IMG/VR virus record: IMGVR_UViG_3300046327_000189
Coordinates: 1-42,527 of that record
Direction: 5' to 3' (one strand)
From: a virus
Length of the DNA stretch: 42,527 nucleotides
Part shown: positions 1-42,527 of the stretch, one piece after another
How the letters are laid out: every line of letters starts with the position of its first letter
How positions within the stretch are numbered: the first letter of the stretch is position 1
The notes under the pieces: generated by a model
The model's input: the letters and a program-made list of their open reading frames with translations, nothing else
Databases searched by the model: none
What the model was told of the DNA's origin: nothing
Position numbers and translations under genes: made by a program

Positions 1-1
1 A

Positions 2-199
2 GGATTGATTACTGAGGACTTATTGCACTACCGCAACCTCACAATTACGGAGTGCGAACGTCTTCAAACAATGCCAGACGGGTACACTTCAGTTGCTCCA
101 AAAACTGCGCGAACCAAAATGATCGGAAACGGGTGGACGATTGATGTTATAACTCACATTCTAAATTTTTTGAAATCAAATTTGCAAAATCAATTTTAA
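2..199 (+). CDS. C5-cytosine DNA methyltransferase, C-terminal end (partial)
   Basis: The frame is open at the left edge of the window, so only the last 65 or so residues are present. They contain YRNLTITECERLQTMPDGYT, followed about 20 residues later by MIGNGWTIDVI. These match the conserved end of Dcm-type enzymes: the RxLTxxExxRLQxxPD block and the GNG block of motif X. Such enzymes transfer a methyl group from S-adenosylmethionine to C5 of cytosine; in phages they usually protect the DNA from restriction. The catalytic PCQ and ENV motifs would lie outside the window. The TTG at 5 is unlikely to be a true start because the homology is already under way there. Confidence 0.85.
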   Translation, partial: GLITEDLLHYRNLTITECERLQTMPDGYTSVAPKTARTKMIGNGWTIDVITHILNFLKSNLQNQF

Positions 200-211
200 T
201 TCGTACTTTTA
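182..211 (+). promoter_or_regulatory. Weak Bacteroidota-type promoter
   Basis: TTGCA at 182-186 and TACTTTTA at 204-211 are separated by 17 bases and end 13 bases before the ATG at 225. The better sites in this window have an 18-base spacer and end in TTTG, so this is a weaker match. Confidence 0.35.
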
Positions 212-224
212 CAATCAAAATACT

Positions 225-533
225 ATGATTAAAAACGACTTCATTCACCCCATCGAAATTGACACAGCTATGTTGATGGATGGGCATGTAACTGCAAATC
301 AGGCAATGTTAATGGAAGCTATCAGACTGACCTGTGAAAAAATTAGCTTCATTATTGAAGGAAAACCTTTTTGTATTCTCAACTTAGCTGATCTGTGCCG
401 GGTGTATAATCTAAAGTATATCAATGCACATAATGCTGCTAGAGGACTTATCAAGAAAGGGTACTTGGAAAAATCAAAAGACAAACTCAAAATCACCGAG
501 ACATGGTTCGACTTATTGGCATCTTATCAATAA
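225..533 (+). CDS. Small winged-helix-like phage protein
   Basis: A 102-residue protein of unknown function. Its C-terminal half reads like a winged helix-turn-helix: a helical stretch (ADLCRVYNLKYINAHNAARG) is followed by GLIKKGYLEKSKDKLKITE, where a helix ends in a basic beta-wing. This suggests DNA binding, perhaps as a small regulator, but the family was not recognised. It overlaps the start of the downstream lipoprotein gene by 31 bases, so the two are probably cotranscribed from the weak promoter just upstream. The frame on the opposite strand here is a shadow. Confidence 0.7.
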   Translation: MIKNDFIHPIEIDTAMLMDGHVTANQAMLMEAIRLTCEKISFIIEGKPFCILNLADLCRVYNLKYINAHNAARGLIKKGYLEKSKDKLKITETWFDLLASYQ

Positions 534-946
534 CCTTGTTATTGGCCTCATGCAATAACAAATTAGCCCAAAAATGTGCTGAGACCTACCCTTGCAAGGA
601 TTCAACTACTTATGTTGGCATAGGTATTCCAGACTCAACTCCTTATATTGAGTTTGTAAAAGTTCCGTATCCTGAAATACACAGAAAAGACTCTGTAATT
701 TGGAAAGACTCTATTTCCTATGTACCTGTAATCAAATGGAAAGCTGGAACTAAGGAAAGAGTAGAAAAAATCGTAAAGGTCAGAGATACTGCAAAGGAGA
801 AAGTACTTCAGGATAAAATTGATGAACTGGAAACCCAACTTCAAAAGTCTGAGTCAAAACCAGATGTTAAGTTACCTTGGTGGATTGCTGTCATTGTAGC
901 TGTATTTGGGTACGGACTTTACCGTGGAACTAAAAAACAACAATGA
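503..946 (+). CDS. Candidate u-spanin (lipoprotein with C-terminal membrane segment)
   Basis: A 147-residue protein. It starts with a lipoprotein signal (hydrophobic GILSITLLLASC, lipobox Cys near residue 17). A periplasmic stretch follows, then a predicted coiled coil (about residues 95-118) and one C-terminal membrane helix (WWIAVIVAVFGYGLY) ending in basic RGTKKQQ. A lipid anchor at one end and an inner-membrane helix at the other is the layout of unimolecular spanins such as phage T1 gp11 (131 residues), which link inner and outer membranes and fuse them during lysis. The next gene is a small two-helix membrane protein, which supports a lysis role. No sequence homology is claimed; the call rests on topology. 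Confidence 0.6.
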   Translation: MVRLIGILSITLLLASCNNKLAQKCAETYPCKDSTTYVGIGIPDSTPYIEFVKVPYPEIHRKDSVIWKDSISYVPVIKWKAGTKERVEKIVKVRDTAKEKVLQDKIDELETQLQKSESKPDVKLPWWIAVIVAVFGYGLYRGTKKQQ

Positions 947-1119
947 AAAATAAATCAACACATGTAATTCTCATAATCTTCTACCTGTTGATTATGGGAA
1001 GTTTTTTGAAGATTAGCAATGGTAATCTTATGCTGATTGCTGTTCTTTTGGTTCTAGCCATACATAATTACAAATTGATGTATGGTATGTTTGATCACCT
1101 TCTAGCTGAACTACGATGA
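943..1119 (+). CDS. Small two-helix membrane protein, holin-like
   Basis: A 58-residue ORF reading from the ATG at 943 to the TGA at 1117. Its ATGA overlaps the stop of the u-spanin candidate, and its own stop overlaps the ATG of the next gene in the same way, which is strong evidence for a real gene in an operon. The sequence has two hydrophobic segments (HVILIIFYLLIMGSFL and NLMLIAVLLVLAIHNY), a short link and a charged end. Size, topology and position next to a spanin candidate fit a class II holin, but many small phage membrane proteins look alike. Confidence 0.6.
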   Translation: MKNKSTHVILIIFYLLIMGSFLKISNGNLMLIAVLLVLAIHNYKLMYGMFDHLLAELR

Positions 1120-1424
1120 GTGATACTAGGGATTTTAGAATTAACATACACCAAGGTAGTGACATTACTCAAGAAAAAATCAAACGATTTACTCAAGGAC
1201 TTTCAAAAGTATCCTATGAGTATTCATCTATGGGGATCATACCACACTACAAAGAACCAGATGTAAAAGGGGTTTGTGAAACTTTCTCACCAGAAGAAAA
1301 CAAATACTGCCCTGAACCTGCATTGAGACGAGAAGATTGCAACAACCATTACTTTTGTGAACAGTGCTATCAAAACTATTTGAATAAATACAAAAGCGTT
1401 AATGATGAAATTAATCCTAGGTGA
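1116..1424 (+). CDS. Cys-rich small protein, possible zinc-binding
   Basis: A 102-residue protein of unknown function. The C-terminal half has several cysteines and histidines (GVCETF, KYCPEP, EDCNNHYFCEQCYQNY); the last group, CNNHYFCEQC, looks able to bind zinc. The N-terminal half is polar without clear motifs. It starts in a 4-base overlap with the holin-like gene and ends inside the start of the broken methyltransferase frame. Confidence 0.6.
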   Translation: MSDTRDFRINIHQGSDITQEKIKRFTQGLSKVSYEYSSMGIIPHYKEPDVKGVCETFSPEENKYCPEPALRREDCNNHYFCEQCYQNYLNKYKSVNDEINPR

Positions 1425-1731
1425 TTGCCTTAGTGAATTAAAAAACATAAAGGATGTAGATTTAGTCCTATGTGATTTACCTTATGGCACTACACAAAAT
1501 AAGTGGGACTCTATTATAGACCCCCAAAAGCTATGGAAAGAATACTCAAAATTTATTGAGCAGGGAGCTATAATAGTACTTTTTGGTAATCAGCCGTTTG
1601 TGACTACGATGATAACACATGGAATGAGTTATTATAAGTATAACATGATATGGAGAAAAAACCTAAAAACAGGTAATCTGAATGCACGAAAGATGCCTAT
1701 GAAAAGCTCCAAGTTATGGAGGATTGTTTGA
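1402..1731 (+). pseudogene. N4/N6 DNA methyltransferase, truncated N-terminal part
   Basis: The frame starts like a full amino-methyltransferase: KLILGDCLSELKNIKDVDL, the catalytic DLPYGTT (a D/N-PP-Y class motif IV), then KWDSIIDPQKLW, VLFGNQPF and MIWRKNLKTGNLNARKMPMK. Family members continue with an HE-x-ILVFY block and a larger C-terminal half, but here the homology stops near base 1700 and the frame closes at 1731. The downstream sequence instead belongs, in another frame, to a NADAR protein. This is a remnant at about 100 of an expected 200 or more residues, and probably inactive as a methyltransferase. Confidence 0.75.
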
Positions 1732-1910
1732 GACAGAAGTTCAACAAAGAACCTTTTAGAAGTCAGCTCAAAGCGACAGGAGATGCAATTATCGAGGAGG
1801 GGAATCATTGGGGAGATAAGTTTTGGGGGGTTTGCCTGAGAACTAAAGAAGGAAAAAATGAATTAGGTAAGCTGATTATGAGAATTAGAGAAGACTTAAA
1901 AAAAGTTTGA
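1689..1910 (+). pseudogene. NADAR-family protein, C-terminal remnant
   Basis: The +3 frame carries about 70 residues that match the C-terminal half of NADAR (YbiA-like) N-glycosidases: LRQKFN, LKATGDAIIEEGNHWGDKFW, LGKLIMRIRE. Family members are about 150-180 residues, so the N-terminal half is missing. Some NADAR proteins remove ADP-ribose from nucleic acids, including modifications made by DarT-type toxins, so the intact ancestor could have been an anti-defence gene. An ATG at 1716 would give a 64-residue product, but recognisable homology begins upstream of it, at the junction with the methyltransferase. Confidence 0.7.
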
Positions 1911-1928
1911 AGATTTTTGTTTAAAAAC

Positions 1929-1959
1929 TTGCATAATAATACAAATAGTCGTAGGTTTG
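1929..1959 (+). promoter_or_regulatory. N18 promoter for the structured leader
   Basis: TTGCA (1929-1933), exactly 18 bases, then TAGGTTTG (1952-1959). Spacing and -7 box match the other strong sites in this window. Transcription would start near 1966, about 170 bases before the next gene, in a stretch full of hairpins. Confidence 0.7.
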
Positions 1960-1965
1960 AGGCAT

Positions 1966-2116
1966 AATAATTGTATTAATGCACTCAAATAACTACAAAA
2001 AATTAACGACTATTAATACTAAATACGGTAACGTATTTAAGGTTGATATATATTATTTGAGAGCATTAACAGCAATAGGCACTGAGCATTCGGCTTGGAT
2101 GCCTATTCTTTTTTTT
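1966..2116 (+). ncRNA. Structured leader or small RNA ending in a terminator
   Basis: About 150 bases without a reading frame lie between the promoter and a terminator. A long-range stem joins 1977-1992 to 2053-2068 (15 of 16 positions pair). Inside it is a perfect 8-bp hairpin with a GTAA loop (2020-2039). ATAGTCG (1945-1951), which lies in the promoter spacer, is also repeated in inverted form at 2005-2011. The RNA could be a stand-alone small RNA, or a 5' leader that controls read-through into the 2139 gene by attenuation. It was not recognised as a known riboswitch. Confidence 0.55.
2074..2116 (+). terminator. Intrinsic terminator upstream of the 2139 gene
   Basis: AATAGGCA (2074-2081) pairs with TGCCTATT (2100-2107), with a smaller GAGC/GCTT stem in the loop, and the hairpin is followed by eight T (2109-2116). 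It sits between a promoter and a gene on the same strand, so it ends a small RNA or acts as an attenuator. Confidence 0.75.
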
Positions 2117-2148
2117 AACCATTTAACACTCAAGGCAAATGGTTAAAA
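2113..2148 (+). promoter_or_regulatory. 12-bp inverted repeat enclosing a start codon
   Basis: TTTTAACCATTT (2113-2124) is perfectly complementary to AAATGGTTAAAA (2137-2148), with a 12-base spacer. The ATG of the downstream gene (2139) lies inside the right arm. As RNA, the hairpin would hide the start codon; as DNA, it could be a dimer operator. Its left arm also overlaps the T-run of the terminator, so the two structures could exclude each other. Confidence 0.6.
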
Positions 2149-3554
2149 ATATACCCATATCAATTGTAAATCATTTCGTCCGCTATAAAGCAGGTAAAGA
2201 ATTATTTTATTACATCCAGCTATTCCAACAAGCTAAGGGAGGATACATCTACAAATCCCAAGCTAAGAATTTACTCAACAAAATCAATAAAGATAAAAGA
2301 ACCATCAACAAGAGGATAAATACCTTGATTGAATTAGGTCTTCTATCTGAATCCAACCACAAATACAAACTTACCTCCATTATAAAAGTAACTGAGGCAA
2401 TTGAAGGAAAGGCTAAAAGCTACAAGGCTATGCCTTACTACTTTGGACTTGTTACAAACTTTGATGAGTTTATGAGGTGGGTAATTATCGTTGATGGTAA
2501 ATCTGTTTTAACAGAAAAATCTAAAGAAGCTAAACAGAAGTATAAACTTCTGACAGCTAAAAATATTGAGATCACTGATAAGAATGATCCTAGACTATAC
2601 TCAGATACACAAGGGAATAAGTCTAGCTTTATGATGACAAGTGATCAAGGGTTTTATCCTTTAAGAAGTCAAGGCAGAAACCTTAACCTAAGTCATGTTG
2701 AAATACACAATCAACGGAAAAAGGCTATTGACATTTTTTTGATGGAAGACCAAAGCTATTTTTGTCCAACATTCGAGTCTAAAAAAGTCGAATCCATACA
2801 AGAGTGTTTAGCATTTGGTAATACACAAAGAAATCCAGAAAAGTATCATCCACAAAGATTTGTACTTAACGATCAAGGTTATTATTCCATGAGAATGGAA
2901 AAGCTTTTGATTATCAAGAATTTTAAACCCACAAAATGCTATTCAAGTAAATCTCTTAGAAGAAAGATAGCTAAAGAGAACTTTGTACGTTCACTAAGTA
3001 ATGTAAGTAAGCGTGGAGACGAAGGCGCAGCCGTAGTCGGAGAACTTACTTACATTACTCAGCCCCGGAGCTTTAGCGAAGGGGCAGTACATAAAAGGTT
3101 AACCGTTCCGGCTTCGCCTACACTGGTGCAATACTCTGCAACTACTCCGAGAAAAGCAAAGCTTTCCTCTACGTTTTTGCAGAGTATTGGTGCTGAACCT
3201 AAACCAAATCTCCTATACACTCAATTTGCTCCTTATTTTGATCCTAAAAAAGTTTTTACTGGAAAGGATTATAGCTTAGATCAAGCTTTGTGTATGCTAT
3301 CTAAAGGTACTTCTTGGTATTCTCAACAAGTTGCTATTCAAGGATTGAATTTACTAAAAGAACTTAACAAAACAAAAGCTAAGTTTGTAAAGAAAATTCG
3401 TCTTGAACTCAACTGTATAGCTCCTGACTCTAAAGCTAAGGAGAAACTACCAAAGAATTACAGCTTTGTAGAGTTACTGAAATGGGAATTTGAAGGTACT
3501 TTGTATTCTTTGAATTCTCAGGGCATGGTTACTAAAAGTAACCCAAAATCATAA
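2139..3554 (+). CDS. Unknown winged-helix-like protein with in-frame palindromes
   Basis: A 471-residue basic protein, not recognised. Residues 30-85 look like a winged helix (SQAKNLLNKINKDKRTINKR, then LIELGLLSESNHKYKLTS), suggesting DNA binding. The middle (about residues 287-350) is low-complexity and is encoded by three inverted repeats richer in G+C than the rest of the gene. The C-terminal part (from about TQFAPYFDPKKVF) looks ordinary again. It stands alone behind a regulated leader, upstream of the replication genes. A replication initiator with an origin inside its own gene, as in lambda O, is one possibility, but nothing proves it. Confidence 0.7.
   Translation: MVKNIPISIVNHFVRYKAGKELFYYIQLFQQAKGGYIYKSQAKNLLNKINKDKRTINKRINTLIELGLLSESNHKYKLTSIIKVTEAIEGKAKSYKAMPYYFGLVTNFDEFMRWVIIVDGKSVLTEKSKEAKQKYKLLTAKNIEITDKNDPRLYSDTQGNKSSFMMTSDQGFYPLRSQGRNLNLSHVEIHNQRKKAIDIFLMEDQSYFCPTFESKKVESIQECLAFGNTQRNPEKYHPQRFVLNDQGYYSMRMEKLLIIKNFKPTKCYSSKSLRRKIAKENFVRSLSNVSKRGDEGAAVVGELTYITQPRSFSEGAVHKRLTVPASPTLVQYSATTPRKAKLSSTFLQSIGAEPKPNLLYTQFAPYFDPKKVFTGKDYSLDQALCMLSKGTSWYSQQVAIQGLNLLKELNKTKAKFVKKIRLELNCIAPDSKAKEKLPKNYSFVELLKWEFEGTLYSLNSQGMVTKSNPKS
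2997..3059 (+). repeat. Inverted repeat 1 inside the 2139 gene (15-bp arms)
   Basis: AGTAATGTAAGTAAG (2997-3011) and CTTACTTACATTACT (3045-3059) are perfect complements around a 33-base GC-rich spacer, which itself has an imperfect GAC...AGGC/GCC...GTC stem. It lies in frame in the coding sequence. Confidence 0.85.
3062..3085 (+). repeat. Inverted repeat 2 inside the 2139 gene
   Basis: GCCCC (3062-3066) pairs with GGGGC (3081-3085), with GCT/AGC inside. It lies directly after the first repeat and is one of the most GC-rich spots in this AT-rich window. Confidence 0.7.
3129..3189 (+). repeat. Inverted repeat 3 inside the 2139 gene (13-bp arms)
   Basis: CAATACTCTGCAA (3129-3141) and TTGCAGAGTATTG (3177-3189) are perfect complements. 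The 35-base spacer has a further stem, GAGAAAAGC pairing with GCTTTCCTC apart from one mismatch, so the whole segment can fold as one long hairpin. Confidence 0.85.
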
Positions 3555-3642
3555 TTTTTGTAATTGTAGTTAAGTAAAATGCACTACTACATGAACTGGT
3601 AATTTTTGCCTTTATGGGCTAACTATTTCAAAAAATTAACTT

Positions 3643-4146
3643 ATGACACAGTTTGATAAGATTCTAGGTTATTATCATTCAAATGAAATTACAACATTTG
3701 ATGAATGGGCAGAAGCAGCAGTTAAATTAATGTCTACTGTTGAGACTACTTCTTTTTACCCAACAAGGATGAAGACTAAATACATTTCTTATACCTCAGC
3801 TTACTTTATGGGTTGCATTAGATTGATGGTTCAACTTGTAAATCCTGAAGCAGTAATTTCTGACGTAGGTACTAAAGGTATCTGTGAAATTTCCGTTCCT
3901 ATGGCTGATTCTTTGCAGTTAGCGACATCTTTAGACTTTCTCCTACACAATCTCATATCTTTGTCTAAAATCGCTGTAAAGGCTCAGAAACGCCTCTGGC
4001 GCGAAGAATCTAAGTCTCTAGGACTAACAGCTAAACAATCCAAAACAATCGGCCTAGGAGCCAAGGATTACCGTCACATTTATAATTCATTCTACCATCA
4101 AGCCCTAGAGGCTTTGGTAAAGAAAATTCAAGAAAATAAAAATTAG
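3643..4146 (+). CDS. Unknown protein upstream of the replication module
   Basis: A 167-residue protein without recognised motifs. It is mostly helical and mixed in charge, with a basic C-terminal third (KAQKRLWREESKSLGLTAKQ) that could contact nucleic acid. It follows the 2139 gene after 88 bases with no clear promoter of its own, and it ends just before the strong promoter of the intein-containing helicase. It may be the last gene of the 2139 transcript. Confidence 0.6.
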   Translation: MTQFDKILGYYHSNEITTFDEWAEAAVKLMSTVETTSFYPTRMKTKYISYTSAYFMGCIRLMVQLVNPEAVISDVGTKGICEISVPMADSLQLATSLDFLLHNLISLSKIAVKAQKRLWREESKSLGLTAKQSKTIGLGAKDYRHIYNSFYHQALEALVKKIQENKN

Positions 4147-4148
4147 GG

Positions 4149-4179
4149 TTGACTTTTTAGATTTAAAATTGTAACTTTG
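4149..4179 (+). promoter_or_regulatory. N18 promoter of the intein-containing helicase
   Basis: TTGAC (4149-4153), 18 bases, TAACTTTG (4172-4179). The predicted start near 4186 is about 11 bases before the ATG at 4197. It is among the best matches in the window. Confidence 0.8.
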
Positions 4180-4196
4180 TTTTATAATTTAAAAAG

Positions 4197-6509
4197 ATGA
4201 ATCCAACAATTGAGCAGCAGAACTTTTTTGACGAAGTGACTTCTGGTTCTGGTAATGTGTTACTATCAGCAAAAGCCGGATCAGGAAAGACTTCAACTCT
4301 TGTAGAGGCAGTTAAACTTATCCCAAAAAATAAGTCTACACTAGCCTGTGCATTCAACGTCAGCATCAAAGACGAACTTACCCAGCGAATGTCTGGGATT
4401 GACATAAAGACTTGTCATGGGCTTGGATTTTCCTTACTTCGTGGTTCTCAGATGAACACGAAGAAAATGGCCGAAATCTACAATTTCCTTCTCAAAGAAG
4501 AGGCTTCTTGGCTGAAATCTCAAGAAGGGTTTGGGGAACTTCTTTGGGACATGAAAAAGTTCACTGATCTTTGTCGGTTAAATTTGGTAGAAACTGCTGA
4601 AGATTTTACAAACTGTCAGGATAAATACGGATACCGATTTACCAACGATGAGTTACGGGTGGTAAAAAGAGCTATTGAATTGGCTGATGGTGATATTAAG
4701 AATATTGATTTTGTTGATCAAATTCGTCAGCCAATTGTAAGGAATTTGAATCCTATTTTTAAATATGATTATATATACTTGGATGAGTGCCAGGACGTTA
4801 GTAAAGCACAAAGAGAACTCGTTTTTAAATTTTTAAAGCCTATGGGCCGTCTTTTTGCTGTTGGGGATAGGTGTCAACCTGCTGGTACTATGGTAACTGT
4901 TAAGGACTTTAGTCAGTCTAACTATAAAAAAGGCTTAAGAGGTTCGATACCCTCAGTATACAAGAAAGTACCTATAGAATCTTTATCAGTAGGTGACTCT
5001 GTGGTAGCTTATAGTGTCAATGATAGCTCTTTCTACAACTCGCAGAAGGTAGATGGAATAACAAAAAGACCTTATAAAGGTGATCTTATTGTGTGCAGTA
5101 CGCCTAGTGGAGCTACTTCTAAATATACCCCTAACCATATATGTATAGCATCTTTTTCTGCTTTACGGGATAAGTTTTGTGTTTACATGATGCGTAGAGG
5201 GGATAATTTTAGGATTGGGACTTGCTGTGTGGATTACCCTAAAACTAAAGTATCTGGTCTGATTAAGAGAATGCGGGATGAGGTTGCTGATTGCTGTTGG
5301 ATTTTGGGTCTTTATGATAGTAGGGCAGAATCTTATGAAATGGAACAAGCCATATCTGGTAAATTTGGCCTACCCCAAACTTTATTTAGTGGTTCTAAAA
5401 TACAGCTAAATGTAGATAGGGTTTGGAAGTTCATTGGTGATAACACTGGACGGGCCTTAGATTGTTTAGACTTTTTTGGTAAGGACATCCAATACCCGTT
5501 ATTTTTGAATGATGGTAGTAAGAAGTGTTTGTCCATGAAACGACCAATGGAAGTTCGTGCTTGTAATTTATTTAATGGTTGTTTGGTACTGCCTCATTTT
5601 GAGGGTAAGCGTCATGAGTTGAAGCAGGATTGGTGTCCTGCAACTATATCTAAGGAATTTTACGATGGGTTTGTGTACAGCTTATCGGTTAGTAAATATC
5701 AGACCTATGTTGCTGATAGTATAGTTACCCATAATTGCCAAGCTATCTACGGCTTCGCTGGTAGTGACTCTGAGAGTTTTGACACATTCTCAGCTCAATG
5801 CAAAGTAATGTCTCTAAACACTTGTTTCCGTTGTCCCAAAGAAGTTATTAAGTACGTAAATAAGATTGACCCAGACATTAAGGCATGGGAGAATGCCAAA
5901 GAAGGTCTTGTTCGTGGTGGGACTACTTTGGACAATATCAAAGCTGGTGATGCTGTACTTTGCCGGAATAATGCTCCACTGATTGAGGGGTGTTATGACA
6001 TGATCGCAAAAGGTAAAAAGGCTACAATCATGGGCCGAGATATTGGTGAGAGCCTAATCAATTTTATTGTCAGCTTCAAGTCAAATAGCCTTAGTGATCT
6101 TCAGCGCAGGATGAATGAAAAACGTCAGCAGTTGATTGATCGACTTGAGGACAAGTTTCCTTCTGAAGACGCTTACTCAAATCCTTTGTACACCAAGTTT
6201 AGTGAGCAAATGGATTGTATTACAGTTCTTATATTCAAAGTTGGCACAATTGCCTCCGTTGACAATCTCACAACTTATATTCGTCGAATTTTTTCAGACG
6301 ACAAGAACCCTGAAATTCTATTCTCTACAGTTCACCGGGCAAAGGGTTTGGAGTGGCCTAACGTTTACATCATTGAACCTAGCCTTTTAACTAAGCGCAG
6401 GCCCAAGGATAAAGATTGGCAGCATGAACAAGCCACTAACTTGGAGTATGTAGCTTATACCAGAGCGAAGGAAACATTGAACTTTGTTGTTAAACCTAAA
6501 AAACATTGA
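4197..6509 (+). CDS. Superfamily 1 (UvrD/PcrA-like) DNA helicase with an intein
   Basis: A 770-residue precursor; the mature helicase would be about 482 residues after removal of a 288-residue intein. Walker A is AKAGSGKT (residues 25-32), Walker B YIYLDECQD. Motif III is formed only after splicing, as VGDR joined to CQAIYGFAG. Motif V is FSTVHRAKGLEWPNVYI and motif VI EYVAYTRAKETL. SF1 helicases of this kind unwind DNA 3'-5' during replication or repair. The gene has its own strong promoter, and a second, Dda-like SF1 helicase lies at 23003. The splice junction falls in a nearly invariant motif, as is usual for inteins. Activity should depend on splicing. Confidence 0.9.
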   Translation: MNPTIEQQNFFDEVTSGSGNVLLSAKAGSGKTSTLVEAVKLIPKNKSTLACAFNVSIKDELTQRMSGIDIKTCHGLGFSLLRGSQMNTKKMAEIYNFLLKEEASWLKSQEGFGELLWDMKKFTDLCRLNLVETAEDFTNCQDKYGYRFTNDELRVVKRAIELADGDIKNIDFVDQIRQPIVRNLNPIFKYDYIYLDECQDVSKAQRELVFKFLKPMGRLFAVGDRCQPAGTMVTVKDFSQSNYKKGLRGSIPSVYKKVPIESLSVGDSVVAYSVNDSSFYNSQKVDGITKRPYKGDLIVCSTPSGATSKYTPNHICIASFSALRDKFCVYMMRRGDNFRIGTCCVDYPKTKVSGLIKRMRDEVADCCWILGLYDSRAESYEMEQAISGKFGLPQTLFSGSKIQLNVDRVWKFIGDNTGRALDCLDFFGKDIQYPLFLNDGSKKCLSMKRPMEVRACNLFNGCLVLPHFEGKRHELKQDWCPATISKEFYDGFVYSLSVSKYQTYVADSIVTHNCQAIYGFAGSDSESFDTFSAQCKVMSLNTCFRCPKEVIKYVNKIDPDIKAWENAKEGLVRGGTTLDNIKAGDAVLCRNNAPLIEGCYDMIAKGKKATIMGRDIGESLINFIVSFKSNSLSDLQRRMNEKRQQLIDRLEDKFPSEDAYSNPLYTKFSEQMDCITVLIFKVGTIASVDNLTTYIRRIFSDDKNPEILFSTVHRAKGLEWPNVYIIEPSLLTKRRPKDKDWQHEQATNLEYVAYTRAKETLNFVVKPKKH
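4872..5735 (+). other. Intein in the SF1 helicase (residues 226-513)
   Basis: It starts at Cys226 (CQPAGTMVTV, right after VGDR) and ends in IVTHN, with Cys514 as the +1 residue. Hint-type blocks are visible: PIESLSVGDSVVAY near the start, a TPNH block B (YTPNHICIAS), and FVYSLSVSKYQTYVADSIV before the end. The 288 residues exceed a minimal intein. The insert has no LAGLIDADG motif but contains CVYMMRRGDNFRIG, then R, E-A-x-x-CWIL and a distal E, which faintly recalls a GIY-YIG-like nuclease fold. The nuclease assignment is weak; the intein call is strong. Confidence 0.9.
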
Positions 6510-6510
6510 G

Positions 6511-6825
6511 ATGAAACGTTTTAAGAAACTTATTCCTGCAATTATTTGGGCTATCATCATAGCCTACCTATCATTCTCCTGTGAAAAAGAATACAAAAAT
6601 CAAGATGTTCCACGTAGAACAATGATACAATCCGACACAGTTTATGGGTTGATTACTGTTGAGCACCTAGCTCTTGACAAGTTTACAATGCTAGGTGCTA
6701 AGAGTAACGATATTTATTATCGGATCACAATTACTCAGACAAATACTGAAACTCGGACTTATATTGATACCGCTTTTTTTGTCGAAACTCCAAAACAATT
6801 TGTAACATCTTTCAAAAAATTTTGA
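6511..6825 (+). CDS. Small lipoprotein
   Basis: 104 residues from the ATG at 6511, chosen over the in-frame TTG at 6484 because it lies directly after the helicase stop and gives a proper signal sequence: MKRFKK, a hydrophobic stretch and the lipobox LSFSC. The mature part is polar, with beta-rich segments (DTVYGLITVEHL, YYRITITQT). The product should be lipid-anchored on the outside of the inner membrane. Function unknown; superinfection exclusion is a common role for phage lipoproteins but cannot be shown here. Confidence 0.7.
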   Translation: MKRFKKLIPAIIWAIIIAYLSFSCEKEYKNQDVPRRTMIQSDTVYGLITVEHLALDKFTMLGAKSNDIYYRITITQTNTETRTYIDTAFFVETPKQFVTSFKKF

Positions 6826-6826
6826 A

Positions 6827-7066
6827 ATGACACTTGGACAATACATCGAGCTTCTAAAAGAAGTGATTGAGGCTAGGCCAGAAGCTAGAGATTTTGAAGT
6901 TATTTTTGCTTCTGATGATGAAGGTAATTCTTTTCAATCAGTCACCAATTCCCCAACAATAGGTCATTGTAGTGATGAGTACTTTAAGGAATTTGTAGCT
7001 GAGGATAACTTCTCTGAATACGAAGATGAAGACCCGATTACTGCTAATTGCGTTTGCATAAATTGA
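6827..7066 (+). CDS. Small acidic protein
   Basis: A 79-residue, strongly acidic protein with the central motif FASDDEGNSFQSV. Small proteins with a similar SDDEGN stretch are common in phages, without known function as far as I can recall. It begins 1 base after the lipoprotein gene and ends 1 base before the primase gene, so it belongs to the replication operon. Its acidity would suit a protein that binds a basic partner or mimics DNA, but that is speculation. Confidence 0.65.
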   Translation: MTLGQYIELLKEVIEARPEARDFEVIFASDDEGNSFQSVTNSPTIGHCSDEYFKEFVAEDNFSEYEDEDPITANCVCIN

Positions 7067-7067
7067 T

Positions 7068-7976
7068 ATGGACGTATTTCAAATTATACGCAACTTACAC
7101 CCAGATTTGACCGAATCCAGTAATGGTTGGTGGAGATGTAACGGGGACTCGGAGCACAGAGATAAAACTTTGTGTTTTAACTTTGAGTCCATGTACGTCA
7201 ATGACTTCAGAACAGGCTACTCAAAATCCATTTACTCATATCTTATTGAGAGAGTATTCAAAGTAGACTATTCTGAAGTATGGGCAGGAAAGGTTCGTAG
7301 AAGTTTAAAACCGGGCAGGCTAAAGGTAAAACTTCCATCAGGTTTCAAACTTCTTGGTGATGAGTCTACATTGTTTGGAACAAGAGCTTTGAAATACATG
7401 ACTGGTTCAGCGATTGGTGAGCGGAAAATTCCTTTTGAGGTATGCCAAGAAGCCTTTGTAGGTTACGATGATGACCCAGAAAGTGAGTTTTATGGATGTA
7501 TTATCTTCCCTTCTTTGTCAAAAGGGGAAATTATTTATTTCTCTGCTAGGTCTTTCTTGCCAATAAGCAAGAAACACGTAAACGTTTCTTCTGAAAAGTA
7601 TAACATAGGGTCAGGTGATCTAGTCTATAACTCAGATGCCTTATTGCTTTTTGATAAAGTCTATTTATGCGAGGGAGTTGTAGACGCTTTGACATGTTGG
7701 CCTTTCGGAATAGCTACCTACAAATGGAAAATATCAGCCAATCAATTTAGAATACTTAACTTAACTAAGGCTGATATAATCATACCTTTTGATAGGGGAT
7801 TCAAAAAACAAGCAATTACTACTGCTGTGGACTTGACAAAGATGGGAAAAAGAGTTAAATTGCTTGATCTTCAAGAATTTCCAGGAAAGGATGTAAACGA
7901 CTGGGGATTTGAGTTGGTACAAGAAATTGAGAAACAAACTGATTATTTCACATTGAGACAAATGTTTTTTGTATGA
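7068..7976 (+). CDS. DNA primase (toprim domain)
   Basis: A 302-residue DnaG-like phage primase that would make RNA primers for replication. The N-terminus has a degenerate zinc-finger-like segment (WWRCNGDSEHRDKTLCF). The toprim domain shows VYLCEGVVDALT (catalytic Glu) and, downstream, IIPFDRGFKKQA, where the usual DxD reads DRG. It ends with GKDVNDW, a block common after toprim domains. It is shorter than cellular DnaG and has no helicase domain; helicases are encoded separately before and after it. The next gene overlaps its stop by 4 bases. Confidence 0.85.
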   Translation: MDVFQIIRNLHPDLTESSNGWWRCNGDSEHRDKTLCFNFESMYVNDFRTGYSKSIYSYLIERVFKVDYSEVWAGKVRRSLKPGRLKVKLPSGFKLLGDESTLFGTRALKYMTGSAIGERKIPFEVCQEAFVGYDDDPESEFYGCIIFPSLSKGEIIYFSARSFLPISKKHVNVSSEKYNIGSGDLVYNSDALLLFDKVYLCEGVVDALTCWPFGIATYKWKISANQFRILNLTKADIIIPFDRGFKKQAITTAVDLTKMGKRVKLLDLQEFPGKDVNDWGFELVQEIEKQTDYFTLRQMFFV

Positions 7977-8701
7977 GAAATCCAAGCATAAATGTGACTG
8001 CTGATGTTTTGAGATTTGTACTTAGAGACAATCAGATTTGTTTGACTGATGATCAGTTCAAAACTTTGTTGAAGGACTTATCAAGAAAGTCCTGTAACTG
8101 GCGAACAATCCAAATGAAGGACAAGCAAGTTCAGCGGTTGACTAATACTACCTCTTTATCTAAGCTTGCTGCTATTCTGAAATTTACTGCTGACATTAAG
8201 CATATCAAGCTCCCAACAATGAAACCTAGTAGTCCAAACTGGTGGGTTATTGAAAAGTTGGATCAAATTGTTGTAGATTTATTTGAGCTTTATCAGTTAC
8301 AAAAATCAACTGATCAAATAATTAAAAGTCTAGTTGAAGCGATTCTTGTTAAAGGTATTAAGAGTAAAGACCTTCCAACTAGGGCTTTGGAGTACTATGA
8401 AAATGAGTCTATCAAGATTCAAGTTGAAGAATATGAGCATAAGCAACTAGTCCTTGATCTCCAAAGGATATATCTTGATGCTGTTAGGAGGGTTGATAAC
8501 AAAACTCTTTACGATGCAGCTCAAGATATTGTTCCTTTTTTCAGGATGGTTGAGGACATTGTTCACTACGAAGCTGATCCGGCTGATTGGATTCAGGCAC
8601 AATTTGATGCTTTTGCTGTATTCAACACATTACCAAAACCTAATGCCCTTTATGGGGAAAAGTCTTGGGAGAGATACGTGAGTTATAAATCCAGAAAATG
8701 A
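7973..8701 (+). CDS. Unknown helical protein between primase and helicase
   Basis: A 242-residue protein, largely alpha-helical and rich in charged residues and Leu, without a known motif. ATGA overlaps on both sides (with the primase stop and with the SF2 helicase start) place it firmly in the replication operon. By position it could be a helicase loader or primase partner, but the sequence itself does not show this. Confidence 0.7.
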   Translation: MRNPSINVTADVLRFVLRDNQICLTDDQFKTLLKDLSRKSCNWRTIQMKDKQVQRLTNTTSLSKLAAILKFTADIKHIKLPTMKPSSPNWWVIEKLDQIVVDLFELYQLQKSTDQIIKSLVEAILVKGIKSKDLPTRALEYYENESIKIQVEEYEHKQLVLDLQRIYLDAVRRVDNKTLYDAAQDIVPFFRMVEDIVHYEADPADWIQAQFDAFAVFNTLPKPNALYGEKSWERYVSYKSRK

Positions 8702-10146
8702 AGCGCATCGTAGAATTGCACGTCCATAACGATAGGGTGAAAGTAAGTGGTTTATATGCTGCCCAAGCTATAACCTTACTCAGGGAATATCTCTCAATAC
8801 ATGATAGTGCTGCTGCCCGATACTCAGGAATTAAAGGATGGAAGGGTGATACGTACTTCATCACAAAGAAGGGTGAGTTTCAAGCCGGATTCTTTGGTGA
8901 TGTTGTTGAATATCTTGACTCGAATGGCTTTGAATGTGAAATGATTGATTATAGAACTCGTTTTGTTCACTTTGACTGTGGGAAATTACAGCAAAGGAAT
9001 CATTTGGATTTCGAGTTGGCTGATCACCAGCTCAGAGCAACAACAGCAGTTTGCTCAAATTCAGTTGGTACTTTTGATCATGCTACAGCGTCCGGCAAAA
9101 CCTTTATCATGGCTGCTATGATAGATTCAATGATAAACGATCCAAGAGTTTTGGTGCTAGTTCATGATCAATTCCTTTTCAAACAACACGTTGAGTTCTT
9201 CAGTAAGTATTGGGAAACTGGGTGGGTTGATGGTAAGAAATTTAAGCCGGGAAGGGTGGTCGTAGCAAAATACAAATCCCTTGTAAATCGCACTGATGAG
9301 GGGGATGTTGATGTAATTGATTGGCTACGAGAATGTAAGTGTGTATTCGTGGATGAGTGTCACAAGGTAGCCGGGAATGAGTATTTCACTTTCTTATCTC
9401 AGTTACCAATCTACTCGAAGTTTCTCTTCTCAGGGACTCCATATGATCTTCCAAATGACAAAGCCAGAATGCGAGTTCGTGCTATTGGAGGAAAGGTTCT
9501 GGACTCAGTTAGTGTGGCTGATCTGAGTGTGGCTGATTGGGTGGCTAACATTACAGTCAATCTGTATAAATGCGATCCTCTATCAGTTATCTTTGATAAA
9601 TACCCAGCTATCTACAAAAAGGCAGTCATGTTTGGCTTAGGTAGGTTAAGTATCATCAAAGAGGTTCTAAAGCAGTCAATGAATGAAAATATCATCATAA
9701 CTGTAGATAGGACAGAGCAAATGGATTACATGTACAATTGGCTATATCCTTTGGCTGATTTACAACATATAAAGTTTTACAAACTGAAGGGAGGGGAAAA
9801 CTCGGATCAAGTAAAACAAGAGTACTCTGATAACCCCGATGGATTTAGTAGAGTTTTATTTACTACAGTTCTTCAGGAGGGTGGAAATTTAATTATACAT
9901 GGTTTGATCTATGCCCAAGGAGGTAAATCAAAAATCCAGCTCAAGCAATACATAGGCAGGATTTTAAGAAAAGCTGGGGGTGGGATTAAATGGGTAGTTG
10001 ATTTCTTTGACATGACTGATGGTGTTCGACAGCATTCAAGAGCAAGAATCAAGATTTATCAAGATGAGGGGTATGAAATAAAAGCTCATTATCCTACAAA
10101 ATCTAAAAATTTTGTACCTCAGCTATTGACTCCGAATGATAGATAG
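8698..10146 (+). CDS. Superfamily 2 DNA helicase (UvsW-like)
   Basis: A 482-residue SF2 helicase. Motif Q/I region LADHQLRATT then ATASGKTFIMAAMI (Walker A), motif Ia VLVHDQFLFKQH, motif II VFVDECHK, motif III FLFSGTPYD, motif V region TVLQEGGNLIIHGLIYA and motif VI QLKQYIGRILRKAGG. The order and length fit phage UvsW-type branch-migration helicases, which process recombination and replication intermediates; this agrees with the gp46/gp47-like pair further on. It starts in a 4-base overlap with the previous gene, and a promoter for the next gene is embedded in its last 25 bases. Confidence 0.85.
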   Translation: MKRIVELHVHNDRVKVSGLYAAQAITLLREYLSIHDSAAARYSGIKGWKGDTYFITKKGEFQAGFFGDVVEYLDSNGFECEMIDYRTRFVHFDCGKLQQRNHLDFELADHQLRATTAVCSNSVGTFDHATASGKTFIMAAMIDSMINDPRVLVLVHDQFLFKQHVEFFSKYWETGWVDGKKFKPGRVVVAKYKSLVNRTDEGDVDVIDWLRECKCVFVDECHKVAGNEYFTFLSQLPIYSKFLFSGTPYDLPNDKARMRVRAIGGKVLDSVSVADLSVADWVANITVNLYKCDPLSVIFDKYPAIYKKAVMFGLGRLSIIKEVLKQSMNENIIITVDRTEQMDYMYNWLYPLADLQHIKFYKLKGGENSDQVKQEYSDNPDGFSRVLFTTVLQEGGNLIIHGLIYAQGGKSKIQLKQYIGRILRKAGGGIKWVVDFFDMTDGVRQHSRARIKIYQDEGYEIKAHYPTKSKNFVPQLLTPNDR

Positions 10147-10156
10147 TTTATCTTTG
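10126..10156 (+). promoter_or_regulatory. N18 promoter of the RNA ligase gene
   Basis: TTGAC (10126-10130), 18 bases, TATCTTTG (10149-10156). It overlaps the end of the SF2 helicase gene. The expected start near 10163 lies after the first possible ATG of the ligase frame (10136), so it points to the ATG at 10178 as the real start. Confidence 0.75.
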
Positions 10157-10177
10157 TTTAAAATTAAATTCAAAAAG

Positions 10178-11320
10178 ATGATTTCACTTGTTACAATCAA
10201 AAATAAAGTAGCCCTTTTTAAGGGAGAAGAACCAGCTAATTCTATCGAAGTCCTTCAGCTATTGGAGACAGGCTTTGAGGTGGTTTCTGCAAAGGGTAGA
10301 TTTAATGTAGGTGATAAGGCTTTTCTTGTTGAGCCTGATTATAATCTGAGTGAGAAGTTTGATATTTTCGATGATTGGATTAGGCCAGGAGGTGACTCAA
10401 AAAAATCAAAGTTGGGTAAAAATTTACGAGTTCGTGCTGTAAAGTTCAACTTGCATAAGGGTGATGGTCAGCCAGTTTATAGTAATGGCATCTTATTGAC
10501 TATTGAGGAGGTTGAAGGTTACGCTCTTGTGGATTTGGATAATCTTGGTGATTTGGCTAGTGTGTTAGGAATTTATAAATACCAAGAACCTGAGCCAAAT
10601 TCAAGTAGTCCTAAAGGCCGGAAAGCAGCTAAGTCTTTTCCGTCTTTCCTGTATAGGACTGATGAGCCGAGAATTGAGAACTGTAATTGGCATTTCCCAT
10701 TACAACTTATTGGTTCTGAGAAACTTGATGGAAGTTCTATTACCCTATTTTTTCGTCAGGGTGAGTTTGGTATTTGTTCGCGAAATGTTAATTTGTCTTT
10801 GACTGAAGAAAAGGTAATTGATCGTAAGAATGATTGGTGGAGTCGTATTCTTGCTTTCTTTGGTAAAGACATTAACATCTATGACACTTTCCCAAGCGAG
10901 AACCCATTTGTGGTTGTTGGTCTGCCATATCTAAATAAACTTGTGGAATATTGTACCAAACAAGGTATTGATATGGCTTTACGTGGTGAGTTAGTTGGGT
11001 ATGGTGCAAGTGCTGGGTCAGGGAATAAAAACAACCCACATTCTCAGGTCGAACCTACAATTTATTTTTATGGTGCTGACTTTTTTTATAATGGGGTTGC
11101 TCAAAAGATGCCACACTTAGAATACATTGGGAATATCGTTGGGTTTGGTTTCGAGCACCCAAGAATTGTCTTCAATCAAAGTTTTGATTCTTTAGAAGAT
11201 TTAAAGAAAGCTTGTAATAATTATTTTTCAAATAATGTGATCGAAGGTATTGTTGTTCGTGACCCACTTAGTAAGCTGAGTGCCAAGGTGATGAACAACG
11301 AATACGATTCAAAGAAATAG
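10178..11320 (+). CDS. ATP-dependent RNA ligase, DRB0094-like
   Basis: 380 residues from the ATG at 10178, the start supported by the promoter. An N-terminal OB-like region (MISLVTIKNKVALFKG... FNVGDKAFLVEPD) is followed by the nucleotidyltransferase motifs in order: I SEKLDGSS (nucleotide-binding Lys), Ia/III GICSRN, IIIa MALRGELVGYG, IV IEGIVVRDP and V SAKVMNNEY. N-terminal OB plus ligase core is the layout of Deinococcus Rnl-type (DRB0094) ligases, which seal RNA nicks. In phages such enzymes may repair host tRNA cut by anticodon nucleases. The phage carries a tRNA and a giant RNA, but a link to either is only inference. Confidence 0.85.
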   Translation: MISLVTIKNKVALFKGEEPANSIEVLQLLETGFEVVSAKGRFNVGDKAFLVEPDYNLSEKFDIFDDWIRPGGDSKKSKLGKNLRVRAVKFNLHKGDGQPVYSNGILLTIEEVEGYALVDLDNLGDLASVLGIYKYQEPEPNSSSPKGRKAAKSFPSFLYRTDEPRIENCNWHFPLQLIGSEKLDGSSITLFFRQGEFGICSRNVNLSLTEEKVIDRKNDWWSRILAFFGKDINIYDTFPSENPFVVVGLPYLNKLVEYCTKQGIDMALRGELVGYGASAGSGNKNNPHSQVEPTIYFYGADFFYNGVAQKMPHLEYIGNIVGFGFEHPRIVFNQSFDSLEDLKKACNNYFSNNVIEGIVVRDPLSKLSAKVMNNEYDSKK

Positions 11321-11322
11321 CT

Positions 11323-11553
11323 ATGGAAGAGTTGATTGCTGGGTTGATCTGGACAAAGATTGACCCAGATAAATTACCAGAAGGTGAAGTACTTGCAGCC
11401 AATTTTGATACTAAATTAATTTATTTTGGTGAGAGGTTGATCGGTAAATTATTTACCCATATCTTTGGAAACCAAATAGGAGTTAGAGATTCTTTAGCTC
11501 CAATTGAAATGAGAATTGAAATTCCTAACGTAACTCATTATATTGAACTATGA
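11323..11553 (+). CDS. Small unknown protein
   Basis: 76 residues, no motif recognised. It contains LPEGEVLAANFDTKLIYFGERL, a beta-rich pattern seen in small phage proteins of unknown role. It begins 2 bases after the RNA ligase stop and overlaps the next gene by 4 bases, so it belongs to the ligase-polymerase transcript. Confidence 0.6.
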   Translation: MEELIAGLIWTKIDPDKLPEGEVLAANFDTKLIYFGERLIGKLFTHIFGNQIGVRDSLAPIEMRIEIPNVTHYIEL

Positions 11554-11951
11554 AAAAATCAATTGAGACTGGGTTTGATTCAGCAACACTTTATCAAAAT
11601 ATGTCAATACCAGAGTCAGATTGTTTTGGTAAAGAATTTGACACTCACGCTTTCGAGTGTCAGGTATGTGCTGCAAAAGCATTTTGCCAAACAATAAAAC
11701 ACCAAACAAGTAAACAACGAGTAAAAAAGATGGAAGAACAGCAGCCATTTTTTGATCTGGTTAACTTTGACGTGATTAATAGAGAGGAATGGGCTTCAGA
11801 GATTGAGTCGTGTACATACTACAAGTTTCAAATCATTGAGGTTTTAATGGCAGAAACAAAGGCAGATAAAAGACTTTGTGAGTATTGGTTTGATATTTTC
11901 TGTCAGGAATATTCTATCACAGTTCAAGAAGATGGATTATGTACAAAGTAG
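11550..11951 (+). CDS. Unknown protein with a cysteine cluster
   Basis: A 133-residue protein. Near the N-terminus the cysteines and histidines in DCFGKEFDTHAFECQVCAAK and the following AFCQT could bind a metal ion. The C-terminal half is helical and acidic (INREEWASEIESCTYYKF). It overlaps the preceding gene by 4 bases and the polymerase gene by 13 bases. Function unknown. Confidence 0.6.
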   Translation: MKKSIETGFDSATLYQNMSIPESDCFGKEFDTHAFECQVCAAKAFCQTIKHQTSKQRVKKMEEQQPFFDLVNFDVINREEWASEIESCTYYKFQIIEVLMAETKADKRLCEYWFDIFCQEYSITVQEDGLCTK

Positions 11952-13972
11952 CTATAATTGCAGACATTCCGCCTTTTGATGATAAGCAAGGTAACTTTTC
12001 TGCTGGTTCTAACCAGTTCATCCAACAACTGTTTGAGGATGGTGTAATTGATTATCCAAAAGACGAGATTTACATGGGCTACTTGTCCAATACTGATCTT
12101 AAACCAGCAGAGTTTCGTGATGTAGTTTCAGGCATTTATTTTGGTGATTGTACTCATGTAATCACCCTTGGAACAAAGGCTACTGAGGCTTTTGGAATTA
12201 AGGGTAAGTTGGGGGAAGTAGTTGACAAAGAGTTCAAGTACAAAAACCTTACAGTTCTACCTTGTTACTCTCCTAGCTCTTTGAAATACAATCCCGGATA
12301 TGCTGCTACAATCGCTTCTAGGATTCATCAAGGATTACAACTTGCTTTTGAGGGTGTTAGTAATAAAGTTGAGCGAAAGTCCACTCCATACGAAGTAATT
12401 ACATCCTATGATCGTTTGATGGAAGTTATTGAGATGGCCAAACAAACTGGTCTTTTTTCTTTCGACTTTGAGACTACTGGAATTGAATGGTGGTTAAACA
12501 AGCCTACGATTATTGGTTTTAGTATTCAACCGGGATACTCTTACATTGTTCCTTTGTTTCATTTTGAGACTGAGGTTTGGGGTAAGGCTATGTCCTATCA
12601 GGAGTATTTGATTAATAGTCAGGTTAGGACAATATTTGAGCTATTGAAGATCAACATCTTTGAGAATCCTGATGTAGTCAAGATAGCCCACAACACTCAA
12701 TTTGAATTAGGATACCTTGTAAAACATGGCGTAGATAAACACATTGGGGAGTGGCATGATACAATGTTGATGGCCCATGAACTTGATGAGAATCGTCCTA
12801 AAGGTTTGAAGCCTCTTACTGATATTTATTTCCCGGAATTTGCCGGGTATCAGTTCGAGTTGCCGAAGGATAAAACCTGGGCTGAGATTGATCTTGAGAC
12901 GTTGGCTAAGTATTGTGCCATAGATACAGACGTTACTCTTCGTCTTTACATGCGATTTACTGAAGAACTGCTGAGTGGTTCTAGTCTTACTGATACTCAG
13001 GAATGGATCGGAGGGTTTCCTGATATATGTGATGGTCGTTTATACCGCCATTATCGTAGTTATGTAATTCCAGCAATGTTTGCTACGTTTTGGGCATCTT
13101 ATCAAGGAGCTTTTGTTGATATGTTTGTGGTTGAAGAGAACATCAAACAAGCTGAGGAAAACATTAAACAGCTAAACCAAGAATTCTTTAATCATCCTGA
13201 TGTAGCTGGATTTGTGGCAAAGAAAAAGCAGGATGGTATAAATGCTGCTGTTCAGGAGTTACGAGATAAGATAAGAACCTCTATGGCTAAAGAAAAGCCA
13301 TCTCACCATTGGATTAAAAAGTGGAACGAGCAAATAGTTTTAATCCTAGACGGTCAAAAAGAAATTGAGTCTGAGTTTAGTTTGAATGCTCCGAAACAAG
13401 TACAGGAATGGTTGTTTGATTATTTGAAATTACCTGAGCGTGTAGATTCATATGGGCAATCGGAGAGAACTGGGAAACAGGACTATGTGGTTGAGTTGGC
13501 TAACATTTATGATAAGCCTGTTCTAAAGCTATTTTGTACTCTGAAGATTACAATGAAGGTTTTGAGTACCTATTTGTCTAACTTTAAGTTGTTGGCTGAT
13601 GGTTCAGGTTACATCCACACTAATTTCCATGTGGCAGGTACTACAACAGGTCGTCTGTGTGTAGGGGTAGACACTAATATAGTAACTGATAATGGTATAA
13701 TACGGATCGGTGATTTAATCCCCGCAAGTGAGGGAGTATCTGAATTAGATCAATCTATCAAAGCTATGACTCACACAGGGGAATTCCATCCAATAACCCA
13801 TGCAATAAATAAAGGGCAGGAGGAGATGTTTGAAGTGGAGCTTGAAAATGGCAAGCTTATTGAATGTACCCTTAACCATATATTTTTAACTGATCTGGGT
13901 TGGTTATCTTTAAAAGATATACTCAATTCTAATTCAGAAATACACATAATAACTTCTGATTATGGTTATTGA
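11939..13972 (+). CDS. DNA polymerase A, N-terminal piece, fused to Int-N
   Basis: A 677-residue first part of a fractured polymerase. Residues 1-140 look like a uracil-DNA-glycosylase-fold domain (THVITLGTKATEAFG, then TVLPCYSPSSLKYNPGY). Then comes a 3'-5' exonuclease: FSFDFETTGIE (D176, E178), IAHNTQFELGYL and YCAIDTDVTLRLY. The start of the polymerase domain follows, up to HVAGTTTGRL at residue 573. From Cys574 on it is the N-terminal half of an intein, ending at a stop. The rest of the polymerase is in the 14888 gene; the two should be joined by protein trans-splicing to give a polymerase of about 890 residues. Confidence 0.9.
   Translation: MYKVAIIADIPPFDDKQGNFSAGSNQFIQQLFEDGVIDYPKDEIYMGYLSNTDLKPAEFRDVVSGIYFGDCTHVITLGTKATEAFGIKGKLGEVVDKEFKYKNLTVLPCYSPSSLKYNPGYAATIASRIHQGLQLAFEGVSNKVERKSTPYEVITSYDRLMEVIEMAKQTGLFSFDFETTGIEWWLNKPTIIGFSIQPGYSYIVPLFHFETEVWGKAMSYQEYLINSQVRTIFELLKINIFENPDVVKIAHNTQFELGYLVKHGVDKHIGEWHDTMLMAHELDENRPKGLKPLTDIYFPEFAGYQFELPKDKTWAEIDLETLAKYCAIDTDVTLRLYMRFTEELLSGSSLTDTQEWIGGFPDICDGRLYRHYRSYVIPAMFATFWASYQGAFVDMFVVEENIKQAEENIKQLNQEFFNHPDVAGFVAKKKQDGINAAVQELRDKIRTSMAKEKPSHHWIKKWNEQIVLILDGQKEIESEFSLNAPKQVQEWLFDYLKLPERVDSYGQSERTGKQDYVVELANIYDKPVLKLFCTLKITMKVLSTYLSNFKLLADGSGYIHTNFHVAGTTTGRLCVGVDTNIVTDNGIIRIGDLIPASEGVSELDQSIKAMTHTGEFHPITHAINKGQEEMFEVELENGKLIECTLNHIFLTDLGWLSLKDILNSNSEIHIITSDYGY
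13658..13969 (+). other. Split intein, N-terminal half (Int-N, 104 residues)
   Basis: It begins with Cys1 in CVGVDTNIVTDNGIIRIGDL, a typical block A of Hint domains, directly after the polymerase motif TTTGRL. Block B is seen as LIECTLNHIFLTDLGWLSLK. The frame stops 104 residues after Cys1, about the length of Int-N halves in natural split inteins. Confidence 0.9.
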
Positions 13973-14927
13973 GTTTAAACATATCACTGTTTCAGGTATA
14001 AGTACCCCGGTTAAGATACTTACTAAGGAATGCTTTGATCATTATTTCATTACTGAGCTTTACACTAGAGAAAAGTTTAGGGAATTGTTAGGAGTATCTG
14101 CTAGGATGTTTAATTATAGTTACTGGCATCACTATACCAGAGATGAGAGAGCTAAACTCGCTGGCGATAAGATTTCGTTCTCTCAAAAGAGAAAGAATTC
14201 TAATGCTAAAAATGCTGGAATTCCTAGATGTTTATTGGATAAACAAGTATTAGAGGAGTTAATTTTAAAGGATTATACTGTTTTTTCAATTGCGAAGCAC
14301 CTTAAAGTAGCTCCTCAGACAGTAGAAGCTAACATAAATTATTATGGGATAGACTTACCTATAAACGGTAAACATGTACATTTCCTATCCAATGCAACTA
14401 TTCTAAACTTAAAGAAATTAGACTCTGTATTTGGTACGGACTTAGTTGGTATGCATTCCACATTAGGTGAAAGGAATCCTGTAGAAATACATAACACTTT
14501 GTTACTATTGGATGATCATTTATTATCGCTAAGGGATACTCTAAAGCATGTGACTAAGAATAATTATTCGTATGCAAAGGACAAAGGCATTGACTTACCT
14601 AATAGTAGACCTGCTGGTAGTAGGTTGAATTTTAGGTTTGGTGCTGCTTTTTCTGAGTTAGGTTATATTTGTATTTTTGAGCATAGGATTGAGGATAAGT
14701 ATTATGACATTTTGCTAGAGGGCACTAATATTCTTATTGAGATAGACCCTCAAATATATCATAATACTGAATCTTCTAGGCTTAATGATCAACACAAAGA
14801 TAATCTAGCTAAAAAGTATAACTTCGTTGTTTATAGAATAACTTCCCCCGCTGAGAAATTGTCCACCATAAGAAAACAAGTAAATCAATGTTTACAAAAT
14901 CTAAAATCAAAAGGATTACTTCAATAG
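13962..14927 (+). CDS. Vsr-like homing endonuclease between the intein halves
   Basis: A 321-residue protein encoded between Int-N and Int-C, overlapping both genes. The C-terminal part has a Vsr/PD-(D/E)XK-like core: YYDILLEGTNILIEIDPQIY with D249, E260, D262 and H267, then DNLAKKYNFVVYRITSP, as in very-short-patch-repair-type nucleases. Residues about 95-125 (LILKDYTVFSIAKHLKVAPQ) form a helix-turn-helix, likely for site recognition. A free-standing nuclease gene of this family between split-intein halves is the published fractured-gene arrangement; the nuclease would copy the whole block into intact polymerase alleles. Confidence 0.85.
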   Translation: MVIEFKHITVSGISTPVKILTKECFDHYFITELYTREKFRELLGVSARMFNYSYWHHYTRDERAKLAGDKISFSQKRKNSNAKNAGIPRCLLDKQVLEELILKDYTVFSIAKHLKVAPQTVEANINYYGIDLPINGKHVHFLSNATILNLKKLDSVFGTDLVGMHSTLGERNPVEIHNTLLLLDDHLLSLRDTLKHVTKNNYSYAKDKGIDLPNSRPAGSRLNFRFGAAFSELGYICIFEHRIEDKYYDILLEGTNILIEIDPQIYHNTESSRLNDQHKDNLAKKYNFVVYRITSPAEKLSTIRKQVNQCLQNLKSKGLLQ

Positions 14928-15001
14928 GGATGAAAACAGTAGCAGATATAACTGTAGCTGTTGATCATTCTTATGTAGGTAATGGGATTGTCAGCCATAA
15001 T
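14888..15001 (+). other. Split intein, C-terminal half (Int-C, 38 residues)
   Basis: MKTVADITVAVDHSYVGNGI is block F and IVSHN is block G with the terminal Asn; the +1 extein residue is Ser (AGC at 15002). A length of 38 is normal for Int-C. Together with Int-N it makes a mini-intein without an internal nuclease. Confidence 0.9.
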
Positions 15002-15946
15002 AGCTCAGGTAATCCAAACCTACAGAACGTAATTGCACGTAGCCCTATCAAGGACTCAGACATGCTAAACTGGGCTATCAAAGCACCTAAGAAATGTTTT
15101 GTTACTCCTCCTATGGATACACAGGGTGAATGGGCTTTCTTACAGGCTGACTATTCGCAAGCAGAACTTCGTATGATTGCTAATTTTAGCAGTGATCCAA
15201 ATATGCAAGAGGCATATCTGAGTGGGCTAGACCTTCACACAATCACTGGGGCTTCTATTGCAGGACTTACTATTGAAGAATTTCTTGAGTTGAAAACTAG
15301 CAATCCAGATAAATTTAAGCAGAACCGTCAGGATGGAAAAACTGCCAATTTTGGTATTGTCTACGATATTTCAGATGAGGGGTATCAAGAATATTATCGG
15401 CAAGCTACAAACGGTAAATTATTGCCTATAGAAATAGCTAGAGAACACAAAAAAGCTATCTTTGGTACTTACGCTAGGCTCCCATTTTGGCATAGTGAGT
15501 ATGAGTTAAAAGCCCAGACATACAAATACGTTCGTACTCTTTATGGTAGGAAACGTAGACTTCCAATGATTGATTCATATGTTTCAAGCGAAAGGTCTGC
15601 TGCAAAAAGGGCTGCAATTAACTCCCCAATTCAGGGGTCTGCTGGGGAATGGACTGTATTTGGGATGTCTGTGCTAACAAAACTAATTCCACGTCATCTT
15701 GGAAGATTCAGCAATACAATCCATGATGCAGTTTATCCATACATTCGTAAGGATTGGGTGAAAACTTTGTTGCCAATTTATAACGATGTTATGATTGACC
15801 CAATGGCTGAGTTGTACATTGACATGGATAAAGAGAAATGTGTTGTGCCTATGAAAGTAGATTGGAGTTTTACTGAAAAGTCATGGGCAGACATGGAAGA
15901 AAGTTCTGTTGAAGAGATAATCTCAAAATTTTCAATTTTATCTTGA
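14888..15946 (+). CDS. Int-C fused to DNA polymerase A, C-terminal piece
   Basis: 352 residues: 38 of Int-C, ending SHN, then the polymerase from Ser39 (SSGNPNLQNVIAR). Motif A is LQADYSQAELRM (D88), motif B RQDGKTANFGIVY (K151, Y159), motif C TIHDAVYPY (D280). In most family A enzymes motif C reads HDE; here the last residue is Ala. The catalytic aspartates are kept, so activity is expected. Its start overlaps the endonuclease gene by 40 bases. The mature enzyme forms only when Int-N and Int-C meet. Confidence 0.9.
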   Translation: MFTKSKIKRITSIGMKTVADITVAVDHSYVGNGIVSHNSSGNPNLQNVIARSPIKDSDMLNWAIKAPKKCFVTPPMDTQGEWAFLQADYSQAELRMIANFSSDPNMQEAYLSGLDLHTITGASIAGLTIEEFLELKTSNPDKFKQNRQDGKTANFGIVYDISDEGYQEYYRQATNGKLLPIEIAREHKKAIFGTYARLPFWHSEYELKAQTYKYVRTLYGRKRRLPMIDSYVSSERSAAKRAAINSPIQGSAGEWTVFGMSVLTKLIPRHLGRFSNTIHDAVYPYIRKDWVKTLLPIYNDVMIDPMAELYIDMDKEKCVVPMKVDWSFTEKSWADMEESSVEEIISKFSILS

Positions 15947-15973
15947 CTTTCTGGGATTTATTTTATACTTTTG
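15943..15973 (+). promoter_or_regulatory. N18 promoter of the 16006 gene
   Basis: TTGAC (15943-15947), 18 bases, TACTTTTG (15966-15973). It lies at the very end of the polymerase gene; a start near 15980 leaves a 26-base A-rich leader (AAAAACAAAAACAA) before the ATG, a form also seen before the 34018 gene. Confidence 0.8.
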
Positions 15974-16005
15974 TTTCATCATTAATAACTTAAAAACAAA
16001 AACAA

Positions 16006-16779
16006 ATGGCACTTGATCTGAGTAAATTGACTCAATTGAAGCAACAAATTGAGGAAAAACAAAGTGACTCCTCGGTTATTTACCTTAACCAAATTGGTAA
16101 GGATGGAAAACAAAAAGAGGTGTATTTTTTGATGCTTGACGTAACAGAAAAGCATGACGGTTTATTTTGTCAGCCTGAATATAGCTGGTTTTTTGATGGG
16201 GAGCGTGTCCTGTCCCCAAGCTCCGTTGGTTTGCCTTGTGCTGGTCGTGATCTTTGGGATGAAATTCAGCAACTTCGTTCAAACCCACAAATTAAAGAGA
16301 TTTTGAAAGATTTCAAATCTTTCAATTTTTCTGAATCCTATGTCTTTCCTGTGATTGAACTGGAATGGGACGGGAAAGCTTTCCTTTCCAAGGGATTGAA
16401 ATTTGCTGTTGCAACTCCCTCAATGATCATCCAGATTAATGGTATGATTCAAAGCCCAATGGCTGATCCAGAGGATTGGACTAAGTACATCATTCGCTGT
16501 TATAGCGAGCCAAAACCCGGTAATCAGAACGGTCGTAACTATTTCTTTGAACAGAGTAAGAAAACTTACACTCTCACTGAGGTTGAATTGGCTGCTCTGG
16601 CTGAGGTTGACATGGTGAAGAGTGTGAAAGATCGGATGGATACTTCTGAGTACTGTGAGGCTATGCTTCGTTGGAAATTTGAAGGTGCTGACAAACCTGT
16701 GAAAGCTGGTGAAACTCCTAAGCAAGAAATTGCTAAGCCTAAATCCTCTCTGGCTGCTGCCCTCGCAAAGAAATCCTAA
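16006..16779 (+). CDS. Candidate ssDNA-binding protein (unrecognised family)
   Basis: A 257-residue soluble protein, not recognised from sequence. It has its own strong promoter, an A-rich leader and a hairpin after its stop codon, so it should be made in quantity. It lies directly after the DNA polymerase. The central region alternates beta-strand-like segments (SYVFPVIELEWDGKAFLSKG, FAVATPSMIIQ), and the tail is a flexible Lys/Ala/Pro stretch. Position and likely abundance suggest a gp32 or gp2.5 analogue, but the tail is basic rather than acidic, which speaks against a classical SSB. Treat the role as a guess. Confidence 0.55.
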   Translation: MALDLSKLTQLKQQIEEKQSDSSVIYLNQIGKDGKQKEVYFLMLDVTEKHDGLFCQPEYSWFFDGERVLSPSSVGLPCAGRDLWDEIQQLRSNPQIKEILKDFKSFNFSESYVFPVIELEWDGKAFLSKGLKFAVATPSMIIQINGMIQSPMADPEDWTKYIIRCYSEPKPGNQNGRNYFFEQSKKTYTLTEVELAALAEVDMVKSVKDRMDTSEYCEAMLRWKFEGADKPVKAGETPKQEIAKPKSSLAAALAKKS

Positions 16780-16802
16780 TTAACCGTTTGATTACGTCAA
16801 CA

Positions 16803-16835
16803 CAGGGGCAGGGAGTAAACTTGCCCCTGAACATT
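16803..16835 (+). terminator. GC-rich hairpin after the 16006 gene
   Basis: CAGGGGCA (16803-16810) pairs with TGCCCCTG (16822-16829), followed by AACATTTTTATT. The T-run is short and set off by a few bases, so it may be a partial terminator or mRNA 3' stabiliser rather than a full stop before the next gene. Confidence 0.55.
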
Positions 16836-16841
16836 TTTATT

Positions 16842-17408
16842 ATGAAAGATGGTACTCAATTTAATGGGCATTGGGAAAAAATTGACAACAAGATTTGCTT
16901 TGTTGTTGATTCTCCAACATACGCAGCACTTGAGTTAGAAGATCAGATCGGAAAAGGCACCCAAGGACTAGCAACTAAGAAAGCTTTTTCACTTCGTTCT
17001 AATGAGCAGAACAGATTATACTGGGGAGCTATTGTTCGTCAAGTAATGAAATACCATAAGGAAAACGGTGAAATTTGGACAGAGGGCGAAATTCACGAAT
17101 ACAATTTATATAAGATATTCGGTATACGTCCTACATTAGTGGTGAAGGGTTCTATTGTTTTTGAAACCCTTCAGCCTAGTGTTGAATTTCTTAAACTTAA
17201 AATGAAAGAACAGGGGCATGACCCCAGCATCTTGGCAAATGTTAAGCCAAGGAGTTCTCAATTTGACACTATTTGGTTTTCCCTTCTTGTTGAGATGTGT
17301 ATTCAGCATTACGCTGAGGTATTTGGTTACGAACTTAAATTAAAAGTAGATGAGACAGCCACAAGGGTTGACCCAAATCAACTCAGAATTTCCAAAAAAT
17401 CTAGTTGA
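16842..17408 (+). CDS. NinB-like recombination protein
   Basis: 188 residues from the ATG at 16842. The frame is open further upstream to a TTG at 16788, but that would run through the hairpin and is rejected. The segment RSNEQNRLYWGAIVRQVMKY, followed by an acidic stretch and IHEYNLYKIFG, resembles the NinB/Orf family, which binds ssDNA and helps phage recombination. It sits between a candidate ssDNA-binding protein and a 5'-3' exonuclease, which fits. The similarity was judged by eye only. Confidence 0.55.
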   Translation: MKDGTQFNGHWEKIDNKICFVVDSPTYAALELEDQIGKGTQGLATKKAFSLRSNEQNRLYWGAIVRQVMKYHKENGEIWTEGEIHEYNLYKIFGIRPTLVVKGSIVFETLQPSVEFLKLKMKEQGHDPSILANVKPRSSQFDTIWFSLLVEMCIQHYAEVFGYELKLKVDETATRVDPNQLRISKKSS

Positions 17409-17691
17409 GGCTTTAAAAATAGCTATAGAGTCAGCCAACGCTGCTGCATCAATGAACTTAGATTTAGGTAAAATTGAAACAGTTATTGAGGCTCTATTAG
17501 GTGCTGCTATATTCTCAGGATTAGCTGTACCCTGCTTAAATAAATATTTTGTCAAAAACTATGTAGATGCTAGTCCTCACTCTGGGATGTTATTCATACA
17601 TAAAGCAGAAGATCAGGCTTTCTTTATAGCGTCTTCATTCATTAACTCATTAAATTTCAAAGAACATGCTGCCAGAATACTTGGTCGTTGA
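17350..17691 (+). CDS. Unknown small protein
   Basis: A 113-residue protein overlapping the NinB-like gene by 59 bases at its start and the exonuclease gene by 26 bases at its end. It has a helical N-terminal half and a moderately hydrophobic segment (IEALLGAAIFSGLAVPCL). The long 5' overlap leaves the start uncertain; the in-frame Met at 17452 is an alternative. Function unknown. Confidence 0.55.
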   Translation: MRQPQGLTQINSEFPKNLVEALKIAIESANAAASMNLDLGKIETVIEALLGAAIFSGLAVPCLNKYFVKNYVDASPHSGMLFIHKAEDQAFFIASSFINSLNFKEHAARILGR

Positions 17692-18526
17692 TTCATCCTG
17701 TTTGTTAATGGCTAATTACTACGTTCAGAGAAAGTATGTTTCTGAGGAACAACTTACTGCTGAGTTTTTAGCTGATCTAACAATACGAGCTGTACAAAAT
17801 CTACAGGCCAGACTGATTGGAATTAGCAATGTCAAGGTAGTTTTAGTTCACGATATTGGTAAGTCTTTTCGTTATCGGCTATTTCCAGAATACAAGGCAG
17901 GTCGTCCTGACCATGAGCACTACAAGTCAATCAAGATGGATGCTATTCGCTTGATTGGTGAGAAGTCCACTATTATTAATTTTGGGGTAGACGGTCTTGA
18001 GGCTGATGATCTGGCCTATTTGATGTCTACCCAATTATCAGATTGCTGGTTTGTCTCTAATGATAATGACTGGAAAACGATTTTGCGTCATCCAGCTCAA
18101 CGATTCTACAAATACACAAATCCAGTAGGTTGGTTTCAACTAACTAGCCTAGATCGTAGGGAATTGGTTGAGCCGATAATGGAAAAGATTTTGTTGGGAT
18201 GTAAATCAGATAAAATCCCCTCAGTAATTAAGCCATCACAATTTAAAAAGATTGATTGGTTTGAATTGTTAGATGTTGTGGCTGATGAGATTGTTACAGG
18301 TGAATCTATTAACTACCAATGGTTTTTTGATCGTGCTTTATCTGAGAAGCAATTAGCGCAAGAAGAACTACTTGATGAGTTGTACGATAGGGCCGATAGA
18401 AATTGGCGTTTGACTTTCTACAGTTGGGGTAATTACATTGATTATGTTAGAGGTGAAGCTTTAGAAGAATTTGTTGAAAAGTTTTCAGAGTTTTTTGGTA
18501 AAAAATTTGATGAGGATGCAGCTTAA
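17666..18526 (+). CDS. 5'-3' exonuclease / flap endonuclease
   Basis: A 286-residue FEN-family nuclease, which removes RNA primers and 5' flaps (as T4 RNase H or the 5' nuclease of Pol I). Visible motifs: VVDSSCLL near the N-terminus (metal-binding Asp), RYRLFPEYKAGRPDHE (helical arch and basic residues), GLEADDLAYLMS (metal ligands) and SNDNDWKTIL (further Asp pair). The later helix-hairpin region is less clear. This activity is not fused to the phage polymerase, so a separate gene makes sense. Confidence 0.85.
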   Translation: MLPEYLVVDSSCLLMANYYVQRKYVSEEQLTAEFLADLTIRAVQNLQARLIGISNVKVVLVHDIGKSFRYRLFPEYKAGRPDHEHYKSIKMDAIRLIGEKSTIINFGVDGLEADDLAYLMSTQLSDCWFVSNDNDWKTILRHPAQRFYKYTNPVGWFQLTSLDRRELVEPIMEKILLGCKSDKIPSVIKPSQFKKIDWFELLDVVADEIVTGESINYQWFFDRALSEKQLAQEELLDELYDRADRNWRLTFYSWGNYIDYVRGEALEEFVEKFSEFFGKKFDEDAA

Positions 18527-18956
18527 ATCTGAGTACGAAAAGCTTTTTGCATTAGAACTTCCAGAAAAAGAAGCTAGGAAATTGATATTCGATCTGCAAA
18601 AAGAGTTCCCTGAATGTAAGCTCCCCAAAAAATTACTGAATCATTACGGATTCTCTAGGAAAAACAGAAGCCCACTCTGGCACCCAAAAAAAGTCCTTAA
18701 TGACAAAGGTGAGGTAATATTTGATCCTACAAAGTACTGGGTAGCTAAGAATGAGTGTTACACAATCTCCCCAAAGATAGGAGATCGAGTAAGGGTAATG
18801 GCTAGTAAATGGGATTTAAAATCCGGGACTGGTCAATTCTACACTGGGGTTGTGATTGAGATTGGTTCTTACCGAGGGAAAAAAAGATTTTACATTCGAC
18901 CTGACTTACATAATCACAAGATTGTAGTCAGGTTTCAAACAAAAATTGAGTTATGA
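18510..18956 (+). CDS. Unknown basic protein
   Basis: About 148 residues from the ATG at 18510, which overlaps the exonuclease stop by 17 bases (another ATG lies at 18516; the frame opens earlier at 18471 but that would overlap more). Lys/Arg-rich. The C-terminal half (KIGDRVRVMASKWDLKSGTG, YTGVVIEIGSYRGKKRFYI) resembles a small beta-barrel such as an SH3 or KOW fold. No named family recognised. Confidence 0.6.
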   Translation: MRMQLKSEYEKLFALELPEKEARKLIFDLQKEFPECKLPKKLLNHYGFSRKNRSPLWHPKKVLNDKGEVIFDPTKYWVAKNECYTISPKIGDRVRVMASKWDLKSGTGQFYTGVVIEIGSYRGKKRFYIRPDLHNHKIVVRFQTKIEL

Positions 18957-19408
18957 GAGTACTAATTGAAACATATTGTGGTTGGGAAATTTACTTTGAT
19001 ACTGATTCAGAGAGTTTCTACTGTGTGTCGGATCATTATGATGTTGACAAAACCAGAAAAAGCTTTACCTCTGTAAAGAAGTGGATTGATGATTTCATTA
19101 AAGAAAATCAGACATTCAAACCATTTGTGATTGAGGCTTTGCCCAATATGTATGGTGATGGTATCTTAACTGTGATAGGTATTAGAAAGGATGGTAATTT
19201 CATGGTGCAGGATGCCAAAGGCAACAAGAAACAACTGAGCCACCACGATGATAAGAAATATATCCTAAGAGCACCAGAATGTGATATTCACCGAGAAATG
19301 GCGGCTATGTTGGAGCTAGAAATACAAGCACTTAGAAAGCAACAAAAAGAGGTATTAGCCAAAGTTAGTGGGGTGAGTTTGGTAGAGTACAAAAAGACTT
19401 TAATCTAA
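18953..19408 (+). CDS. Unknown protein
   Basis: A 151-residue protein overlapping the preceding gene by 4 bases. The N-terminal part (GWEIYFDTDSESFYCVSDHY) and the short helical C-terminus (MLELEIQALRKQQKEVLAKV) suggest a beta-rich domain followed by a coiled coil. Just ahead of the SbcD/SbcC pair it could assist that complex, but there is no direct evidence. Confidence 0.6.
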   Translation: MRVLIETYCGWEIYFDTDSESFYCVSDHYDVDKTRKSFTSVKKWIDDFIKENQTFKPFVIEALPNMYGDGILTVIGIRKDGNFMVQDAKGNKKQLSHHDDKKYILRAPECDIHREMAAMLELEIQALRKQQKEVLAKVSGVSLVEYKKTLI

Positions 19409-19420
19409 AACTAAGCAGCA

Positions 19421-20329
19421 ATGAAACTAATATTTTTCTCTGATCTTCATTTAGGAACTGGCGTACTCAAAGCTCAAGATGGTACTCGTAAAGATATGCT
19501 GTATTTAGGTTTGGCTATACTTTACCAAGTCCTAGAGACAGCAAGAACACATAGGGCTAAAGTCATTTTTGGCGGTGATTGGTTTGATCAACCTTTGAAT
19601 GTGAATATTGATGCTTTGAATTGGTCAATTGAGCGTTTAAATGAATTTCCAGATGTTGAGATTTTTGCGATTTCTGGGAACCATGATTTAGCCACAAAAG
19701 CTCTATTTAATCCTGATGACGAGGGTGATTATCTTTACCCTAAAACTTCTTTATGGAGTCTTGATCAAGCCTGTCATAACTTTAATCTAATGGACAATCA
19801 AAAGTTTGCCATGAATTTTGGTACTACTTTGTGGTTTGTGCCTTATTTCAACTCTGGGCAGGACTTTAATGACTATTTGGATTATATTTTACATAGGTAT
19901 CAGAGCCGTGATATGACTAGAAATATCTTAGTCATGCATCAAACCCCTCAAGGTAATGCCCTTAACCTCCCGCCTGATGTAGATTTGGATGGGTATAAGT
20001 TTGATTGGGTGATGTGTGGGCATATCCATAAGCCTAGTCAAGACAGTAACCTCATCGTAATGGGTAATCCTTATCAACATGACGCTGGGGACTTTGGTCA
20101 GGATAAGTTCATTTACCTCTACGATACTCAAGATGACAGTTGGGAACCTATTAAGTTGAATTATCCAGAAGTTGCTCAGTCTGTAGCTTCTTTACAAGGG
20201 GTTGTAGTTCTTACTGAAAATACTGAAGAATTGACTGAAGTTTATCAAACAAACGATAAGGTACAAATACTTGGTGAATACTGTGGTGATAACTCTCTTC
20301 TTGAATACATCAAATCATACCTACAATGA
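19421..20329 (+). CDS. sbcD: SbcD-like nuclease subunit (gp47/Mre11 family)
   Basis: A 302-residue metallophosphoesterase with all main motifs: FSDLHLG (DxH), FGGDWFD (GDxxD), SGNHD (GNHD), LVMHQTPQGN and MCGHIHKP (GHxH). In T4 the gp46/gp47 pair resects double-strand ends and is needed for recombination-dependent replication. The SbcC-like gene follows with a 4-base overlap, so the two are translationally coupled. It is shorter than E. coli SbcD (400 residues), as phage versions tend to be. Confidence 0.9.
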   Translation: MKLIFFSDLHLGTGVLKAQDGTRKDMLYLGLAILYQVLETARTHRAKVIFGGDWFDQPLNVNIDALNWSIERLNEFPDVEIFAISGNHDLATKALFNPDDEGDYLYPKTSLWSLDQACHNFNLMDNQKFAMNFGTTLWFVPYFNSGQDFNDYLDYILHRYQSRDMTRNILVMHQTPQGNALNLPPDVDLDGYKFDWVMCGHIHKPSQDSNLIVMGNPYQHDAGDFGQDKFIYLYDTQDDSWEPIKLNYPEVAQSVASLQGVVVLTENTEELTEVYQTNDKVQILGEYCGDNSLLEYIKSYLQ

Positions 20330-22104
20330 TTTTCACTTACGTTTCAATAAAAGGATTTCGTTCATTCAAGAACAAAGTGGTTTTTGATCTGGATGATACA
20401 GGTATCCATCAAGTTATTGGTAAAAATGGTGCTGGCAAGACTTCATTGTTTGAAGCAATGTTTTGGTGTCTTTATGGAGAGTCCTTGAAGACTGGTTCAG
20501 TGGTTGAAAGTCAATCTGGTGAACCCATTGAAGTTTCTTTACATTTTGTATTGAATGATAACTCCTACCAAGTTACTAGAAATTCAAAAGAGTTACTTTT
20601 ACTTGAGAATAGAGTAAACCAAGGGCTGTACAAAAAGGACACTCAGCAGCGAATTATTGATGTGTTGGGACTTACTCCTATGCAGTTTCTAAACTCGGTG
20701 CTGATGGCTCAACGTGGGGTCAGAATAGCTGATTATTCTGAGAAGGAAAGACGTGAATTTTTCGAGACTTTGTTTGAGTTGGATTGGGTTGATCAGTTGG
20801 GTGAAAAAGTAAAACAAAAGTCTCAAGAACTCAATACGGCTCTAGCAGTTCAAAAATCCAAACTAGAGTCCCTAAATCGGGAACTAGAGAATTTAAGACT
20901 TGAGGGGGGTACAGTCCAGCAACGCAAAGAAGTTTTTGAGGCAGAGCAAGCTGACATCTTGGTGCGTTTGGAAACTGAGCATCGTCTTTGTTTGGCTGAG
21001 TTGAGGAATCATGTAAATTCTGAACCTCAGCATGAGACTATTGATACTTCAGAGTACGAGGAAACTTTAGAACAGGCGAAAAAAGAACTTGAGCTAGTAA
21101 AGTCTGAAGTTAATCAATTAGGCACTAAAGTCAAGTTAAAGGAGCAGGAATTAGCTAATCATCATAGGAATGTGCCGAAAGAACCTGAAACTACTTGTCC
21201 TAAGTGTGGGCAAAGTACAGTTGATGAGCAGGTTTGGGCTGATTTGAACGAAAAATACTTACGCGAATACGCCACTTGGAGACTAGTAGGGGAATCTATT
21301 ATGTCTGATTGGCCTAGTGGAGATATAATCAATCAATTCTCTGAGAAAAGAAGTAAGCTTGAGTATTTGATTAATGAGTATCAAGGCTACATTATTAATG
21401 TTGACAGGCTTAGACAAGAGTTTGATCAGAAACATAATCGCTGGGCTTTAGAAACTGCTAAGTTAGAAGCAAAAACCGTAGCTGCTGAACAAGCTGTAGA
21501 TAGACATAAAAACGCCCCAAAACCTAATTTTGTACAATGGCTTGCAGACCTAGCTGAAAAATTATACTCTGCTCAGGTTGCTATTGAAGAATGCCAAAAT
21601 GATATTTTGGAAATCGAAACTGAAAAAGTAAAAGCTGATTATTGGGTAAAGTCTTTAGGGGTGAATGCTCTTAAATCCCACATTACTCAGTCTTATTTCC
21701 AAAAACTCAATCAATACATCAGTTATTATGGTCAACTTTTTGGCTTTGGTTTGAGATTTTCGATGGATTTGTCGAAAAAGTTGACAAAAAGTGAGCTGGA
21801 AATTTGGCGATTAACCGGAGATAGTGTACCTTATGGCAATCTTTCAGGGGGAGAAAAAGCTAGGGTTGAACTTGCCCTCCAACTTGCCTTAGCTAAATTG
21901 ATTGCTCCAAAAGCTTCTTTGATAATCTTTGATGAATCCATGATAGGACTAGACCAAGATGGTCTTGATTCTATCCGGGAAATCTTCACACAGATTTCCA
22001 AGGATAAAGCAGTTTACTTTATCAGTCATTTGAACGAAAGTCACTTATACACAAACACAATTGAGGTCGTAAAGACTGAGGACGGATCAAAAATAATTCG
22101 ATGA
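20326..22104 (+). CDS. sbcC: SbcC-like ATPase subunit (gp46/Rad50 family)
   Basis: A 592-residue ABC-type SMC-like ATPase. Walker A is GKNGAGKT (residues 32-39). Two coiled-coil arms flank a zinc hook, CPKCGQ at residues 291-296. Signature NLSGGEKARVELALQLALA and Walker B LIIFDESMIGLD follow, then FISHLNES as the switch His. The arms are short for the family, giving a total close to T4 gp46 (560 residues). It works with the nuclease encoded just upstream. Confidence 0.9.
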   Translation: MIFTYVSIKGFRSFKNKVVFDLDDTGIHQVIGKNGAGKTSLFEAMFWCLYGESLKTGSVVESQSGEPIEVSLHFVLNDNSYQVTRNSKELLLLENRVNQGLYKKDTQQRIIDVLGLTPMQFLNSVLMAQRGVRIADYSEKERREFFETLFELDWVDQLGEKVKQKSQELNTALAVQKSKLESLNRELENLRLEGGTVQQRKEVFEAEQADILVRLETEHRLCLAELRNHVNSEPQHETIDTSEYEETLEQAKKELELVKSEVNQLGTKVKLKEQELANHHRNVPKEPETTCPKCGQSTVDEQVWADLNEKYLREYATWRLVGESIMSDWPSGDIINQFSEKRSKLEYLINEYQGYIINVDRLRQEFDQKHNRWALETAKLEAKTVAAEQAVDRHKNAPKPNFVQWLADLAEKLYSAQVAIEECQNDILEIETEKVKADYWVKSLGVNALKSHITQSYFQKLNQYISYYGQLFGFGLRFSMDLSKKLTKSELEIWRLTGDSVPYGNLSGGEKARVELALQLALAKLIAPKASLIIFDESMIGLDQDGLDSIREIFTQISKDKAVYFISHLNESHLYTNTIEVVKTEDGSKIIR

Positions 22105-22469
22105 AAAAACATACTAAAGTCTACATAGACCACTTCTATGGAGGTGATTCAACTGATATTTGTTGTGAGATTTGCAAGGTAATGCATGGAGATCATACTA
22201 GATCAGTGGATGTTCATCACATTGGTGGAAGGGGTCAGGGAGGTTCAAAGTTACTTGATCGACCAGAAAAGCTTATGGCTCTTTGCCGGGATCACCATGA
22301 TGCTTGTGAAGCTGGTTTTATAGATGATAATGCTCAGATAACTATCCACATTGATTTTGCAAATGAGAATTGCACTCCTATTAATGAGGATATTGCTTGG
22401 TTGACACTGCAAGAAATGACTGAGAAATTCAAGCAAGGAACTTTAGAAACTTATAAATTTGAAGTGTGA
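22101..22469 (+). CDS. Small HNH-type nuclease domain protein
   Basis: A 122-residue protein with a compact HNH/zinc motif: CCEICK, then VDVHHIGGRGQGG and LMALCRDHHDACE. The two Cys pairs and the HH dyad fit HNH endonucleases that bind a structural zinc. It overlaps the SbcC gene by 4 bases. In phages such proteins can be recombination endonucleases (similar in role to T4 gp49) or homing nucleases; its operon position beside sbcCD favours a recombination or packaging function. Confidence 0.75.
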   Translation: MKKHTKVYIDHFYGGDSTDICCEICKVMHGDHTRSVDVHHIGGRGQGGSKLLDRPEKLMALCRDHHDACEAGFIDDNAQITIHIDFANENCTPINEDIAWLTLQEMTEKFKQGTLETYKFEV

Positions 22470-22714
22470 TGGAATTTCCAAAATATATCTACTCAGCAAA
22501 GCCGGACGCAGCCTCAAAGATTAAGGTCTGGGAATTTGTTAAACAAGTATCTGGTACTATTGCTGAGTACAAGAACCAATACCATGAGGTTATTCATACT
22601 GATGTGGTTAGGTTACCGTGGAGTGCCCTCAAATTAACCAAAAATGAGGTGATTGATGAGCTTCAAGCCAAACTTCAGAAACGGATTGATTATTTAGAAA
22701 AACAAAGAGACTAA
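22469..22714 (+). CDS. Small unknown protein, paralog of the next gene
   Basis: 81 residues from the ATG at 22469 (the frame also has a GTG just upstream). The segment YSAKPDAASKIKVWEFVKQ resembles YSVKPKGTILIWKFVRK in the next gene, and both end in a Lys-rich helix, so the two look like an old tandem duplication. Function unknown. It overlaps the HNH gene by one base. Confidence 0.6.
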   Translation: MEFPKYIYSAKPDAASKIKVWEFVKQVSGTIAEYKNQYHEVIHTDVVRLPWSALKLTKNEVIDELQAKLQKRIDYLEKQRD

Positions 22715-22998
22715 TGGCTAATACTAAAATTTACTACTCAGTAAAACCTAAAGGCACTATCCTTATTTGGAAGTTTGTCAGAAAATGGGAAGCTGGTATT
22801 TTTGCCACTAATGGTAAAATTCTTCAAAACCAGTATAAGTCAGAGGTCATTATCTATGATAAACCCCACCCATTACCTAAAGGATTTTTTGAGGATGTTT
22901 CTAAGTTTATAAGTCATCTTCAAGATAATTTTGAAAAATACGGCAAAATTAGTCGTATTGCTTTGAGAAACAAAATTCAAGAACTAGAAAAAAGATAG
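22714..22998 (+). CDS. Small unknown protein, paralog of the previous gene
   Basis: A 94-residue protein with the same order of blocks as its neighbour: YxVKP, a tryptophan-containing basic segment, NQY, then a C-terminal helix. It starts in a TAATG overlap with the previous stop and ends 4 bases before the Dda-like helicase gene. Confidence 0.6.
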   Translation: MANTKIYYSVKPKGTILIWKFVRKWEAGIFATNGKILQNQYKSEVIIYDKPHPLPKGFFEDVSKFISHLQDNFEKYGKISRIALRNKIQELEKR

Positions 22999-23002
22999 AC
23001 TA

Positions 23003-24313
23003 ATGTTGAATGAGCAGCAACAAAAAGCACAAGACATAATCCTTGATCATGTAAAAGGTCAAGATGATTTCAAATATGTCTACGTTACCGGAGCAGCAGG
23101 AACCGGGAAAACTTACCTTGTAGGAGATACGATGAATAAACTTAGAGGTTATTCTATTTGTATCTCAGCCCCCACACAAAGAGCAGTAGCAGAACTCAAG
23201 AAAAAATCCCCTGCTACTGATGGGGCAAGGACTGTCCATTCTCTGCTAGGTCTAAGGGATGATGAAAACAGTTTTGATTTGAATTTTATTCAACAAGCTC
23301 AGGTAGCTATTCAACAATATGACATTATCTTCATTGATGAGTCATCCATGTTGAACCATGACTTATTTGACGCTTTGATCGCATATAAGGGAGATACAAA
23401 ACTGATCTTTATTGGGGATGTTGAGCAATTAGCTCCTGTTGAGGGAGGTCAGCCAGACATCTTTGTTGATAGTGCTGATGCTCAAGGTGTTAGACTTACA
23501 AAAATTGAACGTCAGGCAAATGGTTCCCCAATAATTGATCTTGCAACTCATTTTTTGACTACTTTGGATTTTCCAGAAGAGTTTGTTTACAATGTTAATG
23601 AATCTGGGGGTACTTACATAGCCAGCTCTAAAGAGGAAGGTGATCGACAATTCATCAAGGATAAGATCAACGAATTGTTCTCTAGTAGTGAATATGCAGC
23701 CAATCCGAGTTATGCAAAAATCGCATGTGCTACCAATAAAATGGTAGCTGAGATGAACAGTTTTGTCCGTCAGGCTATTTATGGTTATGAGGCTAAGGAG
23801 AATAAAATCCTTTTTGGGGAGAAAATGATAGCTAATGGAGGTCGTCATTTAGTCGATGATAGGGTAGTTTTGGTAAACAACGACGAATTTGTTGTAAAAA
23901 GTTACCAGACTGAGATGGAAACTATTGACAATCTCCCATTCTTTTATTACCTTTGTGAAATAGCTTATACGTCTAAAGAAGGAACTGCTCAGATTCGTAT
24001 TTTACATGAGCAAAGCCAGAGTAATTACGACCGGGTAGTAGAGAAGTTTGACAAAGCTAAGAAAATGTATCCGACAAAAAGCCAAGCTTATATGGAACTT
24101 GCACGGCAATGGAAGAGTTTCTTAGCTTACTTCGCTCAGGTTGATTATGCTTATGCCTTGTCAACCCACAAACTTCAGGGCGCAACTGTTGAAAATGTAG
24201 TAGTTTTAGCAAACAATCTTCTCAGTGTCCGTCCTTGGGATTACGACACAAAACGGAGATGGATGTATACAGCAGTAACTAGGGCTAGTAAAAATGTTTA
24301 TATCATTGTTTAA
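23003..24313 (+). CDS. dda: Dda-like SF1 helicase (RecD2 group)
   Basis: A 436-residue helicase, very close in length to T4 Dda (439). Walker A VTGAAGTGKTYLV, motif Ia SAPTQRAVAELK, motif II IIFIDESSMLNHDLFDAL, motif III FIGDVEQLAPVEGG, motif V ALSTHKLQGATVENVVVL and motif VI MYTAVTRASKNVYII. Dda is a 5'-3' helicase that works at replication and recombination origins and strips proteins off DNA. It closes the replication module and follows the gp46/47-like pair, as one would expect for recombination-dependent replication. Confidence 0.85.
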   Translation: MLNEQQQKAQDIILDHVKGQDDFKYVYVTGAAGTGKTYLVGDTMNKLRGYSICISAPTQRAVAELKKKSPATDGARTVHSLLGLRDDENSFDLNFIQQAQVAIQQYDIIFIDESSMLNHDLFDALIAYKGDTKLIFIGDVEQLAPVEGGQPDIFVDSADAQGVRLTKIERQANGSPIIDLATHFLTTLDFPEEFVYNVNESGGTYIASSKEEGDRQFIKDKINELFSSSEYAANPSYAKIACATNKMVAEMNSFVRQAIYGYEAKENKILFGEKMIANGGRHLVDDRVVLVNNDEFVVKSYQTEMETIDNLPFFYYLCEIAYTSKEGTAQIRILHEQSQSNYDRVVEKFDKAKKMYPTKSQAYMELARQWKSFLAYFAQVDYAYALSTHKLQGATVENVVVLANNLLSVRPWDYDTKRRWMYTAVTRASKNVYIIV

Positions 24314-24323
24314 ACACTGTTAA

Positions 24324-24569
24324 ATGGAATGGAAACGCAAGAATGGGGAAGTCATCAAGGTTGACGATTACGATTTTTTTCAGAATGGGGCTTGGATACC
24401 AAATGCTATTAAATTTTATTTAGCTAAGTGGTTTCCAACTTTGTTGCCAGAATATGAGCAACAACGTGCTGAAGAAATTGAAAATCAACCAGATTACGAT
24501 ACTTTGTTACGCAATGTAGATATTAAGGTTAATAGGACTGATTCTATAAGAATGATTAGACAACTGTAA
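24324..24569 (+). CDS. Small acidic unknown protein
   Basis: 81 residues, no motif recognised. WKRKNGEVIKVDDYD at the start and an acidic helical middle (PEYEQQRAEEIENQPDYDTL). It follows the Dda-like gene after a short AT-rich gap and precedes the endolysin. Confidence 0.55.
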   Translation: MEWKRKNGEVIKVDDYDFFQNGAWIPNAIKFYLAKWFPTLLPEYEQQRAEEIENQPDYDTLLRNVDIKVNRTDSIRMIRQL

Positions 24570-24593
24570 AATTTTTAAATAAAAAGTTGGGAT

Positions 24594-25148
24594 ATGAGAT
24601 TAATTATTGTACTTTTGTTTTTGAGTTTAAATTTGCATGGTAAAGCTTTAGCTCCTGATTTGAGGGGTGTTCCTGAAAAACATGCTAAGTTTATTAAAAA
24701 GTATTGGGAGACTTTTGTAGCTGAGCGGGTAATTCACGGAGTCCCAGCAGCAATTTCTATGGCTCAGGCCATTTTAGAGAGTGACGCTGGTACTTCTTAC
24801 ATGGCCCAGACTTCCAATAACCATTTTGGCATTAAGGCTTGGGGGAATGAATTGACTAGGACTTATGCTACGGGTAAGAAGCTTTATTCTGAGGGGTATT
24901 TTTGTACTTACAAATCTGCTTGGTGGTCAATACGTCATCATAGCAAGTTGCTTAAAAATGAACGTTATGGTTCTATTTGGACTAAGTACGGATTGAACTA
25001 CAAAAGTGCCGCCTATCAGCTCAAAATTAGGGGTTATGCTGAGGACAAAAATTACCCTCAAAAGCTGATCAGGCTGATTGAACAGTATAAACTTTACTAT
25101 GCAGATGGTTTGACTCAACCTGTTAAAAACCCAGATGTGAAAATATGA
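24594..25148 (+). CDS. Endolysin, N-acetylglucosaminidase with signal peptide
   Basis: A 184-residue protein: a signal peptide (MRLIIVLLFLSLNLHGKA) and a FlgJ-type glucosaminidase domain with AISMAQAILESDAGTSYMAQ (catalytic Glu), NNHFGIKAW, SEGYFCTYKSAWWSIRHHS and YGLNYKSAAYQLKIRGYAED. It would cut the glycan strands of peptidoglycan between N-acetylglucosamine and N-acetylmuramic acid. The signal sequence implies export by the host Sec system, so a holin need only depolarise the membrane. It lies about 23 kb from the spanin and holin candidates, so the lysis genes are dispersed. Confidence 0.85.
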   Translation: MRLIIVLLFLSLNLHGKALAPDLRGVPEKHAKFIKKYWETFVAERVIHGVPAAISMAQAILESDAGTSYMAQTSNNHFGIKAWGNELTRTYATGKKLYSEGYFCTYKSAWWSIRHHSKLLKNERYGSIWTKYGLNYKSAAYQLKIRGYAEDKNYPQKLIRLIEQYKLYYADGLTQPVKNPDVKI

Positions 25149-25234
25149 CCAAAGACGAAATAGATATTCTATGTGAATCCCTCCAATCGCTAGATAACTT
25201 GGAGTTTTGGGTCATTATCCATCCAAAGGCTTAG
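25145..25234 (+). pseudogene. Truncated duplicate of the 26123 gene start
   Basis: A 29-codon frame beginning in a 4-base overlap with the endolysin stop. MTKDEIDILCESLQSLDNLE aligns with MTKTHLDIIIEALDSLDGFE at the start of the 26123 gene, then the similarity ends (WVIIHPKA, stop). The DNA is only about 60 percent alike, so this is not a recent copy. It is most simply the broken native 5' end left behind when the HNH cassette and a related gene copy came in. Confidence 0.65.
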
Positions 25235-25268
25235 GAGTTAATTCTTACCCCCAAAGTCTTTGGATGGA
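25218..25268 (+). terminator. Hairpin between gene fragment and HNH gene
   Basis: TCCATCCAAAG (25218-25228) pairs perfectly with CTTTGGATGGA (25258-25268), followed by TTTCACTTTTTAATTT. It covers the fragment's last codons and could terminate transcription ahead of the HNH gene. No promoter for that gene was found downstream of it. Confidence 0.55.
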
Positions 25269-25296
25269 TTTCACTTTTTAATTTAAAAAATAATCT

Positions 25297-26130
25297 ATGC
25301 CAGCAAAATTGAAAACTGATCTTCCCGATTTTACTATTTTCACAGATGGTAAGGGTAGATTATGTCAAGTGTGGAGGGGTAAGTACTACCCTGAAATAGA
25401 TAAAGGGTACTTTGGTAAAGTTCATGTACTGGTATGGGAATTTCATAATGTCAAAGTACCAAAAGGCTTTCATATTCATCATATTGATGGTAACAACAAA
25501 AATAACGAAATCTCTAATTTAGCTTGTTTGGATTGTTTTGATCACATATCATTACATTCAAGTAAAAGGGCTGAAGAGGGTACTTTGGGGTTTCAGTTAA
25601 TGTCTGGGGATAACAATCCATCAAAAAGACCCTCACAAAAAGCTCTAATAAGTGAGGTTCAGAAGAATTTAGTTGCTGAGGGTAATCATTATCTTCAAAG
25701 CCCAGAAGCAAGACACTCTTCTAGTATAAGGGGTAAATTACTAGCCTCTCAGGGACTACACCCCTCACAGACAACAGAGTTTAAAGAAGCTCAGTCTAAA
25801 AGAGCTAGTAGAGCGAGTAAGAGGAGGGCGGAGGAAGGGAGTTTATTCTTTCAGACCGCTGATGGGATAGAGAAAACTCGTCAAAGGAATAAGCAATTGG
25901 CATCAGAGGGTAGGCACCCCTCCCAATGTGAGGAATTTAAAAAGAGAGCCTCAGAAAGGGTGAAGAATAGGGAGTTTAGATTAGTGATTTGTGAGGAGTG
26001 CTCAAAACAGTTCTCTACAAATGCTTTGGCAAAAAGCAAACGATGTGGTTCTATTGAGTGTGAGCGTTCATCCAATAGAAAAAAGACTCAAAGATATAGG
26101 GATCGTAAAAAAGTAACCGCAAATGACTAA
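25297..26130 (+). CDS. HNH homing endonuclease with modular repeats
   Basis: A 277-residue protein. N-terminal half: HVLVWEFHNVKVPKGFHIHH, then DGNNKNNEISNLACLDCFDH, a standard HNH nuclease of phage homing genes. Residues 85-225 hold about five degenerate repeats of the form (L/R)A-x-EG-x-(H/L)-x-x-Q (for instance LLASQGLHPSQ, QLASEGRHPSQ), like the nuclease-associated modular DNA-binding repeats. A C-terminal CEEC...CGSIEC motif could bind zinc. It is very basic. It sits between a truncated gene start and an intact paralog of that gene, and its last bases overlap the paralog's ATG. Confidence 0.85.
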   Translation: MPAKLKTDLPDFTIFTDGKGRLCQVWRGKYYPEIDKGYFGKVHVLVWEFHNVKVPKGFHIHHIDGNNKNNEISNLACLDCFDHISLHSSKRAEEGTLGFQLMSGDNNPSKRPSQKALISEVQKNLVAEGNHYLQSPEARHSSSIRGKLLASQGLHPSQTTEFKEAQSKRASRASKRRAEEGSLFFQTADGIEKTRQRNKQLASEGRHPSQCEEFKKRASERVKNREFRLVICEECSKQFSTNALAKSKRCGSIECERSSNRKKTQRYRDRKKVTAND

Positions 26131-26683
26131 AACCCATCTTGATATTATCATAGAGGCTCTGGATTCTTTAGATGGCTTTGAGTTTTTTACCATGTCCATA
26201 AAAGATATGTGTGTCTATTTTAGGGTTTATGCTAAATCTAAGGGGGATTCTATAAGAATAGATCATAGATGGTTAAATGGTTTACTTGAGGGTTATGATA
26301 CTGAGGGTTTGGATTTTGAGATGATCTCAGACAATCCTCACTATTTAGATTTTATTGATGCTTTTTTTGAAAAGCTACATAGTAGTAAGTTTGAAATTCA
26401 ATTGAAGCTTGAGGCAGCTAAATCAATGCCGGAAGTCTCAAAAAGACTTCAAATGCTTGGAAATCACTGGGATGTGAAGAAACATTGGAACTCAACTATC
26501 CCAGTTAAACCGATAAACACATTAACAATCAATGCTATTCGTCTGGAAATGCCTCAACTATCCGGGGTTCAATTAATTTCCACAGAACAAGACGCATTGA
26601 ATTTAGAGCAGCAAATTCTTGAAAAATATGCAGAATATCTTGACTTTGAACCACTATCAGGAACTAGCACTGAAAACAGCTAG
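26123..26683 (+). CDS. Unknown protein with duplicated 5' end upstream
   Basis: A 186-residue acidic protein of unknown function. N-terminal half helical (HLDIIIEALDSLDGFEFFTM, MCVYFRVYAK); the C-terminal half includes MPEVSKRLQMLGNHWDVKK. Its first 20 residues resemble the fragment at 25145, and its ATG overlaps the end of the HNH gene by 8 bases, so it probably travelled with the nuclease. It overlaps the MazG-like gene by 56 bases. Confidence 0.65.
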   Translation: MTKTHLDIIIEALDSLDGFEFFTMSIKDMCVYFRVYAKSKGDSIRIDHRWLNGLLEGYDTEGLDFEMISDNPHYLDFIDAFFEKLHSSKFEIQLKLEAAKSMPEVSKRLQMLGNHWDVKKHWNSTIPVKPINTLTINAIRLEMPQLSGVQLISTEQDALNLEQQILEKYAEYLDFEPLSGTSTENS

Positions 26684-27176
26684 ATACCCTAATGTTGGTA
26701 AAAATTTGACTTACCCTATTCTGGGTCTTATTGGTGAAGTGGGCGAAGTTGCAGAGCTTTGGGCAACTCAAGGACTCACCGACTCATTTAAAGGAGACAA
26801 TCTTCTTGAGTATGGCGATGTTCTTTGGTATTATGCTACCTGCTGCCATGAGTTAGGTCATAAGTTAGCTGACCTTCCCTCCTTTCGATCTTTTTACATC
26901 GACTCTTTCCAAGGACTTCAAAAGCTATTCCCCAATGTTGCTACTTGGGATAACGTAAAGAGCACAGCTAATAAGATGATGTATACAGCCAACTTAACAG
27001 CTAATATTGTAAAGAAAATTCAACGTGACGATGCAGGGAACTTGACTACCGAAAAGAAAATTCGTTTGATGGAGTATTTAGCTGATTCTTTTCTAGCTTG
27101 GTCTGATCTCCTTGTTCAATTTGAAGTGGATTTGGCTAAAGTAGCTGAAGACAATATAAAGAAATTAAATGGCTGA
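26628..27176 (+). CDS. MazG-like nucleotide pyrophosphohydrolase
   Basis: 182 residues from the ATG at 26628 (an upstream in-frame TTG at 26619 is less likely). NHYQELALKTARYP is a common start for phage MazG-like proteins; GLIGEVGEVAELW supplies the ExxE metal motif and LLEYGDVLWYY the ExxD motif. These all-alpha enzymes hydrolyse (d)NTPs to monophosphates; phage members are thought to lower ppGpp or clean nucleotide pools. It overlaps the large terminase gene by 8 bases. Confidence 0.8.
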   Translation: MQNILTLNHYQELALKTARYPNVGKNLTYPILGLIGEVGEVAELWATQGLTDSFKGDNLLEYGDVLWYYATCCHELGHKLADLPSFRSFYIDSFQGLQKLFPNVATWDNVKSTANKMMYTANLTANIVKKIQRDDAGNLTTEKKIRLMEYLADSFLAWSDLLVQFEVDLAKVAEDNIKKLNG

Positions 27177-28392
27177 GAGCGTAGGTTCCCCTTTTAACGA
27201 AACAAACACCACGGATGTATTCTGGCAGGTGTTATCAGTTTGGGACAAGTATGATACACTTGTCCTACAGGGGGGAACTTCTAGCTCGAAAACGTATAGT
27301 GTAATGCAAGTTCTGGGCTTGCAGGGGATGGTTCATCCCTATCAAATGCTGGTGGTTGGTCAGGATTTTCCCAACCTTCGTAAAGGCCCAATGGCTGATT
27401 TCAAGGAGATTTTAAAAACAACTCCTTTACTTCAGGAACACATAACTAAACACGATAAAACCAACAACATTTATTATTTCAAATCCGGTGCTGAGTTACA
27501 GTTCTCAGCCTTGGATGATGCTCAGGATGCAAAATCAGGTAAACGAGATATTACCTTTGTGAATGAAGCAAACGGTATCGAGTTTGACATTTTTGAGCAG
27601 ATTGACGTTCGTACTCGTTTAAAAACTATCATCGACTACAACCCTAACGCTAAGTTTTGGGTACATACAGAGGTTTTGGCAAAAGACCCAAAATCTGTCC
27701 TGATGATAAGCAATTTCACCAACAATAAGTTCATTCCAGAACGGATGTTGCGGAAAATCTTGTCTTGGAAGGAGAATAAACCAAACAGATGGCGGGTTTA
27801 TGGCTTGGGTTTAACAGGTATTACTGAGGATGCCATTTTTCCTAATGTAAATTGGATAACCAATAGAGAATTTGAATCCAGAACATTGACAAAGCGGGGA
27901 TTTGGTTTGGATTATGGTTTCAATAAAGACCCCCTGGCCTTTATTGAGGGTGGTTTAGATACTGAATATCCCAATCGTTTGTACCTTAGGTGCTTGATGT
28001 ACGGTAATGGTATGAGGAGAACTCAGATAGCTGAGAATCTTCATAAGCTAGGGATTACTGATGAATTAATCTCTATGGACGATGCAGTGGCTCAAGAAAT
28101 TGCTGAGTTACTTAGAGAGGAGGATGGTTTTAACATAAAGTCTGCCAATAGGTCAGGAGGTTCTATTCGTAGGGGTATTGCACTACTTGAGGATTATGAA
28201 TTATACATTGTAATTCATAATGCTTGGATGGAAGAGCAAGAGAAGTACGTTTGGGTGAAAACCAAAGGGGGTATCTATGAAAAAGTACCAACAAATAAGT
28301 GGAACCATTGTTGGGACGCGACTCGTTATATGGCTCTTGAGGTACTTGCCGAGGCTGAGTTGGGAGATTTCGACGAGGAGGTAGTAGGATAA
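27169..28392 (+). CDS. terL: Terminase large subunit
   Basis: 407 residues. ATPase: Walker A GGTSSSKTYSVMQ (residues 35-42 for GGTSSSKT), Walker B RDITFVNEAN, coupling region TRLKTIIDYNPNA. Nuclease (RNase H fold): FGLDYGFNKDPLAF (first Asp), LISMDDA (second) and HCWDATRYM (third). It drives DNA into the prohead and cuts it at the end of packaging. No small terminase or portal gene is seen next to it; the flanking genes are unknown, which is unusual for this region. Confidence 0.9.
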   Translation: MAESVGSPFNETNTTDVFWQVLSVWDKYDTLVLQGGTSSSKTYSVMQVLGLQGMVHPYQMLVVGQDFPNLRKGPMADFKEILKTTPLLQEHITKHDKTNNIYYFKSGAELQFSALDDAQDAKSGKRDITFVNEANGIEFDIFEQIDVRTRLKTIIDYNPNAKFWVHTEVLAKDPKSVLMISNFTNNKFIPERMLRKILSWKENKPNRWRVYGLGLTGITEDAIFPNVNWITNREFESRTLTKRGFGLDYGFNKDPLAFIEGGLDTEYPNRLYLRCLMYGNGMRRTQIAENLHKLGITDELISMDDAVAQEIAELLREEDGFNIKSANRSGGSIRRGIALLEDYELYIVIHNAWMEEQEKYVWVKTKGGIYEKVPTNKWNHCWDATRYMALEVLAEAELGDFDEEVVG

Positions 28393-28408
28393 AAACAATA
28401 AAAAAGCA

Positions 28409-28882
28409 ATGAATAAATTTGTAGCTTACGCTTTATCAGCGTTCATTTTGTTTCTAGGCGTTGGTTATATGTGCTCCCGTCCAAAGGTTGAGCCTGTTAA
28501 AAAACCACAACTTACCCTAGAAGATGGTAAGAAGTTGGCTGATGCTATTGCTCAGGCCGAGTTCCGAAAGGCTGATCTTGAAATGCAGTTGGCTGATCTT
28601 GATTCAACCCTTGCAGGTGGTCATTACATCTATGTACTACATGTTAGGGCGCAGAAAGTCAATGTTAACATGAAAACTCGTTCTGGTGAGGCTGATGCAG
28701 TTGATTTTACTATCCCTACAAGTCGGGAGTTTTGGATGATTGTAAGACCGGGTGATATTCTTAATGCTGGGGTTGATTACAAAGGTTTCACTTTTACCCA
28801 GAATATTGAAGGATACGATGTCCGAATTATGAACAAAGACAAATTTAAATACCAACATGGACAATATAACGACATTGATTAA
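28409..28882 (+). CDS. Membrane-anchored unknown protein
   Basis: 157 residues with one N-terminal membrane segment (VAYALSAFILFLGVGYMC). The Cys is not in a good lipobox, so a simple anchor is more likely than a lipoprotein. A short coiled coil follows (AQAEFRKADLEMQLADL), then a beta-rich domain (YIYVLHVRAQKVNVNMK). It lies 16 bases after terL and overlaps the next gene by 26 bases. Function unknown. Confidence 0.65.
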   Translation: MNKFVAYALSAFILFLGVGYMCSRPKVEPVKKPQLTLEDGKKLADAIAQAEFRKADLEMQLADLDSTLAGGHYIYVLHVRAQKVNVNMKTRSGEADAVDFTIPTSREFWMIVRPGDILNAGVDYKGFTFTQNIEGYDVRIMNKDKFKYQHGQYNDID

Positions 28883-29642
28883 AGCCTTAGAAGATGTAAA
28901 GGCTGAGTTTACTGCTCTAGGACAAGACAGAGCTTTTCAGGGTATTGTATTAACACTATCCCAAACTTTTAAAGGACGTGCTGCTGATTTTCAGCCATTA
29001 CTGCCTCAAGCGGCAATGCCACGGGTAATAAAAAACCCTGTTCAGATTAAGTCTCTTGGCAACTCAGGGATTCAGGGTAGTCAGTCTACATCTTGCCCTA
29101 CTTGTGGGAAGGGAAGTTCAGTACCAGTTCAACAGAATAAACCTGTAAGTGGAAATATTCTTCGCTTGGCTAAGAAAGTTGAGGAGATTGCTACTGAGGT
29201 TTTTGAACAACCCTATGTTGAAACCGACAAGGACTACTCACAGCTTGTGTCTGATCTTGTTGAGTCTGCTGATATGGGTGCTTTACCATTAAGTATGCAA
29301 GAGGCTACTGAAGCTTTGGGTAAGTTCTCTGAGGCTATTAATGCCACCGCCTCGGCTATGGGACTTACAACACAAGAAGCAGCCAAGACTCTGGACGCAA
29401 TCACTGAGGATGGTATTGGCATTAGCCCTACTTACTTTGAAAATCCTGAAAAAATCCTTACTGGTGAGCCCGTAATTGAATCTAACGATTGGATTACTGT
29501 TCTGCAAGAAGTGAAGGACGTAAAACAAGGGAAGGAATTGTACAAAGCAATTACAGGAAAAGGTTATCCACCTCGTTGGCCTCAAGAACTTGATCAGATC
29601 GCAAAAGCTATTTGGCAAGCTCGCCAAAACATTGAAATCTAA
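28857..29642 (+). CDS. Unknown protein downstream of terL
   Basis: 261 residues. Residues 80-90 contain SCPTCGKG, a possible knuckle; the rest is mostly helical and acidic, with Ala/Thr-rich stretches (FSEAINATASAMGLTTQEAA). By place in the packaging region it might be structural, but no family is recognised. Its stop overlaps the next ATG by one base (TAATG). Confidence 0.6.
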   Translation: MDNITTLIKALEDVKAEFTALGQDRAFQGIVLTLSQTFKGRAADFQPLLPQAAMPRVIKNPVQIKSLGNSGIQGSQSTSCPTCGKGSSVPVQQNKPVSGNILRLAKKVEEIATEVFEQPYVETDKDYSQLVSDLVESADMGALPLSMQEATEALGKFSEAINATASAMGLTTQEAAKTLDAITEDGIGISPTYFENPEKILTGEPVIESNDWITVLQEVKDVKQGKELYKAITGKGYPPRWPQELDQIAKAIWQARQNIEI

Positions 29643-30558
29643 TGATAGTAAACTTAGGAAATAACAGAAAGTTCAAAGTCCCTCAAACGGCTTCTGACAT
29701 TACATTCCAACAGTTTGTGGATGCCACGGCTATGGAACAGGCTTTGTTGAAAGACGAAGAATTTGGGTATGATACCTTAATTGATGTCCTTACGTGTTAT
29801 TTCCCTGATGAAGACCTATCATTACTTGAGTTTGATGATGTAACTCCAATTGGCTCTAAGTTTCTAATACCCGGTGATGATTTTACGACTGTAACCCTCT
29901 ATAATCATGTAGTTGCTGTTATTAATAGTTTTAGCCTGGACAGGATAAAACAGTTCTCCATTACTCACAAAGGGGAACTGTTTTTCATTGCTGCTCAAGA
30001 GGAGATTTTCCCTACCCGAAAATTGACGGTAGGGGAATCCCTCACTATGTTAGAATTGTCCAGAAGAGTTCAAAAACTTGTGGATAAGAAAGGAGACACT
30101 GATGGTAATTATGAATTTAGCCTAGGTCTTGAGGAGATTGCGATTCTAGCTCGTAAAAAGGGAGAGATGTTACCAATCAAATCAAAAGATCGCACTGAGT
30201 TCATAAAACAAAGGGCTGAGTTCTTTTCTGACTGTCCCTTATCTGAGATTCTAAAGATCAGGTTTTTTTTTACACATTTCTCGCGTCGCTACATGAAAAC
30301 CCTAGATATAAACCATTCTGGGAACGTGTTGAGTTTTCAACGCCGAGTACCAAAGAGGAACGAAAGGCGAAAGCGAAAGCGATAGAGATAGGTGAACGAA
30401 AAGCTGAGGTTTTAGGGTGGATGGGAGTACTTGATACAATCATAGAGAACAAATGGTTTTCTGGAAGTTATCCAACCCCATTAGAATCAGCTTGGTTAGG
30501 AGATTTTGAGACAGCAGTTGAGTTAATAGCTAGATTAAATGTTTCTCAAGCTCAGTGA
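29642..30558 (+). CDS. Unknown protein read through a -1 shift at T9
   Basis: In the first frame the ORF ends at 30385 (247 residues), but from the run of nine T (30263-30271) on, the -1 frame looks far better: it stays open for 95 codons to 30558 and reads as normal protein (YTFLASLHENPRYKPFWERV, then VLGWMGVLDTIIENKWFSG). The zero-frame tail is a run of basic residues (RRVPKRNERRKRKR), typical of out-of-frame sequence. The joined product would be about 305 residues. Either a programmed slip at T TTT TTT or a miscounted homopolymer explains it. Possibly structural, by position. Confidence 0.65.
30263..30271 (+). other. Nine-T slippery run, -1 shift site
   Basis: TTTTTTTTT in frame as three Phe codons. 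Slipping back one base yields TAC as the next codon and opens the downstream 95 codons. One more or two fewer T in the true genome would have the same effect without any slip. Confidence 0.6.
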
Positions 30559-30574
30559 AAGATTTTCGTGATTT

Positions 30575-30608
30575 CTTTACATGTTTTAAACTTCATGTAA
30601 AGTTTTTT
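30575..30608 (+). terminator. Terminator of the terminase-region operon
   Basis: CTTTACATG (30575-30583) pairs with CATGTAAAG (30594-30602), followed by TTTTTTC. It comes 17 bases after the stop codon of the shifted frame at 30558, which also supports that longer frame as the real end of the gene. Confidence 0.8.
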
Positions 30609-30629
30609 CAAAATTTTTTACATTAGGTA

Positions 30630-30660
30630 TTGACTTTTTAAATTTTACTCTGCATCTTTG
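30630..30660 (+). promoter_or_regulatory. N18 promoter of the giant RNA
   Basis: TTGAC (30630-30634), 18 bases, CATCTTTG (30653-30660). Only the first base of the -7 box differs from TAnnTTTG. It lies between the upstream terminator and the first hairpin of the RNA, giving a start near 30667. Confidence 0.75.
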
Positions 30661-30666
30661 TATCAG

Positions 30667-31945
30667 CGAAATCGGGATGTCTACCTGAATACTTTTTTCA
30701 GATATTCTGAAAAAAGAACCAAATTCACGCAAATGCGATAAAGAAATTGGCTCCTTGAGAACTCGGTGATTGCTTACTCTGAGATGAGTTGATTATCCTA
30801 AATGAAGGACATCAAACCGAGGAAAAGAAAAATGAAAGTGACAGTCTGACTAAAGGCGAAATAGCGGCACTCAGGTTGCTGCATCGAGAGCCACGAAGGA
30901 GAGAGTAGAAAACTCCGATAAAACCTAGACCGTCCTTTCTAAGATGCAGGTATAGGACAGCATAAATAAGTTGTGGGAACATCGGGTAAGCCACAAAAGC
31001 TGTTAGACCTCCCGACACGGTGAGCAACCGGACACTGGGAAAGGCTAGGAGGTCTTATTTATGTGGTGCAAGCACTTTTCAGTGACCTTTCAAACACTCA
31101 GAAAAGCAGGAGAACGCTCTTTATCATCTTAGTTGAGAGTTTCAACAGATGTGACTTTGGCCAGGGGATGACCTAGAAATAGGGATTGAATAGGAACCCT
31201 ACCCACGAAAGTGAACAACGTAAATAGACATAAATCTGGTGAGCCTTAGCTTTTTGTAGGTTAGAATCCTACCTATCCTTAAGAGGGGTAGTGCGTGGAT
31301 GGTAAGTCACGGCCAGATAGGTTTAGGCTCAGAAATGAGAAAGCCCTTAATCAGCGGAGATAGCTGAGTTTAGTCAAAGGGATTTGAGGCATTACTTTAC
31401 CTCATAAACCTTCTGATCTGACAAATCAGATTGTAGTCCTCTTAGGATTATAGGTATCTAAGAGTATTTAATGTGGCACACACAGAAAACCTATTGACAT
31501 TTTACTGATTTTCCACAGCGAAAAAATCAGTCTGGGTTTAGGGATTTCTTACAGCCTAAGAAATTCAAATCTTTCGGGAGCGTCTGGGAAAGACAGTTAG
31601 GGAACCCTGACCTAACAAATTCTAGTGTATTAGTTCAGTTGGTAGAATGCTACATTTGGGATGTAGAGGTCGTTGGTTCGAGTCCAACATATGCTACGAT
31701 GTCAGGTCGCGCCTGAACGATTTGAGTTTACCGGAGTACCGTTAAAGCAGAGTTCTCAACCAGAAAAACAAAAAGACTCTGCCTAATATTTGCCTGTATA
31801 GGCTTTATAGATTAAACGGCAGGGGTTAGGGAAAACCCTGACTGAGAAATAAGACACAATAAAATCTCAGTAGTCACTATCTTTGTGTTGAGATAGCTAT
31901 AGTAGGAGGATAAGAATGCCTCCCCCTGGCACGTTTAATCGACAA
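30667..31945 (+). ncRNA. Giant structured RNA (GOLLD/ROOL-like) with embedded tRNA
   Basis: About 1.28 kb with no convincing protein frame and its own promoter. It is packed with perfect stems: 30692-30701/30707-30716, 30961-30970/31053-31062 closing a multibranch with AGACCTCC/GGAGGTCT inside, CTCTTAG/CTAAGAG (31440 region), ATTTCTTA/TAAGAAAT (31545 region), GTTAGG/CCTAAC just before the tRNA, TCAGG/CCTGA just after it, GCAGAGT/ACTCTGC, ACTGAGA/TCTCAGT, GGAGG/CCTCC, and a closing stem GATTAAACG (31810-31818)/CGTTTAATC (31932-31940). A tRNA-Pro lies inside. Size, density of folding, phage setting and tRNA match the known giant ornate RNAs; class membership was not tested. Confidence 0.8.
31624..31696 (+). 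tRNA. tRNA-Pro (anticodon UGG)
   Basis: A full 73-base cloverleaf: acceptor AGTGTAT/ATATGCT (two G-U type pairs), D arm GTTC...GAAT, anticodon stem CTACA/TGTAG with loop TTTGGGA (anticodon 31657-31659), variable AGGTC, T arm GTTGG-TTCGAGT-CCAAC, discriminator A. The 3' CCA is not encoded (CGA follows). It is flanked by stems of the giant RNA on both sides, so it must be cut out of a longer transcript. Confidence 0.9.
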
Positions 31946-31958
31946 AAACAAAAGAATT

Positions 31959-32249
31959 ATGGACTTTTCTACTATTCTACCTGAAATAAAAGATGGTTAC
32001 CCAGTTCGTAGGAGGGCTTGGCCTGATGGTCTATTTGTTTTTATGCAAATTCCATCTATCATAAACCCAGATATTATTCCGAAAATGACCTCTTTATCCG
32101 ATCAAGTTAAAGAAGTTTTAGTGGATAGACGACTACCATTAGTATACCAAGACCAATTAGCGTTGTGTTACCCTAATAATGTAATTGTATCCTACGCTTT
32201 AAATGAGCAGGATATTTTTAACAACGACTGGGAAATTTATACAAAATGA
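31959..32249 (+). CDS. Tad2-like anti-Thoeris protein (DUF2829)
   Basis: 96 residues. MDFSTILPEIKDGYPVRRRA with WPDGLFVFMQIP gives the family's start (G-x-x-V-x-R-x-x-W), then MTSLSDQVKEVL, and the end fits: SYALNEQDIFNNDWEIY (the usual DxxxxDW). Tad2 proteins of this family bind the signal nucleotide made by Thoeris TIR proteins and block that defence. It begins 14 bases after the giant RNA's closing stem, without its own promoter or an intervening terminator, so it may ride on that transcript. Confidence 0.7.
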   Translation: MDFSTILPEIKDGYPVRRRAWPDGLFVFMQIPSIINPDIIPKMTSLSDQVKEVLVDRRLPLVYQDQLALCYPNNVIVSYALNEQDIFNNDWEIYTK

Positions 32250-32902
32250 TTCAGCACATTATTGAGATTATTAAACATATGCCTGTATCTTGCTATAGAG
32301 TCGATACGGTAGCGCAGATTTACAATGGTCAGGATATTCCCCATCCTACTTTTGGTGCTGATTTTACTAATTACAAGGAACAAAGATTTTGGAGCAGGTC
32401 ATGGGAGCAATCAGGGGCGTTGCCAAGTAAAATGGCAGTCAAATTTCCTGTTGTTGTTTTAGTTTCTGATTACGCTGAAACCAAGGATCGAAAAAATCTA
32501 TGCCAAACTTGGTCTTTGTTGGTAGCCGACATTCCAGATTGCCCGACTTGCCCAGAGGTTTGTCGTAGAAGTAAAGTAGCGATTCAAGATGATTTGATGA
32601 CTACTCTAGCCTACATCATAAATAAGCTCACTGAGCGCAGTCTTGTGACCCTCAGCGACGATTCTCAAGCTTGGGTATCCTTAGATACTTTAAAGCAATT
32701 AAAGTACGATAGGGAGGTTAAATGTGTTGATAAGACCATTTATCCAGAATGGGATACTATCAAAGACTTGCCTCTAAATAGAGATAATTCAATCTGGAAA
32801 GGAGTTCAATTTACAGTCTGTGACTGTGTTGACATTTCTTTTGAAGAGGTTGAGTATAATTTAACTTCCCGGAAAGGGGAACCAAAATGTCCAACATGCT
32901 AA
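32246..32902 (+). CDS. Unknown protein with Cys pairs
   Basis: 218 residues overlapping the Tad2-like gene by 4 bases. It has Cys clusters (DCPTCPEVC in the middle, CDCVD and KCPTC at the end), a beta-rich N-terminal half (MAVKFPVVVLVSDYAETKDR) and a helical middle. It could be a structural or tail-completion protein, but nothing is recognised. The next gene overlaps its end by 16 bases. Confidence 0.6.
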   Translation: MIQHIIEIIKHMPVSCYRVDTVAQIYNGQDIPHPTFGADFTNYKEQRFWSRSWEQSGALPSKMAVKFPVVVLVSDYAETKDRKNLCQTWSLLVADIPDCPTCPEVCRRSKVAIQDDLMTTLAYIINKLTERSLVTLSDDSQAWVSLDTLKQLKYDREVKCVDKTIYPEWDTIKDLPLNRDNSIWKGVQFTVCDCVDISFEEVEYNLTSRKGEPKCPTC

Positions 32903-33090
32903 GGCAACGAATTTTTACTTTTTTAGGGTACATTGCAATGATTTGGCTAGGGGTAATGGCTATCATGGTAATTGCTCATTGGGTAAATACAATCAAGTAT
33001 TTTGGCCCTGCTTTCGGAGGATTTGTCATCCTAGCAATCATTATTGCGATCCTACAACCAAAAACTGAAGATAATGAAGCTGATAATTAG
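32887..33090 (+). CDS. Small two-helix membrane protein
   Basis: 67 residues: two membrane segments (GYIAMIWLGVMAIMVIAHWV and FGPAFGGFVILAIIIAIL) and a charged tail (QPKTEDNEADN). Another possible holin or membrane-modifying protein. Its end overlaps the signal peptide of the next gene by 17 bases. Confidence 0.6.
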   Translation: MSNMLRQRIFTFLGYIAMIWLGVMAIMVIAHWVNTIKYFGPAFGGFVILAIIIAILQPKTEDNEADN

Positions 33091-33412
33091 TGTTGTGTGT
33101 CTTTTGGTAGCTATGAGTTTAAATGCTCAAGTTATAGCAGTTCAAGCTCCTGACAATCGAATCACTATTGTTACAAACCCTATAATTAATTTCTCTCAAG
33201 ACCAGATTGCTATTTACAGGCATGTTTACTATCTTGAGGGGGGATCATATCAAAACCAGCTTGAAACTTATAATTGGAAAGCTTCTTTAATTACAAATGG
33301 GAGTGGTTGGTATGTAATACATACATTTGTGTGGGTTTACGAACGTCAGCCTGATGGAAGTTTAGAGGCTGTAGGTCGCAAAAAATACTACACTCGCGTG
33401 TATATAAGATAA
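33074..33412 (+). CDS. Secreted unknown protein
   Basis: 112 residues from the ATG at 33074, chosen because it gives a clean signal peptide (MKLIISVVCLLVAMSLNAQ, cut likely after NA). The frame is open back to 33044 but those residues are not signal-like. The mature part is beta-rich with many Tyr (YRHVYYLEGGSYQNQ) and ends in a basic segment. Exported; role unknown. A strong terminator follows. Confidence 0.65.
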   Translation: MKLIISVVCLLVAMSLNAQVIAVQAPDNRITIVTNPIINFSQDQIAIYRHVYYLEGGSYQNQLETYNWKASLITNGSGWYVIHTFVWVYERQPDGSLEAVGRKKYYTRVYIR

Positions 33413-33443
33413 TTTTGAAATCCATAATGTAGAAGTTTTGATT

Positions 33444-33471
33444 AGGCTAGGATAACCCCCTAGCCTTTTTT
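33444..33471 (+). terminator. Intrinsic terminator after the 33074 gene
   Basis: AGGCTAGG (33444-33451) pairs with CCTAGCCT (33459-33466), followed by a T-run. It ends the transcript carrying the Tad2-like gene. TATCTTTG directly after it (33471-33478) resembles a -7 box, but no -33 box stands 18 bases upstream. Confidence 0.8.
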
Positions 33472-33492
33472 ATCTTTGTAAAAAACTTTCCA

Positions 33493-33951
33493 ATGCACGA
33501 AATAAAATATCAAGTTATCAATTTAGATAACTGCAAATCCAATCAAGCTATTCTGTTTGATAATACTCATCCAGTACATGAGAGCTATGTGGAAAAATAT
33601 TTTCACGAGAATTTTCCCAACCTTCTCTTGATTAATCACCAAGAAAAACAGGTTCTTTTAGGTAATAAGGGCAGGGAGACAGAATTCCTAATTTCTTCAA
33701 TAATTCCCTATGAACAGTTTTATCTTTTAGTTCCCGGTTATGATCACATTATTGTGGTTGATAACCAAGGTACTCAGTATGGTATACAAATTTTGCCTGA
33801 TGAGGGCTTTGAGGTTTTTGAATATCCATTTGTTGTAGAGTATGGTAAATTTGCTAGAAACAAAGTAAGTCAGCTTGTAGAAAACTCTCATCTTTTGAAT
33901 CATTGGCTATTAGAAACCAAAAGATTCACGAAAATGATAAAAATTTCATAG
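33493..33951 (+). CDS. Unknown protein
   Basis: 152 residues, beta-rich, near-neutral, no motif. HPVHESYVEKYFHENFPNLL and IIVVDNQGTQYGIQILPD are the most distinctive parts. It stands between a terminator and the next N18 promoter, so it seems to form a one-gene unit. Confidence 0.6.
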   Translation: MHEIKYQVINLDNCKSNQAILFDNTHPVHESYVEKYFHENFPNLLLINHQEKQVLLGNKGRETEFLISSIIPYEQFYLLVPGYDHIIVVDNQGTQYGIQILPDEGFEVFEYPFVVEYGKFARNKVSQLVENSHLLNHWLLETKRFTKMIKIS

Positions 33952-33957
33952 TAGCTA

Positions 33958-33988
33958 TTGACAAGTTAAATTTTAATTTGTAGATTTG
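33958..33988 (+). promoter_or_regulatory. N18 promoter of the 34018 gene
   Basis: TTGAC (33958-33962), 18 bases, TAGATTTG (33981-33988). The A-rich leader ATAACATAAAAACAAAAAAG before the ATG is very like the leader of the 16006 gene. Confidence 0.8.
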
Positions 33989-34017
33989 TCTCATTAATAA
34001 CATAAAAACAAAAAAGC

Positions 34018-34368
34018 ATGGAAAAGCTACAATTTCCTTATCTTTATGTCCTACGTAAACTAAAAGTACGTTGGGACGAATCCACTAACGGAGATTATGA
34101 CAAGTCTAGTCATAATAAGGTAAGTGGATTAGATGTTACTAAATTTAACGATCAAATCACCCAATTTAGAAGGTCAAAAAATGATTGGCAAGTTGGTGAA
34201 ATAGTAGAGTGGTCTGAACGTGGTGAGCTAAGAGAGGGTTGGTATGGAACCAGTGATCCAAACTATGTAGGTTTGGTTATTGGGTGTTTTGAAATTCCTG
34301 AATTTAGCATTGAGGGATTAATCATCCCTGATCCTTCCCTTTGGCCTGAATTGGAAGAAAACGATTAA
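34018..34368 (+). CDS. Unknown protein with strong promoter
   Basis: 116 residues, acidic C-terminus (DPSLWPELEEND). FPYLYVLRKLKVRWDESTNG and WQVGEIVEWSERGE suggest a small beta-fold. Its promoter and leader resemble those of the 16006 gene, so the two may be expressed at similar time and level. Function unknown. Confidence 0.6.
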   Translation: MEKLQFPYLYVLRKLKVRWDESTNGDYDKSSHNKVSGLDVTKFNDQITQFRRSKNDWQVGEIVEWSERGELREGWYGTSDPNYVGLVIGCFEIPEFSIEGLIIPDPSLWPELEEND

Positions 34369-34384
34369 TCTTTAAAAGCTTAAA

Positions 34385-34450
34385 ATGAAAATAAAACTTC
34401 GTGGCAGTAGTTGCAAACACTGTGAGGCCGATAGAAGAGTTTACACATAA
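34385..34450 (+). CDS. Possible 21-residue peptide with Cys pair
   Basis: A very short frame in the gap between two genes, reading MKIKLRGSSCKHCEADRRVY plus Thr. The CKHC pair and the ATG after TTAAA are suggestive, but a frame this short can arise by chance. Confidence 0.25.
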   Translation: MKIKLRGSSCKHCEADRRVYT

Positions 34451-34461
34451 AAAATCAAGGA

Positions 34462-34926
34462 ATGATCACCAAAGAACAATTACTCAGCGATCCCGCCAAA
34501 TATCTCAAAGAAGAACTGATCCAGTCCTTAAGAGATCAAGGTCACTACAACAAAGGCAACCTCGCTGAGAGCCTTGAAGTAGAGATTGGTGAATCAGGGG
34601 GGATAATGAAAGCCACAATCAAAATGCTTGATTACGGTCTTGTTCTTGAAACTGGTGTCCCAGCATCTAAAGTTCCTTATGGTGGTCAACGTGGCCAATT
34701 CTCCGAATATCTTCAGGGGTTGATGGATTCATACAATTGGGATTTGGGAACAGCTATCAGAGTGGCTAAAACAGCTAAGGTGGAAGGGCATCCAACAGAC
34801 GGTTCATTTGCTTTCTCAAAGAATGGGAAAAGGACTGGGTTTATTGCATCAGTGCTTCAGAATACCCAAACCCTTGATAGGGTGGCACAAATTGTTCTTG
34901 AAAAAATCGTAAATTTAATAAACTAA
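34462..34926 (+). CDS. HK97 gp10-like phage protein
   Basis: 154 residues. DYGLVLETGVPASKVPYGGQ, a Gly/Arg-rich link, then EGHPTDGSFAFSKNGKRTGF followed by a C-terminal helix is the order I associate with HK97 gp10-type head-tail joining proteins in phages of this host group. If right, it is the only morphogenesis protein found right of terL. Judged by eye from motif order; a small unrelated protein is possible. Confidence 0.5.
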   Translation: MITKEQLLSDPAKYLKEELIQSLRDQGHYNKGNLAESLEVEIGESGGIMKATIKMLDYGLVLETGVPASKVPYGGQRGQFSEYLQGLMDSYNWDLGTAIRVAKTAKVEGHPTDGSFAFSKNGKRTGFIASVLQNTQTLDRVAQIVLEKIVNLIN

Positions 34927-34931
34927 CAGCA

Positions 34932-35246
34932 ATGATAACTAAAACATTTGGTATTGATTTTAACTCAAGTGGGGGTGCTTTGACATTAACACCTTCAGAA
35001 GTCACTAATTCAGAACATTACTCTTATAATCAAGAGTATGAAATGACTCACCCTGATGGTTGGACAATAAAAGGAGTAATTTGGGAAGACTACTATACTT
35101 GGGTTAATGCTTTTGAGGCTGTTCATCCTATTTTCGGTAAGGTATGGGGTGATTTTGAAAAAGAGGTGTTTGCCGACACTGAGGAGGGATTCAATGATTT
35201 CTATTCTAAACATACCCCAGAAGCTTGGGACTATGGTGATATTTAA
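34932..35246 (+). CDS. Unknown acidic protein
   Basis: 104 residues, strongly acidic, rich in Trp and Tyr (TIKGVIWEDYYTWVNAFE). It follows the gp10-like gene by 5 bases and uses the leader CTAACAGCAATG. The same ACAGCAATG precedes the next gene, so it is probably the phage's usual initiation context. Function unknown. Confidence 0.6.
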   Translation: MITKTFGIDFNSSGGALTLTPSEVTNSEHYSYNQEYEMTHPDGWTIKGVIWEDYYTWVNAFEAVHPIFGKVWGDFEKEVFADTEEGFNDFYSKHTPEAWDYGDI

Positions 35247-35266
35247 TAACATCAAAAATAACAGCA

Positions 35267-35578
35267 ATGAAACTACGTGTAACACACTTTCCTCAAGTAG
35301 GCTCTTTAAGAAAAGGCTTCTCAGTTGAGGTATCTACACCAATAGAAGCCTTTATTGTCGCTGAGACTATGGCTTTTCAACACCTTTGGCTTGAGGAAAA
35401 CAATGTAATTCCCGACTTTTCCAATGTTATCATTGTTTCTCAATGGAACGAGGATGAACAAGAATGGGAAGATTTTTGGGATGATGAGGAAATGATGGAA
35501 TGGGATGAGTACGTTCGTGAAATCCTCAAGCAAGAAGCCTCCTGCATTAATGGAACCTTAAAATTCATTGGCCAATGA
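35267..35578 (+). CDS. Unknown acidic protein
   Basis: 103 residues with a very acidic middle (NEDEQEWEDFWDDEEMMEWD). VSTPIEAFIVAETMAFQHLW looks helical. It ends in a 4-base ATGA overlap with the next gene. Acidic proteins of this size in accessory regions are sometimes DNA mimics, but there is no specific evidence here. Confidence 0.6.
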   Translation: MKLRVTHFPQVGSLRKGFSVEVSTPIEAFIVAETMAFQHLWLEENNVIPDFSNVIIVSQWNEDEQEWEDFWDDEEMMEWDEYVREILKQEASCINGTLKFIGQ

Positions 35579-35946
35579 AACTCACACTTTTTTTCTCACT
35601 GATTTGTTTTTCTCTTTTAGGTCAAGCTAAAAAGGAATTTCGTATTCCTGTGGATAGCTTGAAAACTTATAATGTAGACACTCAGTATTCTTGTAAAGAG
35701 CTATTGGAGCAGTCGTATTTTTTGAGTTTGAAAACTACTGAGTCTTACCTTGTCTGTGAATCTTTAATTGATATTTACGAGAAATTCTCAGGCAAAGAAC
35801 TCAATGGAGAGATTCTTTATAACTACCTTCAAGAACGAAATTTTTTACTATCTTGGTACGGTGATATTGAGGATGTTGAAGATACCAAAACAAAGGTATT
35901 CAAACTCAGCAAAGATCAATTACATGAAATCTTAAACTTAAAATAA
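35575..35946 (+). CDS. Secreted unknown protein
   Basis: 123 residues with a signal peptide (MKLTLFFSLICFSLLGQAKK). The mature part contains YSCKELLEQSYFLSLK and a helical C-terminus. It overlaps both neighbours. Role unknown; export suggests action in the periplasm. Confidence 0.6.
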   Translation: MKLTLFFSLICFSLLGQAKKEFRIPVDSLKTYNVDTQYSCKELLEQSYFLSLKTTESYLVCESLIDIYEKFSGKELNGEILYNYLQERNFLLSWYGDIEDVEDTKTKVFKLSKDQLHEILNLK

Positions 35947-36152
35947 TGAGTCCAAAACAACGCACAAAGCAATTGGCAATTCAAGGATACCGATGGGTAT
36001 CTTTACCTCCTTACATGAGAGGTGGAACAACTTTCCAAGAGAAAAAATACGGTGCTCTACGTAAGCAAAATCTTTGGGGTGATTGGCAAGAAGCTGTTAG
36101 AGCAGCTACCAGAGCACATAAAGAATCTACAAATTTGGAAAATTCTTATTAA
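35946..36152 (+). CDS. Small basic protein
   Basis: 68 residues, basic, starting in a TAATG overlap. RTKQLAIQGYRWVSLPPYMR and NLWGDWQEAVRAATRA are without known match. It ends 1 base before the nucleotide-metabolism gene. Confidence 0.55.
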   Translation: MSPKQRTKQLAIQGYRWVSLPPYMRGGTTFQEKKYGALRKQNLWGDWQEAVRAATRAHKESTNLENSY

Positions 36153-36153
36153 T

Positions 36154-37041
36154 ATGTCTGCTAGAAGATATAATAAGGGCAAATTGAGGTATGAACTTTT
36201 ACCTCAATTTGCCCTAAAACAGCTTGTAGAGGTCTACACTAAGGGTGCTCATAAATACACAATCTATGAGAGTCCTGATGGGGAATTAGTCAAAGGTTCA
36301 GATGTTCCATTAGAAACTATCCTATCTGGTGATTTTAAAATATACTCAGATGGGGCAGACAATTGGCGTAAAGGACTCGATTGGACATCTATGATGGGAT
36401 CAGTTAAACGTCATATTGCCGCTTGGGAGCAGGGCGAGGATATTGATAGTGACCCCTCAATGAAAACTTACCACTTAGCAAACGCTGCTTGGGGATTATT
36501 TAGTTTGTTGGAGTATTACAAAATATATCCTCAAGGGGACGATAGGAATCATCACTATCTAAGACAACTAAAAATAGGATTAGACATAGATGAGGTGCTT
36601 GCTGGATGGGTACAGCATTGGACTAAATATCATGGGCAAGAGGTTCCTGAAACATGGAATTTTGATCGAGATATTAAGAGTAAATTTGAGGCACTAAAAG
36701 ATGATAAAGAATTTTGGTTGTCTATACCAGTTCTAACAAAGCCCTCAGAAATTCATTTTGAGCCTCATTGTTACATCACTAGCCGATCTATTCCAGTAGA
36801 ATGGACTATTGAATGGTTGGATAAAAATGGCTTCCCCACAATGCCTGTTTATTCTATTGGTTTAAACCAATCTAAAGTCGAAGTAGCTCTTAAATCAGGC
36901 ATTGACATTTATGTTGACGATAGGTTTGAGAACTTTGTGGAACTCAACAAGGCTGGGGTATGTACTTATCTTTTTGATGCCCCACACAACCAACGGTATA
37001 ACGTAGGCCATAAAAGAATTTATAAGCTATCAGAGTTATGA
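36154..37041 (+). CDS. dATP/dGTP diphosphohydrolase-HAD nucleotidase fusion
   Basis: 295 residues from the ATG at 36154; the frame opens at 36022, but those residues overlap another gene and match nothing. Residues 1-120 match the DUF5664-type dATP/dGTP diphosphohydrolase domain: KGKLRYELLPQFALKQLVEV, GAHKY, DNWRKGLDW, MGSVKRHIAAWEQGEDID and HLANAAWGLFSLLEYY. Residues 140-295 form a HAD phosphatase like phage 5'(3')-deoxyribonucleotidases: IGLDIDEVLAGW, ITSRS, a Lys region and IYVDDRFENF. Together the two would take dNTP to dNMP to deoxynucleoside. Confidence 0.75.
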   Translation: MSARRYNKGKLRYELLPQFALKQLVEVYTKGAHKYTIYESPDGELVKGSDVPLETILSGDFKIYSDGADNWRKGLDWTSMMGSVKRHIAAWEQGEDIDSDPSMKTYHLANAAWGLFSLLEYYKIYPQGDDRNHHYLRQLKIGLDIDEVLAGWVQHWTKYHGQEVPETWNFDRDIKSKFEALKDDKEFWLSIPVLTKPSEIHFEPHCYITSRSIPVEWTIEWLDKNGFPTMPVYSIGLNQSKVEVALKSGIDIYVDDRFENFVELNKAGVCTYLFDAPHNQRYNVGHKRIYKLSEL

Positions 37042-37268
37042 AAAAACTATCAAAATTTGAACATTGGTGGCTTATGATTGACTTAGCTTGGTTTGTGGCT
37101 ATATCCTATAGCTATGGGCTATGGGCATGGCTCAAAAATCCTTTGTTCAAGGAAATTGGCTACCAATTATGTGTTTATTTTTTTATTTTTACTGGGATAA
37201 TGGCAGTTGTTAACTTTTCTGTGAAGAAAGTTATCTCAGTGCTTGACAACCATAAACAAATGAATTAG
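37038..37268 (+). CDS. Two-helix membrane protein
   Basis: 76 residues, two membrane segments (WLMIDLAWFVAISYSYGLW and LCVYFFIFTGIMAVVNFSV) with a basic end. It overlaps the fusion gene by 4 bases and is the last rightward gene before the convergent leftward block. Confidence 0.6.
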   Translation: MKKLSKFEHWWLMIDLAWFVAISYSYGLWAWLKNPLFKEIGYQLCVYFFIFTGIMAVVNFSVKKVISVLDNHKQMN

Positions 37269-37283
37269 CAATGATGTTATTTA

Positions 37284-37655
37284 CTAAAACATAGGAATAG
37301 CAATCTTAGCTGCTGTGAGTAATGTAGCAGCAACAATTTTTTGAGTTTCTTGGCTCGTATAAAGCTCTTTCTCTCTTTTGTAGATGTCAGAGCTTATACG
37401 AGCCATTATTGTTTCATCTAAAGGGTGATTTGAGGGCAACACAGCACGAACGTCAACTTTAGCTATCAAGTTACCAGAATGACTGTAAAGATCAAATCCT
37501 ACATCTTTCTGACGATAAAAAGTTACACAAATTACTTCATGGTAAGTCTTCCCGGTTTCAGTTAATACTTCAATCTTTACAGATTTGAAATGAGTAGCCT
37601 GAGCAAATGATAAAAAACTTGATAAACAAAGTATAATCGTAAAGAATTTTGACAT
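37284..37655 (-). CDS. Secreted unknown protein
   Basis: 123 residues with a signal peptide (FFTIILCLSSFLSFAQA). The mature part is beta-rich (KSVKIEVLTETGKTYHEVIC) and ends in a hydrophobic helix (IVAATLLTAAKIAIPMF), so it may stay in the membrane. The upstream sequence TTTAAAATTTAACACTATG is nearly the same as before the gene at 39243. Function unknown. Confidence 0.6.
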   Translation of the reverse strand: MSKFFTIILCLSSFLSFAQATHFKSVKIEVLTETGKTYHEVICVTFYRQKDVGFDLYSHSGNLIAKVDVRAVLPSNHPLDETIMARISSDIYKREKELYTSQETQKIVAATLLTAAKIAIPMF

Positions 37656-37668
37656 AGTGTTAAATTTT

Positions 37669-37702
37669 AAAGCCTCTCAAGAATACATCCCTGAGAGGCT
37701 TT
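37669..37702 (-). terminator. Terminator hairpin between leftward genes
   Basis: AAAGCCTCTCA (37669-37679) and TGAGAGGCTTT (37692-37702) are perfect complements. Read leftward it follows the 37707 gene; the following T-rich stretch is interrupted by A, so termination may be partial. Confidence 0.6.
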
Positions 37703-37706
37703 TGGT

Positions 37707-37919
37707 TTAGATAACGAGGACTTTTTGACCAATTAGATGTTCTATTGACCTATCTATAAAAACGCTACAACCAGTTTCTTCATCGTTTAATACTTTCTCT
37801 TCAAAGAAAGGTTCTCGATAATTATCATCTTCCATCCTATCCATATAGTAGCTGATAATATCAGTAAAGCCCTCAGCTTTCTTTTCTTCAAGAAGCTTGA
37901 TAAAATCATCAATTTTCAT
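37707..37919 (-). CDS. Small acidic protein
   Basis: 70 residues from the ATG at 37919; the frame extends upstream to 37997 but that part overlaps the preceding gene deeply. MKIDDFIKLLEEKKAEGFTD, then acidic DRMEDDNYREPFFEEKVLND. Function unknown. Confidence 0.55.
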   Translation of the reverse strand: MKIDDFIKLLEEKKAEGFTDIISYYMDRMEDDNYREPFFEEKVLNDEETGCSVFIDRSIEHLIGQKVLVI

Positions 37920-38133
37920 TTTGTTTTTCTTTTTCGCGTTCTGAGATAAATTCTTTATATAGGAACCAAGAATTACGAGCAGCCAACATAAATCCATTAT
38001 GTTTCAATGGGGAGTTATGTAGCCAATAAGTAGCCACTCTTGAGGGCTTTTCAGGCCATTGACCTTGGGTATTGATTGATACTGAGCACCAATGCAACCA
38101 CTCAGGCCAAGTTTTGATTGTTGCTGTTTCCAT
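37909..38133 (-). CDS. Small protein, start moved by promoter position
   Basis: 74 residues from the ATG at 38133. The frame is open to a TTG at 38178, but the N18 promoter (38148-38178) lies inside that stretch, with the transcript start near 38141, so the longer version could not be made from it. WPEWLHWCSVSINTQGQWPE and ARNSWFLYKEFISEREKEKQ; Trp-rich, unknown function. Confidence 0.6.
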   Translation of the reverse strand: METATIKTWPEWLHWCSVSINTQGQWPEKPSRVATYWLHNSPLKHNGFMLAARNSWFLYKEFISEREKEKQNEN

Positions 38134-38147
38134 TGTTGAATTTTCAT

Positions 38148-38178
38148 CAAAGTTAATCCTTTTCATAACAATAGTCAA
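38148..38178 (-). promoter_or_regulatory. Leftward N18 promoter
   Basis: Read on the minus strand: TTGAC (38178-38174), 18 bases, TAACTTTG (38155-38148), 15 bases before the ATG at 38133. Confidence 0.75.
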
Positions 38179-38199
38179 GTTTTTAATTAAAAAAAAAAT

Positions 38200-38213
38200 G
38201 GATTATACAACGA
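38200..38213 (-). repeat. 14-base intergenic repeat, copy 1
   Basis: TCGTTGTATAATCC on the minus strand, identical to 41567-41580. It lies between a leftward terminator and the next leftward promoter. Confidence 0.6.
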
Positions 38214-38233
38214 GACTTTTTGTAATTAAATAG

Positions 38234-38288
38234 AAAAGCCTTAATTTCTAGCTGATCCCTAAAGAATCTTTAAGAGATTAAGGCTTTT
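38234..38288 (-). terminator. Leftward terminator
   Basis: AAAAGCCTTAAT (38234-38245) pairs with ATTAAGGCTTTT (38277-38288), a perfect 12-bp stem with T-rich flanks on both strands. It ends the leftward unit that begins at the 40058-40088 promoter. Confidence 0.75.
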
Positions 38289-38314
38289 AAGTATGCGCCA
38301 AAGTCAATCCAGTT

Positions 38315-38548
38315 TTATAAGTAAATTTTCTCAATCTGGATATACCCCTTGTCATCATATCTTGGTTCATCCATTAAGTCTTTTATGTAACTTTCGGCTG
38401 ACTCTTTGCTAGGATAGGTTTCAACAGTTCTTTTGTCAAATTCAGTAGACCAAAAGTATCTTGAAGTGCTCCAATCATCTGGCCAAACCCGGTTGTAGTA
38501 TTCTTTTTGCCCTTCAAAGGTTCTAGTAATGATATAAGTCTTTTTCAT
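38315..38548 (-). CDS. Small unknown protein
   Basis: 77 residues, aromatic-rich (YYNRVWPDDWSTSRYFWSTE), with a helical middle (YPSKESAESYIKDLMDE). It starts in a TAATG overlap with the gene before it and is the last gene of its unit. Function unknown. Confidence 0.6.
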   Translation of the reverse strand: MKKTYIITRTFEGQKEYYNRVWPDDWSTSRYFWSTEFDKRTVETYPSKESAESYIKDLMDEPRYDDKGYIQIEKIYL

Positions 38549-38850
38549 TATTTAGGATTTACATCAAGTTCAAGAATAGAGTTACAATCAATAGTTTTCC
38601 AAGTAGAATCAACAACAAAAGCCTTTATGTCTAATGTGTCGCTTTTACCCATTAGAATCATATAGCCTTTTTGATTGTGTTGAGGTCGGTTATTTACTAA
38701 GTAAGTCACCCTGCAATTCATTGTATCAACTGGATTGTACAACGAAAGGTTTGATTTTTGATTATTAGCTAAGCTTTCTAGATAGATATTAGTACCTACT
38801 AAGATACCAAATCCTATAATCAAAACTCCAATAGTTTTAATCCAGTTCAT
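38548..38850 (-). CDS. Membrane-anchored unknown protein
   Basis: 100 residues with an N-terminal membrane helix (TIGVLIIGFGILVGTNIYL) and a beta-rich outside domain (YMILMGKSDTLDIKAFVVD). Function unknown. It overlaps the preceding gene by 14 bases. Confidence 0.6.
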   Translation of the reverse strand: MNWIKTIGVLIIGFGILVGTNIYLESLANNQKSNLSLYNPVDTMNCRVTYLVNNRPQHNQKGYMILMGKSDTLDIKAFVVDSTWKTIDCNSILELDVNPK

Positions 38851-39046
38851 TGTTCAATATGTTTTTTACTAGTTCTTGAGTATCTGATTCAATCACCTGA
38901 CTATGTAGTGAGGTGATCAATTTATTTACAATTTCTTCATCACTCAGAAGCTCAGTAATGTCTTTTTCAAATTCAGCCCCTAAAAGAGGTGCATTCACTG
39001 AGGCAAATATTGATTGCCATTTTGCTAAAATTTCTTGCTTTCTCAT
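38837..39046 (-). CDS. Small helical protein
   Basis: 69 residues, helical and acidic (AEFEKDITELLSDEEIVNKL). It starts in a TAATG overlap with the preceding gene. Function unknown. Confidence 0.55.
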   Translation of the reverse strand: MRKQEILAKWQSIFASVNAPLLGAEFEKDITELLSDEEIVNKLITSLHSQVIESDTQELVKNILNNELD

Positions 39047-39243
39047 TATTTTGAAAGGTATTCAGGTTCAATAAATACTATCAATTCATCATTGTCAAAA
39101 TCCAAAATGGTTTTGTTGACAATGAATTTTTCATGGTTTAAGATGATATTATCACCTTCTTTAGGTACTAGGCTAGTTTGTCCGCTATCCCAAAGAGTTT
39201 CCATATCAACATCATCCCACCAATAAAATTTAAGATTTACCAT
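39046..39243 (-). CDS. Small acidic beta-rich protein
   Basis: 65 residues from the ATG at 39243 (the longer frame to 39306 would overlap the HD gene and is rejected). KFYWWDDVDMETLWDSGQTS and ELIVFIEPEYLSK. The leader TTTAAATTTTAACACTATG is shared with the 37655 gene, pointing to a common initiation signal or an old cassette duplication. Confidence 0.55.
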   Translation of the reverse strand: MVNLKFYWWDDVDMETLWDSGQTSLVPKEGDNIILNHEKFIVNKTILDFDNDELIVFIEPEYLSK

Positions 39244-39247
39244 AGTG

Positions 39248-39862
39248 TTAAAATTTAAAGAGTTCAAAAATTCCACCAAATTGATGGATTTTATCAAATT
39301 CAGCAACGAAAGGTGTGTTGTTTACTGTCACAGTCATTGCAGGAATATTTCTCATTTGCTGAAGTGGGGACTGACCTACAAAATACAAATTTGCATTATC
39401 AATCCCACCAATCCAAGGCAGCCACAAATTGCGCCTAACCTTTGGAAAAGGTTTACGTTCCATCATATCATCTAAAACCACAAACAAATCCATAAACGGG
39501 ACTTTTTGGGCTTTTTTGATGATGAATTCTTTACAAGCCATATGATACAAACAAATATTTGCAACATGGTCAACATTTCCACCAAATTGTTTGATGAAAT
39601 ATCGAACGTCGTCCAAATAGCAAAACTCAAAAGCCTGCTTAGGGTGATCTGGATTTGACCAATAACCTTTGGAATTATCCCCAGCGTCACCCTTACAAAT
39701 GTCATGAAGCAACCCGGCCAATATAAGGTCAGGATGTCCAGATACCAAGTGAGCACGCAAAGTTACAATCTTGATGTGTTTCAAAACTGTTTGTTCAGGA
39801 TGATATTCAGCCCGATCAGTTAAGTTTTGTAACGCTTTGAGTTTATCAATTATTAATTCCAT
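39248..39862 (-). CDS. HD-domain phosphohydrolase
   Basis: 204 residues. RAEYHPEQTVLKHIKIVTLR, then DLILAGLLHDICKGDAG and VANICLYHM supply the H...HD...H pattern of HD-type metal-dependent phosphohydrolases. The C-terminal 90 residues are not recognised. Substrate unknown: a nucleotide or cyclic-nucleotide signal is possible. It follows the small 39853 gene with a 10-base overlap. Confidence 0.75.
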   Translation of the reverse strand: MELIIDKLKALQNLTDRAEYHPEQTVLKHIKIVTLRAHLVSGHPDLILAGLLHDICKGDAGDNSKGYWSNPDHPKQAFEFCYLDDVRYFIKQFGGNVDHVANICLYHMACKEFIIKKAQKVPFMDLFVVLDDMMERKPFPKVRRNLWLPWIGGIDNANLYFVGQSPLQQMRNIPAMTVTVNNTPFVAEFDKIHQFGGIFELFKF

Positions 39863-40041
39863 ACTTCAAAATTTCCGTAATGTGTTCTTAACCAAAGAAT
39901 TCTTTCTTCGACTACAGGTACACCACAAAAATAAGAATACATTTCCCACATAATTGTGTGGGCAGCATTCCCCATTGTTAATTGGTGATTGTCAGACAAA
40001 GAAATCTCTGAGTTATCAGAAAAGACAAATAGCGCTTTCAT
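39853..40041 (-). CDS. Small unknown protein, first in its unit
   Basis: 62 residues: KALFVFSDNSEISLSDNHQL, then MGNAAHTIMWEMYSYF. Its ATG is 17 bases downstream of the -7 box of an N18 promoter. Function unknown; it may work with the HD protein encoded next. Confidence 0.6.
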   Translation of the reverse strand: MKALFVFSDNSEISLSDNHQLTMGNAAHTIMWEMYSYFCGVPVVEERILWLRTHYGNFEVWN

Positions 40042-40057
40042 AATTGAAAAGTTTCAA

Positions 40058-40088
40058 CAAATATACAATTTAAAATGCAAAAAGTCAA
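40058..40088 (-). promoter_or_regulatory. Leftward N18 promoter
   Basis: Minus strand: TTGAC (40088-40084), 18 bases, TATATTTG (40065-40058). It drives the unit from 40041 down to 38315. Confidence 0.75.
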
Positions 40089-40157
40089 GTAAAAATATCA
40101 AATCCACAATCAAAAGTTTTTCAAACAATTTGTGTAGAGGTTTGGATAATAAAACAA

Positions 40158-40187
40158 AAAGCCTTATCTTGGAGTAGATAAGGCTTT
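40158..40187 (-). terminator. Leftward terminator
   Basis: AAAGCCTTATCT (40158-40169) pairs with AGATAAGGCTTT (40176-40187), 12 perfect pairs and a 6-base loop, then a T-rich stretch leftward. It ends the one-gene unit at 40213-40662. Confidence 0.8.
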
Positions 40188-40212
40188 AAACGTCTTGAAA
40201 AGTCAAGGCAGT

Positions 40213-40662
40213 TTATCTTTGAGCTTCTTGATACCGTTTTAATGCACTTTCAAAGGAATTGTGCAACAAAAGATTTGTGAAAAGCCCGCATTCGTATTGA
40301 ATTTCATACAAAGTGTTTGCTGCTTTATCAAAGTCTTCATAAAGTTGGTTGTAGTCATTCATTGTAAAACCTTCATTAAGGTTAACAACTAAATGCCCAT
40401 ATTGTGTTTCCTCCTGTTGTTTCATCCAATAATCAAAACCGGAAACATCGTAACTAACAGAAATTGAGTATTTTTCTTTATTAATCTCAAGTGCTTTAAA
40501 TCCATCAGTTATGGCTTTATAAGTTTCTTCTGTTGGTGCAGCCCATGTAATAAGGTGAAAATCAATAAAATTCTCTCCACCCTCAGAATAAGAGTCACAA
40601 GTAATGCCACAATCAAGGGCTAAACTTTGTGAAAGGTCGGTTAAAAATTGTTCTGAAAACAT
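40213..40662 (-). CDS. Unknown protein, one-gene unit
   Basis: 149 residues, mixed alpha/beta, no motif recognised. CDSYSEGGENFIDFHLITWA, then a helical segment (NQLYEDFDKAANTLYEIQYE). It has its own promoter and terminator. Function unknown. Confidence 0.6.
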   Translation of the reverse strand: MFSEQFLTDLSQSLALDCGITCDSYSEGGENFIDFHLITWAAPTEETYKAITDGFKALEINKEKYSISVSYDVSGFDYWMKQQEETQYGHLVVNLNEGFTMNDYNQLYEDFDKAANTLYEIQYECGLFTNLLLHNSFESALKRYQEAQR

Positions 40663-40692
40663 TGTAGTTAGATTTAGTGGTTATTAATACTT

Positions 40693-40723
40693 CAAAGATA
40701 CACTATTTATCTGGAATTGTCAA
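40693..40723 (-). promoter_or_regulatory. Leftward N18 promoter
   Basis: Minus strand: TTGAC (40723-40719), 18 bases, TATCTTTG (40700-40693), 30 bases ahead of the ATG at 40662. Confidence 0.8.
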
Positions 40724-40759
40724 GTATTTAATTAACTATTTTTCAAAAATATGCAAAAA

Positions 40760-40787
40760 AAATCCCCACAAAAGCTTGTGAGGATTT
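40760..40787 (-). terminator. Leftward terminator
   Basis: AAATCC-CACA pairs with TGTG-GGATTT with small mismatches (40760-40787), followed leftward by TTTTTTT. It ends the 41344-40815 unit. Confidence 0.65.
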
Positions 40788-40814
40788 AAAACATTTTGTA
40801 TCTTAGAGGGACAA

Positions 40815-41096
40815 TTAAACGAAATTGTGGTAGATGTGATCGTAGATATAAGTTATAAGCATTTGAGGGTTTAAGTCCCTACATTCTACACTAATTTCAA
40901 TCACCTCCTGTTCTGGATTAACAAAAGTGAAAAATCCAGCCTCGTTTAGTTTCCAACAAGCATCTAAAGCAACCTCTTTCAAAAGAGATAAAGACGGTTC
41001 TTTAGAAGTAAAAGCTACCACATTTTCAGAGGTAACAAAATCGACATAATCAAAACCTTGGATTTGCTCGAAAATAACTTTTAAAGTAACTTTCAT
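40815..41096 (-). CDS. Unknown protein
   Basis: 93 residues: VTLKVIFEQIQGFDYVDFVT, then EVIEISVECRDLNPQMLITY. Beta-alpha pattern, no motif recognised. It is the second gene of its unit, 18 bases after the corrected stop of the gene before it. Confidence 0.6.
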   Translation of the reverse strand: MKVTLKVIFEQIQGFDYVDFVTSENVVAFTSKEPSLSLLKEVALDACWKLNEAGFFTFVNPEQEVIEISVECRDLNPQMLITYIYDHIYHNFV

Positions 41097-41114
41097 TGTC
41101 TTAGAGTTTGAAGG

Positions 41115-41344
41115 TTAAAGAACTTGTTTAAGGGCATCAATGATACATTCAATAAAGCTTTGTTCGTCATTGTCGTAGGTAGAACAGTAACCAATTTCAT
41201 CATTATAGTAAATTGTGCAAGCATAAACACAAGCCCCTGTATTGGGGTAAATCTATGTTCAGCAGTGAAATTTTCAAAAGATATTCTTTGAATATCTACA
41301 AACTCACAATCTAGCAAATTTTGTGCAATTTCTTTAAAATTCAT
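41115..41344 (-). pseudogene. Small unknown gene with a -1 frameshift
   Basis: The ATG at 41344 is 30 bases after the promoter's -7 box. The first frame reads MNFKEIAQNLLDCEFVDIQR through AEHRF, then turns into unlikely sequence. From about 41241-41253 the -1 frame reads well (NTGACVYACTIYYNDEIGYC, then DEQSFIECIIDALKQVL) to a stop at 41115. The joined product would be about 76 residues. A lost base in the TTTACCCC stretch is the simplest cause: real mutation or sequencing error. Confidence 0.65.
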
Positions 41345-41373
41345 CGTTTTAGATTTAATGATTAACAATGAAA

Positions 41374-41404
41374 CAAAGATAAGCCAAAACATTTTAATTG
41401 TCAA
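41374..41404 (-). promoter_or_regulatory. Leftward N18 promoter
   Basis: Minus strand: TTGAC (41404-41400), 18 bases, TATCTTTG (41381-41374). It shows that the in-frame start at 41404 is false and the ATG at 41344 is the gene start. Confidence 0.8.
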
Positions 41405-41607
41405 GTAAAGAGTTAACTATTTTTCAATTATTTTCAGAAAACTAATTTTTATCTATTTTTATGTGTTTTTATCAACAAAAAAAGCCTAAACTATCATAAA
41501 ATCAAATAAATATATATTTTTATAGGTAAAAATACCCCACAAATGTTTGTTGTGAAAATCATAGAGGGATTATACAACGAAACAATCCAAGATCACTAAA
41601 ACAAAAT
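41405..41607. other. AT-rich gap without genes
   Basis: About 200 very AT-rich bases between a leftward promoter and a terminator, part of a 341-base stretch (41345-41685) without an intact gene. It contains runs such as AAATATATATTTTTATA and the second copy of a 14-base repeat. No reading frame, tRNA or iteron array was seen. Confidence 0.5.
41567..41580 (-). repeat. 14-base intergenic repeat, copy 2
   Basis: Identical to 38200-38213 and likewise placed between a leftward terminator and the next leftward promoter. Confidence 0.6.
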
Positions 41608-41666
41608 CGCCTAATTAGTAAGGATGAGATAACCCCATAGGGGATAACAACCAAACTAATTAGGCG
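41608..41666 (-). terminator. Leftward terminator with inner hairpin
   Basis: CGCCTAATTAGT (41608-41619) pairs with ACTAATTAGGCG (41655-41666), and CCCCATAGGGG (41633-41643) forms an inner hairpin. The T-rich TTTTGTTTT follows leftward. It ends the 41686 gene. Confidence 0.75.
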
Positions 41667-41685
41667 AAGTCCAGAGGCAAAACGA

Positions 41686-41898
41686 TTAATGGTTTACAGT
41701 GTAGGAAAAATTTTCAAACTGATTTGCAAAACTTCTAATCTTATCTAAATCCTGATACGGTGCAAAGTTCACAGTAAATTCACCGAAAGATTCGTTGATG
41801 AGTTTAAAAGTATTAACGCCTGTTGTACGTGTGTGGCAAATATTAAGCTTTTCAGCTTCCAAAAGTTCTAAAAGTTGTTGTTTGTTCTCAATTCTCAT
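41686..41898 (-). CDS. Small unknown protein
   Basis: 70 residues: RIENKQQLLELLEAEKLNIC, then FKLINESFGEFTVNFAPYQD. No N18 promoter directly upstream, so it may be transcribed with the XRE gene through the hairpin region between them. Function unknown. Confidence 0.55.
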   Translation of the reverse strand: MRIENKQQLLELLEAEKLNICHTRTTGVNTFKLINESFGEFTVNFAPYQDLDKIRSFANQFENFSYTVNH

Positions 41899-41914
41899 TG
41901 TTTCAGATTTTTAA

Positions 41915-41957
41915 GGGTAAAATAACCCATTTCAATAAAGATTTGAGCTATTTTACC
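41915..41957 (-). terminator. Hairpin between the 42090 and 41686 genes
   Basis: GGGTAAAATA near 41917 pairs with TATTTTACCC near 41957 (about 10 bp). It could weaken transcription from the XRE gene into the 41686 gene or protect the mRNA. Confidence 0.45.
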
Positions 41958-41996
41958 CGATTTTGATGACCGCGCCGCCTGCCAAAATTGAACCTT

Positions 41997-42070
41997 CTAT
42001 ACTTTCAGAATTCTCAAATCTTCCAAAACTGTCTGAAGTTTCAGAACTTTCAATAATTTCTGAAAGTATA
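41997..42070. repeat. Inverted repeat TATACTTTCAGAA / TTCTGAAAGTATA
   Basis: 13-base arms near 41998 and 42058 are perfect complements, with further copies of the TTTCAGAA / TTCTGAAA theme between them. It lies just downstream of the XRE gene on the leftward strand, and could be a regulator-binding cluster or an RNA hairpin. Confidence 0.55.
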
Positions 42071-42089
42071 AAAAGCCTTTATAAGCCCC

Positions 42090-42326
42090 TCACGCGCTTT
42101 TCTCCTCCGGTCTCAGTTCCACCTCTTCACCTGTTGGTGAAATGGCTGTCAGCCTCAAGGAAAAGCCCATAGCGGCCAAGTGTTTCTCAAGGATACTGGC
42201 CCTAATGCCTAGCCCATCGTTAAAACCTCGTTCATGACTGTCTACAGCCTGTTTTGAGATTCTTAAAATGGTTGCTAATTCTTCCAGGGTCAACCCTTGG
42301 TTCAATCTTAACTTTTTAAGATTCAT
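42090..42326 (-). CDS. XRE-family HTH regulator
   Basis: 78 residues: LKKLRLNQGLTLEELATILR then ISKQAVDSHERG is a Cro/C1-type helix-turn-helix, followed by a helical dimer part and a short polar tail (SPTGEEVELRPEEKSA). It is likely a small repressor of early or accessory genes. It has its own N18 promoter 17 bases before the ATG; the inverted repeat near 42000 is a possible target. Confidence 0.8.
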   Translation of the reverse strand: MNLKKLRLNQGLTLEELATILRISKQAVDSHERGFNDGLGIRASILEKHLAAMGFSLRLTAISPTGEEVELRPEEKSA

Positions 42327-42342
42327 GTTTCAATTGTTTTCA

Positions 42343-42373
42343 CAAAAGTAAACCTAATAATTGAATTTGTCAA
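42343..42373 (-). promoter_or_regulatory. Leftward N18 promoter of the XRE gene
   Basis: Minus strand: TTGAC (42373-42369), 18 bases, TACTTTTG (42350-42343). The last 150 bases of the window beyond it show no gene that can be supported. Confidence 0.75.
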
Positions 42374-42527
42374 GTCTTTTTGTAAATATCTTTCATTTAT
42401 TTTCTGTTATTATAACAACATAAATGTATGTGGCTTTATCTATTTGTCTAGTATAAACTTGAAAAACAGCCATTTAACAGATTGTTGACCAGCTTTGTCT
42501 ACGTGGTGGAAACAAGGGTAAATTGAG

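Follow-up and report, generated by a model that had tools for sequence, protein, structure and literature searches.

The phage sequence studied here contains a noncoding unit of about 1.3 kb (30665–31958, + strand), best read as an orphan: a large phage RNA that contains a tRNA and is comparable in kind to GOLLD and to the lncRNAs of Staphylococcus phage K. In our estimate the chances are about even that the region specifies a discrete large noncoding structural RNA of a Bacteroidota phage, which is itself the product and works in a GOLLD-like manner. This reading starts from three solid observations: an unusually large gap between genes, a phage promoter at its beginning and a helical arm that carries a tRNA.

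The window, i.e. the whole stretch of DNA analysed, is a 42.5-kb virus record of IMG/VR, and with an overlapping 63.9-kb IMG/VR contig the phage sequence reaches ~77 kb in all. Relatives of its terminase, at <60% identity, occur in phages of Phocaeicola, Bacteroides, Flavobacterium and Polaribacter, and the host is probably a member of the Bacteroidota. Diverged terminases of IMG/VR are at best about 37–40% identical to it, indicating a phage with no close sequenced relative except identical contigs. An identical copy of the 1.4-kb region is found in one other IMG/VR contig and half of it in a second, which rules out an assembly error. The window holds several other features of its own. DNA polymerase I is encoded in two genes (11939–15946), the first ending with the start of an intein and the second opening with the end of one, with a separate endonuclease-like gene between the two halves (13962–14927), an arrangement that we take to resemble a fractured gene with a split intein. 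The helicase gene (4197–6509) has an apparent in-frame intein of about 280 aa with a THNC motif at its end, and a strong hairpin, an inverted repeat with 25-nt arms (84% complementary) and a 3-nt loop, lies between two genes at 25217–25269.

Between the frame upstream of the noncoding unit, whose last codon ends at 30558, and the following gene, which begins at 31959, there is an ORF-free gap of 1.40 kb (30559–31958) with 24–35 stops in each of the six frames. The median codon-usage score, taken as the best of six frames in 150-nt windows, was −0.30 for the gap, compared with 0.21 for the genes and −0.33 for shuffled sequence, and a coding signal was missing in nearly every window and frame. 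The three forward frames gave no PHROG match at E 1. The sequence-only reading had reported ~1.3 kb devoid of a protein frame, and the stops, the shuffled-level coding score and the lack of forward-frame PHROG matches bear this out; the latter two also led us to reject a pseudogene. The gap is A-rich in its noncoding body and has a G+C content of 40–42% (41.5% for the body, 30641–31958), as opposed to 20–34% in the other intergenic gaps of the contig. No other ORF-free gap within the 77 kb of the phage seen comes near it in size, and it exceeds all those in about 95 loci around related terminases. A synteny search of 80 loci, based on a terminase alignment, revealed no comparable gap. Taken with the absence of a terminator before 31959, the lack of coding potential and the G+C content suggest a noncoding transcript unit spanning 30665–31958.

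The sequence-only reading had placed a terminator and then a strong promoter ahead of this unit, and both were found. The upstream operon is closed by a terminator-like hairpin (CTTTACATG/CATGTAAAG, followed by a T run) at 30575–30610 on the + strand, with 9/9 pairs in the inverted repeat at 30575–30602. Ahead of the hairpin, a 247-aa frame (29642–30385) is overlapped by an open −1 frame of coding-like composition (0.09) that reaches 30558, an arrangement (29642–30558) suggestive of programmed −1 frameshifting as in tail assembly chaperones. The promoter (30630–30660, + strand) reads TTGAC-N18-CATCTTTG, conforms to the Bacteroidota −33/−7 type and is one of 11 contig sites matching TTGAC-N18-YAnnTTTG, where 0.19 are expected by chance and none of 100 shuffles reached 11. 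These sites constitute a promoter set of the phage; most are intergenic or at gene starts and one is intragenic (23925–23955). At all four other intergenic or gene-start sites on the + strand an ATG follows 18–33 nt past the promoter, whereas the promoter at 30630–30660 precedes only a three-codon ATG frame, behind which 1.28 kb are noncoding. The short frame (ATG TCT ACC TGA, 30677–30688) starts 17 nt past the promoter, a spacing like that of the other genes of the phage.

The first gene downstream (31959–32249, + strand) encodes a Tad2-like, i.e. anti-Thoeris, protein (PF11195, 39.9 bits, cut-off 25). The stretch 30700–31959 showed no intrinsic terminator, nor was there a promoter of the common type between the noncoding unit and the Tad2-like gene, and the main rival explanation is thus that of a long operon leader. 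The 1.3 kb would then be the tRNA-bearing 5' leader of the operon that opens with the Tad2-like gene, and cutting or folding of this leader would control how much of the anti-defence genes is expressed, or when. In keeping with this, the promoter at 30630 is followed by no other of its type until 33958, past 31959, and the ATG of the Tad2-like gene follows 18 nt after the last helix of the noncoding unit, across an A-rich spacer like those before other genes. The short promoter-to-ATG distances at the other intergenic + strand sites argue against it, and the regulatory leaders known to us are far shorter than 1.3 kb. We regard the leader as improbable, albeit the strongest of the competing explanations.

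A complete tRNA-Pro, as had been recognized from the sequence, lies inside the unit at 31624–31697 (+ strand; identified by ARAGORN and by Rfam with 64.8 bits). It has the anticodon UGG, an acceptor pair A1–U72 and no encoded CCA, and is the only tRNA found within the 77 kb seen of the phage, a genome that may be incomplete. The sequences on either side of it form a 22-nt helix (31561–31582/31708–31729) that was matched by none of 400 flank shuffles with flanks of 80, 120 and 200 nt, and the whole arm (31555–31735, + strand) folds with a z of −3.2 (0/200 shuffles). Since the flanks pair far beyond chance, the tRNA is placed at the tip of the arm; arm and cloverleaf are compatible, the formation of both costing 2.3 kcal/mol. 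The acceptor pair is unusual, as C1–G72 is found in the tRNA-Pro genes of all four other phages compared. Positions 72 and 73 are major elements of proline identity in E. coli. Given this role, charging of the tRNA by the host enzyme is doubtful, while the main proline codons of the phage, CCA plus CCT, make an ordinary translational role also possible. That an embedded tRNA implies either cleavage of the RNA or a decoy, as proposed earlier, is a reasonable inference, to which the A1–U72 pair adds a little. A bolder and rather unlikely interpretation is that of a giant structural RNA of a new class, from a Bacteroidota phage, unrelated to GOLLD and ROOL and encoded together with a Tad2-like gene, in which the tRNA with its non-standard acceptor end would be a permanent, unreleased domain, perhaps acting as a decoy or binding to the ribosome or to enzymes that act on tRNA.

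Folding beyond the tRNA arm stands out mainly at the 3' end. A compact domain (31804–31946, + strand), closed by the helix 31810–31818/31932–31940, has a z of −5.4 (0/200 shuffles); its borders were picked after folding, and z ≤ −5 was reached by one of 285 control windows of 143 nt. The closing helix ends 18 nt ahead of the Tad2-like ATG. Near the 5' end there is an 11-bp hairpin (30692–30716, + strand; z −2.5 for 30664–30760). Local folding in 143-nt windows is otherwise ordinary, with a mean z of −0.76 for the region and −0.69 for the remaining contig, and the z of the whole region (−3.3) is within the range of values found for ten coding windows (0.1 to −10). When ungapped helices were ranked, all top ones except the helix enclosing the tRNA scored no better than those of shuffled sequence. 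Only the tRNA-flank helix and the 3' domain beat chance. Among the candidate long-range helices is 30755–30764/31750–31759. A 957-nt stretch with a z of −3.95 at first looked like good proof of an ornate fold, and folding energy was dropped as an argument after the controls. The "giant ornate RNA" of the sequence-only reading is therefore overstated: its two long-range stems are present (30961–30970/31054–31063 and that closing the 3' domain), and the tRNA helix and 3' domain stand, whereas its dozens of perfect stems are at the level expected by chance.

Such ordinary folding everywhere except in the tRNA arm, 5' hairpin and 3' domain would suit an arrangement in which a tRNA gene is accompanied by a few small stable RNAs, as in phage tRNA clusters, with the rest being spacer and no single large RNA. 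A long spacer of 41% G+C is odd for a phage whose other gaps have 20–34%, and no more tRNA relics or Rfam RNAs were detected in the region, even at E 10. Small RNAs are thus doubtful, somewhat more so than the leader. A decayed tRNA array was rejected, no further tRNA being found at E 10; a T-arm-like hairpin at 31256–31272 is the sole relic-like piece in the region. It is very unlikely that the stretch is a protein gene in decay or a DNA element, for example an origin or a packaging site. Its location 2.3 kb past the terminase gene and a G+C content near that of coding sequence would fit, but codon-level signal is absent from nearly all windows and frames, the forward frames lack PHROG matches and the stretch has its own promoter.

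The discrete noncoding RNA had been proposed to be GOLLD- or ROOL-like, and in kind this is the best-supported reading: the unit is large, phage-borne and noncoding, it has its own promoter and there is a tRNA inside. Membership in either family fared otherwise. The GOLLD model (RF02032, gathering threshold 150 bits), which covers the conserved region, had no match in the region at E ≤ 10 with lax filters, nor anywhere in the contig, and the ROOL model (RF03087, gathering threshold 99.1 bits) likewise found nothing at that E value under lax filtering. For ROOL, the control of a second search matched no genome, and the weight rests on the Rfam search of the region at E 10, which returned no RNA besides tRNA-Pro, whether at the gathering threshold or at E 10. 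An assignment of the RNA to GOLLD or to ROOL is unwarranted. Covarying helices and kissing loops are further features of GOLLD.

GOLLD is a large phage-borne noncoding RNA whose linkers sometimes carry phage tRNAs, and the solved GOLLD structure is a 14-mer cage of an 833-nt RNA (PMC12286853). The present unit shares the setting, being part of a virus record with the tRNA-Pro inside it, and differs in its length of ~1.29 kb, in the position of the tRNA, which caps a long arm ~960 nt from the predicted 5' end, and in the lack of any sequence or structure-model match to RF02032. ROOL, too, is a large noncoding phage RNA and is often near tRNA genes; in the present phage the unit itself contains the tRNA, no model match is seen, and instead of a tRNA island there is one tRNA in 77 kb of a possibly incomplete genome.

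Also comparable are lnc001 (13595–14229) and lnc002 (37679–38832) of Staphylococcus phage K, RNAs of 0.6–1.15 kb that lie beside tRNAs, are abundantly transcribed as verified by RNA-seq, and were likened to GOLLD and ROOL by their authors (PMC9241854). Both are unmatched in Rfam 15, and their local folding energies are ordinary too, so neither feature counts against a real RNA in the present phage. The tRNAs flank the phage K RNAs rather than being inside them, and blastn shows no sequence relation. Relatives of lnc002 are found in hundreds of phages and those of the present RNA in none; the >300 relatives in Staphylococcus phages, down to 60–80% identity, would be enough for a covariation study of lnc002.

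A blastn search of 50,697 phage and 72,556 plasmid records with the RNA gave tRNA matches or chance matches only. The same approach recovered relatives of lnc002 down to 60–80% identity, and its silence is thus informative for the phages of the searched collection. Thirty degenerate seeds searched against IMG/VR as pseudo-protein in five of six frames retrieved identical copies only, and 12 seeds in two of six frames yielded no diverged homolog among 84,980 GTDB genomes; the seed method requires conserved stretches of 24 nt and is weaker than blastn. As every copy found is identical, a new class is not demonstrable from what amounts to one sequence, and the RNA is a good orphan candidate, not a demonstrated new class.

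The combined results suggest a model for the discrete RNA. Transcription would begin near 30665, about 5–8 nt past a standard phage promoter, and run for about 1.3 kb. The RNA would bear the tRNA-Pro on the tip of the ~22-nt helical arm and close with the compact helix-bounded 3' domain, 18 nt ahead of the Tad2-like gene. A long structural RNA may in this way display or shelter a tethered tRNA, as GOLLD would, while part of the transcripts may continue into the anti-defence operon and cutting at the tRNA or the 3' domain may part the pieces. The model draws on the shuffled-level coding score, the high G+C of the largest gap and a promoter lacking the usual nearby gene, on the tRNA arm (0/400) and the 3' domain (z −5.4), and on the precedent of the phage K lncRNAs, which are transcribed, tRNA-adjacent and absent from Rfam with ordinary folding. 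It is weakened by the fact that most of the region folds no better than the rest of the contig, by the lack of a diverged homolog, and hence of covariation, and by the lack of a 3' terminator.

GOLLD and ROOL assemble into RNA cages of enigmatic purpose, for which tethered phage tRNAs have been proposed as possible cargo. If the discrete-RNA model is true, an unrelated phage RNA with a tRNA on a dedicated arm would provide independent support for a tRNA-linked function, and it would mean that phage RNAs of this kind escape Rfam.
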